From Umbilicaria muhlenbergii (taxonomy: Eukaryota; Ascomycota; Lecanoromycetes; Umbilicariales; Umbilicariaceae), in assembly GCA_000611775.1 (NCBI GenBank), contig KK106981.1:1669507-1733506 (forward strand): a stretch of DNA of 64,000 nt. Direction: 5' to 3'. Below, piece after piece: positions 1 through 64,000 of this stretch. A program made the translations under genes and the position numbers. Positions within the stretch are counted from its first letter, which is position 1, and every line of letters begins with the position of its first letter. The notes beneath the pieces are model-generated. The model did not search any database and was not told the DNA's origin. It worked only from the letters and a program-made list of their open reading frames with translations.

Positions 1-3000
1 TTTGCATTCGCCTTCGGGCGGTAATTATTGGTGAAATATATGCAAAAGCACTAAGGCGCAAAGCATCTGCCGGCTCAGATACTATCTTGGGTGAAGACAA
101 AAAGCCTGGAATTGACAGCAAAGAGCCAAAGCAAGGAATGAAAGACAAGATGCTGTCTTTCAGACGCAAAAAGAAAGCTGAGCTGAAGACGCAAAAAGAC
201 ACGGCACCCGCCAAGGAGACTTCAGACAGCCAAGTCAATACTGGAACTATCATCAATCTGATGGCTGTCGATTCGTTCAAAGTCAGCGAGATCGGGGCCT
301 ACTTACACTTCCTGTGGGCCAGCGTGCCGGTACAGATTATTGTCGCAGTCACTTTACTATACAAGATTCTCGGCTATAGCTCCATCGCAGGCATTTTTAT
401 GATGATACTACTTCTACCAATCAACATTTACATCGCAAAACAGTTCAGCAACACTCAGAAGAAGATCATGGCTGCTACTGACGCCAGGATTCACACTACC
501 AATGAAGTCCTTCAGAACATTCGCATCATCAAGTACTTCGCTTGGGAGCAACGCTTTGGCCAGATCGTCAACGACAAGAGAAGAGTAGAGGTTCGAGCCT
601 TGCGCAACCGCTATATCCTTTGGTCGATGGCGGCGACGATCTGGTACGGAGCACCTATATTTATCACATTCCTGTCGTTTTTGATATACACTGTGGTAGA
701 GAAGAAAGACTTGATCCCATCTGTAGCCTTTACGGCCTTGTCACTGTTCAGCATCCTCCGAATACCATTGGATCAATTTGCAGACATGCTTGCTCACGTA
801 CAAGAGACAAAAGTATCCGTGGATAGGGTCGAGGAATTCCTGAACGAGGACGAGACCGAGAAGTATGAACAGCTCGTCCATCACAAAAAAGATGAAGACG
901 GGGAACCCATAATTGGCTTCGAAAAGGCCACTTTCACATGGGGTGGCAAGAACACCCAAAGAGAAGACGGATCCAATGCCTTCCGGCTGATCGATATGGA
1001 TATTGAATTCCAAGTTGGCCGTCTAAATGTCGTTGCTGGTCCCACTGGAGCCGGGAAGACTTCTTTACTAATGGCATTACTGGGAGAAATGACTCTTTTG
1101 AACGGTGTCGTACATATACCCGGTGGCCGGAGTCGAGAAGAACTCAGGCCGGATCCGGATTCTGGGATGACCGAAAGTGTCGCATACTGCGCCCAGCAGG
1201 CATGGCTCATCAACGACACAATCAAGCAGAACATTCTCTTTGCGGCCCCATGGGATGAGGCTAGGTACAAGAATGTGATCACAGCTTGCGCTCTAGAGCG
1301 TGACTTGGAGATTCTTGATGCTGGTGACAGTACGCTCGTGGGTGAGAAGGGAATCACTCTATCCGGTGGCCAGAAGCAGAGGATATCATTGGCTCGAGCC
1401 CTGTACTGCAACTCCAGACACGTCCTACTGGATGATTGCCTGAGCGCTGTCGATTCGCATACTGCTAAGCATATATTCGAATACTGCATCATGGGCCCGT
1501 TGATGATGGGCAGGACCTGCATACTAGTCACGCACAATATCGCCCTGTGCGTACCTCAATCGCATTACGTTGTCGTTCTTGCAAATGGCAAAGTTGCTGC
1601 CCAAGGCTCGCCTGGTGAAGTCATGACTTCCGGATCCCTAGGCGAGGACATACTCAAATCCAGACCTACCTCTAAGGGTGGAACGCAGGCAAATTCTAGA
1701 GTTCAATCTACTGCCAAATTAGATGAAAGCAATGTCGGTGCAAATGGTCAGGCCAATGGATCGATCGACAAAAAGACGACTAAGCCAGCCGACCAAGCCA
1801 AAATGGTTGATGCTAATACAAGGACTGAAGGTAAAGCCGAAGGTAGTGTCAAATGGCAGGTCATCTTGATGTATCTTGAGGCAATGGGTCCATGGTATTA
1901 TTGGGTTGTTGCAGTCATGGCATTCGCTGCCACACAACTGACTTCTGTGGCCACGAATGTTTGGATACGTCAATGGGCAAATGCGTACCAAACCAAGGAG
2001 ACTGATACTATGAGGGCTCCTCTTACCCTCAGCAGTAGTCACGGTACTAGTCACTTGTCTTTGACAAGTTGGAACCTAGCGTTCTTGCCGAAATCGTCAT
2101 CGACTGTATATGCGGCCTCGGTACCATCAGAAGTGAACATAACCTATTACCTGGGCATCTACGCAATGCTCGGTATACTCTATATCCTGGTCAATTTGGG
2201 TCGCGAGGGAACTCTGTTTTGGGGCTCACTCACAGCCTCGTGGAAACTCCATGCTCGTCTGCTCGAGTCCGTCACAAGAGCGAAATTTCGATTCTTTGAT
2301 TCGACCCCACTCGGACAGCTCATGAACAGATTCTCAAAGGACATCGAGGCGATCGATCAAGAGGTTGCCCCTGTCGCTATCGGGATGATTCATTGTTTGT
2401 TCTCTATTATTACCATCGTCATCCTCATCTCTGTGATCACCCCCGGGTTCATCATTGCTGGTATCTTCATTAGCGCCATGTACTATGCTATCGGGATGTT
2501 CTACATCAAATCGTCAAGGGACCTGAAAAGACTTGAGTCTGTTCAACGAAGTCCTCTGTATCAGCAATTTGGAGAAACTTTGAGCGGCATGATTACGATT
2601 CGTGCCTATGGAGACGAAAGGAGGTTCATCCGAGACAACCAGAATCGTGTCAACACACACAACCGACCGTTCATCTACCTTTGGGCAGCAAACCGTTGGC
2701 TCGCCTTGCGGGTCGATGTTGCTGGGGCATTAGTTGCTTTCTTTTCCGGAGTCTTTGTTATATTGAGTGTCGGCAAGATTGATGCTGGTGCAGCCGGATT
2801 ATCGTTGACTTATGCTGTCACGTTCACTGAGAACGTTCTTTGGCTCGTACGGCTGTACTCTGCCAACGAGCAGAATATGAATTCTGTCGAACGTGTCAAG
2901 GAGTACCTTGACATCGAGCAGGAGGCCAAAGCCGTCATACCTGAGACCCGACCAGCCAACAACTGGCCCAGCAACGGAGCGGTACAATTTATCAACTACT

Positions 3001-3953
3001 CTACGAGTTACCGGTCTGACTTGGATCCGGTATTGAAGAACGTTACGTTCAATATCCTACCCGGGGAGAAGGTCGGCATCGTGGGCCGTACGGGTGCGGG
3101 CAAGAGTTCGCTTGCGCTTGCCTTGTTCAGAGGACTTGAAGCAGAGACCGGCAAGATTCTCATCGACGACGTCGACATCGGTCTCATCGGCCTCCAAGAC
3201 CTCCGTGAATCCATCACCATCGTACCTCAAGACCCCACCCTCTTCACCGGCACCATCCGCAGCAACCTCGACCCGTTCGGCCTCTTCACCGACGAAGAAA
3301 TCTTCACCACCCTCCGCCGCGTCCAGCTCATCGGCGTCCCCTCGGACTCCTCCTCCTCCTCCAAACCGTCAACCCCCGTAAGCGCCACCAAGGCCGCCAT
3401 CCCGACACCTCCGGACTCCCCCTCGCCATCCACATCCTCCGACGCGTCCGCCCCCGCCTCCGCCTCCACCCACCCCACCGACCCCGACCTCACCCGCCAC
3501 GAACCCAACACCCGCGAAAACACCAACATCTTCCTCACCCTCTCCTCCCCCATCAGCGAATCCGGCTCCAACCTCTCCCAAGGCCAACGCCAACTCCTCT
3601 GCCTCGCCCGCGCCCTCCTCAAAAACCCGCGCGTCCTCCTCATGGACGAAGCGACCGCCTCCATCGACTACGCCACCGACGCCAAGATCCAAGACACCCT
3701 GCGCGAACTCGAGGCGAGCACCATCATCACGATCGCGCATCGGTTGCAGACGATTGTCGATTACGACAAGGTACTGGTGCTGGAGCGGGGGGAGGTGGTC
3801 GAGTTCGAGGCGCCGTGGGTGTTGGTGCGGAGGGAGGGCGGGGTGTTTCGCGGGTTGTGCGAGATGAGTGGGGATTTGGAGGGGTTGGTCGAGGGGGCGA
3901 GGAGGGCGGGGGAGAAGAAGATGAAGAAGGGGATGGGGTTGGTGGATGTTTAG
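1..3953 (+). CDS. MRP/YOR1-type ABC transporter (ABCC family), 5' part outside window
   Basis: Full-type ABC exporter, probably moving organic anions or drug conjugates across the plasma or vacuolar membrane. The reading frame is open from base 3, where it encodes residues typical of the first transmembrane domain of MRPs (IYAKALRRKA), so the true start lies left of the window. Seen in order: TMD1, NBD1 with Walker A (about nt 1038), LSGGQ (about 1359) and Walker B LLDDCLSAVD (about 1425), TMD2 (about 1880-2870), NBD2 with Walker A GRTGAGKSS (about 3084), LSQGQ (about 3569), Walker B LLMDEATASID (about 3635) and the H-loop (about 3733). NBD1 has Asp in place of the catalytic Glu, as usual in ABCC proteins, whereas NBD2 is canonical. 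A roughly 60-residue Ser/Pro/Thr/Ala-rich stretch (about 3334-3525) is inserted in NBD2 between Q-loop and signature. Codon use becomes C-rich after about 3180, then G-rich after about 3770. The family is sure; the substrate is unknown. Confidence 0.95.
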   Translation, partial: CIRLRAVIIGEIYAKALRRKASAGSDTILGEDKKPGIDSKEPKQGMKDKMLSFRRKKKAELKTQKDTAPAKETSDSQVNTGTIINLMAVDSFKVSEIGAYLHFLWASVPVQIIVAVTLLYKILGYSSIAGIFMMILLLPINIYIAKQFSNTQKKIMAATDARIHTTNEVLQNIRIIKYFAWEQRFGQIVNDKRRVEVRALRNRYILWSMAATIWYGAPIFITFLSFLIYTVVEKKDLIPSVAFTALSLFSILRIPLDQFADMLAHVQETKVSVDRVEEFLNEDETEKYEQLVHHKKDEDGEPIIGFEKATFTWGGKNTQREDGSNAFRLIDMDIEFQVGRLNVVAGPTGAGKTSLLMALLGEMTLLNGVVHIPGGRSREELRPDPDSGMTESVAYCAQQAWLINDTIKQNILFAAPWDEARYKNVITACALERDLEILDAGDSTLVGEKGITLSGGQKQRISLARALYCNSRHVLLDDCLSAVDSHTAKHIFEYCIMGPLMMGRTCILVTHNIALCVPQSHYVVVLANGKVAAQGSPGEVMTSGSLGEDILKSRPTSKGGTQANSRVQSTAKLDESNVGANGQANGSIDKKTTKPADQAKMVDANTRTEGKAEGSVKWQVILMYLEAMGPWYYWVVAVMAFAATQLTSVATNVWIRQWANAYQTKETDTMRAPLTLSSSHGTSHLSLTSWNLAFLPKSSSTVYAASVPSEVNITYYLGIYAMLGILYILVNLGREGTLFWGSLTASWKLHARLLESVTRAKFRFFDSTPLGQLMNRFSKDIEAIDQEVAPVAIGMIHCLFSIITIVILISVITPGFIIAGIFISAMYYAIGMFYIKSSRDLKRLESVQRSPLYQQFGETLSGMITIRAYGDERRFIRDNQNRVNTHNRPFIYLWAANRWLALRVDVAGALVAFFSGVFVILSVGKIDAGAAGLSLTYAVTFTENVLWLVRLYSANEQNMNSVERVKEYLDIEQEAKAVIPETRPANNWPSNGAVQFINYSTSYRSDLDPVLKNVTFNILPGEKVGIVGRTGAGKSSLALALFRGLEAETGKILIDDVDIGLIGLQDLRESITIVPQDPTLFTGTIRSNLDPFGLFTDEEIFTTLRRVQLIGVPSDSSSSSKPSTPVSATKAAIPTPPDSPSPSTSSDASAPASASTHPTDPDLTRHEPNTRENTNIFLTLSSPISESGSNLSQGQRQLLCLARALLKNPRVLLMDEATASIDYATDAKIQDTLRELEASTIITIAHRLQTIVDYDKVLVLERGEVVEFEAPWVLVRREGGVFRGLCEMSGDLEGLVEGARRAGEKKMKKGMGLVDV

Positions 3954-4846
3954 GTTAGGGGAAGGGTTGGAGCGTGGTGGGGGTTGGGGCATGAGTATGT
4001 GGTGGATCAGCCTGGGTTCGAACGAGGGGATGTTCGAGCGTGTGGGCGGTCATGGGGGTGGGGTTACGCTTCGTTGTGTCCTGTTCTTTTTTTTTCCTAT
4101 CTTGCGTGCATAGCGTGTTCTCGGTCGCTACAGGGTCGAGCGCAGCGGCTGTCTGGAATAGAGGTGTTCTCTTAGGTTGTCCTTAGCAAACGGTAGACCA
4201 TCGCCGCCGGTCAAATTCTGCACTGCATCGAAATCAATTCATATCAATCATATGGACATACTTATTGCGATCGATTTGAACAGAGGCCAAGTGAGTTTGT
4301 ATGCAACAACAGTGTTGCACGATACAGTATCCAGGAACCCGTAACTCTGGAAAGCGCAAAGCTAGATCGTCTTTATCTAAATCGCATCTAGCTATTCGCT
4401 ATCATACGTGTGCATCTCCACATCACAAACATCACATATCACGACTATCCTATCAATCAGCAGCCGCAAGGGGGGGACATCGCGTCTACTACCCAAACCA
4501 CGGGCGCGCGGTTTGCCAAGTCATCACGACGCCATCGTCGCGAGGAAAGATCTTCAAGAGAGCAAAAAGGAAACTCATCGCGGTCGTGCAGCTTTCGAAA
4601 CCACCAAGGAAAAAGAAATGAAGAGGTGCCGTGAAGTAACGACACCACCGCAGGGCTATGCTGCTGCTGCGTTGTACTGCCCGAGAAACGCATAAACGCC
4701 CACCGGAAAGCGAAGAACGGGAAGAGCGAAAAAAGATGGCGATCTAGGCGAAATTCGCTACGCTGAACGTGGAAGCGAGCCCGGAATAGCAGCAGCCGGC
4801 CGGAGGTAGGTTGTGGAAGCGGGGGGGAGGCGCGGTTCTATATCGG
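3954..4846. other. Convergent intergenic region between ABC transporter and STE12
   Basis: These 893 bases between two facing stop codons hold the 3' UTRs of both genes. The short open frames around 4300-4700 overlap in several frames and resemble no known protein. A TTCGAA motif near 4017 looks like a tRNA B box, but its flanks cannot form a T-stem. I see no gene here. Confidence 0.6.
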
Positions 4847-7247
4847 TTATTGCAGCAGATGTTGGGCGGAGATGAGCTGGCTAGGCGCCGCCATGGCGGT
4901 GCCAGGCAGACCCATCGACATCGTCAGCGACGACGCGGTCGGCATTGCGCCGGAAAGATAGCTGTGGTCGGCCGGTGGGGAATCCTCGTCGAGGGCGCCG
5001 AACTCGTTTTCTTCGTTCTCGAGGTCTTCGTCGCTGTAGCTGCCCATTTCGCCATCGGCGCGTGGTTCGTGCGTGCGGCGGTGTCTGTGGGGGGACACTT
5101 GTCAGTAACGTAACGATGATATTTTTGGCACAAATTACGGATCATGCCTTGCGTGGGGCAAAACTTACTGGGCCAGATTGTCGGATCTCGAAAAAGCTTT
5201 GTTGCAGTGCGGGCAGATGTATGGTCGCTCTTGAGTGTGTGTCCTCACGTGCCTAGCCGCCCGGAAAAAGTCAGCGGCTGCAGAAATTAAAGTGAAACGC
5301 GAAGAACGACCAGTCGATCTTCAAACCAGTGCGGGTATGCAGGACATACCGTTTGAGATGCTCTAGCCTTTTGAAGAGGCGCCCACATGTGGGGATCGGG
5401 CAGGAATGCGATTTGTGTGGATACGGACCGAGCTCCATCATTGTAGCGCTACGGGCACGCCGTATGGGGCCTGGTCGGTCCATGCGGCTGCCTGAACTGC
5501 CGTGGAGGGATTGCGCAGGCAGGTCGTCGTTCGTAAGGCTTGAGAAATCGTCGTGGGAGTGCATCAAACTGAGTGGGTGAGGGGTTGGGCTGCCTTCCAA
5601 CGTGGGCAATGGAGTGCCGTTTCGCGACAGTTGCGCAGCCATTAGGTTAGAGTAGCCGTTCGTTAAAGCCGGGGGCGATGGGTGTTCCACTTCGTCACCT
5701 TCTGCTAGTGGACCTACTGAAGTGGATACCGAACGGCGAAGGTCGCTTGATCGGTGAGGCGCGTGGGAGACACCGTTGGCAGCACCAGCTGCGATTGCGG
5801 CGACAGTGCCTGGCGGGATGGATGACCGTCGCCTCCTCTGCTTGTAGGTAGGAGACCCTTCAATGACAGAATAGACGTTGCTTGAAGGATAGGCACGAGA
5901 AGCGGAAGAATACTGTGTACCAGCCAGGTTCGACGGTGGTAACTGCATCATGGTGTTGAAATTCTGCGACGAACTCATCTCGGGGATAGCGGTGTAGAGC
6001 CCTGTGTCCTCGTTCGCAATATACGCCGGCTCTGCTCCGAGTCCTTGCGCGTGCTGAGGTGGGGTGATTGGTTCGAAAGAGATGCCTCGATTGCTGTAAT
6101 CTTCGTACTGGGAAGAGACAAACGATGGCGCCGGGGAGTATTCCATATATGTAGGCATCGATGTGTGCCGCTGGTGTACTCTCGACAGCGGGATCCCGTT
6201 TCGATCGTACTGCAGCTGCCCGTAGTCTTGCTCTCGCTTCACGTAGTTTGCTGTGATGGTGGAGGGCATCGATACCTGGGAATATGCTGCCATTGAGTTA
6301 TTGAGGTCTTCTGTCACGGTGGGCATTGGCTGTGGAACCATCTGCGGAGGTGGCATAGAATCCACTGCTCTCATGACCGGAGATGTCGACTGCGAGTAGC
6401 TATTGCTTGCCTGGGCCGACAATGAGGATGTGTTCGCTTGTTGTGCCTTGGTGAGTTGCTCGAACAGCGACTGGGAGGAATCGAACTGGAAGGAGACTGC
6501 GGGCTCGTTGACTGCCATTGTCGTCGCCTCCTGGTGCATCTTCTCCCTCTTGAGATCCCGCTCGAGCGCATCGAGGAACAATCGGTCATGTGGCACGCTA
6601 TACCAATAGAACACCTTTTGTTTCTTTTGTGTCCGGATGCAGTTGTTTTTGTATAAGAAGTCGAGGAAGGGGCTCTTCGGTTCTTCGAGCGATGCATCGG
6701 TGCCGGACTTTAGGTTGCGCAAGTCGGAGAAGATGCCTTCCTCGAATTTCTTGGAGTTCTTCACAGGGCGGCCGAAGGCTTGGAAGCGGAAAGAGAGACA
6801 CCGTACTATATCTGTGCCGGAAATGTGGAACAGATTGTTCCTTCGGAGCGTCAGTCAGCTCGGCGCCTTTCACACGGTAATTCCGAAGAGCCATTGACGG
6901 GCCTGGCTTACCATAGGACACAGGACACATATTCTCCTGTTGGAAGCAAGAACCTCCGAATGTACTGCTCTGGCGTCCAATCTACAGGCGCAGAGATGAG
7001 GAAGTACTTGACTACCCGGAAGGTTAGCCAAGCTCTATCGGTTCCAAGCACCGCTTTTGGTTTGCAGCACCGGCGGTGACAATGCGACGCAATGTAGATG
7101 ATCAATCTATCGGAGTCACTCACGATTATCGACCTGGTTCAGAGCGACTTGCGCGTCTTGTGGTAGAGATTCTTGAGCTTCGCTGGACAGCATGAATGTT
7201 TCTGGCTTCTGCGGCGGCGCCATTGCCGCATGGGTTTGTGAATACAT
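4847..7247 (-). CDS. ste12: STE12 homeodomain-like transcription factor with two C2H2 fingers
   Basis: Nuclear transcription factor at the end of the mating/filamentation MAP kinase cascade (SteA/MST12 type). Five exons were read from the minus strand: 7247-7124, 7011-6912, 6840-5350, 5252-5169 and 5084-4847. Together they give 678 residues, close to the usual length of about 690. The STE DNA-binding domain covers about residues 42-150 ([50 protein letters not shown]). The middle is Ser/Pro/Gln-rich. Two C2H2 fingers lie at about 553-605 (CPIPTC...H...H and CPHCNKAF...H...H), with an intron splitting the first and another near the end of the second. An acidic tail follows. The start at 7247 begins [20 protein letters not shown], which matches other fungal STE12 N-termini. 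All donors are GTRAGY or GTATGT. Identification is very secure. Confidence 0.96.
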
Positions 7248-7703
7248 TGTCGTTCCGTTCCAAATCGTATGAGTCTTGGGGACGGCAACTTCTGCGACTC
7301 GGGTTGTATTGAAGGGTTGGCGGGTAGAAGTCGTAGGTCAGGAAAAGTGGATTGTGAGGCGGTGCCTGTGGTAGCTTTCCGATCGGTCAAGGCGACACGG
7401 GAGGAGTGTGATGCAGACCAATGAGTGGTCGGTTGATTGGTCGAGGTGCACAGATACACGGGACAAGTGATGGCACGATGTGGGTCGAAGCGTGGAAGAG
7501 GTACCTGCCTCTGAGCGTCCTGACGCTGGAAGAATATCTGGGCAACGATCGAGGTACAGGCCTGCCCGTCTAAATCTGGTGTTTCATAAAGCCGATAAGA
7601 TTTGGCAACTCAGGCAACTCGTGGGGACCGGCAAGGGCAACGGAGACGAAAACGACAGCGGAGTGGTTTAGATAGTCGTAACGAGGGCCGTCAGAACAGG
7701 CAG

Positions 7704-7704
<1 letters not shown>

Positions 7705-7740
<36 letters not shown>
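7705..7740. repeat. (AGC)12 trinucleotide microsatellite
   Basis: Twelve perfect AGC units lie about 460 bp upstream of the STE12 start codon. On the minus strand they read as CTG. The poly-Leu/Ala/Cys frames they create are not credible proteins. The repeat could vary in length within the STE12 leader or promoter. Confidence 0.95.
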
Positions 7741-8347
7741 TTTGTCGAACGAGTGAAGATTGAAGTGTTTGGGAATATGCGACAAGCAACAAGTATATGA
7801 ATTGAGGGGAAGAGGAGTGATAGAGGAAGTGGAACGGGCACTGTGGAGGGTGAAGGTGAAGGTGCCAGGGCGGCAACGGCGTAGGGAAGACAGGACAGCT
7901 GGTCGGCGTGGTAGGGTCGGTAGGGATGAATACGAAGGAGTGAAGAGGGAGGGGGTGGTGTTGGGGAGTTGGGGTGGGTGTATGGCTGAGATGAAGTATG
8001 GAGGCTATGTTTGAGATTTGGGTTACACACGAGCGGGTGTGAGTGCGCTGAATGCTGGATCTGAATCGGAGTTTTGGGTTGATTAGAAACAGGCGCCGAG
8101 GGAGCGACAGGGGGGGCCCAGGGCATTGACCAATGGCCAGCGCCGACGCCTTTCACTGGCTCAAAACGCTCCTCAGTGGCTTTGCGAGAGTTTCCCACCG
8201 ACAAGGACACTCGCTCGTTCACACGCTTCGCTGAGCCTTTTCCATGCCGGCCCAATTTCGAGGGGCTCTTGTGGGTACGAGTAGACGTGCCTTTTATCCA
8301 AGTGGTGGCTCGGGCAGCAGACAACCGCTAATGCTCTGGCTTACTGG

Positions 8348-8376
8348 TCACGCTCACGCTCACGCTCACGCTCACG
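8348..8376. repeat. (TCACGC)n hexanucleotide repeat
   Basis: Four perfect TCACGC units plus a partial fifth in the STE12 upstream region. This is a simple repeat with no coding evidence. Confidence 0.9.
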
Positions 8377-8808
8377 GCCGATACTCGAGATGACGATTCT
8401 TCGCGTACACGCGATGGATTCGTGCCGAGTGTGACAAGATGGCCAGGCACCTGCACACCGGCCGAGGACTTGATCAATTTCCCACACCACGACCTTGCTT
8501 CGCTCGTCTACAGACAGCCGAGCGGTCGCTAGAGATCACTGGGTCTGGGAGCGGGAGTCGGCGTTGTGATTGATAGGGATGCCTCTTGCGGCCATGTGCT
8601 CGCAGATGTGTGGTCGGAGAACTTGGTCCAGCTGGATGCTAGACGACGACGCGGAAATGCCTTCTGCACACAGCAAGCTCCCCGCGTTGGCTGAGTATCC
8701 GTCTGTCTGGTGCGGAAGTAGGCCGTGTGAAGTGGGCTTGCCACGAGATGGTGGAAGAGGTGTGTGGGCGATCTCCCGTTGTCGACTACCTCGATGGCTA
8801 TGCCCGTG

Positions 8809-8853
8809 CCTGAGTCTGTGCCTGAGCCTGAGCCTGAGCCTGAGCCTGTGCCT
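8809..8853. repeat. (CCTGAG)n hexanucleotide repeat
   Basis: Four perfect CCTGAG units at 8821-8844 are flanked by degenerate copies (CCTGAG TCTGTG before, CCTGTG CCT after). The apparent Gly/Ser-rich minus-strand open frame here is a by-product of the repeat. Confidence 0.9.
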
Positions 8854-10772
8854 ACCGTATCCCCAAGCCTGCGACTGGAACGGCCGACCTTACCTTGGAT
8901 GACGGCCAACAAATGTTGAAGGCAAGCTTCTAATCTTAGCCGGACTGGGTTAGGCTCGAAGTGTAAGGGGCTTCGTCAGAGAACGATGAAACAGGCCGAG
9001 TCGACCGACGGTCCACTTTGGCTCGCTTCAACGCTCACGGCTGCCTTTGGGGCGAAGTACAGACTTTAATCATCGTCGACCATTCCACCAGATTATGTAC
9101 AGATCATCGTCCATGTGGTCGAAAGGATGGGCCACCGCGTGGCACGCCCTGCACCGTATCATTCGTCAAAGACGCACGCTGCACCACCGACTGCTTTCAC
9201 CGCATCCTTGCTGATTGTTGCTCGTGTTCGTCATCTTCAATTCCGCTTACCGGCCACAGCGGCAGAACAAGACGCGGGGCTGAATCCCTGAGGCAGCTGT
9301 CCAGAACAATGGGTACCTTTTCTGCTGAAAGGCTTTCACTCTAGATCGATGTCTTGCAATTTGCTAGTTGACTCAGGTGTGGTCATGCCAGCTATGAGGA
9401 TTCTCATTGATCAAAGTGTACATTCTCCCGGTAAGAACCTTCACCGGCTCGGTGAACCGCATGAACTGGTCTCACTCGGTACATGGATGGAAGTGAGTCA
9501 ATTTGCCTGGTCCGCGCACCTTATCCGTCATCGACTGGCCTGGGGAGCCTCTGCCGCTGCTCAAGACTTTGGCGCAGCCCATTGAAAATTGGCCTCATGA
9601 CTCACGTTGCGATGTCGTTGCGAGCAACAATTTACGTGTGACTCGATCAACGCTTGATTAGCTAAGTCGTACCTGAGGGAATGGGAATGGGAATCGCCGC
9701 GATGGCGTTGGTGGCTGCTCTCCCGCTTCCAGGCACGGCTCACGTCGATATCGTGGATTATCCTGTGTTTGATCGTCTGATCGTCGACCTGAAACACCAG
9801 CGCCTTTGTTACGCGGGGCAATCAGCGCACACTTCAAGCAAGTCTAAGCTACGAAAGGTCGAAAACCGAATGGATGCTATTTTCAGTGCAGCCGAGGGCC
9901 CTTCCAGGCCGCTCAGCGGCAGACCATTGCTATTCTTGAAGGCCTGGATGTCTTGCCCCAAGCGTCTCGCCGTGACCAAGAAGGATGCAGCAAAACGGCA
10001 GCCAATCAGCTACGCGTCTCACGAACCGCGCAAGCCGATGCTGTAGAACATCGTATACGAGAGACATCTCCAACCATTCATTTCCCACAGCGCACAGTGA
10101 CCCTGAAACCCAACGCCGGCTTCCTTGACCTTCAGTGTATTCACTATATTCACTGTACTTGAAAGGAACTTCAATCTATAGCAAGCGAAGTACCCTGGAG
10201 CCAGAGAGTGTGTTGACCTGCGGCATTAATCTCTCGGCCAAGATAGGCATGCTGAAGGCACAGTGCAGGGCGCACCGTGCTGAGCCAAATTTCCCGAGAC
10301 CTCTGTAGCTGGAGCTGAAAGTTCGGCAGTGCGCAAGCACTATAAGTCTCTCAACGCCAAACCCTTTGTAAGAAGCGCAGCCATGTGTCTTTGATCTTGC
10401 GTCATACTAGCCTTCTGTTGCTTTAGAGAATTCGTACATCAAGGTACGGCTAACTCCAAGCAAACTTCCAGGGTTAGTGCTTGATTGAGAGGCGTAGCTG
10501 GTTCCAGGTAGCTCGGTGCACTGGCCCGGAGAGAGTTCACTGCTTTTGTCTGCCGTGGCCGAAGAGCATCCTTCCGGCACTCTGATGGCACGGTGGTAGC
10601 CTGCGAACCTTGGCTCGTCTTTCGCAAAGATGCCTCAAACATAGCTACGCTCAGATCACCGACCACGGTGCTCTATAGAGCAACGGCTATCGATGTGTTG
10701 TCACCCTTGTTAGACCCAGGAACAAGAATCGGGCTTTGCAGAATGTACTCCGGAAAGTATGTGGCCACGTAG

Positions 10773-11682
10773 CTATCGTCGACCGCCTTTCTTGCCCTTG
10801 AGTGTCTTCCTTGGACCCACGATGTCGGCCACATCCTTCTTGCTCAACTTCAACATTCCCCCTTGGAATTTGCCGACACTAGGTCCTCCAACGCCTCTCC
10901 GCCTAATAGGTGTCTTCTTCGCAGTCCCGGTCACTGCCTTCTCCAAAATTATACCATTCTCTTTGGCTTCTCTCCTCCTATTCTCCTCTCTTTCCCTGGC
11001 CTTTGCAACAATGCCTTTCCTGTGGGTTAGCGGCATTTTCTCCTGGGTCAAAATCGAGGATTTTGACCCTAGACCTTGAAGACGCAGATCCAGAGCTTTG
11101 TGCCTGTTGGAACCAGAAAGGGTTGATGAGGACTTTGAGTCGAGAAGATGTGATTCTTTAAGGAGTCGTTGAAGTGCGAGATCCTTTTTGAGGTTTGCAG
11201 ACTCTGTAGCTGCTTCTTCCTTGTCGGCCTGCTCTGGCTGTTTCCTCTTATCTGTTGACACTGGTTTGTCGAAAGATGATGGTGGCTTTGTAGTCTATTT
11301 GAAACTCGGTCAGTTTCATCGACATTCAAGACTATACCAAACCTCCATGCTATACCATGAATGTCTTCAGTTCCTCTCTAGGTACCTCCGCCCTCTTAAC
11401 ACCTGTAAATACTGTATGCTCAACGACCTCGACCTGGTGTTCATCGCCCGCATCTGACAGTCCCTCCCAATCACTATCACTTTGATCGTCGGATGGCTCT
11501 TCACGAGCTACTGGGCGTTCCAATTGCGGAGAAGGCAAACCCACTAAAGGTTTGAATCGGGATTCGAAATGTTTTCGGAAAAGAGCCTGGAGATCGCCCT
11601 TCTCGTCCGGGGAAGCATCTCTCGTAGTTTCAGTAGGCCTTGATGCCACTACCTGCTCCACGCGCTTCCTCTTGCCCAACAT
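10773..11682 (-). CDS. FAF1: FAF1-like 40S ribosome biogenesis protein
   Basis: Probable small-subunit processome protein of the yeast Faf1 family, acting in the nucleolus in early 18S rRNA processing. Two exons (11682-11356 and 11294-10773) give 282 residues, with a 61-nt GTATAG...TAG intron containing a CTGAC branch site. The N-terminus MLGKRKRVEQ, the LQALFRKHFESRFKPL segment (residues about 30-47) and an acidic patch are followed by a basic, Lys/Arg-rich C-terminus ending in KTLKGKKGGRR, as expected for the family. The gene is divergent from HIS6 across 168 bp. Assignment rests on the N-terminal motif and overall layout, so it is good but not absolute. Confidence 0.8.
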
Positions 11683-11850
11683 GACCTTATTACTTGACGC
11701 ACCGATGTTTCAACGGAGAGCCCAAAATCTTTTAGAGAACGACGGGGTTTACCGAAGGGAATTTATGGCTCTCAGCCCTACAGCTCGAGTCCCCACCTGG
11801 ATGAAGATGCCCCTCCCTCCAACTCACGAAGCCGGCTGCACAGCTTCAGA
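11683..11850. promoter_or_regulatory. Shared divergent promoter of FAF1 and HIS6
   Basis: Only 168 bp separate the two start codons, so both promoters and 5' leaders must lie here. I could not identify a specific factor site with confidence. Confidence 0.6.
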
Positions 11851-12738
11851 ATGACACGATTCAGGCCTTGTATTGACCTGCATGCAGGCCAGGTGAAGCA
11901 AATCGTCGGTGGGACATTGGGTGGTCAAATTGCCGAGTTCAAGACCAATTATGTATCTGATCTCTCAGCAAGACACTACGCCAAGCTCTACAAGGACCAC
12001 AACCTCACCGGGGCCCATGTGATCATGCTTGGGCCGGGCAATGAGGAGGCTGCCAGAGAAGCGCTAGAAGAGTGGCCAGGATCCCTCCAGGTTGGAGGCG
12101 GCATCAACGAAAACAACGCAGCACAGTGGATCAAATGGGGCGCAGAGAAGGTAATTATTGTCCAGTCCAGATAGGAATCTTTGGGGAGCTTACACTGTCC
12201 AGTAGGTTATACTAACATCCTACCTGTTCCCCGACGCAAAATTCTCAATGGACCGCCTGAAAGCGGTGCTGGCCGCCCTCGACGGCGATAAGAGAAAACT
12301 CGTCATTGATCTGAGCTGTCGAAGGCAAGGGGAGAGATGGGTAGTAGCCATGAACAAATGGAAAACCTTGACTGATATGGAGGTCAATGCTGGTAGGCAT
12401 CTTGAAGCCATGAGTGTTGGGCATTGTACTGATACGTTTATTTAGCAAGCATCAAACTCCTGGAGCCATATTGTTCTGAATTCCTGGTTCATGCGGCGGA
12501 TGTCGAGGGCTTGCAATCGGGCATCGACGAAGACTTGGTTGAAAGTCTTGCACATTGGTGCACTATTCCAGTGACATACGCCGGAGGAGGCAGGAACCTT
12601 GGTGACCTTGAAAAGGTTCAAACTTTGAGCCAAGGCCGAGTCGATTTGACGATAGGAAGTGCTCTCGATATATTTGGTGGAGCCGCAGTTCGATTGGAAG
12701 ACTGCGTGAGGTGGAATAAGGAACATGGCATTGAATGA
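11851..12738 (+). CDS. HIS6: HIS6, ProFAR (BBM-II) isomerase of histidine biosynthesis
   Basis: 1-(5-phosphoribosyl)-5-[(5-phosphoribosylamino)methylideneamino]imidazole-4-carboxamide isomerase, the fourth step of histidine synthesis, cytosolic (beta/alpha)8 barrel. Three exons (11851-12150, 12206-12392, 12446-12738) join in phase to 259 residues; yeast His6 has 261. Visible family motifs are [18 protein letters not shown] at the N-terminus, [23 protein letters not shown], and [13 protein letters not shown] with [11 protein letters not shown] at the phosphate-binding end. The introns are 55 and 53 nt. The gene diverges from FAF1. Confidence 0.96.
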
Positions 12739-13591
12739 AGTAAGTAGCTGTACAATTGGCTCTTGAGGTCTCTTCAGAGGCTTCAGTCGAGTATGCTGTA
12801 TTACTTGTGGACATTTGACGATTATTACCTCATAGAAGTGATTACTTTTATGAGGCGATTGAAGTGTATATACAGTCTTCGTGATTAAAAAAGACAAGTG
12901 TTGGTAGACACCGTACAGAAGCGTGCACAGCTGTCGAACCCTCCGGTAAGTCATCTTCATGATCAAGCACCAATAGAAAAGGTCTCGATCTATTCAGACA
13001 TCAGAAAAACCAAAAAGAGAATATGTGCTCGACAACGGCAGGAATCAAACCGGCGCTTCCGAAGAAAACAGCTCTGGAACCCTCTTACAGAAAATAGCAG
13101 GCTGTCGTGAAGCATTTGAGGCGGTATGAATCCCATGATGAGAGCTTGAAACCCACGCGGTGTGCAGAGGCTACAATAGTCGCCCGTTTAATATAGCATC
13201 GGTTAAAGAGTGTAGTTGAGACATATTGAGAACCTGTGACTGGGTTATAAGAAGAGAAGCCTGAGGGCGAAGAAGTTACGCAAAATTGGCGAGATCACCA
13301 ATAGAACAGGCATACCAGTAAAAATAAATTCTCAACGACGATAAGCCCAATTTCCTTGAGACTTCAGAGGTAGATAGTTCATATACTTCTTTAAACTATC
13401 TGCAAATTCTGAGACTTCTCAATTCCATCTGACCATGCTACACCGCTTGCACGTAGAAATACTCATCTTGGTGTGGGGGGCTTTTTTTCGCATCGCTGTG
13501 AGAGGGTCAAATTCAAACGCTGAGGACTGCGGGACAAACTATTACGGAAAGGAATATATATTTAATATCTCAGCCGTTTTTCTGACAATCA
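12739..13591. other. AT-rich intergenic region with a partial tRNA
   Basis: No protein gene is supported. The segment holds the HIS6 3' UTR, the partial tRNA-Ser on the minus strand (13030-13106), and an 8-bp inverted repeat with arms AGATAGTT/AACTATCT near 13373-13402 that could form a hairpin. The composition is AT-richer than the surroundings. Confidence 0.5.
13030..13106 (-). tRNA. Partial tRNA-Ser(GCT)-like gene (anticodon arm to 3' end)
   Basis: On the minus strand this reads an anticodon stem ACAGC paired with GCTGT, loop CTGCTA with anticodon GCT, a short 37/38 insertion, a variable arm TTTC-TTCG-GAAG plus C, a T-arm GCCGG-TTTGATT-CCTGC (one stem mismatch and TTTGATT in place of TTCGATT), an acceptor strand CGTTGTC and discriminator G, followed by runs of T. 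A matching 5' acceptor (GACAACG) and D-arm are not seen directly upstream. It is either a broken tRNA copy or a gene whose 5' part is displaced by a further insertion, as in the neighbouring tRNA at 13592. The arm sequences closely parallel that gene. Confidence 0.5.
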
Positions 13592-13811
13592 GACATCTTG
13601 GCGCAAGTCTTCCCCCTTGGAAAATTGAAAAAATGAAAATTCAAATGAGCCCTCATACTAATTTATAGTAGGGAGTGGTTAACGCGATAGCCTGCTATCC
13701 ACGCTGTGGAAGTCAGCTATTTCCTTCGGGAGGTGAGTTTTCACAGCACCAAGACTTAAGAGGACATCTTCTAATAGTCTAGAAGCGTGTGTTCGAATCA
13801 CACAGATGTCG
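13592..13811 (+). tRNA. tRNA-Ser(GCT) with three apparent introns
   Basis: Acceptor 5' strand GACATCT (13592-13598) pairs perfectly with AGATGTC (13804-13810), and the discriminator is G, as in serine tRNAs. TG (8-9) and D-stem start GC (13601-13602) precede insertion 1 (13603-13671, 69 nt, GCAAGT...TACTAAT...TAG). The D-arm then resumes with GGAGTGGTTAA and CGC. The anticodon stem ATAGC/GCTAT holds loop C-T-GCT-A and the ordinary 17-nt tRNA intron (13698-13714). The variable arm TTCC-TTCG-GGAG is followed by insertion 3 (13733-13785, GTGAGT...CTAAT...AAG), C, T-arm GTGTG-TTCGAAT-CACAC, and a T6 terminator. Removing the three insertions (139 nt) leaves exactly 81 nt, a standard type II serine tRNA. 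Insertions 1 and 3 look spliceosomal, and insertion 1 splits the A box. It could instead be a pseudogene. Confidence 0.7.
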
Positions 13812-13816
13812 AGGGA

Positions 13817-13822
13817 TTTTTT
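13817..13822 (+). terminator. T6 RNA polymerase III terminator
   Basis: Six consecutive T residues begin five bases after the discriminator base of the tRNA-Ser(GCT). That is the usual position and form of a Pol III terminator. Confidence 0.75.
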
Positions 13823-14390
13823 GACCCTTTTTCAGTCTGTGATGGGATAGTTCTATTCACTGAGGTTGCGTGGGAAACTTTTTGGTTTCTTCCTTAACCC
13901 AGATTTGGTCAATCATACACAAAACTAGCAGCTAGCGGCACTCAAGTTTACTCCGAGTAATGTTTTCTCACCATGCTAAGGGGCGCCTCAGTTTGATTCA
14001 ATGTACACTTGATTGGTTCTCAAATGACTCGTTCCATTGCTTCATAGAGAATATCTGAACATCGACATGAAGACCCTCTGTCATGTGTGAAGTTTGTTTG
14101 AAGAATCTATCAACTGACATAACCAATGAGCTCTCAGACGGTTATAAAATAACGGGACCGAAATCCCACGCGCTAACGGCAACAGCCGCAATCGAGAAGC
14201 CTCACTCCTCAGCCCACGTCGACACAGTAATCAGCAGCCTTCTCCAAGTATCCATCTTATCGCTGCAACACCACTCCAGACATATCTCCCAACACCACCA
14301 CCCCGTCTCAGGCCGCACCTGTAAACCCCCGTCCACCCATCGATCCCTCAACCCTCACTCACAGCCTTATCGGCCCCGTCCGTTGCCACA
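13823..14390. other. Intergenic region between tRNA and V-ATPase subunit f gene
   Basis: No gene seen. The last roughly 150 bases are C/A-rich, like the 5' leader of a fungal mRNA. A short open frame at 14083-14394 has no family features. Confidence 0.5.
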
Positions 14391-14925
14391 ATGAAGCCTG
14401 TTGTCTCAGCGCTCAACGCATGGAGCTGGTCCTTCCCCCTCCCCCTCCCCCTCCTGGTCGCGGTCTGAAGTGGCGAAAAACTGACATGTCAACAGCATCG
14501 TGGTGTCCGTCTTCGCGGTCGTTATCCTCTCCGTCATAGGCGGTCTATTCCGAGTACGTAATCCACCACACCTTGGGCCGTGATTTGAGATCTATCTGGA
14601 GGCGGGACCGGGTGCAAGAGGATGTAGTTGAGCTGAGTTACGATTGTGTGACGCAGAGTAACCACCATAGTATGACGGGGTCGACGGAGGATCCGGATGA
14701 TCCAGCGGCTGTGGCGGTTTCGATCTTTATGGCGGTGATAGTATATGCGGTACGTTAGCATGCTTTCATATCTCCGTCCCTCGAATACACCAATCGTCGG
14801 CCTGTTCAAGATATGGTGTTGCTAGTGGTGTTGATACTGGTTTGCAGGTCTTCTTGGTGTTCTGCGCTTTCCAAGCATATCTACATGTGCGGGAGAGCAA
14901 GAGGGGTGCGATATCGCTGAATTAG
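14391..14925 (+). CDS. V-ATPase subunit f (YPR170W-B / RNAseK family)
   Basis: Small two-helix membrane subunit of the Vo sector of the vacuolar proton pump. Four exons (14391-14428, 14496-14553, 14657-14749, 14848-14925) join in phase to 88 residues. The translation starts MKPVVSALNAWSCIVVSVFAVVILSVI, continues TEDPDDPAAVA and ends VFLVFCAFQAYLHVRESKRGAISLN; it aligns along its whole length with yeast YPR170W-B (85 residues). Two hydrophobic segments lie at about residues 11-31 and 51-75. The first intron has an atypical donor, GTCCTT, followed by C/T-rich repeats; no other donor keeps the phase. Introns 2 and 3 use GTACGT. It is easy to miss because no exon exceeds 93 nt. Confidence 0.9.
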
Positions 14926-15248
14926 ATGCTCCATGGTTTGGCAGGCAAGGCTTTGATCGCATTTTTACCGGGTTATATACGGGCGTTTCTTCATGGGTTT
15001 TGGGGTGGCTCTTAGGCATGGATGACGAATCTCATTTAGACAGCTTCAGGTTCAGATGGTATAGCATCTGAGCTGTCTGTCTCTAATTTCAACGCGTAAC
15101 ATCTTTTTGGCGGCCCCTGTTGGATGATTTCCCGGAATACGCCAACGCTATGCCCTTGAACCCCCCTCCTTCCAAAACTCCTTCTATGCAGTACGCCACA
15201 ACGTGGAAAGACCGTCCCGTCGTTATCGACCCCACCGCACAGAACCTT
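14926..15248. other. Convergent 3' region between V-ATPase f and ELP3 genes
   Basis: 323 bases with the two facing 3' UTRs. No gene is supported. Confidence 0.5.
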
Positions 15249-16994
15249 TCAGTCATCATCACTGTCCTCGACATCTTCCTTGGGCTCCAAAGTCTTGCTC
15301 ATATACGGACCATCAAGCCAGTAACCCAGCTTTCCATAGTAAGACCTTACGCCAACGCCGGAGATCACGCTGATCTTGCGGCTACCATGCTCATCCCTTG
15401 CAATCCTCTCTGCCTCCTCCATCAACAACGTCCCATACCCTTGATGCTGAAATTTTCTCGGATCCCTGCCATGCACCGGCACAGCGGAGCCGTAGACATG
15501 TAGTTCCCGCACCAGACTCGTCGGCTGCGGTTTGAGTTCTGGCCGGAAGGTGTGCGTGTCGCTGCACTTTCGGAGCCGTAGCAGCGCGATCAGAATATCC
15601 TGTTTAGGGTCTTCGTAGGCGAGGAAGGTCTCCCAACCACCATTAGCCGCGTAGTCTCGCCGGACGAGCTCGACTTGTGAGGGTCGGATTTTATTTTTGA
15701 CTTCGTTGATGCCGACTTCGCGGGTTCGGACGTCGCGGCAGGTGGTGCCAAAGTCTTTCATTCGGCTTAGGGCTAATTCTCGTAGATTACCATTTTCCAC
15801 GCCCGAAGTCACCAGCGGCATCGGTATATCACGCTGCACTCGGTAAATGCGCGTCCATGGAGGTACAAGGGCTAAGATCCGTGCCACAAGATCTATCAGT
15901 GCGTTCGGCGTGTAATTCTTATATCTTCCTGTCCGCCATAATTCATATAGACCGGTGCCACGGATAACAAGTGTTGGGTAGATTTTAAGGCCATCAGTGC
16001 GGAAAGCTGGGTTCTCAAAATACTCCCGGAACTGATCCAGATCTCGCTCCATCCCTACGTTTGGTAGGTCGGGCATCATGTGGCTGACAACCTTGAAACC
16101 TGCATCTTTTGCTAATCTGAACGTCTCCGCTACTGCAGCAACGGTGTGCCCTCGATTAGTATCTCGCGCGACATCTTCGTACAGAGATTGAACCCCTATC
16201 TCCAATCGAGTACAGCCGTACCGCAGCATGCTGCTCAAATGGGTATCCAAGCAGTAGTCAGGCCGCGTTTCGATAGTGATACCAACGCACTTGATGTTGC
16301 TCATCTCCCCCGCTTCCACCGCCTCGTCGACATTTTCACCCTGATATCCGCTCAGAGCATTGTGTAGCTGTGATATGAAGCCGTCTCGATAATCCTCCGG
16401 TAATGACATGAAGGTGCCTCCCATAATGATATATTCCACTTTATCCACGCTATGTCCCAGAGACTTGATCTGATCCACCCGCCCTCGAGCCTGCTCATAG
16501 GGGTCGTAGCGGGCTCTAATAGCTCTCATCGATGTCGGCTCATATCCAGTATATGACTGTGTAGAATATTCAAAGTCCGAATCAGGCCCACCGGGACAGT
16601 AGACACAGATGTTGCCTGTATACGCAATATGGGGGCACCGATGCGGCTTGCACATGACGGCCACAACAGCTATACCGGATGATGTTCGAATTGGCTTAGC
16701 AATAAGCTTTGGTAGAATGTATTTCTTGTAATGCTCTGGTACAGCTGCTATGATAGCCGTTAGTGGAGGCTGGTTGCTTAGTCTGTGCTTCTTTGCCATT
16801 TGCCCTCTGAGGCTGTTCAGATTGATGTCCCTCTTTGGTTTTGAGTCATCTTGCTGCGCTTCATGATCTTGAATTAAAGCACTGGCGATATCTGAGCAAG
16901 CACGCATGAATCGTTCGTTCTCCGGTGGGAGCTTCAGATTCTTGGGCGGCCTATTCTTGCCCGTCGGCGTCAGGGTCATCGTTTCGGTAGCCAT
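15249..16994 (-). CDS. ELP3: ELP3, catalytic subunit of Elongator
   Basis: Radical-SAM/acetyltransferase subunit of Elongator, which adds the carboxymethyl group to wobble uridine 34 of tRNAs. Single exon of 581 residues, near the usual 550-560. The iron-sulfur cysteines appear as C120, C130 and C133 in [14 protein letters not shown], followed by the radical-SAM barrel (about 110-390; [36 protein letters not shown]). The C-terminal GNAT domain covers about 420-565 ([34 protein letters not shown]). The start [10 protein letters not shown] is the first ATG of the frame. It is divergent from LSC1 across 231 bp. Near its stop the coding strand switches from C-rich to G-rich. Confidence 0.98.
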
Positions 16995-17225
16995 GATTAT
17001 TGCCTGACAATTGCCGTCCAGTTATGCTGGCCTTGACAAGACAACATGCCCTTGAGGCTCCTCAGGCTCCTCGAGGCCTTGTATGCTTAAATTTCACTAG
17101 CTCGGCTCGCTAGCTCGGTATCGTATCAGCTCCGACCTCTTCACAAGCTTCGCAGATACACTGATTGGACGTCCAATCTTTCCCATCCTCTTGACTGTCT
17201 TCTGGCTTCCTCTCTTGTAGCAGCA
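16995..17225. promoter_or_regulatory. Shared divergent promoter of ELP3 and LSC1
   Basis: 231 bp between two start codons. It contains a duplicated CTCCTCAGGCTCCTCGAGGC-like stretch near 17054-17074 but no factor site I can name with confidence. Confidence 0.5.
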
Positions 17226-18596
<1,371 letters not shown>

Positions 18597-18983
18597 GGGA
18601 AGGAGCAGGCAGATAACAGGAGAACGGTGAGAAGTGTGGGGTCCAGCAATGTTCTGCTTTCCTCACACAAAGCGCGGATTGCGCGTAGCGTCTTCGAATG
18701 TAGTTAGCTAGTACCCATGTGTTCCATGCACGATTAAGCATACAATTGCGTTGTACATTTTTTCCCATGGACTTATATAGTGTTGTATTTTATGCTAGGA
18801 ATAGAAAGGAAAACCTGTCTTGTTAATGAGCGATGAGGGTTCCGTAAAGTAGCAGATCAACGATAGGACATGATAATAGCTAGGGCTAGCTCCATGGTTT
18901 CTCGGCAAGAGCCGGGACTTCAGGAGAATGGAAGCTGAAGCACCACGCTTGAGCATTAACCATTTCAATCTGACAAATTCACG
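18597..18983. other. Intergenic region between LSC1 and AP-2 mu
   Basis: 387 bases that hold the LSC1 3' UTR and the AP-2 mu promoter. No gene is seen. Confidence 0.5.
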
Positions 18984-20489
18984 ATGTTATCAGGGATATT
19001 GGTCTTCAATCAAAAGGGAGAAAACCTCATATTCCGAGCCTTCAGGAATGACTGTCGTCCACGGCTTGCGGACGTCTTCCGCATCCAAGTCATCTCCAAC
19101 GCCCAAGTGCGCTCCCCCATACTCACACTTGGCTCTACGACCTTCAGCCATGTCAAACATGAGAACATATACCTCGTAGCGATTACCAAGAGTAATGCTA
19201 ATGCGGCGTTGGTGTTCGAGTTTCTCTACAGGCTTGTAGGCCTTGGGAGGAGTTACTTTGGGAAGTTTGATGAAGAAGCGGTGAAGAACAACTTCGTGCT
19301 GGTCTATGAGCTGTTGGATGGTATGGAGAAGCTTTACTTCTTCATTTCTGTTACACACGAGACACCATTGCTGACACGGCAATATGATCAGAGATCCTGG
19401 ACTTCGGATACCCCCAGAACACAGAGACGGACACGCTCAAGATGTACATCACCACCGAAGGAGTCAAGACGGAACGAACAATGGAAGATTCTTCGAGGAT
19501 TACAATGCAGGCCACAGGGGCGTTGTCATGGCGAAGGTCGGATATCAAGTACAGAAAGAACGAGGCTTTTGTGGACGTCATCGAAGACGTTAACCTCCTG
19601 ATGTCAGCCACGGGCACAGTGCTCAGGGCCGATGTCAACGGCCAGATAGTGATGCGAGCCTACTTATCTGGCACTCCCGAGTGCAAATTCGGACTTAACG
19701 ATCGGCTTCTTTTGGATGGAGATAGTCTCTCAGCACCTTCAGGGAACACGGCGGGAACCAAGGCAACAAAAGCGGCTGCTGGAAGTGTCACACTCGAAGA
19801 CTGTCAATTTCATCAATGCGTGAAGCTGGGCAAATTTGATGCCGACAGGATCATCTCCTTTGTTCCTCCTGATGGAGAGTTTGAGCTCATGCGGTACCGC
19901 GCTACGGAGAACGTCAATCTCCCATTCAAAGTCCATGCTATCGTCAATGAACTTGGCAAGACGAAGGTTGAGTACAGCATTGCTATCAAGGCCAACTATG
20001 GTAGCAAGCTCTTCGCCACCAACGTCGTTGTACGAGTGCCTACGCCACTGAATACGGCAAAGATTACCGAAAGAACATCTCAGGGCAAAGCGAAGTACGA
20101 GCCCGAGCAAAACAACATAGTGTGGAAGATCCCAAGATTCACCGGCCAAAGCGAATACGTCCTCTCTGCAGAAGCATCTTTGACCTCTATGACCAACCAG
20201 AAAGCTTGGAGTCGACCGCCATTGAGTCTCAGTTTCTCTTTGTTGATGTTCACTAGCTCAGGGCTTCTTGTGAGATATCTCAAGGTCTTCGAGAAGAGTA
20301 ACTATAGCAGTGTAAAATGGGTCAGGTACATGACAAGGGGAGGTAAGAGGATTCTTACCTATGCAGTTTTACTTCATCCCACTATCAATGCTGACATTAA
20401 AATAGGAAGCTACGAAATAAGGTCAGAAGACTTTTCTCTTGACAATGCCACTCGGTGCGAGTATCAAGCTGACAGACCTTAGATTTTGA
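18984..20489 (+). CDS. APM4: AP-2 adaptor complex subunit mu (APM4)
   Basis: Medium chain of the clathrin adaptor AP-2, which binds tyrosine-based cargo signals and phosphoinositides at the plasma membrane. Four exons (18984-19320, 19392-20342, 20406-20421, 20483-20489) give 436 residues, the standard length. The N-terminal longin-like domain covers about 1-140 ([59 protein letters not shown]) and the mu-homology domain about 165-436 (SGTPECKFGLND, FHQCVKLGKFD, SFVPPDGEFELMRYR, VRVPTPLNT, IVWKIPRF). The protein ends MTRGGSYEIRF, matching AP-2 rather than AP-1 C-termini. The last two coding exons are only 16 nt and 7 nt; the 7-nt exon carries the final Phe and stop. Confidence 0.95.
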
Positions 20490-21417
20490 TGTGTCCACTT
20501 TTCAGATCCTCTTCAAGCCATTTACGCCAATTATGCGGAGCTCCGTGGTAGCGTCTTCCCTAAATCCAACGAATTGCGTGTGCTTGACTCTGTAGACTGA
20601 ACCAGCATATGCCAGCATCGAGGCAACTGATGCACTGGAGAATTCATTCGATTCACCATTGGAACATTCTCTCTAAGCCTCAGACTCAACAGCCCTAAAT
20701 GGCCAATTGGTATGTCTCACCGGGTCTTTCTCTCACGCTACGGGGTTCTGACTTTAACAGGACGCGCGAGCGCCTATTATCCCTAACTCGGACTTTTGCT
20801 AAGTTTTCTAGCCACTATTAGGTCCGCAGAGCCAGAAGGACCGTACATATTTGCTGCGAATTTCAAGACATCGTTGTGGGAGTTGGGTCGGCTTTCTAGC
20901 GGGAGATCTTGTTTTATTGTCTCTCGCAAGCGTATGGGACTTTATCTTCCTTACAATTGATCCTGCTCTTACCGGGCTACCTTCGCACTTCTATTCCCCA
21001 CGTTTCTTGGGACCCTGAATTCGGCTCACTGCCAATTGACATTTCTGTCACCCTCCAGTACCGGTCGCTCACTTTCGTTTTACCGAACCTATCTCTTCAA
21101 AGTCGGTGCAAGAACGCCTCCACAAACATTCATTGCGGTCACGCGTTTGCTTCAGAAGAGGCTTTAAATAGAGCACACAGACATTCAGAGAAGATCGATC
21201 AGGGTAGCCGAGTCCTAAGAATGCTTTTCGATTCACCTCTTCTCTAGCTTTCTTGTTATGCGAGAGGCAGGCTTTGCTCTATGCTTCTTTCGACGGAGCC
21301 ACAACAACTATAATGGAAACTCACTTCAAGCAAACCGCTTGACAGAACAGAACTTGGTACGATTAAGATTTGGGATGCAGTGATGCTAGGGTGCTTGTGG
21401 TGCTAACCTCTTTACAG
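20490..21417. other. Intergenic region upstream of BTB-like gene
   Basis: No firm gene. An ATG at 20698 is followed by a well-formed intron (GTATGT donor at 20711, CTGAC branch, ACAG acceptor before 20761), but the joined frame stops after 23 codons. This is best explained as a leader intron or a short uORF of the next gene. The 112-codon frame at 20909-21247 has no family features. Confidence 0.4.
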
Positions 21418-22205
21418 CTCAAAAGGACGGCCCCTATTCAGAGCAAAAGGACTCCACAAAGTGCAACTCCGCCATCGCCGCGGATGCTCCACGCTGGTTC
21501 CAACTCTCCATTCCCCTCCAGTCGGCCTCGATCTTCTCCGAAGCTCTCATCCACCTCGTCAGCTGCTGGCCCTACTGCCCCTGGCCTACTCCAGCCACGA
21601 TGATTACCCGCGACATGACCGACCTCATCAAGCGAAAAGCCAAGCAGCTCGCTGGCTTGCGCGGAGAAGTCGACCGCGAGCTGCTCACTAACAGCATAAG
21701 CACCGAGGGCGGCGACCCCGTCACTTTCGCCACTTCCCCCGAATCGTGGCTCGTCGTGCAGGTGTTCCGAGACTGGCTGGCTGCCCAGCTGCACGATCAA
21801 CGCAAATCGGGCGGGGCGCACCACGGCACGGTGTATGGGCTCATGCGGACGGGTGGGGAGGCGTATTTGCCGCCCGAGGAGGTGTCGGAGGCGCTGCAGG
21901 GGTTGAGGGGGAGGGGCGTGGGGGGTTGGGAGGAGCTGGCGGAAGATCTGGGTGCGTTGAAGGGGTTTGCGATGGAGGCTGTGGGGGTGTTGGTGGGGAA
22001 TGGTCTTATGCTTGACGTGGAGGGGACGGGGGGAGTATTTGACTTGTGTGGATGTGGGGGGGAAGAAGTTTCCGTGGGTGGGTTGAGGGGGGTGTGGTAC
22101 TATCATATTTCCTCTTTTGGTGATGAAGCGTCCAGATACGTCCGCAGTGGTCTTTTCAGGAAAGCCCCAGTCACATGTACGAACGAAAATTCGAAGTTCT
22201 TATGA
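21418..22205 (+). CDS. Uncharacterised protein resembling the C-terminal half of fungal BTB-type proteins (partial model)
   Basis: A good acceptor (CTAAC branch, CTTTACAG ending 21417) opens a frame with a protein-like sequence: PRWFQLSIPLQSASIFSEALIHLVSCWPYCPW, MTDLIKRKAKQLAGLRGEVDRELL, SWLVVQVFRDWLAAQL. It reminds me of the region after the BTB/POZ domain in uncharacterised Pezizomycotina proteins, but I cannot name it. The upstream exons are not resolved: the frame needs one carried-over base and no ATG-bearing exon fits cleanly. The ATG at 21600 lies inside the conserved stretch, so it is unlikely to be the start. The last about 50 codons (22060-22205) look less protein-like and may be intron or UTR. 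Composition turns G-rich after about 21815. Confidence 0.45.
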
Positions 22206-22342
22206 GTTTGCTGCACTTCGTCGGCGTACCGGACTGTTCAAGTCTCCTGAATTCATCAAAGGAGATGGGTATACCCGTATCCCCCCGCCTCACCCCCAGC
22301 GCCGCCCAAACCCCCCAAACCCCAAACTCCAAAACGCCATCC

Positions 22343-23131
22343 TCACCCCCTCTCCCCTTTCGCGTCTCGTGGACCTTCCTTCAACCCCACCCTCCCCTCC
22401 CCCATCAGCCTCTCCCACCTCGCCCTGATATCGTCCCCGTCTCTCCCCCGCCCCAGCCGCCGCGCGCACTCGTCCCACTCTCGTTGGGAAAGCCGAAGTT
22501 TCGACAGTATGAGCGCGACCAGGGCGCGGTCGGAGGAGGGGGACCGTTCGCCGGTGTGGGCGGTTGAGCGGGTGATTGGTAAGGGCGTGGACGGGGGTGG
22601 CGGCGAGGATGGCGCTTCGGGCGTTGTGGTGGGTGGTGGGGTGGATAGGGATTCGAAATCGGAGGGGTGGAGGCCGAGTGGAAGGACGGGGGGTAGGAGG
22701 CGCGGGCGTTTCGGGGTGCTGGGTTGGGCTGTGGTCGCTTGGGTGGAGGGCGGGCTGCCGTCGTCGTCGTCGTCGTCTCGGCGCCGCCGCTTCTTCGGGC
22801 TTCGAGATGGGGGAGGGAGGTTTGCGGGTTTGGCGCGGTGCGGTTTGTGGATTGTGGTGAGGGGGCTTTGGAGGCGGTGTTTGACGCCACGCGGGGATGG
22901 GGAGGGCGGTGGGGATGTGGAGCTGGGCGCGCTGAGGATGAGCTGGAGCGTCTGGCAGGTGGTGGAGATGCCGGTGGTGATGGGGGAGGGAGGCGCGGAG
23001 GAGTCGGAGGCGGGTGGAGTTGTGGGGAGGTGGGTGCGTGGATGGAGAGGGCGAGCGTCGCAGGGGAGGGCGGATGGGAGGAGCATTTTGTGATGGTGAG
23101 CGTCGAACGGAAGGGCTGATGGAAGGGGCAT
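22343..23131 (-). CDS. Hypothetical proline-rich protein with a Myb/SANT-like C-terminus
   Basis: Single open frame of 262 residues from the preferred ATG at 23131; an upstream in-frame ATG at 23290 would give 315. I prefer 23131 because the sequence before it is CA-rich, like a fungal 5' leader. The first 190 residues are Pro/Ser/Thr-rich with a basic-acidic run (KKRRRRDDDDDDG). The C-terminal about 55 residues (SSDRALVALILSKLRLSQREWDECARRLGRGRDGDDIRARWERLMGEG) have the spacing of a Myb/SANT helix-turn-helix, so a nuclear DNA- or chromatin-binding role is possible (inference). The N-terminus shows a short internal duplication (MPLPSALPFDA / MLLPSALPCDA). The coding strand is strongly C-rich, then G-rich in the last 150 nt. 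Several long antisense frames here are shadows. Confidence 0.6.
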   Translation of the reverse strand: MPLPSALPFDAHHHKMLLPSALPCDARPLHPRTHLPTTPPASDSSAPPSPITTGISTTCQTLQLILSAPSSTSPPPSPSPRGVKHRLQSPLTTIHKPHRAKPANLPPPSRSPKKRRRRDDDDDDGSPPSTQATTAQPSTPKRPRLLPPVLPLGLHPSDFESLSTPPPTTTPEAPSSPPPPSTPLPITRSTAHTGERSPSSDRALVALILSKLRLSQREWDECARRLGRGRDGDDIRARWERLMGEGRVGLKEGPRDAKGERG

Positions 23132-25170
23132 TTCAATGGTGGTGATGGATGTGCTCGAGTGAGCTGGTTCTGCGGAGTGTTTGTTTGTTGCAGGGTTTTT
23201 GGTGGCAGATTTTGCGTAGATTGCGCCGGAGTCGAGAGTGGGCGCAATATGGGGGCTATCGAGCTCAAAAGCGCGTAGATTGCATCGCAACGGCGTGGCG
23301 ATCCTGAATCAGTGATTTCGCGGCCTTTACGGCGTGGTTGTGGTGGTTGTTGTGGTGGTGAGGATGGGATTGGGAGCGGTGAAGGGTTTGCGACTGGAGT
23401 GTGATGAGCCAGGAACAAATGCGGCCGGGTGGGGGCGTGCAAGCGATTTCAGCACGCTGTTTGGCTTCCCACGACGGCTAAGGCACTAACCGCAGCCAGT
23501 CATGAACAATGCCGGCTTCCAAGTTCCAGTCGCCGCCGCGCCGGCCTGTAAGGAACACCAGGGCCGGGCCAGCTGACGGGCTGAAACGGACACAGCCTGC
23601 GGTGCTTTCCCTGTTCCTGGTGTTCCATTAGGCCAGGGCAGTGGTGTTCCCCGATCTCTGCAGGGACGGGGCTAAAGTGCATGTGGCCTGATGACCTGGG
23701 CCCTAGTGGGGAGAATATGGGCGCAGTTGGGAGAGAGTGCGAAGGTGGCCGCAAGACTTCCAGCTCTGAAGCAATCATGCAAGGTGGCAACCCGAGCATA
23801 GTAGAGCCCATCCGTAGCGCAAATGTCTCAATCTGCGAGCGCCGTTTCGATTGTGGAAACCAATCCATCATTGGAGAAGTCTTTGGTAGCTACAATTAAA
23901 GAATGGCTTTCTTGTCATACCAACTATGTCGGTAGAGCAATGAGCGCGTTCACCGACGGCTCGGTGATATCTGCTATACTCACTGCCTGCCTGGTCGTTC
24001 AATGGCATGGACAGCTCCTGCTCTGCTGCCGTCAGGGCTACCGCACCGGGACGCTGCTCTTCTCCATGAAGTGGGCTAGTCTTCAAGAAGCCTCTATGCG
24101 CTTGGACTGGCTAAGGATGTCATCTCCGCCTCTTGCGGAAGACAATGGGAGATTATGGTCGATGGCTATACCTTAGCTATGATCGTAGAGTAGGACTGGG
24201 AGGCTTTCTAGGCGCGTCGTTGTGACGCGAGGCGTGAGCTGTTCGCGACAACACTATTTTCAAACAGGTATGACGGCTGCTTCAATATACGCTCCATCCC
24301 TCGATCCTCCTCCTCACTTGAGGATGACTACACTCTATCCGTTCCGTTTGACTTCACATTATACCAGAGCTCCTCGCATTTTGTTGTGCATGATGTACAT
24401 AACAAGCCCATTTTATGTGGAGCATTTCCACCTTGCTTGACATTCCAGTTGCCCTTTTCCTTCGCCTTGCACGTTCTTGCTCCCTGCCCTTGCGACGATA
24501 TCTATGTTTCTGCATCCAATAATTAAAACTGTTGTATTAGAGTCATATGCGGTTCTACCTTCAAGTTCCCTGGCCAGATTAGCGACGTTGCTGCAAGGCG
24601 TTGGAGTAGCCTCATAAGGCCTCACTTGGATCCGATTGAATATGAAGAGCTTGTTCCTGATCATTGCACGCCTGCTACATCTCCCTCGGTGATCCACCAT
24701 TGTGGGACTCGCCGGGGTCCTTTTCGATGCCGCAAGGGGCATGGTCATTGTTTCGCTTAAAACATTCTTTGGAGCCTTCCGTTTGCATTCCTCTCCCCTT
24801 AATAAGCGTCCCTCAATCTCTTGTGCGACATCGTTCCGTACTGCCTCCACTCGGACGCTGTTTGCGTCGCTGCTCTGGTCGTCTTCACTTATCTCAACTA
24901 TCGTGGCTTGCCAAGTCAAGGGATTTCGGAAGCCACATCCCCCGTCAAGCAGCGGATGTTCCTATGGCTGTTGCAATATACCCTTGTCTTATGCTATTTG
25001 CCTTTAGTAGACTACAATGTTGTCGATTAGTGAGGCCCACTCGGCCTTGACCGTAGATATTCATCGATCTTTATCGTGGAATGGAAGAAAAGTAACAACT
25101 ATAAGATGAATGTGATATCTCGTCCTATGATGTTGCGTGGAGTTCGTCAACTGCGACGTTGTTATACACC
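23132..25170. other. Gene-poor region between Myb-like and DUF1996 genes
   Basis: About 2 kb without a convincing gene. A 117-codon ATG frame lies at 23823-24176 plus. Several overlapping frames lie at 24413-25050 on both strands, one with a hydrophobic segment (24821-25030). None has family motifs, and the longest minus-strand frame lacks an ATG start. Confidence 0.45.
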
Positions 25171-27494
25171 ATGTTTCGTCAAGCTACCACGTTTTCTTTC
25201 GTTGTTCTTGCTGCCCTAACGGGCTTGAGTGATGCCTATTGGCGAATGTCATGCGGCAAAGTCCAGACTGGACGCATTGACCCTGTTGTCAGCCCTGGGC
25301 AGATTGCTTCCCACGTGCACAAGATAGCTGGAGGCTCGAGTAAGTGGCCTCCCTTATCACCAGGGCTTGTCATCTAGTCGGAGAACACCTCGGACGATAA
25401 GCATGTTTTGTGAGAGGCTAGCTAACGAGACTGGCAGACATCGGCATCAACTCTACCTACGACGACCTCCTGGCTTCTGACTGTACTTCTTGCGAGATAT
25501 CAGCGGACAAATCTGCCTATTGGACGCCACTTCTGTACTATCAACACTCTAATAACTCCTTTGAAGAAGTACCAAATGGTGGTATGACTGTATACTACCT
25601 AGGCCGGGGCGACAACCGGACCAACATTCAGCCCTTCCCACCAGGGTTTCGGATGCTGTCCGGAAGTACTAATGCTCGATCATATGACAGCTCGACTATG
25701 ACTTATAACAATGGCCGCCCCATTTCTGACCGTGTCAGCTTTGCTTGCCTCGATACTTCTCCGTCGAAAGAAACCCCAGGCATGAGCCGCACAAGTTGCA
25801 AGAATGGTCTTCGTGCTCAAATTCATTTCCAGTCGTGCTGGGATGGAGTTAATTTATACAAGTCGGACAACAGCCATGTCGCCTACATGTCACAGATCGA
25901 TAACGGCGTCTGCCCACCAGGATACCCAGTGCAGCTTGTTCATCTTTTCTTTGAAGTGCTCTACGGTGTGAATGATGTTAATTTAGACGGCGGTCGTTTC
26001 GTCTTTGGCAACGGCGATACTACAGGTAGAGTAGTTGATTTAAACTTCATATAGCACCTCGCTAATAAGTCGTAGGGTATGGATTCCATGGAGACTTCTT
26101 GAACGGTTGGAACATGGATGTACAGACGGCAGCTCTTAGTCAGTGTGCAAACACGGTTGGTTTGTCTACACTGTCCTGTTTGTGCTAGCTGACCCGTGTA
26201 GGACAACGGCGGTAAGCTCAGCGCATGCCCACCACTGGCGGCTGTCGACAACCCCCAATATTCCAACAATTGCCCCGAGCAGCCTCCGCTCATCAACGAG
26301 CCGGTCCACGGAATGATCTCCAAGTTACCAGGTTGCATCACCATCACTTCAGGCCCGGAAGCGGCTACGTCAGCCGACATGAGTTGCCCTGCAAACACTA
26401 CTCAACCTACCATGAACGCACCACCAGTCTCCTTTGGCCCACCCTCGTTACCAGCTCTCGGTGCCGTCGTCAATGGCTGGCGATACATGGGCTGCGCAAA
26501 TGATACCAACGGCGGTCGGGCCCTCAGCGCCGCCTCTTTCTCAAACAGCAACACCATGACCAACGAGGCGTGTCAAGCCTTCTGCGCCGTCAAGGGCTAC
26601 CCCATGGCAGGCACCGAATACGGCTCCGAATGCTACTGCGGCCCCAGCCTCGGCTTCGGCTCGATCCTCAACCAGACCTGTAACTCCATGCTCTGCGCCG
26701 GCAACTCCTCCCAATTCTGCGGCGGCCCCAAGCGCCTCAACGTCTGGACCGCAACCAGCTCCCCGGCCTCTACCGCCTCCTCGTCCACCCCTTCACCCAC
26801 AACCCTCATCACCTCGACCCGCTCCGCCACCTCCACCTCCTCCGCCGCCGCCTCGGCCATCACCCCCGGCACCACCCTCGACACCTTCACCTACCTCGGC
26901 TGCGCCAACGAAGTCTCCGGCCGCGCCCTCCCCAACGCCTCCTTCTCCAACTCCACCGGCATGACCAACTCCGCCTGCGGCGCCTACTGCGCCTCCAAAA
27001 ACTACCCCCTCTTCGGCACCGAATACGCGCAAGAATGCTACTGCGGCATCCTCCTCGCCGCCGGCTCCTCTCTCGGCTCCGCCGGCTGCTCCCACCCCTG
27101 CAGGGGAGCCCCCGACCAGATCTGCGGCGGTTCGTCGCGGTTGAGCGTGTGGAATAACACGCTGTACCGCGCGCCGGCCGTGGTGGCGCGGGTGGGCGAG
27201 TATGTGAGCAAGGGGTGTTATTCGGAGGGGACGGGGGGCAGGGCGCTGAGTGCGGCGAGTTGGACGGATAAGGGCAATATGACGGTGGAGGGCTGTGTGG
27301 GGTTTTGTCGCGGGAAGGGGTTCCCGTGGGCGGGGGTGGAGTGGGGGCAGGAATGTTATTGTGGGGATGGGGTGGGGAGGGGGGGAGGACCGGTGACCGG
27401 GGGGGATAGCGGGTGTAGGATGGTTTGTAAGGGGAGCGCGTATGAGTTTTGTGGGGGGAGTGGGCGGTTGAATGTTTATTCGAGGGAGGTGTGA
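25171..27494 (+). CDS. Secreted DUF1996 protein with three WSC domains
   Basis: Probable secreted or wall-associated protein; WSC domains bind carbohydrate and occur in stress sensors and fungal wall enzymes, and the DUF1996 function is unknown. Four exons (25171-25339, 25438-26025, 26076-26155, 26202-27494) give 709 residues. Signal peptide is about 1-22 (MFRQATTFSFVVLAALTGLSDA). DUF1996 covers about 23-340 (YWRMSCGKVQTGRIDPVVSPG, HVHKIAGGS, SFACLDTSPSKETPG, LRAQIHFQSCWDGVNL). WSC repeats lie at about 369-462, 505-595 and 608-709, each starting Y-x-GC and containing ACQAFCAVKGYPMAGTEYGSECYCG-like cysteine patterns. Ser/Thr-rich linkers separate them. Intron 3 has an unusual donor, GTTGGT. 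The 3' half shows extreme C-ending codons, then G-ending codons after about 27140. Confidence 0.9.
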
Positions 27495-28465
27495 GGGGTA
27501 GGGGGGAAGAAAAGGGGTGTACAGGGATTTGGGAGGGATGTGGGGTCGATACGTGGGATTCTCTGGTGTGTGAGGGTGTCGGTACGGCTTGGGGTTGGCT
27601 GTGCTTATTTGAGTTCGACTGCTGTTTATTTTTGTTAGTTTGATAAGGAATATCATTACTGCATCACATCGACTCTCCGGTTGAAGCGACGAGATCTCGT
27701 TTCTTCGTCTGAGCACGTGCTACCGCCCAATGGACCGGGCTCATCAGGATGCTATTAGGGAGGAAGGCACGAAGCCCCTGGACGAAGATTACACACCGCC
27801 CCTGAACACTACAGTTCCTCTTGGTTCTAGAGCCGTGCCTAACCAATTCAGCACTGGAAGCTGCGAAGAGAGTGCCGGCGTAGGAAAGTCCCAGAGCTGA
27901 TGTCCGAGCCGGGTGTCCAGCAAATAGATCGCGGTGGCGATGGCAGCGAAGTGGCTGCTACTGGGGCATAGCGGTCAGGAAAACCAGCATAGGGAGCTAA
28001 GTGGGTAGCGACAGTGAGCTTCGACAACGTGAAAGCATTGTGCAGAGGTGGTTATCAATCTTCTGCATAAAGGCACAGGGCTTTACTTGATATTTGTAGA
28101 GTATGGTTCTGATGCGTGACTGTCGGTGACGTCTGTGCAGGAGTTCGTTGTTTTGCACCGCTGAAACTTAAAGGCTAATTATGGCTGGTGATCAAGTATG
28201 ATACTTGCGTACAATGCCAAGAGCTGGATGTGAAATGCTATGTTGTACTCATCGATTGCAAGTCTGATTATATGGTAATCAACACAAAGCAGTAATGCTC
28301 GCACAAAACGCTAGAGCGAAACTTGATCACCCAGCAAATACCACTCTCTACTCTTTCTAAGCACGAATAGCACGTCAGTAAGCCACACTGAATATTAGCA
28401 AGTATCAAACAAGATATAGCAAAACTGCAGTACGTTAGCGACCCTTTGCCTTTCCAGCCTCGACC
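27495..28465. other. Intergenic region
   Basis: About 970 bases between the DUF1996-WSC and kinase genes (3' ends facing). The first roughly 100 bases continue the G-rich composition of the upstream gene end. No gene is seen. Confidence 0.5.
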
Positions 28466-31400
28466 TTAATAAGCCGTCCTAATCGAGTCAGTCAAGTCTC
28501 CAGATGCCGCAGTCTGCACCTCCTGGCTTCTCCCTGCCTGCTTGTCCCGCATCTCCGCCACAACCTGACCATAAAGCTTTGCGGTCCGGAAACCACGATT
28601 CTGTCTTCCAGCACGGTCATGAAGCTCTGTTTCCTTTGAATCCACGGATGAACTTGCTCGACGCTCCTTTCTCATCCGTGGCCGGTCGGAGGGTCCCATG
28701 CGGAAAGGTATTTCCTGTAGGTCGCTGCTATCCTCGCTGTCACTGGCTTGAGGCGTATATATGTGATAGGATCTTGAAAATCCAGGTGGAGGGACAATTA
28801 GCGTGCTGTCCTGCTCTGATGACTGCTGGAATTGATTTTGTGCTGATGGGCCCCGGCGCATCTTTACACTCACCCCTGCAGAGTTCCTCGAGGAGCCCCA
28901 GTAATGGCTTACGTTGTCGGCACGATCAGGGGACCCTACCTGTGCTGCATCGACAAAGGACCTTTTGGCGCGCTTCTTGGATACTGGTGAACTGTCAAGG
29001 GGTACCTTTTGGAAAGGTGTGTCCTCTGCAACAACGCCAACTTCGGCTTCCTCCAGAGCAGGGGTACGCTTACGCTTCGGGTTTATTGGTGTAAAGGGCG
29101 AGAGACGCAGAGACGAAGGCATCTGTATGGTATCATTGACTTGAACAGGGTCAGTCCCATCTTCCTCTATGTCGAAGATAGATCTGCGTCTTGACTTGCG
29201 GCTCGGAGTTGTCGCTGTCGGGGCCCTACGACTTTCGGTTCTCCGGCGAGTTGATGGAAAGGTCGGTCTCACTAATTTACTCCTTAAATCTTGGTTGACG
29301 ATTCTTATCTCTTCCGGCGGCTCTTTATTGAGGGGCTTTTGAGAGTTGGCTTTGAATGCGTTTTCCACCAATACAGACCTGGAGTCAGGGATCGTAGTAT
29401 CAACTGGTGTCGACTCCTCTATTGGTTCTTGTGAATCCACTGATATCCGTAATTTCTCAATATTTGGAGGTTCGGTAGTGATCTCCGCGATACTTGGTAG
29501 CGTCGTGTGTTGCCGTTTTGGAGACACCAGCTGGTACAATTGTTGATGCGGAGGCTGATAGTGTGGCTCAATCGGTTTCGCGACTGTTTTCTTTTTGGAT
29601 GAAAGCGAACACTGGAGCTTTTCGTAAGTACGTCCAGCAATACACTAGAAAGACCCATTTCTCACCTTTATGTACGGTTTCTGGGCATTTGCATAAACCT
29701 CGAGATCAGCGAAAAGGTCTAGCGGGGCCCGGTATCGTGGGTTCCAATTCTTGACCGCCTCTTTGTATAGAGAGTTGGAGCTGCTTCCGCGTTCTTTGCT
29801 CGTGAACCATTCATGCTGGAGTGCTTGCAGAGCGGTCATTCTTTCCTTTTCGTCCAGGACCAGCAGCTTCTTCACAAAGTCTTTCCCCAGTTCACTGACT
29901 CGTCCCCACTCGTCACTGCTGTCCAACTCTTGCAAATCACACGTAGCTGCAGCTTCTATAATGGCTCTCTCGGAGCTGCGTGTCTGATATGAGCCTTGAT
30001 ACTTGACAAATATCGACCTGCCAGTCAAGACAGCGCTGGTAACGGTGCCGAGCGACCACATGTCCACAGCCTTTGTGTATCCTTGCTCTGAAACCGTCTT
30101 ATTTATCCCATGTACTTCACTTGAAAAGAATTAGATCTGAACCTCGCAAGTGTTGGATCTAACTCACGGAGCAACATAGTCGAGGGTTCCTACTGTTGTC
30201 AGCATACGTTGTGTTCGAGAGCTAGAGCATGCAATCTTAATGGCGTGGCCGAAATCAGTCAGAATGACTCTTGGTGGATTCCTCGAACAAGTCATGAGAA
30301 TGTTGTCTGGCTTCAGATCTCTATGAGCGACATCGTGCTCGTGAAGATACTTTAGTGCTTCCACAATCTGGCGCACAATTACTGCTGCGTCCAGTTCACA
30401 AAAATCATAGCCACCTCTGGACTCGATGTATGAGAAGAGGTCCCCTCCGGTGACAAGCTCTTCGAAGATGAACCTGGGACATTGTCAGAGCTTTGTCTCT
30501 AGCCGAAGCAGATACCTACAAAGTGTTTACGCTCTTAAAGACCTTCTCCAGTCGAATTATGTTGGGCTGCCAGCACGGTCAGCAAGAGGCAGACCATGGT
30601 CCAGTACGCTTACATGGTCAAGATCCTTCAAGATCTCCACCTCACGAAACGTTCTATCAACCCTTTGATCCACGATACTCCCCCTTGGAATAATGCCGCG
30701 TAGCCTGTCAGTTTTTTTGGTCCGCTCTTGTTCTGCATTATCCTCTTTGAGCCGCAGCTTCCTGAGGTTGACTACCTTGCACGCCAGCTGCTTTTGCTGA
30801 ACAAGACAGACCGCTAGGTAGACGTGGCCGTAAGCTCCGGCACCAAGTTTTCGTTCTGTGACTCTATATAAATGCCTCATGAGCTGGCACGTCTTAGTCA
30901 AGTTCAAATCAATGACTGGAAGATTAGGCTCACTTGTTTCTCTTCTTCCTGAATGTCGTCTAGGGGCTCGGGTTCTAAGGTGCGGATGGCTTCAAAAGAA
31001 TATGATATCCGGGGGCTGATTCTGATCGTGTCGCCATTACGGATCAGTGCTGCCTCATTCCCCCTGCCGATGAAGGAGCCGTTCCAGTACGTGCCGTTGC
31101 TTGACAGATCTTCGATGTAAATCAGTGGCTCTATCTGGTCGTCATACACAACGGAGTAGACGCGGCAGTGTTTGTTCGAGACGGTAGGATCTTGGACAAC
31201 GAGCTGGCTGCAGAAATTAGTATCACAGGAGCACCACAGACTTGTTAACTACCAATTCCTTGCATCCCTCCCAATAAAGACTTCCTCATCTCGATGAATT
31301 GCGAGATCGGCTTTGTAATGGTTAGAATTATAGAGCAGAAAGGACTGGGGGATGGTGGAAATGTACCAGAAGGTTCCTCATTGGCTTTACAAGCACGCAG

Positions 31401-31466
31401 GTAGCCAGCCAAGATGCCGTGGTTATAAGTGTTCGCTATAGTTTGGGTAACGAGAGAGTCTTGCAT
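28466..31466 (-). CDS. FHA-domain Ser/Thr protein kinase, CHK2/MEK1/DUN1-type
   Basis: Checkpoint-type kinase with one N-terminal FHA domain. Eight exons (31466-31367, 31310-31253, 31207-30934, 30883-30614, 30566-30520, 30473-30168, 30119-29666, 29644-28466) join in phase to 895 residues. FHA is about 40-120 (EVFIGRDARNC, DPTVSNKHCRV, SSNGTYWNG). The kinase domain is about 150-440: GAGAYGHV, ACKVV, IFEELVTGGDLFSYIE, catalytic HRDLKPDNIL, DFG, APE. A single FHA fits MEK1 or DUN1 better than RAD53, which has two. The C-terminal about 390 residues are basic, Ser/Pro-rich and low in structure (RRRSIFDIEED, KKRAKRSF), far longer than in yeast or fission yeast Mek1. A role in meiotic or DNA-damage signalling is inferred from the family; orthology is not settled. 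Confidence 0.9.
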
Positions 31467-32066
31467 TATCACTCCAAGCTTGATGGATTGATGGGAAAAG
31501 AAAATGACGTCTATCCGTTGGAAACACTATTACGCTTGTGACTTTAACACAAGAGCTGGGAAGTGGCGCTGATGTTGGTATAAGCAATAGCAGTATTAAT
31601 ATAGCAGTTTCGTCTAGCATGACTGACTTTAGCATACACCAACAAAGACTACATCGTGGTGCACCATTTTCGCATCAGCTTCGGTCCCTATTGGACTGCC
31701 TTCCTTGGGATTACGCAGTCACTCGCGGTCGCTAAGTCTGTAGAGAAAGAAGAAGTACAAGAAGATGATGGCTCGAGGTGCCATCGCCAAAGTGGATCCC
31801 CCACCTGCTCCGATGCCCTTCCGGCTTAAGCGAGCCCTTAACGCATGATTACTAAGCCCGCTCGCACAAAGAGCATCCCGCGTGAGCTTCCTACCTTCAT
31901 CCAACAGCATCAACCTCATTTTCAATAACGAGTAAGGACCCCTTTGTTGTGCTGCAGCTATGTCGAACATACTGCATACTCTATGCAGCAAAGATGGCTC
32001 GCTCAATGAACCCGCGCTCAATGGCTAACGCTTATGCTTCCACTTTAGCTCACCTAGTTGTCGAAG
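31467..32066. other. Divergent promoter region of FHA kinase and RPL41
   Basis: 600 bp between two start codons. A TCACCTAG acceptor-like site ends ten bases before the eL41 ATG, so a 5' UTR intron is possible. No other gene is seen. Confidence 0.45.
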
Positions 32067-32239
32067 ATGAGAGCTAAGTGGAGGAAGAAGCGCGTTCGGC
32101 GTCTCAAGCGTAAGAGGAGAAAGACGAGAGCTAGAAGGTGAGGTCTTCCCTTGACTATGTTGCTCCACCAGACCTTTGTGGTAGGCATTCTTCATCACCG
32201 CTAGCACGTGCTTACCGCCTTTGTCTCTCCAGCAAGTAA
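32067..32239 (+). CDS. RPL41: Ribosomal protein eL41
   Basis: The smallest eukaryotic ribosomal protein, a single basic helix bridging the two subunits. Exon 1 (32067-32137) encodes MRAKWRKKRVRRLKRKRRKTRAR plus two bases. A 95-nt intron (GTGAGG...TCTCCAG) follows, and a 7-nt exon (32233-32239) completes Ser, Lys and stop. The 25-residue product has the invariant family length and sequence. Nothing else in eukaryotes looks like this, so recognition is near certain despite its size. The open frames previously visible around it on the other strand are not needed to explain the locus. Confidence 0.95.
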
Positions 32240-34637
32240 ACGCCTCACAACTTCTCGATCTCCGCCCTCATCCTATCCGCCATATCTTTCTCGACCAATA
32301 TAACCCACTTTCGTGACCGGCACGACCAATTCTATCATCACCGCCAGGGTGGAGTCAGTATTGAGGCATTTCATGGAAACAGATGAGAATAGTAATGGTG
32401 AAAGAGGAGAGCGGGTCAAAATAGCTATCGAGCAGTCACTGGGAGGGTTCTTGCATACAGAGCGGTTGATCTGATAGCTTATGTGGCTTGCCGGTTTACG
32501 ATCTTCAGCTTCGAAAACGTTTGCTAGAACGTCAAAATAAAATTGGAGTTTTACTTCAGCTACAATGTGTCCAATCAGTAGTGTGGTGTTGCTGTGTCCG
32601 TTGAACGTCCAAAACATTACCAGTTGTAAACAAACGGATCCTCCGCCCTCGTTCCTCTTTTCCAGCTCTGTCAATGCTTCAGAGTGGTCCACATGTAAAA
32701 CTCATTGGCTTCTCTGCAGCGTTGTATGGCCCTGAATCTGCTCTACCAGTTGCCGCCGATAGCTGTTGCAATGGATGATGCTAGTTGGCTCCCGAAAACT
32801 CAAGCTTGCATTATAGACGCCTCGTCGTTGTTGAATGCAACCCCGTCGGCCTTTCGTGTCGACACAAGTGTGCCATCGACGCCTTAAAACTGCACCTATC
32901 TTTCTTTCTACATATATCAATATCGCATTGCAGAAACTGCCATGACTTGAAGCGGGAAGGCAATCTGGAAGAAAGCAGACAAGGTTAGTGATGGACAGGC
33001 GCGTGGATTGGGCCTGCTCCCAACAAGCCAGGGCCTTAGAGCTCCAAGGATTAGTCGTCAAAGACATGTACTTTCTAATATCGTTGGAAGGTGTGAGAAC
33101 TATCATCGACCCGAATCCGAGGAAGACGGAGGTCATGACAGGTTTCCCAGATTGGGCATATACACGCAGGCTTTACACTTTATTGAAGGCTTTTATTTCT
33201 ACGTTTATCAAACCGGCGACAGGATCGCGTATAGCTACGGGCAATTCCGCCGTGAGGGTGATGCTGAAGCTCCCTATGTTAAATCATCGACCAGAATGAT
33301 GTCGAGTAGTGAGGGCTATGAACGCGTTGTCCATGGCTTCTGTATTTGGTTTCCTACCTCAGATTTCGAAGTGTTCTTGAATCTGATGTTATACTAAGGA
33401 AAGTAATTACAATGGACACATCAACGTTCACTAGACGGAATAACAAGTATGAACGTAGCGCGAAGCATCTCAATGAGAGAAGAAGATGCGAGGGTGTACT
33501 TCTGAAATATTCTTGAGACGCTAGGTTGCGGGAGCAATCTTCTACAGTACTATCCCTTCGAAGGCCAGTCTGGCAGCCATGGCCCGTGCATACATGAATA
33601 GGTCTAGCTCCCGACGAATGCTTAGTCAAGACCACAAGAACAACAATTATCGCCATGAGCTGTGAAGGTCTGAATAATATGTAACTTTACAGCATCAAAA
33701 TATTTTAGATCACTTTCAGTGACAAACTTGTAGATCTAGACAAGCTTTATTTTTGATAACTGAAAGCTTCCTTGTATCTGTGGACGTGATGAAGATGTTC
33801 AGGTGTCAAATTCTCTTGCCATAGAAGTTTTCATGAGGCCTTGACTAAGCATCTTCTGGCAACTAGACCTGATTAATCATGCACGGGCCATGGCTGCCAG
33901 ACTGGCCTTCGAAGGGATAGACTGCGACCAATGCTGGCCCAGATAGCTTCCGTAACAGGTGCGCTGAAACACAAGAACATCGTTAACCCAAGTTTACGGC
34001 GGCTCAACGATATTGTACCCAATATGATTGGCAAAAGATACGGCAGGCGGTGGCATGGTAGGAACCGAAAGTCTGGTAAGGGTTCTACCGACCTGCCGCC
34101 AATTCACATATGATACCTCATGACAAACCCATCAAGCTGCTCTATTGTCCTGTATTCATTACAAACGTGCACCGTGTAGACAGTAGACCTCGAACACATC
34201 GCTACTAAGGTCGTTCCTATTGATCACGTCCCTCAGTCCTGTCGCCTCGGCCCAAGAACGGCTTAGCGTGGAGTCTTGTCTAAGCGAATGATTAGCGCCG
34301 AAAGTCAAAAGGTGATCTCTGACAACGTTCACCTACGGCTATTGTTGGTCAAGCCGGAGAGCAGCCTATGATATTCTACCCCCACTTCCATCGCTATCAA
34401 CCATCGTGTAGCATCAACACGCCCGAGTCCACGCGTCGGACGGCCTCACCGTCACTTGAGGGGCGCTCGCCACGCCACTCCCCGACCTTCTTTTCCGTCG
34501 CGCTCTCCTTGCTCAGCCGGCCTTTAGTATCATATCCTGCTGGCAGGGCTGGCTTGCGCCAGTCCATCAGGAGCATCAAGCGCAAGCGTCTAACTCCTGA
34601 ACTCGCTCTCTAGAACTTACGTCCGTTGAGTTAAACA
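32240..34637. other. Gene-poor region between RPL41 and STH1
   Basis: About 2.4 kb. On the plus strand a 129-codon frame without an ATG start (33008-33397) ends in a protein-like stretch (LHFIEGFYFYVYQTGDRIAYSYGQFRREGD). On the minus strand a very strong 3' splice-like site (ACTAACCTTGTC...TTCCAG near 32966-32990) suggests transcription in that direction. I cannot build a gene on either strand. An imperfect inverted repeat lies at 33550-33920. The 3' end includes the STH1 promoter. Confidence 0.4.
33550..33920. repeat. 81-bp inverted repeat with 209-bp spacer
   Basis: The left arm 33550-33630 and right arm 33840-33920 are reverse complements without gaps. The outer 42 bases (33550-33591 and 33879-33920) are identical, and the inner 39 bases match at 28. 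Similarity seems to continue weakly outward with A/G and C/T differences. There is no clear target-site duplication and no open frame inside. It may be a small non-autonomous element remnant or two inverted copies of a local sequence; I cannot assign a family. Confidence 0.85.
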
Positions 34638-37600
34638 ATGACATCCGTCCAAGCTGCGCCCGGCATGGCCCAAGGCGGAACCGGCATCCCTGCGGGTCTC
34701 ACCCAGCATGAACTCCAAGACTGTTACGAGGTACGCTCTATTGGTTGATAGCTCAACGGCTCTTTGTTTCTCCTATTTGCTAACACCTTAGCAGAGGTAC
34801 AAACGGATGAAAGAGAAGGGTGTTCGACCGGATGATCCAGAATACCAGAGGGTTATCGGCCTCCTTCAAGCCGTTAAGAAACAGAACGAGTTCATAATGA
34901 ACAAGCAGCAAGCGCAAATTCGCCAAATACAGCAGTATCAGCAGCAGCAGCTGGTGGACCAGCAGCGGCAGCAACAGGAGCTGCAGCGACAGCAAGAACA
35001 ACAACAACAGCAGAATGGTAACGTTCCGCAACCAGTGGCCAATGGAATCAACGGTATGCATGCCCACACTCTCAAGTACCGAACGGTATTAATGATGAAC
35101 TTTCAGGACAAGCTCTCAACGCTACTGCCTCGAGTACACCGGCGGGCAAAGCCTCCACTAATGCTACGTCTGGTGCCACCAGCGACCAGCATCCCGCTTC
35201 CGCCATGACACAATCTAGTCAGCCGCAGAAGCCACAGGCAACGCCTCCAAACAACTTCACAGCCGAACAGATGAATACCCTTCGGAAGCAGATTCTGGCT
35301 TTTAAATTGTTATCCAAAAACCTAGCCATTCCGCCGGAAGTCCAACAGCAGCTATTTGCATCGCAACAAAGCAAGCGTCCCCCAACGATTGCACAAGCTG
35401 TCGCTGCGGCAAGCCAGGTTTTAGAAAACCCGGTTCGAGCCACACAGCAGACCAACGGTGAAACAGCCAAGTTACCAACAGAGAAGCACGCTTATCTTAC
35501 CTTCGACCCACCATACACTCGGTTGATGGCACCCATTAGCTACGCCGACCACACCTACCGAGAAGGCAGAACAATGATACCGAGCATCATGCCTGCCGGG
35601 GTGGACGTCGACCGTGTCAGACAAGAGCGGGAAATAATTCTCTATAATCGAATCATATCACGAAAGTCGGAGTTGGAGAAAATGAAAGCTAACTTTACTC
35701 ACTGGGATACAAGCAAGAGCGACACTCCTATTCCCGACGATTCGCTGAAATTGAAGGCCTTGATAGAGTACAAGATGCTTTGTCTCCTGCCCAAGCAGCG
35801 TGCTCTTCGTCAGCAGGTCACTAGAGAGATGATCCACTATGACAATCTTGCCCAAACTGCCAATCGATCCATGTACCGACGAACGAAGAAGCAGTCATTC
35901 CAGGAAGCACGCTTCACCGAGAAGCTCGAGAAGCAGCAAAGAGACGCCAGGGAAACCAAAGAAAAGAAGAAACAAATCGATCATCTCCAATCGATCCTTC
36001 AGCATGGCGCGGAGATACAAAAGAATGCAGCTACTCAGAAAGCGAGGATCCAGAAATTGGGCCGCATGATGTTGCAACACCATCAGCACATCGAGAAAGA
36101 GGAACAAAAACGTGTTGAGAGGACAGCTAAGCAACGTCTTCAAGCGCTGAAAGCCAACGACGAAGAGACGTACCTTAAGCTCCTCGGACAGGCCAAGGAC
36201 TCTCGTATATCCCATCTGTTGAAGCAGACCGATGGCTTCCTGAACCAACTTGCCGCGTCTGTAAAGGCACAGCAGCGAACGGCCGCGGAACATTACGGCG
36301 ATGAGGACATGCCAGAAGAGGACCCAAGTGATGATGAAGATGACGAGGAAGGCGGTCCCAAAGTAGACTACTACCAAGTCGCCCATCGGATTAAGGAAGA
36401 GATTAAGGTGCAGCCCAATATCCTCGTTGGCGGCACTCTCAAGGAGTACCAGGTCAAAGGTCTCCAATGGATGATTTCGCTTTACAACAACAACCTCAAC
36501 GGTATCCTCGCAGACGAGATGGGTTTGGGAAAGACCATCCAAACCATAAGTTTGATCACGTATCTGATAGAAAAGAAGAAGCAGAACGGGCCCTTCCTGG
36601 TCATAGTCCCGCTCAGTACCCTGACCAACTGGAACCTGGAATTTGAGAAGTGGGCGCCTTCGGTAAACCGCGTCGTCTACAAAGGTCCTCCCAACGCTCG
36701 TAAGCAGCAGCAACAGCAGATTCGGTGGGGTAACTTTCAGGTCCTCTTGACAACCTATGAATACATCATCAAGGATCGGCCTGTCCTCAGCAAGATCAAG
36801 TGGGTTCATATGATCGTCGACGAAGGTCATCGCATGAAGAACGCCAACTCGAAGTTGAGCAACACTCTCACACAATACTACCAAACACGTTACCGCCTTA
36901 TTTTGACTGGTACGCCGCTGCAAAACAACCTGCCCGAGCTGTGGGCCCTGCTCAACTTCGTCCTGCCGACTATCTTCAAATCCGTCAAGTCATTTGATGA
37001 ATGGTTCAACACACCTTTTGCAAATACTGGCGGTCAAGACAAAATGGAGCTTACGGAAGAAGAGCAGCTGCTTGTTATTCGTCGTCTTCATAAGGTTTTA
37101 CGACCTTTCTTGCTCCGCCGTTTGAAGAAGGATGTGGAGAAAGATTTGCCTGATAAACAAGAGCGGGTAATCAAGTGCAAATTCTCCGCACTGCAGGCCA
37201 AACTGTACAAGCAACTCGTTACGTACAATAAGATGTCTGTCAGTGATGGCAAGGGTGGCAAAACCGGCATGCGTGGTCTCAGTAACATGTTGATGCAATT
37301 GCGTAAGCTGTGCAACCATCCCTTCGTTTTCGAACAGGTAGAGGAGCAGATGAACCCGGAGAAGCTTAGCAACGATCTTCTTTGGCGTACAGCTGGGAAG
37401 TTTGAGCTTCTCGATCGCGTACTACCCAAGTTCAAAGCCACAGGTCATCGAGTCTTGATGTTCTTCCAGATGACGCAAATCATGAACATCATGGAAGATT
37501 TTCTGCGGCTGCGCGGAATGCAATATCTACGCCTTGATGGATCGACCAAATCAGACGACCGCTCGGAGTTGCTTAAGTTGTTCAACGCTCCAGACTCACC

Positions 37601-39133
37601 TTATTTCTGTTTCTTGTTGTCCACCCGTGCTGGAGGTCTTGGTCTGAACTTGCAGACGGCAGATACCGTTATCATATATGACTCGGACTGGAATCCACAT
37701 CAGGATTTGCAGGCTCAAGATCGCGCTCATCGTATTGGTCAAAAGAACGAAGTACGCATTCTACGGCTCATCAGCTCCAATTCGGTCGAGGAGAAAATCC
37801 TTGAGCGCGCACAGTATAAGTTGGATATGGATGGCAAGGTCATCCAAGCTGGAAAATTTGATAACAAATCAACCAACGAAGAACGTGATGCGCTGCTGAG
37901 AACATTACTCGACACCGCCGAGGCCGCCGATCAGCTGGGGGAACAAGAAGAGATGGACGACGATGACCTGAACGCAATAATGGCTAGGTCAGACGATGAA
38001 TTGATAGTCTTCCAGAAAATCGACGAAGCGAGAGCCAAAGATCCAGACTATGGTCCTGATCGGAAACTTCCACGACTCATGGGCGAGAGCGAATTACCCG
38101 ACATCTACCTTCAAGAGGACAACCCCGTAGCGGAGGAGATCGAGGAAATTGCAGGACGGGGAGCTCGCGAGAGAACTCGGGTCAAGTATGACGATGGGCT
38201 TACGGAAGAACAGTGGTTAATGGCTGTGGACGATGACGAGGACACTATTGAGGCTGCTATTGCGCGACGAAACGCCAAGCTCGAGAAACGTAACGCGAAC
38301 AAAGACAAGAGAGCTAGGAAAGCCCAAGGGGACAGCTCGCCTGAGCCGTCACGGGAAAGCTCCGAAGCCCCAATGCCGAAAAAGAGAGGTCGTAAGCCCA
38401 ACGTCCAGAAACGCAAAGCCGAAGAAGAGATAGAGGAAGCGCCGAAGCGAAAGCGTGGTCGGGCATCAAAGGCAGTGGAGACCTTGAGTAGTGGAGAACG
38501 CAACGTCCTGCAAAAGCTCCTAAATAATGTCTATCAACATCTTATGGACCTCGAGGTCGAAATACCAGGCGAATCACCCGACGAAGATGGACCGCCCACG
38601 CGAGGCCTGATCGATCCGTTCATCAAGCTCGTGCCTAAAGCCGCGTACCCAGACTACTACATCGTCATCACGAACCCGATTGCGATGGACAACATCAAGA
38701 AGAAGATCAACAAAGAGGAGTATCAGAGTCTGAAAGAATTCCGAGACGATATCCGCCTCTTATGCAACAACGCCAGGACCTACAACGAAGATGGCAGTCT
38801 CTTGTTCCAAGATGCCAACGACATTGAGGTTCGTGCCCACATCTGCCACCCCACACACATTTTCCCCATTGATATTGGCAACTAACAACCTCTCAGGCTG
38901 CATGCGTTGCGAAACTCAAGGAGGAAACGCAGAAATACCCCGACCTACAAGACTTCGACGAGGCGAACTCCACCCCCGCCGATGGCCGCTCTACCGCCGC
39001 CGTCTCCAGCGCAGGCACGCCCATGGCTTCTTCGGCCGCCGGTCCAGGCCAGAAGCTCAAACTCACTTTCAATGGTAATAGAGACGGATACAGTAACGGC
39101 GGGGACAGCCGAATGCAAAGTGATGATGACTAA
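34638..39133 (+). CDS. STH1: STH1/SNF21-type SWI2/SNF2 ATPase of the RSC complex
   Basis: ATP-dependent nucleosome remodeler, nuclear. Four exons (34638-34730, 34795-35053, 35107-38828, 38897-39133) give 1436 residues; the length and bromodomain fit STH1/snf21 better than the longer SNF2. N-terminal segment with Gln-rich coil (about 75-105). QLQ-like and HSA regions lie at about 140-430 (TLRKQILAFKLLSKN; YLTFDPPYTRLMAP). The SNF2 ATPase has DEMGLGKT at about 586 and DEGH at about 688; helicase C has [18 protein letters not shown] and QDRAHRIGQ at about 987. A SnAC-like region and basic AT-hook-like stretch (KKRGRKPN) follow. The bromodomain is about 1250-1375 (PDYYIVITNPIAMDNIKKKI, NARTYNEDGS). 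The last exon completes the bromodomain. Donor of intron 3 is GTTCGT. It faces INO80 tail to tail. Confidence 0.94.
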
Positions 39134-39921
39134 AGGCCGGGCCCAGAGTGGCTGGAGAGGGCTTTTCGTCGAATGGGTGTATTAGCAACGGTGTTTTCCG
39201 GAGCAAATTTGATGGATTTGCTTTTCTGTTCTATTGATATGGTTGGGGAGGGGGGGGTTGTGGGATGAGATTGTGGTGTTGGATGGATTAAATGCCTGCA
39301 TCCTGCGTGTAGTAGAATGGCGGCTAGAGTAGGGCTAGAGCTGCTGGTGCTTAGAGATTGTAAATTCGATGCTTTGCAGATACCTTGCTTTGAGTTGCGA
39401 CGAGCTTGTTAGACACTAGGTTGTGATTTCTCTCCCGACGTCAGTATGGCGGTTGGTTTTTCGAGTGGTTTCTAGAGTGGGCAGTTTTGGTGCTTGCTCT
39501 GGACTTTAGGTTATCATTCCCCTGAAGTTATTGCGGCGCAACCCCCAAACGGGGTTGCTGATATCCGTTACGCCAACCCGGGCCATTCCATCACTTGCAT
39601 GGTTTATGACAGCAACCGGTTTGATCGAATAGCTCTATTACAACAGCTCCCTTCTTAGCATCTAATCTGCAAAGTCGACTACCTAATACCTGCCAATAAC
39701 GCCGAAGCTAAAGTTTACAGAGCTCCTCTTTTGCCATTCATTGCCAATGACGCAACCGCAAACACCCCCTCAATCGCCTCCATTTCCATGCTCTCGCTCG
39801 CTTGCTTCGGAACAAGAAACTCCCCGACTTCCTCACTTTTGCAAAAGCCCCAGGTCTATTGTCGCGCTAGAAATACAAATCGCACTCGCATCGCAGCGGC
39901 CAGATACATTCACGTTCACGT
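39134..39921. other. Convergent 3' region between STH1 and INO80
   Basis: 788 bases between facing stop codons. The open frames on the plus strand at 39731-40117 run over the last INO80 exon in antisense and have no family features. No gene is seen. Confidence 0.5.
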
Positions 39922-42900
39922 TCAGCCACCCATGCCCAAGTCGCCCGCTCCATCTGCGATCGCGAGTCTCTGCTTGGCCGTCTTGGCTTTCTTCGACATG
40001 CCTTTGCCTTTCTTGCCGGCTTTTGTGGCGGCCGAGGCTTCGGGGGGTTCGATGGGGGTGGCGGCGCCGGAGGGCTTGTTGCTGCCGTCGTCGAAGTGGC
40101 CTTCGCCTGTGAGTTAGGGGTCAGAGACTGATCATTTGTGTATAAAAGTATGTAGTGATCACTCACCTTCGTGGTACATATCATCCAAACTAACATCCTT
40201 CTTCTTCGCCGCCTTTGCCTTCTTCCCACCCTTCTTCCCCTCCTCGCCCTTCTCCGCAACCTCCTTCTCTTTCTTCTCGATCAGCTCCGCCTGTTCGTCG
40301 TCCGCAAGCCACATGGCGATGTCCTTTGTGCGGTTCTCGCGGCTGCGGGTGTTGAAGTCGACGCCGGCACCGCTGCCTCCGGATATGACGACTCGTTGCA
40401 CTTCTTCTTTCTGCAACGCACGCTTGCGGATGCGCTCCTCGATGGTGCCACGGGTGATCATGCGGTACACAGTGACCTGTTTGGTCTGACCGAGACGATG
40501 GGCGCGGTCCATGGCCTGCGAGTCGATGGTCGGATTCCAATCCGAGTCGTAGAAGATGACCGTATCGGCCGAAGTCAAGTTAATACCTAAACCACCTGCG
40601 CGGGTTGAAAGGAGGAAAATGAAGATATCGGGCCGGGTCTGGAAGTCGTGAACGGTGTCCCTACGATCTTCGAGCTTGGTGGAGCCATCCAGGCGGAGGT
40701 ACTTGTAATTGCGGTACGTGAGATACTCCTCCATGAGGTCAATCATGCGGGTCATTTGGAAGTACAAAAGAACACGGTGACCCTCGTTCTTCAGCTGGAA
40801 GAGAAGCTCGTCGAGTTTGGCAAGCTTGCCGGAGTCCGTGACGAAGCGTCGCATAGAAGGAACTTGAATGTTTGTGAAGCGTGCTTTTTCTGACAGCGGT
40901 GCTGGAAGCATGTTGTGAACTGGGAAGGCAACGGGCTCTACTTTTGCCTCGAGTAGAGCTTGCTCGTCTTTTTCAGAGTTGCCATACAGAGCTTGTCGTA
41001 CTGATACATTGAAAAGAGTGTTCTCCTTTTCGATTCTAGAACTTTGATTCGAGCACGCGATCTCGATGGGAGGAGCGGAAGCGGCGGGTCGGGCACACTG
41101 CTCAACTGTATTGAGGCCTTCTCTTTCGAAAACGGTCCGTGATACGTTCAGCAGTTCCCGCATCCGGCCTTGATTCGTGATCTCTGCTAAGGGTTGCCTG
41201 TTGTTGCGGTCGACGATGTTGAACAAAGCATGGGCGGGGGTGAAATTATCATTCTCATCGTCATCAAAGATGGCCTTGAACCTTCCCAAGCGTGGAGAAT
41301 CGCCTCTGAGATCGACGGCCCGTTGAAAGATGCCATGATGGGAAGCGGCGTATGCTTCGCTCGGGGATACGTCTGAGAAGCGTAGCCAGGAAAATGATGC
41401 GGCATCAGCAGCATTTTTTTCGATGTTCTCTGGCGTCCAGATGTTCATCATTTCTTTCAAGTATCTGCCTTTGAACCCAGCTGTATCATTACCTGGACCA
41501 GCCACGTCGATGCGAGCTTCAGGAGTACATAGCAAGCGAGGGAGATCGTACTCGATCAGATTCCGGGTCGAATATCCAACATTGACATTCTGACCTTCTC
41601 TCATGAAGGACGCGGTCTCAGCGAAATGCGCCAATGACAGTGGAGAAGTGGTGTCGGCCCTCTCGAACAAGTCTGGGTGGTTGCACACTTTCCTGAACTG
41701 CATGACCAAGTTCATCAGGGTTGCGGTATCTTGATCGTCGCCAACAGCAGCCTTTTCGATGAGATCCATGATGCTGATTCGGTTCCGCAGATTGCCATAG
41801 TAAGCCCGTTGCCGATATGTAAGGTCGCAAAAGACATCGAGTTCTAACTTGTCACCGAGCTCCTTTTGTACGTGCTTCTTGATACGTCGCAACATGAAGG
41901 GTTTCAGAATCATGTGTAGTCGCTTGAGCTGGTCTTCGTTGAGCTTCGTGTTACTCTGCGCGTGGCTCTCAATATCTTTGGAAAACCAGTCGCTGAACTC
42001 ATCGTGGGAGTCGAAAAGGCTAGGCATGATGAAATGCAGTAGAGCCCATAGCTCCTGCATATTGTTCTGTATTGGTGTTCCGGTAAGTAGAAGTCGGTTC
42101 CGGCAATGGAAACCAAGCAGACTCTTCCATCGTGAACTCTGGGATGATTTGATGGCTTGAGCTTCGTCAAGGATCATGTATTGCCAGCGAATCTTTTGAA
42201 AGTACTGAGTGTCATGCACGACTAGCTGATAAGACGTGACAAGAACGTGGAATGGGGAATCTTTCGTGTAGGTGATATGTTTGCGATCCCAGAACTTCCG
42301 AAGGACTTTACGATCCTTAGCATTGCCCCAGTAAGGAAGGACTTTGAGATCAGGCACGAATCTCGATATCTCCTGCTGCCAGTTGTGCAAGGTGGATGAT
42401 GGTGCAATCACCAGGAAAGGACCCCAGATGTTGTGTTTCTCTGCAAGGTATCCCATCACCGATATCGATTGCACCGTTTTACCCAAGCCCATTTCATCAG
42501 CAAGAATACCGTTGATACCTTGTTCGTATAAGTTGACGAGCCAATTGAGGCCCTTGAGCTGATACTCTTTCAATTGCGCAGTGAGCATCTTTGGTTGTGA
42601 GACCTCAACATCTCCCAAGCTAGTCGGATTCTGGAAGTTCATGTCACCTTCGTCGAACTGTGCTTGAAGTTGGTTGTCGTCGCCGTTGAAAGCTCGGGCT
42701 CTGTCTTGTGCCTCCTGTACGGCATTTTGCGCATTCGCCATTGCAGCTTGCTTGAGGACAGTCTCGTCTTCGGCATCGAAGTCCAGATCCTCGAAGTTAG
42801 TAACTTTCGTCCCGACTTGGCCGACGCTGTCGGGCAGGGTAATGGTGTGTGCGCCTGGCTTGCCCGGCTGGACCGTCTCTGCGGACACAGCAACATCAGC

Positions 42901-45331
42901 ACTGTCTGTGGATCGTTCGACTTCATCGGTCTTGATTTTTCGTCCGATGAAATGAGAATAGAGCTCCGTTTGCGAGATCAGGAAGTTGAGCTTGCGCTTC
43001 TGCCTATTTGCTTCGCGATCCGCCTCAGCCTTCTTCGCGTTCTCAAGCTCCTGCTTCTCAGCCACTCTGCGTAGATCGCGCTCTTCTCTCTCGTTTCTCT
43101 TCCAGAACGACATCATTTCTCGCATACTCCTCTTCGCTCTGGCCTGAACATCTTTCATACTCTTATTTGTACGTAGCTGCCATCGTCGTGCTTCTTTGGC
43201 TGCAAGCTGAGCTGTCTTCCTCAAGTTCGATTGTTTGGTGGCAAGCGAAGTCTCCTTGATCCTGTAAACCTTGGGCACGTCCTTACGCGCGATATCTTTC
43301 CATATCTGGTCGTAAATCTGAGTGTAGCCCTTTGATGCATAATTTGTGACGATAGGTAACGGTGAAGCTTCCTTGAGTTGCTTGCTTTCTTTGGTCTCCC
43401 TCATTAATGTCTCACGTCTACTCTCCTCTTTGGGTGCGATGAAAACTAACTCGTCTCTCTCCATCGCGGCATAAGCGGCCTCGGCGGCGTCTTTCTCAGC
43501 CTGTTTCTTCTCTTTTGTCTTTTTTGGTCTGATGTTCGAGCCTCTTCCAGCTTTCCTCTTTGGCGGCTCAGGGGAAGCGTGCGGTGCTGTCGCGAATGTA
43601 CTCATGGTGCCACCTTCAAGATTTGGTGCCATTGGGGTAACTTCTCGTATCTCATCAGGTAGATCCCCACGTTCCAATATGCGTTTTGTCGTCTTCGCCT
43701 TCTTTTCCGCTTTCTGAGCCTCCCTGAGGAACTTTTCGCGTTCCGCCTGATCAGCGGCCAGTTGAGCTTTCTCGATGGCTTCGGCTTGCTTCTGCGTTTC
43801 CTGTTGGACGGTTTTCTCGCGCCGGCGTTTCCGTTGCATATCCTTCTTGCGCTCTTTCTCATCCTGAACCTCCTTTCGCTGTACTTCCGCAAGAGCCGCT
43901 GCTTCGTGAACTTTCCTGAAACGGTCCTTGCCATCTTGTGCGAAAATGCCAAGTTGGGCAGAATACTTGCCTACGGTGATTACCCTTCGGCGCTAAAGGG
44001 ATGTTGATCAGTATTGGTAGGGACGGACTCTACAAGATTTAACTCACCTTTCGTTTGCTGGATTCGATGTCCTTGATATCAAGTAGCCGCTTTCGACTGA
44101 ATTGTGCATATTTTTGCTTCGCTGTTTCCCAACCAGGCGCGTCGAAGTCACTAAGCTCCATCGCATCGATTTCAGCCATGGCCTTCTGGATCCTCTCATT
44201 TTCTTTGTCCGACATTGTCCGTTTAGGCTCACTGGTCGAGCTGTGGCTGGGGCGAGGCGGCTGACCCACTTCATTGACTTGTTCCTTTACGAAAGGCTCG
44301 CGAGTAGGTGACGGAAGGGCTTTGACAGGCGGTTTGCGCTGAGCCATTGGGGTCGATTGTATCGTCGACACTGGACGTTCTCCGTTGGGTAGTTTCGATG
44401 ACCTATTGAAGCGCTTTGTTGGAGGCCCTGGCTGTGGGGTTGTGACTGGTAGATCGTTGGTTGTGTTGGATAGAATGCTAGAGAAGGACATTGGATCTGT
44501 CGTTCTTGTAGGCCTATGCTCCATGATGCCACTCGGCTGAACTAGTTGTCGCGTATCCTCTCTACGCGATTCTTGCGACGTTTGGCTGTCTATTGTCCCG
44601 TTCATGGTCACAGAGTATCCTGAACTACCGCGCCGAAACACCGGTTGCTCTGGAGAGTTCTGTATTGGAGATTGTGAGACGGAATTGTGTCGACTGGAGG
44701 GATGTGCATGTGAAGCTGCAAATGTAGGCGATTGCTGAGAGAAGCGTGGGGCAACCGGCGAGTGATGCGCGCTTCGAGGTGGTCTTGGCTCCCCAGAGCT
44801 TTCAGTGTAGAAACTCGCGTCTCGGTTCTGCAACACGTTCAGCGAAGATCTATTCAACAATAGGATGACACTTGTATAGCTCTTGCAAGCGTCTATTGTA
44901 CATACCTGGCGTGGTGAACGTGTCGAGGAGTGTGAATGGCCCCAGGCCGTAGTCCCTTCACGATGTTCTGATGTAGGATCGTAGTATGTCGAGTTGCTTG
45001 ACTCCCTCGGAGGGTACATGGAGGTGTTGATGTGACTCAGACCATTCGAAGTTGGTGAGGGCGGCGGCCCATGACGCGGGCTCTGGTTTATCCCGGAAGA
45101 CAATGGGAGCGCTGATGGTGTTGATGTGGCAGGACGTGACGAATACTGTGTGCCGTATGCCAACTGGTGATGTGATCGGCCTGTTGGCGAATACGGACTT
45201 AAGCGTGAATTCGGCGGAGAATTTGCGGTATATGTGGGAGGCGGCTGGGCGGCTGGGGCAGCCATATTATCTCGTCTCAGTCGGTCGTCGTCGTCCGTCG
45301 GAGACCGCTGCAACACCGGACTATGATACAT
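39922..45331 (-). CDS. INO80: INO80 chromatin-remodeling ATPase
   Basis: Catalytic subunit of the INO80 complex, which slides nucleosomes and acts in transcription, replication and repair. Four exons (45331-44906, 44827-44048, 43992-40167, 40106-39922) give 1738 residues, normal for filamentous fungi. The N-terminal about 380 residues are Pro/Ser-rich. The DBINO/HSA domain is at about 670-760 ([39 protein letters not shown]). The SNF2 ATPase has DEMGLGKT at about 899 and DEAQ at about 1016. The long INO80-specific insertion (about 1170-1430) precedes helicase C ([41 protein letters not shown], to about 1562). Start 45331 ([11 protein letters not shown]) is the first ATG; an internal ATG 22 codons later is possible. 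Intron 1 (78 nt, GTATGT...TTGCAG) is in frame and stop-free, so retention would add 26 residues. Confidence 0.96.
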
Positions 45332-46734
45332 TAACCTGAATCACTGCGTCGCAATCAAGGCGACGTCTTGATAGGAAGTTGATAAGCCATGCAGGAAACG
45401 CTCTCCGAGGAGGATGGAATAGTACGGAGCGGCGTGCACAAGTCTCTCTGGCTTTCAGGAGAGATTGTTGTCGTCTCCGTGAGCCGCAGGTTCTATATGG
45501 TGGTGATGGTACAAAGGAATGGATCGCAATAGGCGGCACTGCCGTGGCGGCAAATGAATCAAAGAGCGTCAAGGCCGCTGGGCTTGATGGGTGACTTTGC
45601 ACACGCGTGATGGCCGGAAGGAGCCGTGCGTGGGCAGTTGGGTGTGGTATGATGGTGCGTGGGCAGTAGTGCAGTGTTGGCCGACGATGGAGTTGACGCC
45701 TTCGATGGCGGCGATGTGGGTGGACGGGTGGTTTAGAAAGGAGAGGGGACACGAAGATCTGGGTCATGGCGAACTCCCTGAGGTATTAAGTTCATTCTGG
45801 TGACAGGCTCGATTGAGCCCGAAATCCTCTGATGCGTGCAACTGCTAATCATGTCTTCCCAGCGGCCTTGCCTCGCGCAAAAAAACGTGAATAATAAAAA
45901 CATTACTACTGGAATTACTCCGGAGGATTATTGCGCGTGATTACGGTTCTATTATTCGTGTCCGCGGGGGGAATGATGGGGGTTCTGGTGTTCCTGTCTC
46001 AGAGGTATCGATGGATCTTCACGCCTTCTCCGGTCGCATCGAGGCTGCCAGTGCGCCGTACCGTCACTCGAATAATATTCAGCTTGTTGCAACGAGACGT
46101 TCGCTTCGGTTACGATGATATCGATTCGGGCAGCCGGGCTAGCCCTCTTACAGCCTAGCGTCACGCCTGCTGCCTTGGTACTCCGGAAGCCTCCCCCTGC
46201 CCCCTTCGCATTCCCTTCTCCATCTGCAAGGCCGGCCACCTTGTCTCGTGCCTCATGCAGTGCACGAGGCCCTTCAATCATCATCGCTGCCACGTCTTCT
46301 AGTCTTGAGGCGGACTTAGTGCACATCAGCCAACTTTCCAGGATAATTCAGAACCACTGCATCAGAGGCGAGGGGCCATGAGATCGTGGAAGTAAGCGAA
46401 TCGACGGGGGAACGTCGGGGGTTGGAACTATTCAGACTACAGATTACCCCTTGTTGTGCACTTTTCACGAAGACACACAGGGCACAGGCTCCCTTAGGCG
46501 ACATCCTACCTCGACTACATGGTCGCTTCTGATAATGCGACCGGCACGTACTGCAAGGTAAGGCAAGTAGTGAAGCGAAATCTGTAGCTTTCTAATTCTG
46601 CGTACGATGTTATGCCATACAAAAACACATCTTTGGCCGCATTCCCCGTCTAGACCCTAGATCCAAACGCCGGCCGGTGAAGATACCACTGATTCACCCA
46701 TGGTATCATATTCGCCTATCCAATGCCTAAATCG
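45332..46734. other. Intergenic region upstream of INO80
   Basis: 1.4 kb that includes the INO80 promoter/leader and the NHX1 3' UTR. An AT-rich patch lies near 45885-45925. Open frames here are low-complexity shadows. No gene is seen. Confidence 0.5.
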
Positions 46735-49067
46735 CTATGCACCGCTGCCATGCCCTCCATTGCCTCCTCCACCGCCCTTGTGATTCTGGTCAAGCAGTAG
46801 CTTCGGCTTGATGAAACCTTCGTCCAGCTGTTTGAACCAGGCAGCATGATCTTCCGATGTCCCGGAGAAGAACTGGCTGATCGCGCCGGTTGCAGTCAGT
46901 TGACTTTCTCCACCGTCGCCATGGCCTGACGTACCGGAGGTGGGATACAGGCCCGGCTCGGAGGTTGATCCCGGGGCGCCTCCTGGAGGCGGCGAATGGT
47001 TCCTCTTTGGCGACCGCCTCGGGACCGCCGGGGGCAAGTCACTGTCGGAGTATAGATCCTCTTCGTCACTTAGTGTACTGTCTCGGCCGAGTAGGTTTAG
47101 CTCTGCAGCGTCTCGATCTTTTTGACTAATCGATGAGTTTTTGCGTCCTGCCAACGCCGAACCAGGTCGTATCGGTGGGCTTTGACTACTGTTGCCACTA
47201 CTGTAGGTGCCGAGCCCTGCTCTTGGCCCGCCATTCGAGCGAACATCGACTCTGTTGAGGGCAACAGATTGGTCGTTGCGCTGCGGTTTGTGGCCCACTG
47301 CGTTACCAGCTCGCTTGTAGTACGTCCCGCCTGTAGCAGTCTCGATGTCGAATTCATCGTCCGAGTCGATCTCCTCCACCACGCCAGTCCGAATCCCCAG
47401 GATTTCAAGCATACGCGCAGTAGTACCGCCAAAAATAATAACAGTAAGCACAACGACGACAAGGACGGTCGCTTTGAGCGCTGGACCGTTAGGTCCTGTC
47501 AGGCCTGCTGCAAGGGCGACACCAACAGCACCCCGTAGGCCAGCCCAGAATAACATGGCCTGATAGGATGAAGGAAGCTCGTCTGCCACCTCTTTTCCGC
47601 GTCTCTTAGCACGGTATCGAATAAACCAATTGATGGCCTTCGATAGAGGGAACACAGCTGCCCATCGTGCAGCACATATGCCCAACACAGTAACTAGAAT
47701 GAAGAGAGGCTTAAAATTCAGTTCTTGCTCGGTGAACAGTGTCAGCCCAAGGTAGATGAAGATGAAATTCTCGGATAGTTGAGCGAGAACCTGGAACATG
47801 TATTTCGTAGTGAGCTGTGTTCGTCGTGACATGTTGTAATAGGCGTAGTGTTTGAGTGTGATACCGCAGAATAGGAGAGCCACAATGCCTAACACGATTA
47901 ATGAGTATAGCTATGCATTATAACATCCTTGGTTAATGCGCAGGACTCACCAGACATGTACACGCCATTTGCAAAGAAATAGCTCGCATACGCAATCAAA
48001 AACACCAGGCAACTCTCGATCTTGGGAAATCGGCGCACGAGCGTATACTTCAGGCCAAGAGCTGTTCCTATCCCAACCGCAACTCCTATCATGAGACTAC
48101 CAAAGAAAACAAGTAAGAAGGTGCCGATGGCTTCGAAGAAGCTGATGATGCTCAAAGATCCTCCTTTAGCACTTCCTGGTTTATATCTTTGCGCCGTCTC
48201 GAATAACACAATGGCAATTGCATCATTAAGTATAGATTCTCCAAATATGACGGTGTACAGCTTTGGATCAACTTTGTAGGTATTGAATATGGCGAGTATC
48301 GTGACAGGGTCTGTTGCGGAAAGCGTAGCACCGATTGAGAATGCCTCGACAAAGGAGATGCTGAAACCATCTAGAGGTATTCGAGTCCAGAGGTATAGCA
48401 ATACGCCCAAAACGACAGCCGAGATGAAGGTGCCAGCAAAGGCGAAGGTGAGAATCGTCCCTATGTTTCGGAAGAAATTTGCCTTGATCGACCGGTCAGC
48501 TAGATGCTGTAAGATCGGGCTAGGGTTGACATACTTGGTGCAATTCATACCCAGAAGCGAGGATTATTGGAGGTAGAAGAAGATTGAAGAAAAATTGATA
48601 GTCGAAGCTGACTGAGTCCTGGATGGAGGTCCCAGGAGTAAGTCGTATGACAAGTCCCACGATCATACCTAGTCATACGGTCAGTATCAAGGGGATGATA
48701 TAAGGTGTCTAAATCGTCCAAGAGGCCCACCAGCGAATATTGAGATGACGGTCTCATGCACCGCCTGGATCTTCTTCTGTTGCAGCATGTAACTGGTGAA
48801 TAGGGCGATGATCAATAACATGATCAATATGAACAAGGCCCATGATGAGAATATCTCCTTCTGCCCAGCCTCAGGCACGGCTGCAAATTTATGTTAGCTT
48901 ATCACGATCGATACTTCCGAGGTCACTGTTGGAGTGCACACCATCGTCGGGATCGGTATCTTCGACCTGCCTTCCTATAGACAGCACGTATTAGCCCTGC
49001 TGACTGGGAGACTGGCGCAGATGGGCATACTTAGCAGCTCAACCGCAGCCCCTGCCATAGAGGCCAT
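46735..49067 (-). CDS. NHX1: NHX1-type endosomal/vacuolar Na+(K+)/H+ exchanger
   Basis: CPA1-family antiporter of late endosomes and vacuole, controlling lumenal pH and protein trafficking. Six exons (49067-49031, 48974-48906, 48880-48731, 48668-48535, 48482-47951, 47888-46735) give 691 residues. Family motifs: EIFSSWALFILIMLL, KIQAVHETVISIFAG, FFFNLLLPPIILASGYELHQ (amiloride-site region), ATLSATDPVTILAIF, GESILNDAIAIVLFE (ion-binding ND), GIVALLFCGITLKHYAYYNMS, LSENFIFIYLG, FWAGLRGAVGVALA and the cytosolic DSDDEFDIE. About 11-12 membrane helices are expected. The C-tail is long, Ser/Pro/Gly-rich and ends in a poly-Gly run. The first two small exons are the least certain: they give an acidic lead (VEDTDPDDG) like yeast Nhx1 but no clear signal peptide. 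Confidence 0.93.
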
Positions 49068-50160
49068 TGTAGAGGTGATGGCTTTGGTCGGTATCGTTAC
49101 GATGAGAACAACAGCATCAGTGAGTCCATGGAAGCCGATCTCCGTCTCCTACAAACCAACAGGGTGCGCCTGGACAGATACTCTCGCCTGCCGCCGTTGC
49201 TGCAATGTAGCCGTTGGAATCGAATATGCCACAGTGGTCGAGGCCGACCGCCGTAAAAGCTCACAATAAGCGCGGCGCGTTTGTAGAGCACTCCCGCCCC
49301 GCGATTCCTAAATCTTGATTCCCAGGGAATCGTAGCTGGGGGCCTCACCCTGAAGCCATACCCTTTGTAGAGGCCACTTGCATAATGTAACCTACGACAT
49401 TCAGCCCCTTCACTTTCCTACAAGTAGGTGTCAAAGGGCGCCCATCTCCCAGAACGTGACACCTTCCAAATCATTGCTCTTGACGTTCTGCAGAAGTGCC
49501 GGCTTATAAGTGTTATGGCAGGACTCCGGCCCAGTTACACAGACCCCTGGAGACCCCTAGGGAGATCCCTGGAGACCCCCACGATTGCCATCTCGGTTAG
49601 AGCCGCCAGGCCTGCTTTAAGGCTGCGATTACTCCAAGTATCATGTCATGGATGGCGGGGAGCAGTCCAAGTTGCGCCCGCCAAACGGGAGGGGCGGAGT
49701 ACTGCACTGCTGCCTCCACAAGTATTGCTACACTGACCAAAGCACTCATCTTTCAAAGCGCACAAGACGGGTACAAACGACCCCGTGCATGCCTATCTCC
49801 CATCTGATGCACTGTTCGTCTCTTAACCTTGTCGTTTGATAAGCTTGACCTCAAATCTGCAAAAAGGTTGCCAAAACTGACACAGGGTCCACCCTCGTGC
49901 TACCAGTAACACGTTCACTCTCCACTTGACCATGAGTGCACACCATACCGGCTCAAGCAGCGCGTGAAGGATACGACGCTCATTACGAACACCGGTCATC
50001 AATCGCTCACAAAATCCTAGTGCTTTAGGGCAAGACGAGCCCAATAGTAACTACAAGTACTTCTCCCATCTCGAGTACCGAGATCGATAAACCAACCTCG
50101 CTACAACTACTCCTTTCCAAGTTGCGCACCGCCTGGACTCTGAATATAGCTTTTCTTTAG
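49068..50160. other. Divergent intergenic region of NHX1 and sugar transporter gene
   Basis: About 1.1 kb of promoter sequence for both flanking genes. It contains short direct copies of CCTGGAGACCCC near 49546-49580. If NHX1 has a further upstream exon with a signal peptide, it would lie here (for example the ATG at about 49130 on the minus strand), but no join keeps phase. No other gene is seen. Confidence 0.45.
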
Positions 50161-52313
50161 ATGGCCCATGATCTTTCAGACTCCTTGAAACTACGACTCT
50201 CAAACGAATCACCGCCCCAGTACGAAGAGGCCGAAACACGCTCGGAACCAGCGCTAGAATCAAGTTCATCTACACCGCGGGCTAGCAGGTCCCTGGAAAT
50301 ACTAAACGAACAGTCACCTCTACTCTCTCCAAAACAATCTTCGGATGGAGAAGGTGGTGCGAGAAGGAGAGCCGACTCCCCGGCAAATGTTCTCGAGTGG
50401 AACGAGGGCGACGGGCAAGAAACAAAGAGCGTCTGGTACCTCATCTTGCTCACGCTGGGTATAGGAGGGTGAGAGTACTCTGCCCGGCCCTTGTTGTGCT
50501 TTCGCAGAGAGAGATTAAATTGGAGACTAACTGTTCCGGTGAAGATTGCAGATAGCATGGTCTGTTGAGCTGTCTAATGGATCGGTACGTTACCTCAAAT
50601 CCACGACTCGGGCAATCTGCTTTGTTCTGACAGCGCTCTCTCTAGCCATATCTGCTGTCCTTGGGAATGAGCAAAGCCCTCTTGGCTTTGGTATGGATTG
50701 CTGGGCCTTTATCAGGCACACTTGTCCAGCCATATGTCGGCATCCGCAGCGACAATTGCCGTGTATCATGGGGAAAGCGGAAGCCTTTCATGCTTGCAGG
50801 TGCTTCTGCAACGATCCTCTCACTAATGGCTTTGGCGTGGACTCGAGAGATAGTTCACAGCGTCCTAGGGAGCTTTGGTGCAGACGTGGAGTCGCACGGG
50901 GTTAAGGTGGTCACAATCACATTTGCGATTGTTTTCGTTTACATTTTGGACTTCGCAATCAACACCGGTAATTTCCTTGTCAACTGCAGCTGGATCAACT
51001 TTACTGACGGTGCACGAATAGTCCAGGCAGGTGTTCGAGCCTTTATCGTCGACAACGCGCCTACTCACCAACAAGAGGCTGCCAACGCATGGGCAGGTCG
51101 GATTACTGGAGTGGGCAACATCCTGGGATATCTGTCTGGTTACGTCAATCTTCCCAAGATTTTACCCATCTTTGGCGATACCCAATTCAAAGTCCTTTGC
51201 GTTATCGCCGCTTTCGCGCTGGGCAGCACAGTTACGATATCATGCGTCTTCATTCATGAACGCGATCCCCGTCTCGAAGGTGCCCCCTCTTCCAAAGTTG
51301 GACTCCGCTCCTTCCTTCGCCAAGTCTTCAAATCAATGAAGCGTCTCCCGCCTCAGATCCGGAAGGTTTGCGAAGTTCAATTCTTCAACTGGATCGGCTG
51401 GTTCCCCTTTCTCTTTTACATCACAACGTACATCGGCCAAATCTACGTGAACCCGATCTTCGCCAAGAATCCAGATCTCTCCCCAGCCGAAATCGATGCT
51501 GCTTGGGAAAGCGCCACCCGGGTTGGTACCTTTGCTCTCCTGATCTTCGCAATCACCTCCTTCGCCTCCAACATCCTTCTCCCGTTTATTGTCGTTCCGA
51601 CCTATCAAGCCCCACCAAAACCGGCAGTAGACAGCTTCCGCTCCTCTGGCATGCATCATCCTCGACCATCTACCCCTGGTACACCAGGTACTATGTCAGC
51701 CTCGATGACATCATTCTTTCCTGTGACCGCCCCTGAAACCCATTCACGCCTCGCGCGCCTCCTCTCCGCCTTGCAAATTCCCTGGCTTACGCTGCGCCGC
51801 GCCTGGCTACTCTCACATCTCCTTTTCGCAGTGTGTATGTTTCTTACCTTCTTCATTACGTCCACAGAAGGGGCCACCGCACTGGTCGGTCTCATCGGGT
51901 TAGCTTGGGCTCTTTCGCTGTGGGCACCGTTCGCACTTATTAGCGCCGAAATCAGCAAGCGTGATGCTGACGCTCGAGTACGTCGGCGGCGGCAGGATGT
52001 TTATCGGGCGAACAACGGAGACAACAGTTACGACAACGATAATGATGCGGATGGCGGTGAGGATCAAGCAGGCGTCATCCTCGGCCTGCACAACGTGGCA
52101 ATCGCATCCCCTCAGATCATCGCAACGTTGGTCAGCAGTGCGATCTTCCACGCGGCGCAAAAAGCAAGAGGTACTGCGGGCGATAACAGCGTAGCGTGGG
52201 TCTTAAGATTTGGCGGCTGTGCAGCGCTGGTGGCGGCTTATATGACGAGTCGGCTTGCTGAGGAAGGGCGTGATGGCAAGGAGAATGAAGGGGATGCGAA
52301 CGGCGTGGTATAA
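50161..52313 (+). CDS. SUT1-like sucrose/alpha-glucoside:H+ symporter (MFS/GPH)
   Basis: Membrane transporter related to plant sucrose carriers and fission yeast Sut1 (maltose/sucrose uptake). Four exons (50161-50468, 50545-50584, 50646-50967, 51022-52313) give 653 residues. The N-terminal about 90 residues are hydrophilic and Ser/Glu-rich. The core shows LQIAWSVELSNGSPYLLSLGMSK (TM1), QPYVGIRSDNCRVSWGKRKPFMLAG (the R-x-D...GKRRPF loop of this family), DFAINTVQAGVRAFIVDNAP, and FFNWIGWFPFLFYITTYIGQIYV, with about 12 helices and a long central loop (about residues 380-430). Intron 3 (50968-51021, 54 nt) is in frame and stop-free; splicing is inferred because GNFLVNCSWINFTDGARI interrupts a conserved DFAINT-VQAG junction. 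Substrate is by family only. Confidence 0.9.
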
Positions 52314-52899
52314 GCTCGTGGCTTCCTGGACCGGTGGAATATGCGCTGCGCGCCAAGCTGGCCTGAGACGGCCGACGAGTGGCGTTATGGTGTTGGCTGA
52401 GGACTGTATTTTGGTATAGAGTATTCATGAACGTGATCAATCACACAAAGCACACTACGTGCGTGATCGACAAGCCCTGTGATACTGTACTTACCAGGAT
52501 TTTGGATCTTAGATGGTCCAAGCAAATGTTGTATGAAAGTATTAGGTAGCCTTCCTTTATAGGCCCCATGATTTCAGCGTTGCAGATGTACATGGTCACT
52601 GGGTACCACCGGTTGTTGTTCTGCAATGACTTCTGACTGGTGCTTGACAGCTGTGACAGGGCTGGGATGCCCCAAGGCACTACCGGCGCTTACCAGATCC
52701 GGAAGCGGCTTGGCGATGTTCGGGACAAGTCACCTTTCTCGCCTTTGTGATGAACGCTTGAATCCTCCGGAGTAGAACGCTCACGTCGGCCTCCTCCAAA
52801 CAAGGCGATGCATGTCGAGTTGAGGACGAGCTCAGATTTAGCCAGGCATGCCGAGTCCACGAGCCATTCACGACGCCTGAGAAGAAAAGAGAATGAAGC
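52314..52899. other. Intergenic region upstream of SUN-domain gene
   Basis: 586 bases holding the 3' UTR of the transporter gene and the promoter of the SUN-domain gene. No gene is seen. Confidence 0.5.
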
Positions 52900-55800
52900 A
52901 TGCCAAAGGTTCGCGGTCATGCTTTTGTAGCAGTCATACTGCTGCTTGTTAATGGGATCCCATGCATCCATGCGCAACCCACCGTGGCATCAAGCCTAGC
53001 CGATCACGGCTCTCCCCTTCCTCCTGTGTCCACATGTCCGGCGGGGACAGTCAACTACATAACGCAGACACTACCCCAGCAATGCTTCAAGACTGCTTGG
53101 ACCGAAGGCACCGCTTCGAAATCCTCGGCGGGCAAGTTCGAGCAGAGCACAAGTGATGAGCAAAACGCCAAAACTGTGGGCTCGAATATAGAACTGGAGA
53201 GGCACAATGCAGCTACTGCGACTGGTCGAACGGGCGAGGGCGGTGCTTCGACAACCACGACCGCCTCTGAAGCGGCAGATGGTTCTGATGAACTATCCTC
53301 TCTATCAGGCAATCCAACAGCTTCCTCTACGATAGCTTCGGACATGCCGGCTTCTACTCAGGAGGCCGATCCTGGCAGCGATAGCGACTCGCCTTTGGAC
53401 AACGCCCTCTTCCTCTCCTTCGAAGACTGGAAGAAACAGAACCTTGCTAAGGCAGGCCAGTCTGCCGATCTTATCGGCCATGGACGTACCCAACCAGGTG
53501 ACTCAGAGCCACGACGGAGGCCTGGAAGCATAAACCTTGCTCTCGACTCGTTGGGCGAAGATACAGAGATTGAGCTCGATTTCAGTGGGTTTGTAAACCC
53601 AGCTACTGCGGCGAATGCTTTGGTTCCGCCAAAGACGGAGTTGGGTGCCGACGTTCAAGAGCCTGATATTAAGAACGATGCAGAAAAGCAGGATGCGGAA
53701 TTACAGGGCACGACTCAACGGAGCAAAGATGCTGGCATAACCTGCAAAGAGCGTTCTAATTACGCATCCTTTGATTGCGCGGCAACGGTTCTCAAGACCA
53801 ATCCCGAATGCAAAGGTGCTACCTCGGTTCTTGTGGAAAACAAGGATAGCTACATGCTGAATGAGTGCTCCGCCAAAAACAAGTTCCTCATTGTCGAGCT
53901 TTGTGATGACATTCTTGTTGATACCGTAGTCCTTGCAAACTTGGAATTCTTCAGCTCGACGTTCCGTTCCTTCAAAGTCAGCGTTTCAGATAGGTATCCG
54001 GTCAAGATTGAAAGATGGAAAGAGCTTGGGACCTTTGTAGCTAGAAACAGTCGAGAGGTACAAGCTTTCGCAATTGAGAACCCTCTGATCTGGGCTCGGT
54101 ACCTACGTATCGAATTTCTCACTCATTTTGGCAACGAGTACTACTGCCCGATCAGTCTGCTGAGGGTCCATGGAACAACAATGATCGAAGAGTTCAGACA
54201 CCAGGAAGAATCTGTATCGGGGGAAGATGATTTTGATAAGCAGACAAAAGCGGAAGGTGCTGGAGATGAAGGGGCAGCCGTTGCGGATGTCAAGCAGGAC
54301 CAAGCCCTACCCTCGGAGGAACAGAGCAGCCAGGACTTATCTGATACAACAGACAATATGGTGGAATCTTTAATTAACCCTACGCTAGCGGTAGAAAGTA
54401 TCAATGACTCGTTGAAGTCACCGGAGTCACGGGCTTCTGGTTTCACCCCGATCACCTCTTCTTGGGATCAGTCACAAGTAATCTTCGGTATCGTGAACAC
54501 AAATGACCCCGTCTGCTATCTCAACGAGCACTATGCAGAGGCTTCGCCTCTATTGAGTGAGCCATCGGTAGGAGTCGAAGCGAACATTATGAACGGGGTG
54601 ATTCAGGAAACAGTCTCTATCACCGCATCTGAAGACTTCTCGAGTACGACCAATCTACCATCTCAATCAAGCACTCATACCGCAACTCCAGCAACCATGT
54701 CATCTTCCTCAGTCTCCTCTTTTAACAGTCCAGAAATGAAGCACGACACCTCAATTCCACCATCTACCAATCTGCCACCCAAAATCCAATCGAACCAGAC
54801 AGAACCAGTCCCCATGAAACCACCAGCGTCCCAAACACAGCCATCAGCAGCAAACCCAACAACCCAAGAATCATTTTTCAAGTCCATCCACAAGCGCCTC
54901 CAGCTTCTCGAATCCAACTCCACGCTTTCACTGCAATATATCGAAGAACAATCCCGCATTCTCCGCGATGCCTTTAACAAAGTTGAAAAGCGTCAACTAG
55001 CCAAAACCACCAATTTCCTCGAAACACTCAACGCTACGGTTCTCAGCGAGTTACGAGACTTCCGGCATCAATATGATCAGATCTGGCAATCCACTGTCCT
55101 CGAACTCTCCTCGCAACGCGAGCAATCCCAGCACGAAATCGTTGCCCTCAGCGCCCGGCTAAGTCTCCTAGCAGATGAAATATTATTTCAAAAGCGCATG
55201 GCTATCCTACAATTCACGCTCATCCTTCTTTGTCTCGGCCTCGTCATCTTCTCGCGCAGCACAAGCGCAGCCGGGATGAGCTATCTAGAACTCCCGCCTC
55301 TGGCACAAAACACAGTCAACAAACCATCCCAGAACATACCCCACTATTCCACATTCGAGACGCCGCCTACCAGCCCCTCTTCCACCGGACCCACTTCTAG
55401 ATACGGTATCTCTACCGCTCGCGGCAGGAACACATCCGAGGACTCAAAGGGCACAACTCGAAGCCCCTCCGACGACAGGACCGGGAGCCCTGCGGTCGCA
55501 CACTCGCCGCCTACACCCTCTTCGGAGCACGAACTACATTCCGACGCCGACGAGTCCGGCGGACAACGATCATTGAGTCCGCCACTCAGTGATAGCCCTG
55601 AAGCGGACGTGCGGCCGCGCGAGGCCAAGAGCGGTCCGGCTACTCCGAGCGGGATGAGGATGGCGCTGGATGCGATGGAGTTTGGTCGGAGTGATGATGA
55701 TGAAGAAGAAAATAATACTTTGAGATCTTTTGAGGAGTCTCCGAGGAGGGAAAGCTTGTTGAGTGAGAATCTGGCACCGGATGATGCCGATGATAGATGA
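52900..55800 (+). CDS. SLP1: SLP1-type SUN-domain ER membrane protein
   Basis: SUN-like protein of the ER, related to yeast Slp1 and metazoan OPT/SUCO, which protect or fold soluble ER proteins. Single exon of 966 residues. Signal peptide is about 1-25 (HAFVAVILLLVNGIPCIHA). The conserved FLSFEDWKKQNL motif is at about 169. The SUN domain covers about 280-430: CKERSNYASFDCAATVLKTN, NKDSYMLNECSAKNKFLIVELCDDILVDTVVLANLEFFSSTFRSFKVSVSDRYP, ARYLRIEFLTHFGNEYYCPISLLRVHG. A coiled-coil region (about 660-755) precedes one transmembrane helix at about 766-787, then an acidic Ser-rich cytosolic tail. All parts match the family plan. Composition is C-rich from about 54650 and G-rich after about 55620. 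Confidence 0.93.
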   Translation: MPKVRGHAFVAVILLLVNGIPCIHAQPTVASSLADHGSPLPPVSTCPAGTVNYITQTLPQQCFKTAWTEGTASKSSAGKFEQSTSDEQNAKTVGSNIELERHNAATATGRTGEGGASTTTTASEAADGSDELSSLSGNPTASSTIASDMPASTQEADPGSDSDSPLDNALFLSFEDWKKQNLAKAGQSADLIGHGRTQPGDSEPRRRPGSINLALDSLGEDTEIELDFSGFVNPATAANALVPPKTELGADVQEPDIKNDAEKQDAELQGTTQRSKDAGITCKERSNYASFDCAATVLKTNPECKGATSVLVENKDSYMLNECSAKNKFLIVELCDDILVDTVVLANLEFFSSTFRSFKVSVSDRYPVKIERWKELGTFVARNSREVQAFAIENPLIWARYLRIEFLTHFGNEYYCPISLLRVHGTTMIEEFRHQEESVSGEDDFDKQTKAEGAGDEGAAVADVKQDQALPSEEQSSQDLSDTTDNMVESLINPTLAVESINDSLKSPESRASGFTPITSSWDQSQVIFGIVNTNDPVCYLNEHYAEASPLLSEPSVGVEANIMNGVIQETVSITASEDFSSTTNLPSQSSTHTATPATMSSSSVSSFNSPEMKHDTSIPPSTNLPPKIQSNQTEPVPMKPPASQTQPSAANPTTQESFFKSIHKRLQLLESNSTLSLQYIEEQSRILRDAFNKVEKRQLAKTTNFLETLNATVLSELRDFRHQYDQIWQSTVLELSSQREQSQHEIVALSARLSLLADEILFQKRMAILQFTLILLCLGLVIFSRSTSAAGMSYLELPPLAQNTVNKPSQNIPHYSTFETPPTSPSSTGPTSRYGISTARGRNTSEDSKGTTRSPSDDRTGSPAVAHSPPTPSSEHELHSDADESGGQRSLSPPLSDSPEADVRPREAKSGPATPSGMRMALDAMEFGRSDDDEEENNTLRSFEESPRRESLLSENLAPDDADDR

Positions 55801-56184
55801 GATGGTTGGTGGGCGTTACTAGGGTTTATTTAGACTTGGGCTGTATCATATTGTTTGGCGTTCTGAACAGCACTGCCGCGAGGCTTAGATGGTTTGACCA
55901 TGCTGTTTTGTACATTGTAAATCTAGCTGGCGAAGTAGGAGATCCGAGAACTGCAACCTGTGCATTACTATATATATACAACATTGCTGTCCCTTGAGGT
56001 TCCGATGGCGGTCGAAACGATTAATCTGGATTGATTAACCCGCATTCCACCCCAACTCTCATGCCATAGCTCTCCTCCAACCCCAACACGCCCACCCAAC
56101 CCCCCACCTTCCCAACGCCACCTCCACACCGCTTGTAACCTGAACATCCACCCAACCCCCCACACCGCGAACCCCAACGCAAAA
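55801..56184. other. Convergent 3' region between SLP1 and PGS1
   Basis: 384 bases. The 56040-56180 part is C-rich on the plus strand and continues the skewed end of PGS1. No gene is seen. Confidence 0.5.
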
Positions 56185-57822
56185 CTAAAGCGCCCCCCCC
56201 AACACCTTAACAACCCACATCGCAACCCTAACCCTCCACCCCACCCTCCTCTCCCCCCTCTCAAACTCTTCCAACCCCACTTCCCCCGACCACTTAAGCA
56301 ACCACTCCTCCTCCTGCGCCAACCTCCGCATCAACCCCTCATCCGCCGTCACGACCAGCGCATTCGTTTCCAGATCCAGCGAATAGCTGCGTTGGGTATA
56401 GTTCGAGGAGCCGATGAGCGTGATGCTGGGGCCGGGATTGGTGGCGTCAGAGGTGCTGTTGGCGGTGGTGCTGTTGCTGGGGTGTGTGGGGGGAAGGAAG
56501 GTGAGCCAGAGGCCCTTGGCGTGGTAGGTCCAGCCGGAGGGAGAGCCGACGGTGCCGCGGCGGTATTCGCGCAGTTGGACTGCGGAGGCGAGGTTGGCGG
56601 CGTGGGCGGCGAGGAGGAAGCGGTGCGAGAGGTGGGTGTAGGCGGCGGGGAGCATGCCGGATATGCCGGGGGAGTTGTAGAAGCCGTTGGCTTGGGGGGA
56701 GGCGGTGAGGACGATGTTGGGGGGGGAGGGGGTGGATGGTGGGGAGGCGCAGCGGAGGAGGAGCGAGGTTATGGTTGGGTGCGGGTTGAAGTAGCCGGCT
56801 GTGAAGAGGTAGCGGATTGGTGGGTGGGCGGGGGAGGAGACGTGGGTTAGGAGGGTTGTTAGGGCTGCGAGCTCGGTGGATGGGGTGGGGGAGGAGATGA
56901 GAGGGGTGAATGAGGCGACGGGGTAGACGAGGGTGGATGTTGGTGAGGGCGGTGGTAGCGCTGAGGGAGAAGGGAGTGGCCTGATTAGAGGATCGAGGAG
57001 GGCGGTGGTGGCTTTTATGTACGCGCGAGATTGTGCCAGGGGGGATGGAGCTGCGTTCGAGGAAGGCCAGTCTAGCGTGTAAGAGTCGGGAGGTTCACCC
57101 GGAGTGAGACGAAAACTGATGCTGCAGACGGCATGGTGAATGCGAGCGTAGTAGTCGGTAATGCATTTGGAGGAGAAGACGTGGTAGCGGTCCTGACGAT
57201 TTGTGAAATAGTCATTCGATAGATTTGCCCCGGAGAGAATGATCTCGTCGTCCACGCCGTACAGCTTCATGTGCTGCAAGCCCCAGCCCTCATTGATGCG
57301 CCTCGGTATCAGCCTCTTCCGTAGTCCCGTAAGATTCGGGGTATGAAACATTCGAACCTCCACTCTTTCAGGGAACTCGGCCACGAGGGGAGACAGGAGC
57401 GAAGCGCATGATGCATCCGGAGTTTCTCTCGTTCCACGCAATGCGTCCGTCAAAAAGGACACCTTGAGCTCTTTATTGCTCTGGAGTGCTCCTCGAATGG
57501 TCGCAATCAGTTCATGCTCTGTTCTCCCGATATAGAGCGTCGACAGATATACCCTTCTCTTCGCGTTCCGTATTTTATCTTTCAAAGTCTCATAAAATTC
57601 AATAGGTCCTTCGAGGACTTGTATCTGCTCAGCCTTGATCTCGAACCTTGGTGCTATGCGATCTAGCTCGGTAGTCACACTGCCAAGTATTGATGCAGTT
57701 GTAGCATGTTGTTGTGATGCTCCGGGAACAGACGTGGAGTACCGTCGTGGTCGAGGGCGCCATGGTAGGGGACGCTTGGTGTAGGCTCGAAGTGGGCATG
57801 CTGTAATGCGCCGAACGAGCAT
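56185..57822 (-). CDS. PGS1: PGS1, CDP-diacylglycerol--glycerol-3-phosphate 3-phosphatidyltransferase
   Basis: Mitochondrial phosphatidylglycerophosphate synthase, the committed step to cardiolipin. Single exon of 545 residues. An Arg-rich N-terminus (MLVRRITACPLRAYTKRPLPWRPRPRRYST) serves as targeting peptide. Phospholipase-D-type HKD motif 1 is HMKLYGVDDEIILSGANLS (about 183-201). Motif 2 starts YHAKGLWLTFL and continues ITLIGSSNYTQRSYSLDLETNALVVT (about 438-500), with the weaker second motif usual in this family. Also seen: VYLSTLYIGRTEHELI and VEVRMFHTP. It diverges from NDUFA12 across 250 bp. The coding strand is C-rich over roughly 57010-56390 and G-rich after about 56350. Confidence 0.95.
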   Translation of the reverse strand: MLVRRITACPLRAYTKRPLPWRPRPRRYSTSVPGASQQHATTASILGSVTTELDRIAPRFEIKAEQIQVLEGPIEFYETLKDKIRNAKRRVYLSTLYIGRTEHELIATIRGALQSNKELKVSFLTDALRGTRETPDASCASLLSPLVAEFPERVEVRMFHTPNLTGLRKRLIPRRINEGWGLQHMKLYGVDDEIILSGANLSNDYFTNRQDRYHVFSSKCITDYYARIHHAVCSISFRLTPGEPPDSYTLDWPSSNAAPSPLAQSRAYIKATTALLDPLIRPLPSPSALPPPSPTSTLVYPVASFTPLISSPTPSTELAALTTLLTHVSSPAHPPIRYLFTAGYFNPHPTITSLLLRCASPPSTPSPPNIVLTASPQANGFYNSPGISGMLPAAYTHLSHRFLLAAHAANLASAVQLREYRRGTVGSPSGWTYHAKGLWLTFLPPTHPSNSTTANSTSDATNPGPSITLIGSSNYTQRSYSLDLETNALVVTADEGLMRRLAQEEEWLLKWSGEVGLEEFERGERRVGWRVRVAMWVVKVLGGAL

Positions 57823-58072
57823 CGTAAGCCAATTCTGGCCAGTAGTTCACCTCGAATACCAATCTAAGGTGGTGTGATTGCCATTGTGTAACTGGCTATT
57901 CCTGCGCCCCGTTCCAAAAGAACCTGCAATTGAGGTGAACGCTTCAGAGCATTCCTGGACTTTTGAAGCTCGAAGCTTGAAGTTCGGCCAATTGGATGGC
58001 GCTAGTGCGCCAGCGACATCGTCACTTCTAGACTTCAGACCACCCCACCCATTGCTTTACCACACAATCATC
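57823..58072. promoter_or_regulatory. Shared divergent promoter of PGS1 and NDUFA12
   Basis: 250 bp separate the start codons of two nuclear genes for mitochondrial inner-membrane functions. Co-regulation is possible but is inference. No factor site was named. Confidence 0.5.
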
Positions 58073-58660
58073 ATGTCGACGCTACTGAGAACATGGCGGA
58101 ATCTCCGCAAGATAGGGATCAAGGACTACCTTCACCAGATGCAGGTATGCATCCAGAACCCAGGCCGGGAGCAGTAACAACCACAAGACATTAACAGGGC
58201 ACCATTGTAGTACATCGGAGACACAAAAGCAGGCACCTACATAGCCTCAGACCGATTCGGAAACAAATACTACGAGAACCTAGAGGATGAACTTCCTCGT
58301 AAGGCCTCCGCACTCACAATCGCCACGATACGTACGGGTCACTGACTATTCCCGCAGTAAGGACTCGATGGGTCGATTACAAAGATAAAGAATACGACCC
58401 GTATGCCGCCCGCGCTCTACTCTATACTTTGACACTTACGCATGTTCAGGTCACAAATCGAGCCCGGCTGGCACGCCTGGATGTCCTACATGGTCGACAA
58501 ACCACCAACGCAAGATCCACTATTGAAGGTTGGGCAGCGAGTGTGGGAGCTGCCTGGGCCAAGACCAAACCTTACCGCCAGCCGCGCTGCGTACAAACCA
58601 TACTGTACCGTCAAGCCGAAGTACGATGCTTGGGTTCCGGAGGCAAAGGCGAGGAATTAG
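58073..58660 (+). CDS. NDUFA12: NDUFA12 (B17.2) subunit of mitochondrial complex I
   Basis: Accessory subunit of NADH:ubiquinone oxidoreductase. Four exons (58073-58144, 58211-58298, 58358-58400, 58450-58660) join in phase to 137 residues. Family motifs: WRNLRKIGIKDYLHQMQYIGDTKAGTYIASDRFGNKYYENL, TRWVDYKDKEYDPSQIEPGWHAWMSYMVDKPPTQDP (the conserved W-V-x-Y, P-x-W-H-x-W pattern) and a C-terminal YKPYCTVKPKYDAW. All introns are 49-66 nt. It converges on the GH53-like gene. Confidence 0.95.
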
Positions 58661-59370
58661 CGGATGGGTTGTCAAGAGAAATGCGGTTTGGGGGGGACTG
58701 TTGTATATACCTGTTCACGTGGAAGGCGTTGGGAATGACTAGTTGAGGAGAATGCACCCTTTAGGGAAATTCTTGCGCTTGGCTGTGAACTCGGCAAGTG
58801 CACACTGCACAGGGCCGTGGTGTTGACCGAGAAAGGATTCATATTTTCCGACTTGCCAATTGTACTATGCATTTCCGGAACCTGAAGGTAACAATGTCTT
58901 ACGGACCAGTGCTTTAGATATGATCGGACCCAGGGGTGGTCTTTGGCGATTTTTGCATTACATTGTCAAACCTGCCCTAGCCCTAAAAATAAGTCCATAT
59001 TCATTGTTTACATTTGGCTACGACGTTCGACGAAGTTTCTGGCAGAACCCCAATCTGGTAATGCAAAAGCTCTGTTTCATGTCGTTCATAACGTAGCATT
59101 CGACATGTTTACAGATATCCACGTGCTTTTGTCACTGAGTCCCGCTGATGAGTTCGATAGCCTACAAACGTAGTGAACAAGAAAATTTGAACGTACAGTA
59201 AAGGCTGCGTTTCAAACGCAACTGTAATGTATACAAAGGTGATAGGTGTCTTGAATAGAAGTAAAGAGTGCGAGAAAGGAAAAAGCCAAATCCGACCGCC
59301 ACAAACGGATGATTTGGATTGCAATAGTGATCCACCAGAATGCTTATCAGCGCAGGCCCATCACAAGCAA
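58661..59370. other. Convergent 3' region between NDUFA12 and GH53-like gene
   Basis: 710 bases between facing stop codons. Short frames on both strands lack family features. No gene is seen. Confidence 0.5.
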
Positions 59371-61028
59371 TCAAAAGCGTTGTTTCCAGGGCGAGACGGC
59401 AGCCTTTCCCCAGGGTTTTAACGTGTCAGTTGGCGCCACATTGGTCCCTCCATTGGCACTGAGGAATTTATGGCAGAGGGTCGCTTCCCCTCTCTCCCAA
59501 TTTGAGTAACAATACCAGGGCTCGTACCTAGAAAAGAGGAGAAAGGGTTAGCTTGAGCCCAATGGGTTTGAAAAGGGTTTGTGATACTCGGTGAGCTTAC
59601 CACTGCATCCCTAAGAAGCTGTCATAACGTTTCACGGCATTCCACATTAATCTGGTATGTGCCTGCTGCTGGGGGATCTGGGCATATGTAAAGGACGTTC
59701 CATATTCCACACCCAGCGACTGTAGCTTGTATTGCCCAGTGAAAGGCCCTGTATCAAGCTTCCCATACGCCTCGGCGAAGCCTTGAAGTAAATTCAGTGT
59801 TTTGTTCAGCCGACCCAAAGTTTCCTCTTGTGAGACGGTGGAGTTGATGTGTTTTGGAGTCATGGGATCTGGATAAGCGGAAAAGCCCATTATCGTGAGT
59901 AACTGGGAAACATTTGATGAGAGTAGCGACGAAGGAATAATGGAAGAGAAGTCGCAGATTGTGCCGTTGGGGGTGGTCAGCTCGGTTTGGCTTCGAGCAG
60001 AGGGACCATGAACACATCCTTCCTTCCAGTCTACGTATTGCCCATGTGAATGGAGACCATAGCGGACGGTGGATGTGGACATGCCGGCTGTTGTAATGGC
60101 TTCATTGCACGCTTGAACTTGAGCCTTGTAAAAACCAGCCAGTTGGGGAAAGGACGCCATGTTTCCAGTTGGTTTTTCTCCGCAAAGGTCCTGGTCACTC
60201 TTCGTTCGAGCATGTCCAGTAGTCTCTTCAACGAATAAATAGCCGCCAGTACCTTCGTTCTCGAGGAGAATGATGTCGGTTAGAAGATTTGCATCAAGAA
60301 AAGGTTGGAGCTGGCGCTTGGTTTCGTCATATACAGCATTCGCCATTTGCTCATAATTGTACGATTCCCATGCTGCAGGTATTGTGACACCCATGTTGAT
60401 CGTCAGCTGAAATCTCATTCCCTTCGCCACTGCCCGTTGTGCGGTCTTGACCTTGATGTCGATACAGCCCCAATCAAGTAGAAATGAGAGTTCTTTTCCT
60501 AGGACATCGCCAGAATTGTTGAATGTTGTAGGTCCAAGGCACTGGCCGTTCGCAGTCTCGACACGGAATGCATTGACTCCAGCATCTGCTAGAGTCAAGA
60601 TGGGATCCTTTACGGTTGTACCATCAAAGTCATAGAATGTACGTCCTGGGATTGCTTCCATTCGAAGGAGGGCATCAATGGTGGCTCCAGCCAAGAACGC
60701 TTGGGATTGAATGGCATTGCTAGCAGCCGTGCTTGTTGCGTTCATCGTCGTAGTGACGTTTGTTGAGGTTGGTGAAGCTGAAGTCACACCGTTGCTCGGA
60801 CTTGCAGAACTCGACAATGTCCCAGCACCTGCATCCTGCTGTGAGTAATCTGCTTCACAACTTAAATCTAGATTGAGATTAGCTGTTATTCGTTGGCAGG
60901 GGTCGTTTGAGATTTCGCAACGGTCACTAGTCACCTCCGGGGTCACTCGTGCGAGTAGAGGCTGATTGAATACAGCATAGCGACAGGAACAAAAGCACAG
61001 AAAGGGTTTGGCTTAAGCAAAACCTCAT
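59371..61028 (-). CDS. Secreted GH53-like glycoside hydrolase
   Basis: Probable secreted polysaccharide-degrading enzyme; GH53 members are endo-beta-1,4-galactanases. Three exons (61028-60935, 60867-59601, 59527-59371) give 505 residues. Signal peptide is about 1-24 (LSQTLSVLLFLSLCCIQSAS). A Ser/Thr-rich linker (about 45-80) precedes the barrel: GATIDALLRMEA, TFYDFDGTTVKDPILTLADAGVNAFRVE, DIKVKTAQRAVAKGMRFQLTIN. Candidate catalytic acids are Glu in LLENEGTGGY (acid/base) and Glu in LGVEYGTSF (nucleophile). The match to GH53 is in layout and motif order, not close identity, so it may be a divergent subgroup. The C-terminus (WYEPWYCYSNWERGEATLC) is Trp-rich. Joining exon 1 to exon 2 needs the intron 60934-60868 (GTGACT...TCTAG). 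Confidence 0.75.
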
Positions 61029-61606
61029 GGTGTATACACGTCTGACAGGAAATATAAAAGGAGGGACTGACGACACGCTGGGGTTTCTGAATAGAAGTGA
61101 AATGACTCGACTTATAGTCATAAAGCAATTACAGGCATGGGACAACCCCTATGAATGAAATTGAGATGCCGCTCCATTTGACCACTAGCAGAGACATTCC
61201 CAGGGACAGTGCCTGCCATCATTCGCCTGTAGCATTTGGCAGAACGGCAGGTGTGAGAAATTGCAGGATACCTTCCTTCGGCCGGGGAGGTGCCGCGTAG
61301 ACAAGATCCATCGGGCGTTTCAATCGCACGGCCCATGCCATAGCAGCATTTTCTTCGAGGTTCCCTGCGATGTTTTCGATATGGTTAAACTGGTGCGTAC
61401 ACTGGCAGCACTTCGCTTGCGAACTTCAGCCCTACATCGCCGCCTACGGCATGGGTAGCCGAGATCGAGAAACCTAATTTGTCGACACGCGCGCGATTAG
61501 GCGCGTACTTGCTCGACATTATATCGAATTCGTCCAAACACATCACAATGCGGCTCAAAACGCAAGACGGGATTGAATTCGGGCGCCGCCGAGGAATTGG
61601 AAGGGA
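61029..61606. promoter_or_regulatory. Divergent promoter region of GH53-like gene and ORC2
   Basis: 578 bp between two start codons. No gene and no nameable site. Confidence 0.45.
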
Positions 61607-63337
61607 ATGACAACGAAGCGGAAACGAAATGATGGCGGGTTTGAAGGAGATGCGACCACATCCACGCCGAAGAAGGCTAGAACTGCGCAGAGTAAAGGGC
61701 GGTCCGTCGTCGATGAGCATGTCGAACCCCCGAAAGTCGAGACGCCAACCAAGCGTCCCCGTGGGCGACCACCTGGCAGCACCAACAAGCCAAAGTCCAC
61801 CCCTAACGGCATTGAGAAAGACAATGGGCAAGGTGCCCTAACCTCGAAGACGATTGGCAAGAAATTGTTCGCTACACCTACTAAAGCCCTTGCTGAAGGC
61901 CGTACAAACGGAACGCCCTCACTCACCAGGAACGCAGACCGTTCGGCGCGACGAAAAAGCGCAAGAACAATCATTGAACGGACGATTACGGGGGATCTTA
62001 GTGATGACAATGACATCGACGAGGACGATACCCTAGCCAGACAGATCTTGGATGCAGACGAGCCAGAGGAAGAGGAGGAACAACCTGGGCTTGAAGAGGA
62101 ACCAGACGGAGGACCTGGCGATCCCACCTCGCCGTCCAAACGCGGCCGTGGTCGACCTAAAGGCGCTCGACGAAAGCGGTCCCCAACGCCCCCACAAAAC
62201 CTCCCACCGCATGAACGCTACTTTTTCCAGAACCGCCCTGGTGGTATCAAGACTTCCAGCAACACCCTCTCCAATGTATCTCTACTCTCCCATGAAGAGT
62301 ATCGCTCTCAAATTGCTGCATACACAGACCCTCACGCCTCCGAACTTTCTTTCCTCCAAGACCTCCACTCCCGCTCTTTCCCCCAATGGCACTTCGAACT
62401 CAGCCAGTCCTTCAACATCTGCCTCTATGGATGGGGCTCTAAACGACGTCTCGTGACCTCCTTCGCTAGCTACTTATACAATCAATACCCTGCCACCTCC
62501 CCCCCGAAAATCCTTGTTGTAAACGGCTATACTTCGACTCTGACACCCCGTACCATCCTCACCACAGTCGCCAGCGCCTTCTCCGACACTCTGGCCACAA
62601 AAGTTCCTTCTGCGCCTACCGAGATTGTCGATGCAATCCTTACTTATGTCCGCAACAACCCTCCACCGGAATCACTCTACATTCTCCTAAACTCTCTCGA
62701 CGCGGCTCCCCTTCGGCGCTCCCAATCCGTTCTAGCACGCCTCGCCTCCTCGCCCCACATCTATCTCCTCGCGACCTGCGACACTCCTAATTTCCCGCTG
62801 CTCTGGGACAGCGGGCAGCGTGAGTTGTTCAACTGGGTATTCCACGACACGACTACGTTCCAGACATTTGACGGGGCGGAAATCATGAGTGTGGTAGATG
62901 ACGTGAATGAACTGTTGGGACGAACAGGGCGGACGGTGAAAGGGAAGGAAGGGGTGGGCTTCGTGTTAAGAAGTTTGCCAGAGAACGCAAGGAATCTATA
63001 CAGAGTACTTGTTGCGGAGGTATTAGCGGGGCTAGACGAAGGAGTTGGTGAAAGAGAAGAAGACGCAGGGGTCAGCGATGAAGAAGACGAGAGCAGTGAG
63101 CACAGTACGCGGAGAATGGCGCCAAGCGAGGGTGGGGCAGTGGAGTATAGAGTCCTCTACCAGAAAGCGGTAGAAGAGTTCATCTGCAGCAGCGAGATGG
63201 CGTTCCGGACCTTGTTGAAGGAGTTTCACGACCATCAGATGATTGTGTCGAGGAAGGATGGCATCGGCACCGAGATGCTGGGAGTGCCGTTTCGAAGAGA
63301 AGAGTTGGAGGCTATTTTGGAGGATCTGATGGGCTAG
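61607..63337 (+). CDS. ORC2: ORC2, origin recognition complex subunit 2
   Basis: Subunit of the ORC that marks replication origins and loads MCM. Single exon of 576 residues, matching the usual length. The basic N-terminus holds two AT-hook cores: KRPRGRPPGS (about 49-58) and KRGRGRPKGARRK (about 177-189). The ORC2 core starts at about 205 with HERYFFQNRPGGIKTSSNTLSNVSLLSHEEY, then FNICLYGWGSKRRLVTSFA (degenerate Walker-A-like loop), ILLNSLDAAPLRR, HIYLLATCD, and the C-terminal winged helix ending FRTLLKEFHDHQMIVSRKDGIGTEMLGVPF. The coding strand is C-rich at about 62280-62800 and G-rich from about 62815 to the end. AT-hooks suggest direct AT-tract binding (inference). Confidence 0.95.
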   Translation: MTTKRKRNDGGFEGDATTSTPKKARTAQSKGRSVVDEHVEPPKVETPTKRPRGRPPGSTNKPKSTPNGIEKDNGQGALTSKTIGKKLFATPTKALAEGRTNGTPSLTRNADRSARRKSARTIIERTITGDLSDDNDIDEDDTLARQILDADEPEEEEEQPGLEEEPDGGPGDPTSPSKRGRGRPKGARRKRSPTPPQNLPPHERYFFQNRPGGIKTSSNTLSNVSLLSHEEYRSQIAAYTDPHASELSFLQDLHSRSFPQWHFELSQSFNICLYGWGSKRRLVTSFASYLYNQYPATSPPKILVVNGYTSTLTPRTILTTVASAFSDTLATKVPSAPTEIVDAILTYVRNNPPPESLYILLNSLDAAPLRRSQSVLARLASSPHIYLLATCDTPNFPLLWDSGQRELFNWVFHDTTTFQTFDGAEIMSVVDDVNELLGRTGRTVKGKEGVGFVLRSLPENARNLYRVLVAEVLAGLDEGVGEREEDAGVSDEEDESSEHSTRRMAPSEGGAVEYRVLYQKAVEEFICSSEMAFRTLLKEFHDHQMIVSRKDGIGTEMLGVPFRREELEAILEDLMG

Positions 63338-63610
63338 AGCGTGTTCGTATGATCAATGATATCATTTGATTGAGTGAAGAGCGCGGGTGAATGCTGTGAT
63401 CCATCCAGTCTGTTGCTTAAATGAGGGAAATCGACGAACTTGATTTCTTCCCGTCTACAACCTCTCACAACAAAAGCCTGGCCCAGGTGTTACGTGCATG
63501 TATCGAAAAGCCTACTTTAATGATCGATTCATGATTTCTCAATTCCGACGCTCCTTGGAAGCTACGCGCCAATTCGTAGTCGTCGGGTATGGAATACTCA
63601 GTACTAGACA

Positions 63611-63943
63611 ATGGCCTCACCCAGCAAAACCAAGAGCCTCATTCATGCAGAGCGGTTATCCGATGGATCAATGTTCAACTATTATGAAACTCTAGTGGAG
63701 GATAGGAGATGGAAAAGCCTGAATTTGTGGGCAAGGCATGCTGCCACGAAGGTGAGAATTCTCCGCGAATGCTCATCCGCGGATACTCCAGGGAACAGCC
63801 TTCTCACATTGTGACAGATCACTGAAACAGAGGCACATGAAGAACAAGAAAAACGGAAGGGAAAACCGCTGTGGTCTGACTGCACCACTCCGTCCTCCAC
63901 AACCTTCACACATCTCTCGACCAATTCGACTACTGCCCACTGA
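63611..63943 (+). CDS. Possible small gene at right edge (low confidence)
   Basis: An ATG frame (MASPSKTKSLIHAERLSDGSMFNYYETLVEDRRWKSLNLWARHAATK) ends at a GTGAGA donor (63752). Two acceptors are available: after 63830, giving a frame still open at the window end, or after 63832, giving an 83-residue protein with stop at 63941-63943. I do not recognise the sequence. The first exon looks protein-like, but no family supports it. Confidence 0.25.
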
Positions 63944-64000
63944 GCAGCTTATCTGCCATCCCGAGCGCAGCGGTATTCGAAGGTGTTCGAATCCATCCTC

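Follow-up and report, generated by a model that had tools for sequence, protein, structure and literature searches.

We report a tRNA-Ser(GCT) gene in DNA that, judged by the proteins it encodes, is nuclear and comes from a filamentous ascomycete. The gene is probably transcribed by Pol III and interrupted by three introns of two kinds, two of them spliceosomal and one a 37/38 intron, a reading to which we assign a probability of a little over 0.6. The gene lies in a 64-kb stretch of DNA that was analysed at its full length (hereafter the window). Making the tRNA would, on balance, require the spliceosome for the introns in the D-arm and the variable arm and then the tRNA endonuclease for the 37/38 intron, all on one Pol III transcript. 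A first-pass annotation of this DNA had described a tRNA gene invaded by spliceosomal introns; the tRNA and the splice signals of that description are real, and we infer both the splicing and the use of the tRNA. Spliceosomal inserts are the best explanation because the splice signals exceed chance and the tRNA-endonuclease motif (BHB) is incomplete at both junctions.

A serine tRNA in four exons

The acceptor strands GACATCT (13592-13598) and AGATGTC (13804-13810) pair at 7/7 positions across 205 bases, as the first-pass annotation had noted. Its further claim that removal of three inserts (coordinates in Table 1) leaves an 81-nt serine tRNA was confirmed by ARAGORN, which identifies the spliced sequence as tRNA-Ser(gct) with fully paired acceptor (7/7), D- (GCG/CGC, 3/3), anticodon (5/5) and T-stems (5/5). 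The variable arm is capped by UUCG, the discriminator is G, and the invariant bases U8, A14, G18, G19, A21, U33, A37 and U54-A58 were located by eye. After intron removal the locus has the cloverleaf, long variable arm, anticodon, discriminator G and invariant bases of a type II tRNA-Ser(GCT).

Table 1. Features of the interrupted tRNA-Ser(GCT) locus and of the genes and mRNA introns used for comparison
Feature	Position	Strand	Basis or sequence
HIS6-like gene	11698-12738	+	two short mRNA introns
HIS6 intron 1, 55 nt	12151-12205	+	GTAATT...GTAG; continuous joined frame, Pfam in outer exons
HIS6 intron 2, 53 nt	12393-12445	+	GTAGGC...TTTAG; continuous joined frame, Pfam in outer exons
A/T-only TATA-like block	13553-13568	+	the window's sole A/T run of at least 14
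tRNA exon 1: acceptor 5' strand, U8, G9, D-stem G10 C11	13592-13602	+	ARAGORN
D-arm insert, 69 nt, GC-AG spliceosomal intron candidate	13603-13671	+	GCAAGT ... TACTAAT TTATAG TAG
tRNA exon 2: D-loop GAGTGGTTAA, D-stem 3' CGC, G26, ATAGC (anticodon stem 5' strand), CTGCTA (anticodon GCT at 13694-13696)	13672-13697	+	ARAGORN
Canonical 37/38 tRNA intron, 17 nt	13698-13714	+	position, A-I pair
tRNA exon 3: A38, anticodon stem 3' GCTAT, variable arm TTCC-TTCG-GGAG	13715-13732	+	ARAGORN
Variable-arm insert, 53 nt, GT-AG spliceosomal intron candidate	13733-13785	+	GAG/GTGAGT ... TTCTAAT AGTCTAG AAG
tRNA exon 4: T-arm GTGTG-TTCGAAT-CACAC (B box), AGATGTC, discriminator G	13786-13811	+	ARAGORN, sub-threshold Rfam
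T6 Pol III terminator	13817-13822	+	preceded by a five-base trailer
ELP3	open frame 15249-17021	-	next gene downstream of the tRNA
INO80 intron, 55 nt	43993-44047		two long open frames joined

A comparison of the raw and spliced locus in a tRNA finder was proposed at the first pass: ARAGORN calls a serine tRNA only once the inserts are removed and makes no serine tRNA call on the raw locus. One permissive setting produced seven calls in the window, one of which is a tRNA-Ala(cgc) at 13462-13811 that includes an intron of 263 nt. With only the D-arm and variable-arm inserts taken out, the result depended on the variable-arm cut: 13733-13783 yielded tRNA-Ser(gct) and a 17-nt intron, and 13733-13785 a misreading as tRNA-Gly(gcc) with an intron of 4 nt. 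Rfam gave no gathering-level match anywhere in the window; its tRNA match on 13763-13811 scored 23.5 bits, below the cut-off of 29. Scanning both strands of the window for a perfect 7-bp acceptor and a paired T-arm inside a span of 320 nt gave a single case; 0/60 Markov-simulated 128-kb sequences have one. This simulation, together with the splice-signal counts in the window and in Markov sequences given below, rules out a chance match.

A probe for human tRNA-Ser(GCU) is given in PMC4132733; its tRNA-strand sequence is TGGCCGAGTGGTTAAGGCGATGGACTGCTAATCCA, and the stretch of the spliced locus compared with it is TGGCGGAGTGGTTAACGCGATAGCCTGCTAAGCTA. Set by eye against the human probe, which is one distant sequence and not a family alignment, the locus has pairs 12-23 (C-G to G-C), 29-41 and 31-39 changed on both sides and still paired. 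The 12-23 pair is possible in the unspliced RNA as well, because G12 is available from either side of the D-arm insert. The stem changes therefore speak for a tRNA that has been functional, not for splicing, and they may predate the inserts.

Exact tRNA patterns gave 0 matches in viral_contigs and genome_contigs, neither of which consists of fungal genomes. Two D-arm patterns matched 1 and 2 loci in viral_contigs, and these are unrelated, the gene identified there by ARAGORN being tRNA-His or tRNA-Gln. Within the window, no run of 14-16 bases from 13551-13850 recurs elsewhere on either strand, and one 13-mer does. Transposon-type insertion was rejected, as inspection by eye found no target-site duplication beyond one-base sliding.

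In the minimum-energy fold of the bare 81 nt the acceptor, variable arm and T-arm are kept and the D and anticodon stems are lost, so it is the tRNA pattern that supports the cloverleaf. The whole precursor is more stable than its shuffles (z -3.41, 0/200 as good). Its minimum-energy fold forms the acceptor, anticodon and T stems, with the 5' strand of the D-stem paired with insert sequence, and its centroid fold keeps the acceptor and T stems and loses the anticodon stem. Folded alone, the variable-arm insert is mildly more stable than its shuffles (z -1.67, 8/200 as good) and the D-arm insert has no extra structure (z 0.20, 112/200 as good).

Two further features of the precursor were noted. 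A 10-bp helix between UGAAAAUUCA (13634-13643, D-arm insert) and UGAGUUUUCA (13734-13743, variable-arm insert) appears in the minimum-energy fold; it is given no weight, since a hand estimate puts the chance expectation at about 0.2 such helices. The first eight bases of the tRNA, GACATCTT, are repeated at 13763-13770 inside the variable-arm insert, where they could pair with the 3' acceptor strand as a decoy; the forced fold (-61.7) is 4.3 kcal/mol weaker than the true one (-66.0), and the 8-mer occurs five times in the window, counting both strands.

Splice-site-like signals at the D-arm and variable-arm junctions

The D-arm insert lies at tRNA position 12/13 and slides by one base, G12 being supplied by either side. 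Of the boundaries drawn at the first pass, the D-arm one (13603-13671) stands as one of two equivalent registers, the other being 13604-13672; the GC start exists in the first only, in which the insert starts GCAAGT and ends TACTAATTTATAGTAG directly before G. The variable-arm insert starts GAG/GTGAGT (slashes mark junctions) and ends TTCTAATAGTCTAG/AAG/CG, and its 3' boundary is less fixed than had been proposed: ARAGORN reports tRNA-Ser(gct) whether the cut is 13733-13782 (50 nt, leaving 84 nt), 13733-13785 (leaving 81 nt) or 13732-13783 (leaving 82 nt). Of these products the 82-nt one pairs best in its variable-arm stem (UUCC/GGAA), at the price of insert ends that break the GT-AG rule.

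Both inserts have a consensus 5' splice site, a branch-point motif and a 3' AG at their exon junctions, and the 5' site of the variable-arm insert has the exon context AG/GTGAGT. How often such signals coincide was counted with a strict test that asked for 5' GTAAGT, GTGAGT or GCAAGT together with CTAAY 7-20 nt before AG, at the ends dictated by the tRNA, over two registers for the D-arm and five starts by seven ends for the variable arm. For the D-arm, 2/127,500 window positions pass, and both are the tRNA locus in its two registers; for the variable arm 10/127,500 pass, five of them at the tRNA locus and five at one other site. Looser signals (GYRNGN, CTRAY) gave 10 passes for the D-arm and 144 for the variable arm per 127,500 window positions, and Markov sequences with each insert's own composition gave 5 and 10 passes, respectively, per 1,500,000. 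Strict 5' sites followed by an intron-like 3' end (45-120 nt away, with CTRAY) number 16 distinct cases over both strands, two of which fall within the 220-bp tRNA locus. Because the strict-signal counts are so low elsewhere, the two inserts are intron-like beyond coincidence, and the splice-site-like ends pointed out at the first pass are real and well beyond chance on both the window and the Markov counts.

The inserts had also been said to match the mRNA introns of this genome in size. Three mRNA introns of this genome span 53-55 nt; at 50 or 53 nt the variable-arm insert agrees with them, whereas the D-arm insert, at 69 nt, exceeds each of them. The branch motif TACTGAT is found in 2/3 of these introns, 13 and 15 nt before AG. 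The HIS6 intron at 12151-12205 has no CTRAY branch motif, so this motif is not universal in the genome. The 5' splice sites of both HIS6 introns are further from GTRAGT than that of the variable-arm insert.

The 37/38 intron and the tRNA-endonuclease motif

Canonical fungal tRNA introns sit at 37/38, and the 17-nt insert is one of them: it begins one base after the anticodon and has a C32-G(-3) A-I pair. The D-arm and variable-arm inserts differ from it in lying outside 37/38 and in having splice-site-like ends. The 17-nt intron forms an outer helix of 4/4 pairs, which like the A-I pair suits a TSEN substrate, and 3/4 central pairs, all Watson-Crick. No full BHB, with a 4-bp central helix, was found at the other two junctions in two D-arm registers and seven variable-arm boundaries; the best choices reach 3/4 central pairs, G-U included. 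The test discriminates weakly, because the accepted 37/38 intron also has 3/4 central pairs. We posit that the positive splice signals outweigh the BHB test and that the spliceosome, as far as the sequence can tell, is the better candidate for the removal of both inserts and offers the best explanation for them. A search by hand for an inverse BHB between the two inserts found no helix.

Pol III signals and locus setting

The tRNA 5' end is preceded, at a distance of 39 to 24 nt, by the A/T-only block, the only A/T run of at least 14 in the 64-kb window. The T6 claimed as terminator is indeed present at 13817-13822; the + strand of the window has seven runs of at least six T, this one included. 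No T5 occurs inside the gene, where the longest T-run is a T4 in the variable-arm insert. The locus has a B box, a T-run terminator and a TATA-like upstream element, and the upstream A/T block with a T6 after five bases is, by its sequence, a Pol III layout. An uninterrupted A box was not found, as the D-arm insert splits it (TGGC / GGAGTGG).

The tRNA locus (13592-13811, + strand) lies between HIS6, which ends at 12738, and ELP3. Proteins encoded in the window are STE12-like, ELP3, an adaptor mu subunit, WSC, STH1/SNF2, INO80, Sad1/UNC, ORC2 and HIS6-like. A single open frame of at least 80 aa overlaps the locus (13378-13668), and it has no Pfam match. In Elongator, which modifies the wobble bases of tRNAs, ELP3 is the catalytic subunit; its place beside the tRNA locus is probably a coincidence. 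Elsewhere in the window, at 21390-23448, long open frames overlap on both strands in a region of GC 0.605 (over 22001-24000), and the two + strand frames tested there have no Pfam match.

Features that count against the main reading

Several details weigh against two spliceosomal introns in a functioning tRNA gene. The 5' site of the D-arm insert is of the GC subtype and has C at -1, both of which are weak, and the exon before it would comprise 11 nt plus the leader. Two AGs of the variable-arm insert obey the GT-AG rule, giving a tRNA of 81 or 84 nt and not the 82 nt of the best-paired arm. The split A box and the incomplete cloverleaf in the minimum-energy fold of the bare 81 nt count on this side as well. 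C12 is acetylated in serine and leucine tRNAs, and the locus has G12 instead. Between the A/T block and the tRNA there is a T5 (13577-13581), so transcription would have to start downstream of this run.

Proposed processing and alternative explanations

We propose that Pol III would start downstream of the TATA-like block and stop in the T6. The spliceosome would take out the GC-AG intron of the D-arm and the GT-AG intron of the variable arm, RNase P and RNase Z would trim the ends, and TSEN with a ligase would remove the 17-nt 37/38 intron last, leaving a mature tRNA that may decode AGC and AGT codons. The D-arm and variable-arm introns are placed first because TSEN reads the folded tRNA. A like order is supposed in the red alga Cyanidioschyzon merolae, where according to PMC9602550 the anticodon intron is removed after those of the D- and T-arms.

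The locus could instead be a dead or dying tRNA-Ser(GCT) copy, recently hit by two intron-like insertions and still undecayed, its task being done by intact copies elsewhere. A split A box would suit such a copy; every stem of the spliced form is nevertheless paired, the TATA-like block and T6 are retained, and the three stem pairs that differ on both sides from the human probe (PMC4132733) are still paired, a point tempered by the chance that these changes predate the inserts. We regard decay as rather unlikely. It is also conceivable that all three inserts are tRNA introns cut by the tRNA endonuclease, two of them ectopic, and that the splice-like ends are coincidental. Precedents can be named, since the C. 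merolae tRNA-Ile(UAU) has three introns, including 12/13 and 37/38 (PMC9602550), and in the nucleomorph of Guillardia theta many ectopic introns are described as having no defined BHB (PMC3978253); the accepted 37/38 intron of the present gene is itself imperfect, with 3/4 central pairs. Against this, neither the D-arm nor the variable-arm junction has a 4-bp BHB helix, both carry consensus splice signals far beyond chance, and the D-arm insert has no extra structure relative to shuffles (z 0.20), so that endonuclease cleavage at these sites seems improbable.

A Pol II precursor that is spliced like an mRNA, with the tRNA later excised from the spliced transcript, would account for the splice signals and tolerate a split A box. 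The TATA-like block and T6, however, stand at the distances of a Pol III tRNA gene, and the locus lies between HIS6 and ELP3 with its sole overlapping frame of at least 80 aa (13378-13668) belonging to no Pfam family; we hold this route to be very improbable. Two spliceosomal introns and one 37/38 intron in a Pol III tRNA gene thus remain our preferred reading.

Significance and comparison with known systems

Introns of tRNAs and of mRNAs are usually treated as separate worlds with separate enzymes. If the preferred reading is true, spliceosomal introns would here be seen in a tRNA gene for the first time, as far as is known or was found. The spliceosome would then be able to handle a tRNA precursor made by Pol III that offers it a first exon of 11 nt and a short leader, and the supply of one serine tRNA would be tied to spliceosome activity. 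Finders that allow introns in the anticodon loop only would miss such genes, as ARAGORN did here, and the locus would offer a concrete case for intron entry into structural RNA genes. Among the matches listed for the open-licence tRNA-intron literature, no title or abstract start mentions a tRNA gene with spliceosomal introns; because this negative covers open-licence papers, the novelty is provisional.

U6 genes with a spliceosomal intron also occur in fungi other than Schizosaccharomyces pombe. In S. pombe, U6 is a Pol III transcript that carries an mRNA-type intron (PMC10484740), and in lichen rRNA spliceosomal introns are reported, which are removed from Pol I transcripts in yeast too (PMC8527467). 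The first-pass annotation had held that a gene of this kind would need Pol II/Pol III cross-talk or a new processing route. The need for cross-talk is weaker than claimed, because on these two precedents spliceosomes already process Pol III U6 and Pol I rRNA transcripts.

Among interrupted tRNA genes, the tRNA-Ile(UAU) of C. merolae resembles the present one in having three introns, at 12/13, 37/38 and 53/54, of which the 12/13 and 37/38 sites are common to both (PMC9602550). The third insert lies in the T-arm in C. merolae and in the variable arm here. Disrupted algal tRNA genes are, moreover, described as BHB-mediated (PMC3978253), whereas the D-arm and variable-arm inserts of tRNA-Ser(GCT) have no complete BHB. 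The nuclear rDNA of lichen-forming ascomycetes is alike in having ectopic spliceosomal introns in a structural RNA that Pol II does not transcribe (PMC8527467), and differs in that the product is rRNA, made by Pol I, and not tRNA. The S. pombe U6 gene shares with the locus an mRNA-type intron in a short structural RNA gene transcribed by Pol III (PMC10484740). U6 is, however, a component of the spliceosome, and reverse splicing is the supposed source of its intron, whereas a tRNA is no such component and the tRNA locus combines two mRNA-type inserts with a TSEN intron.
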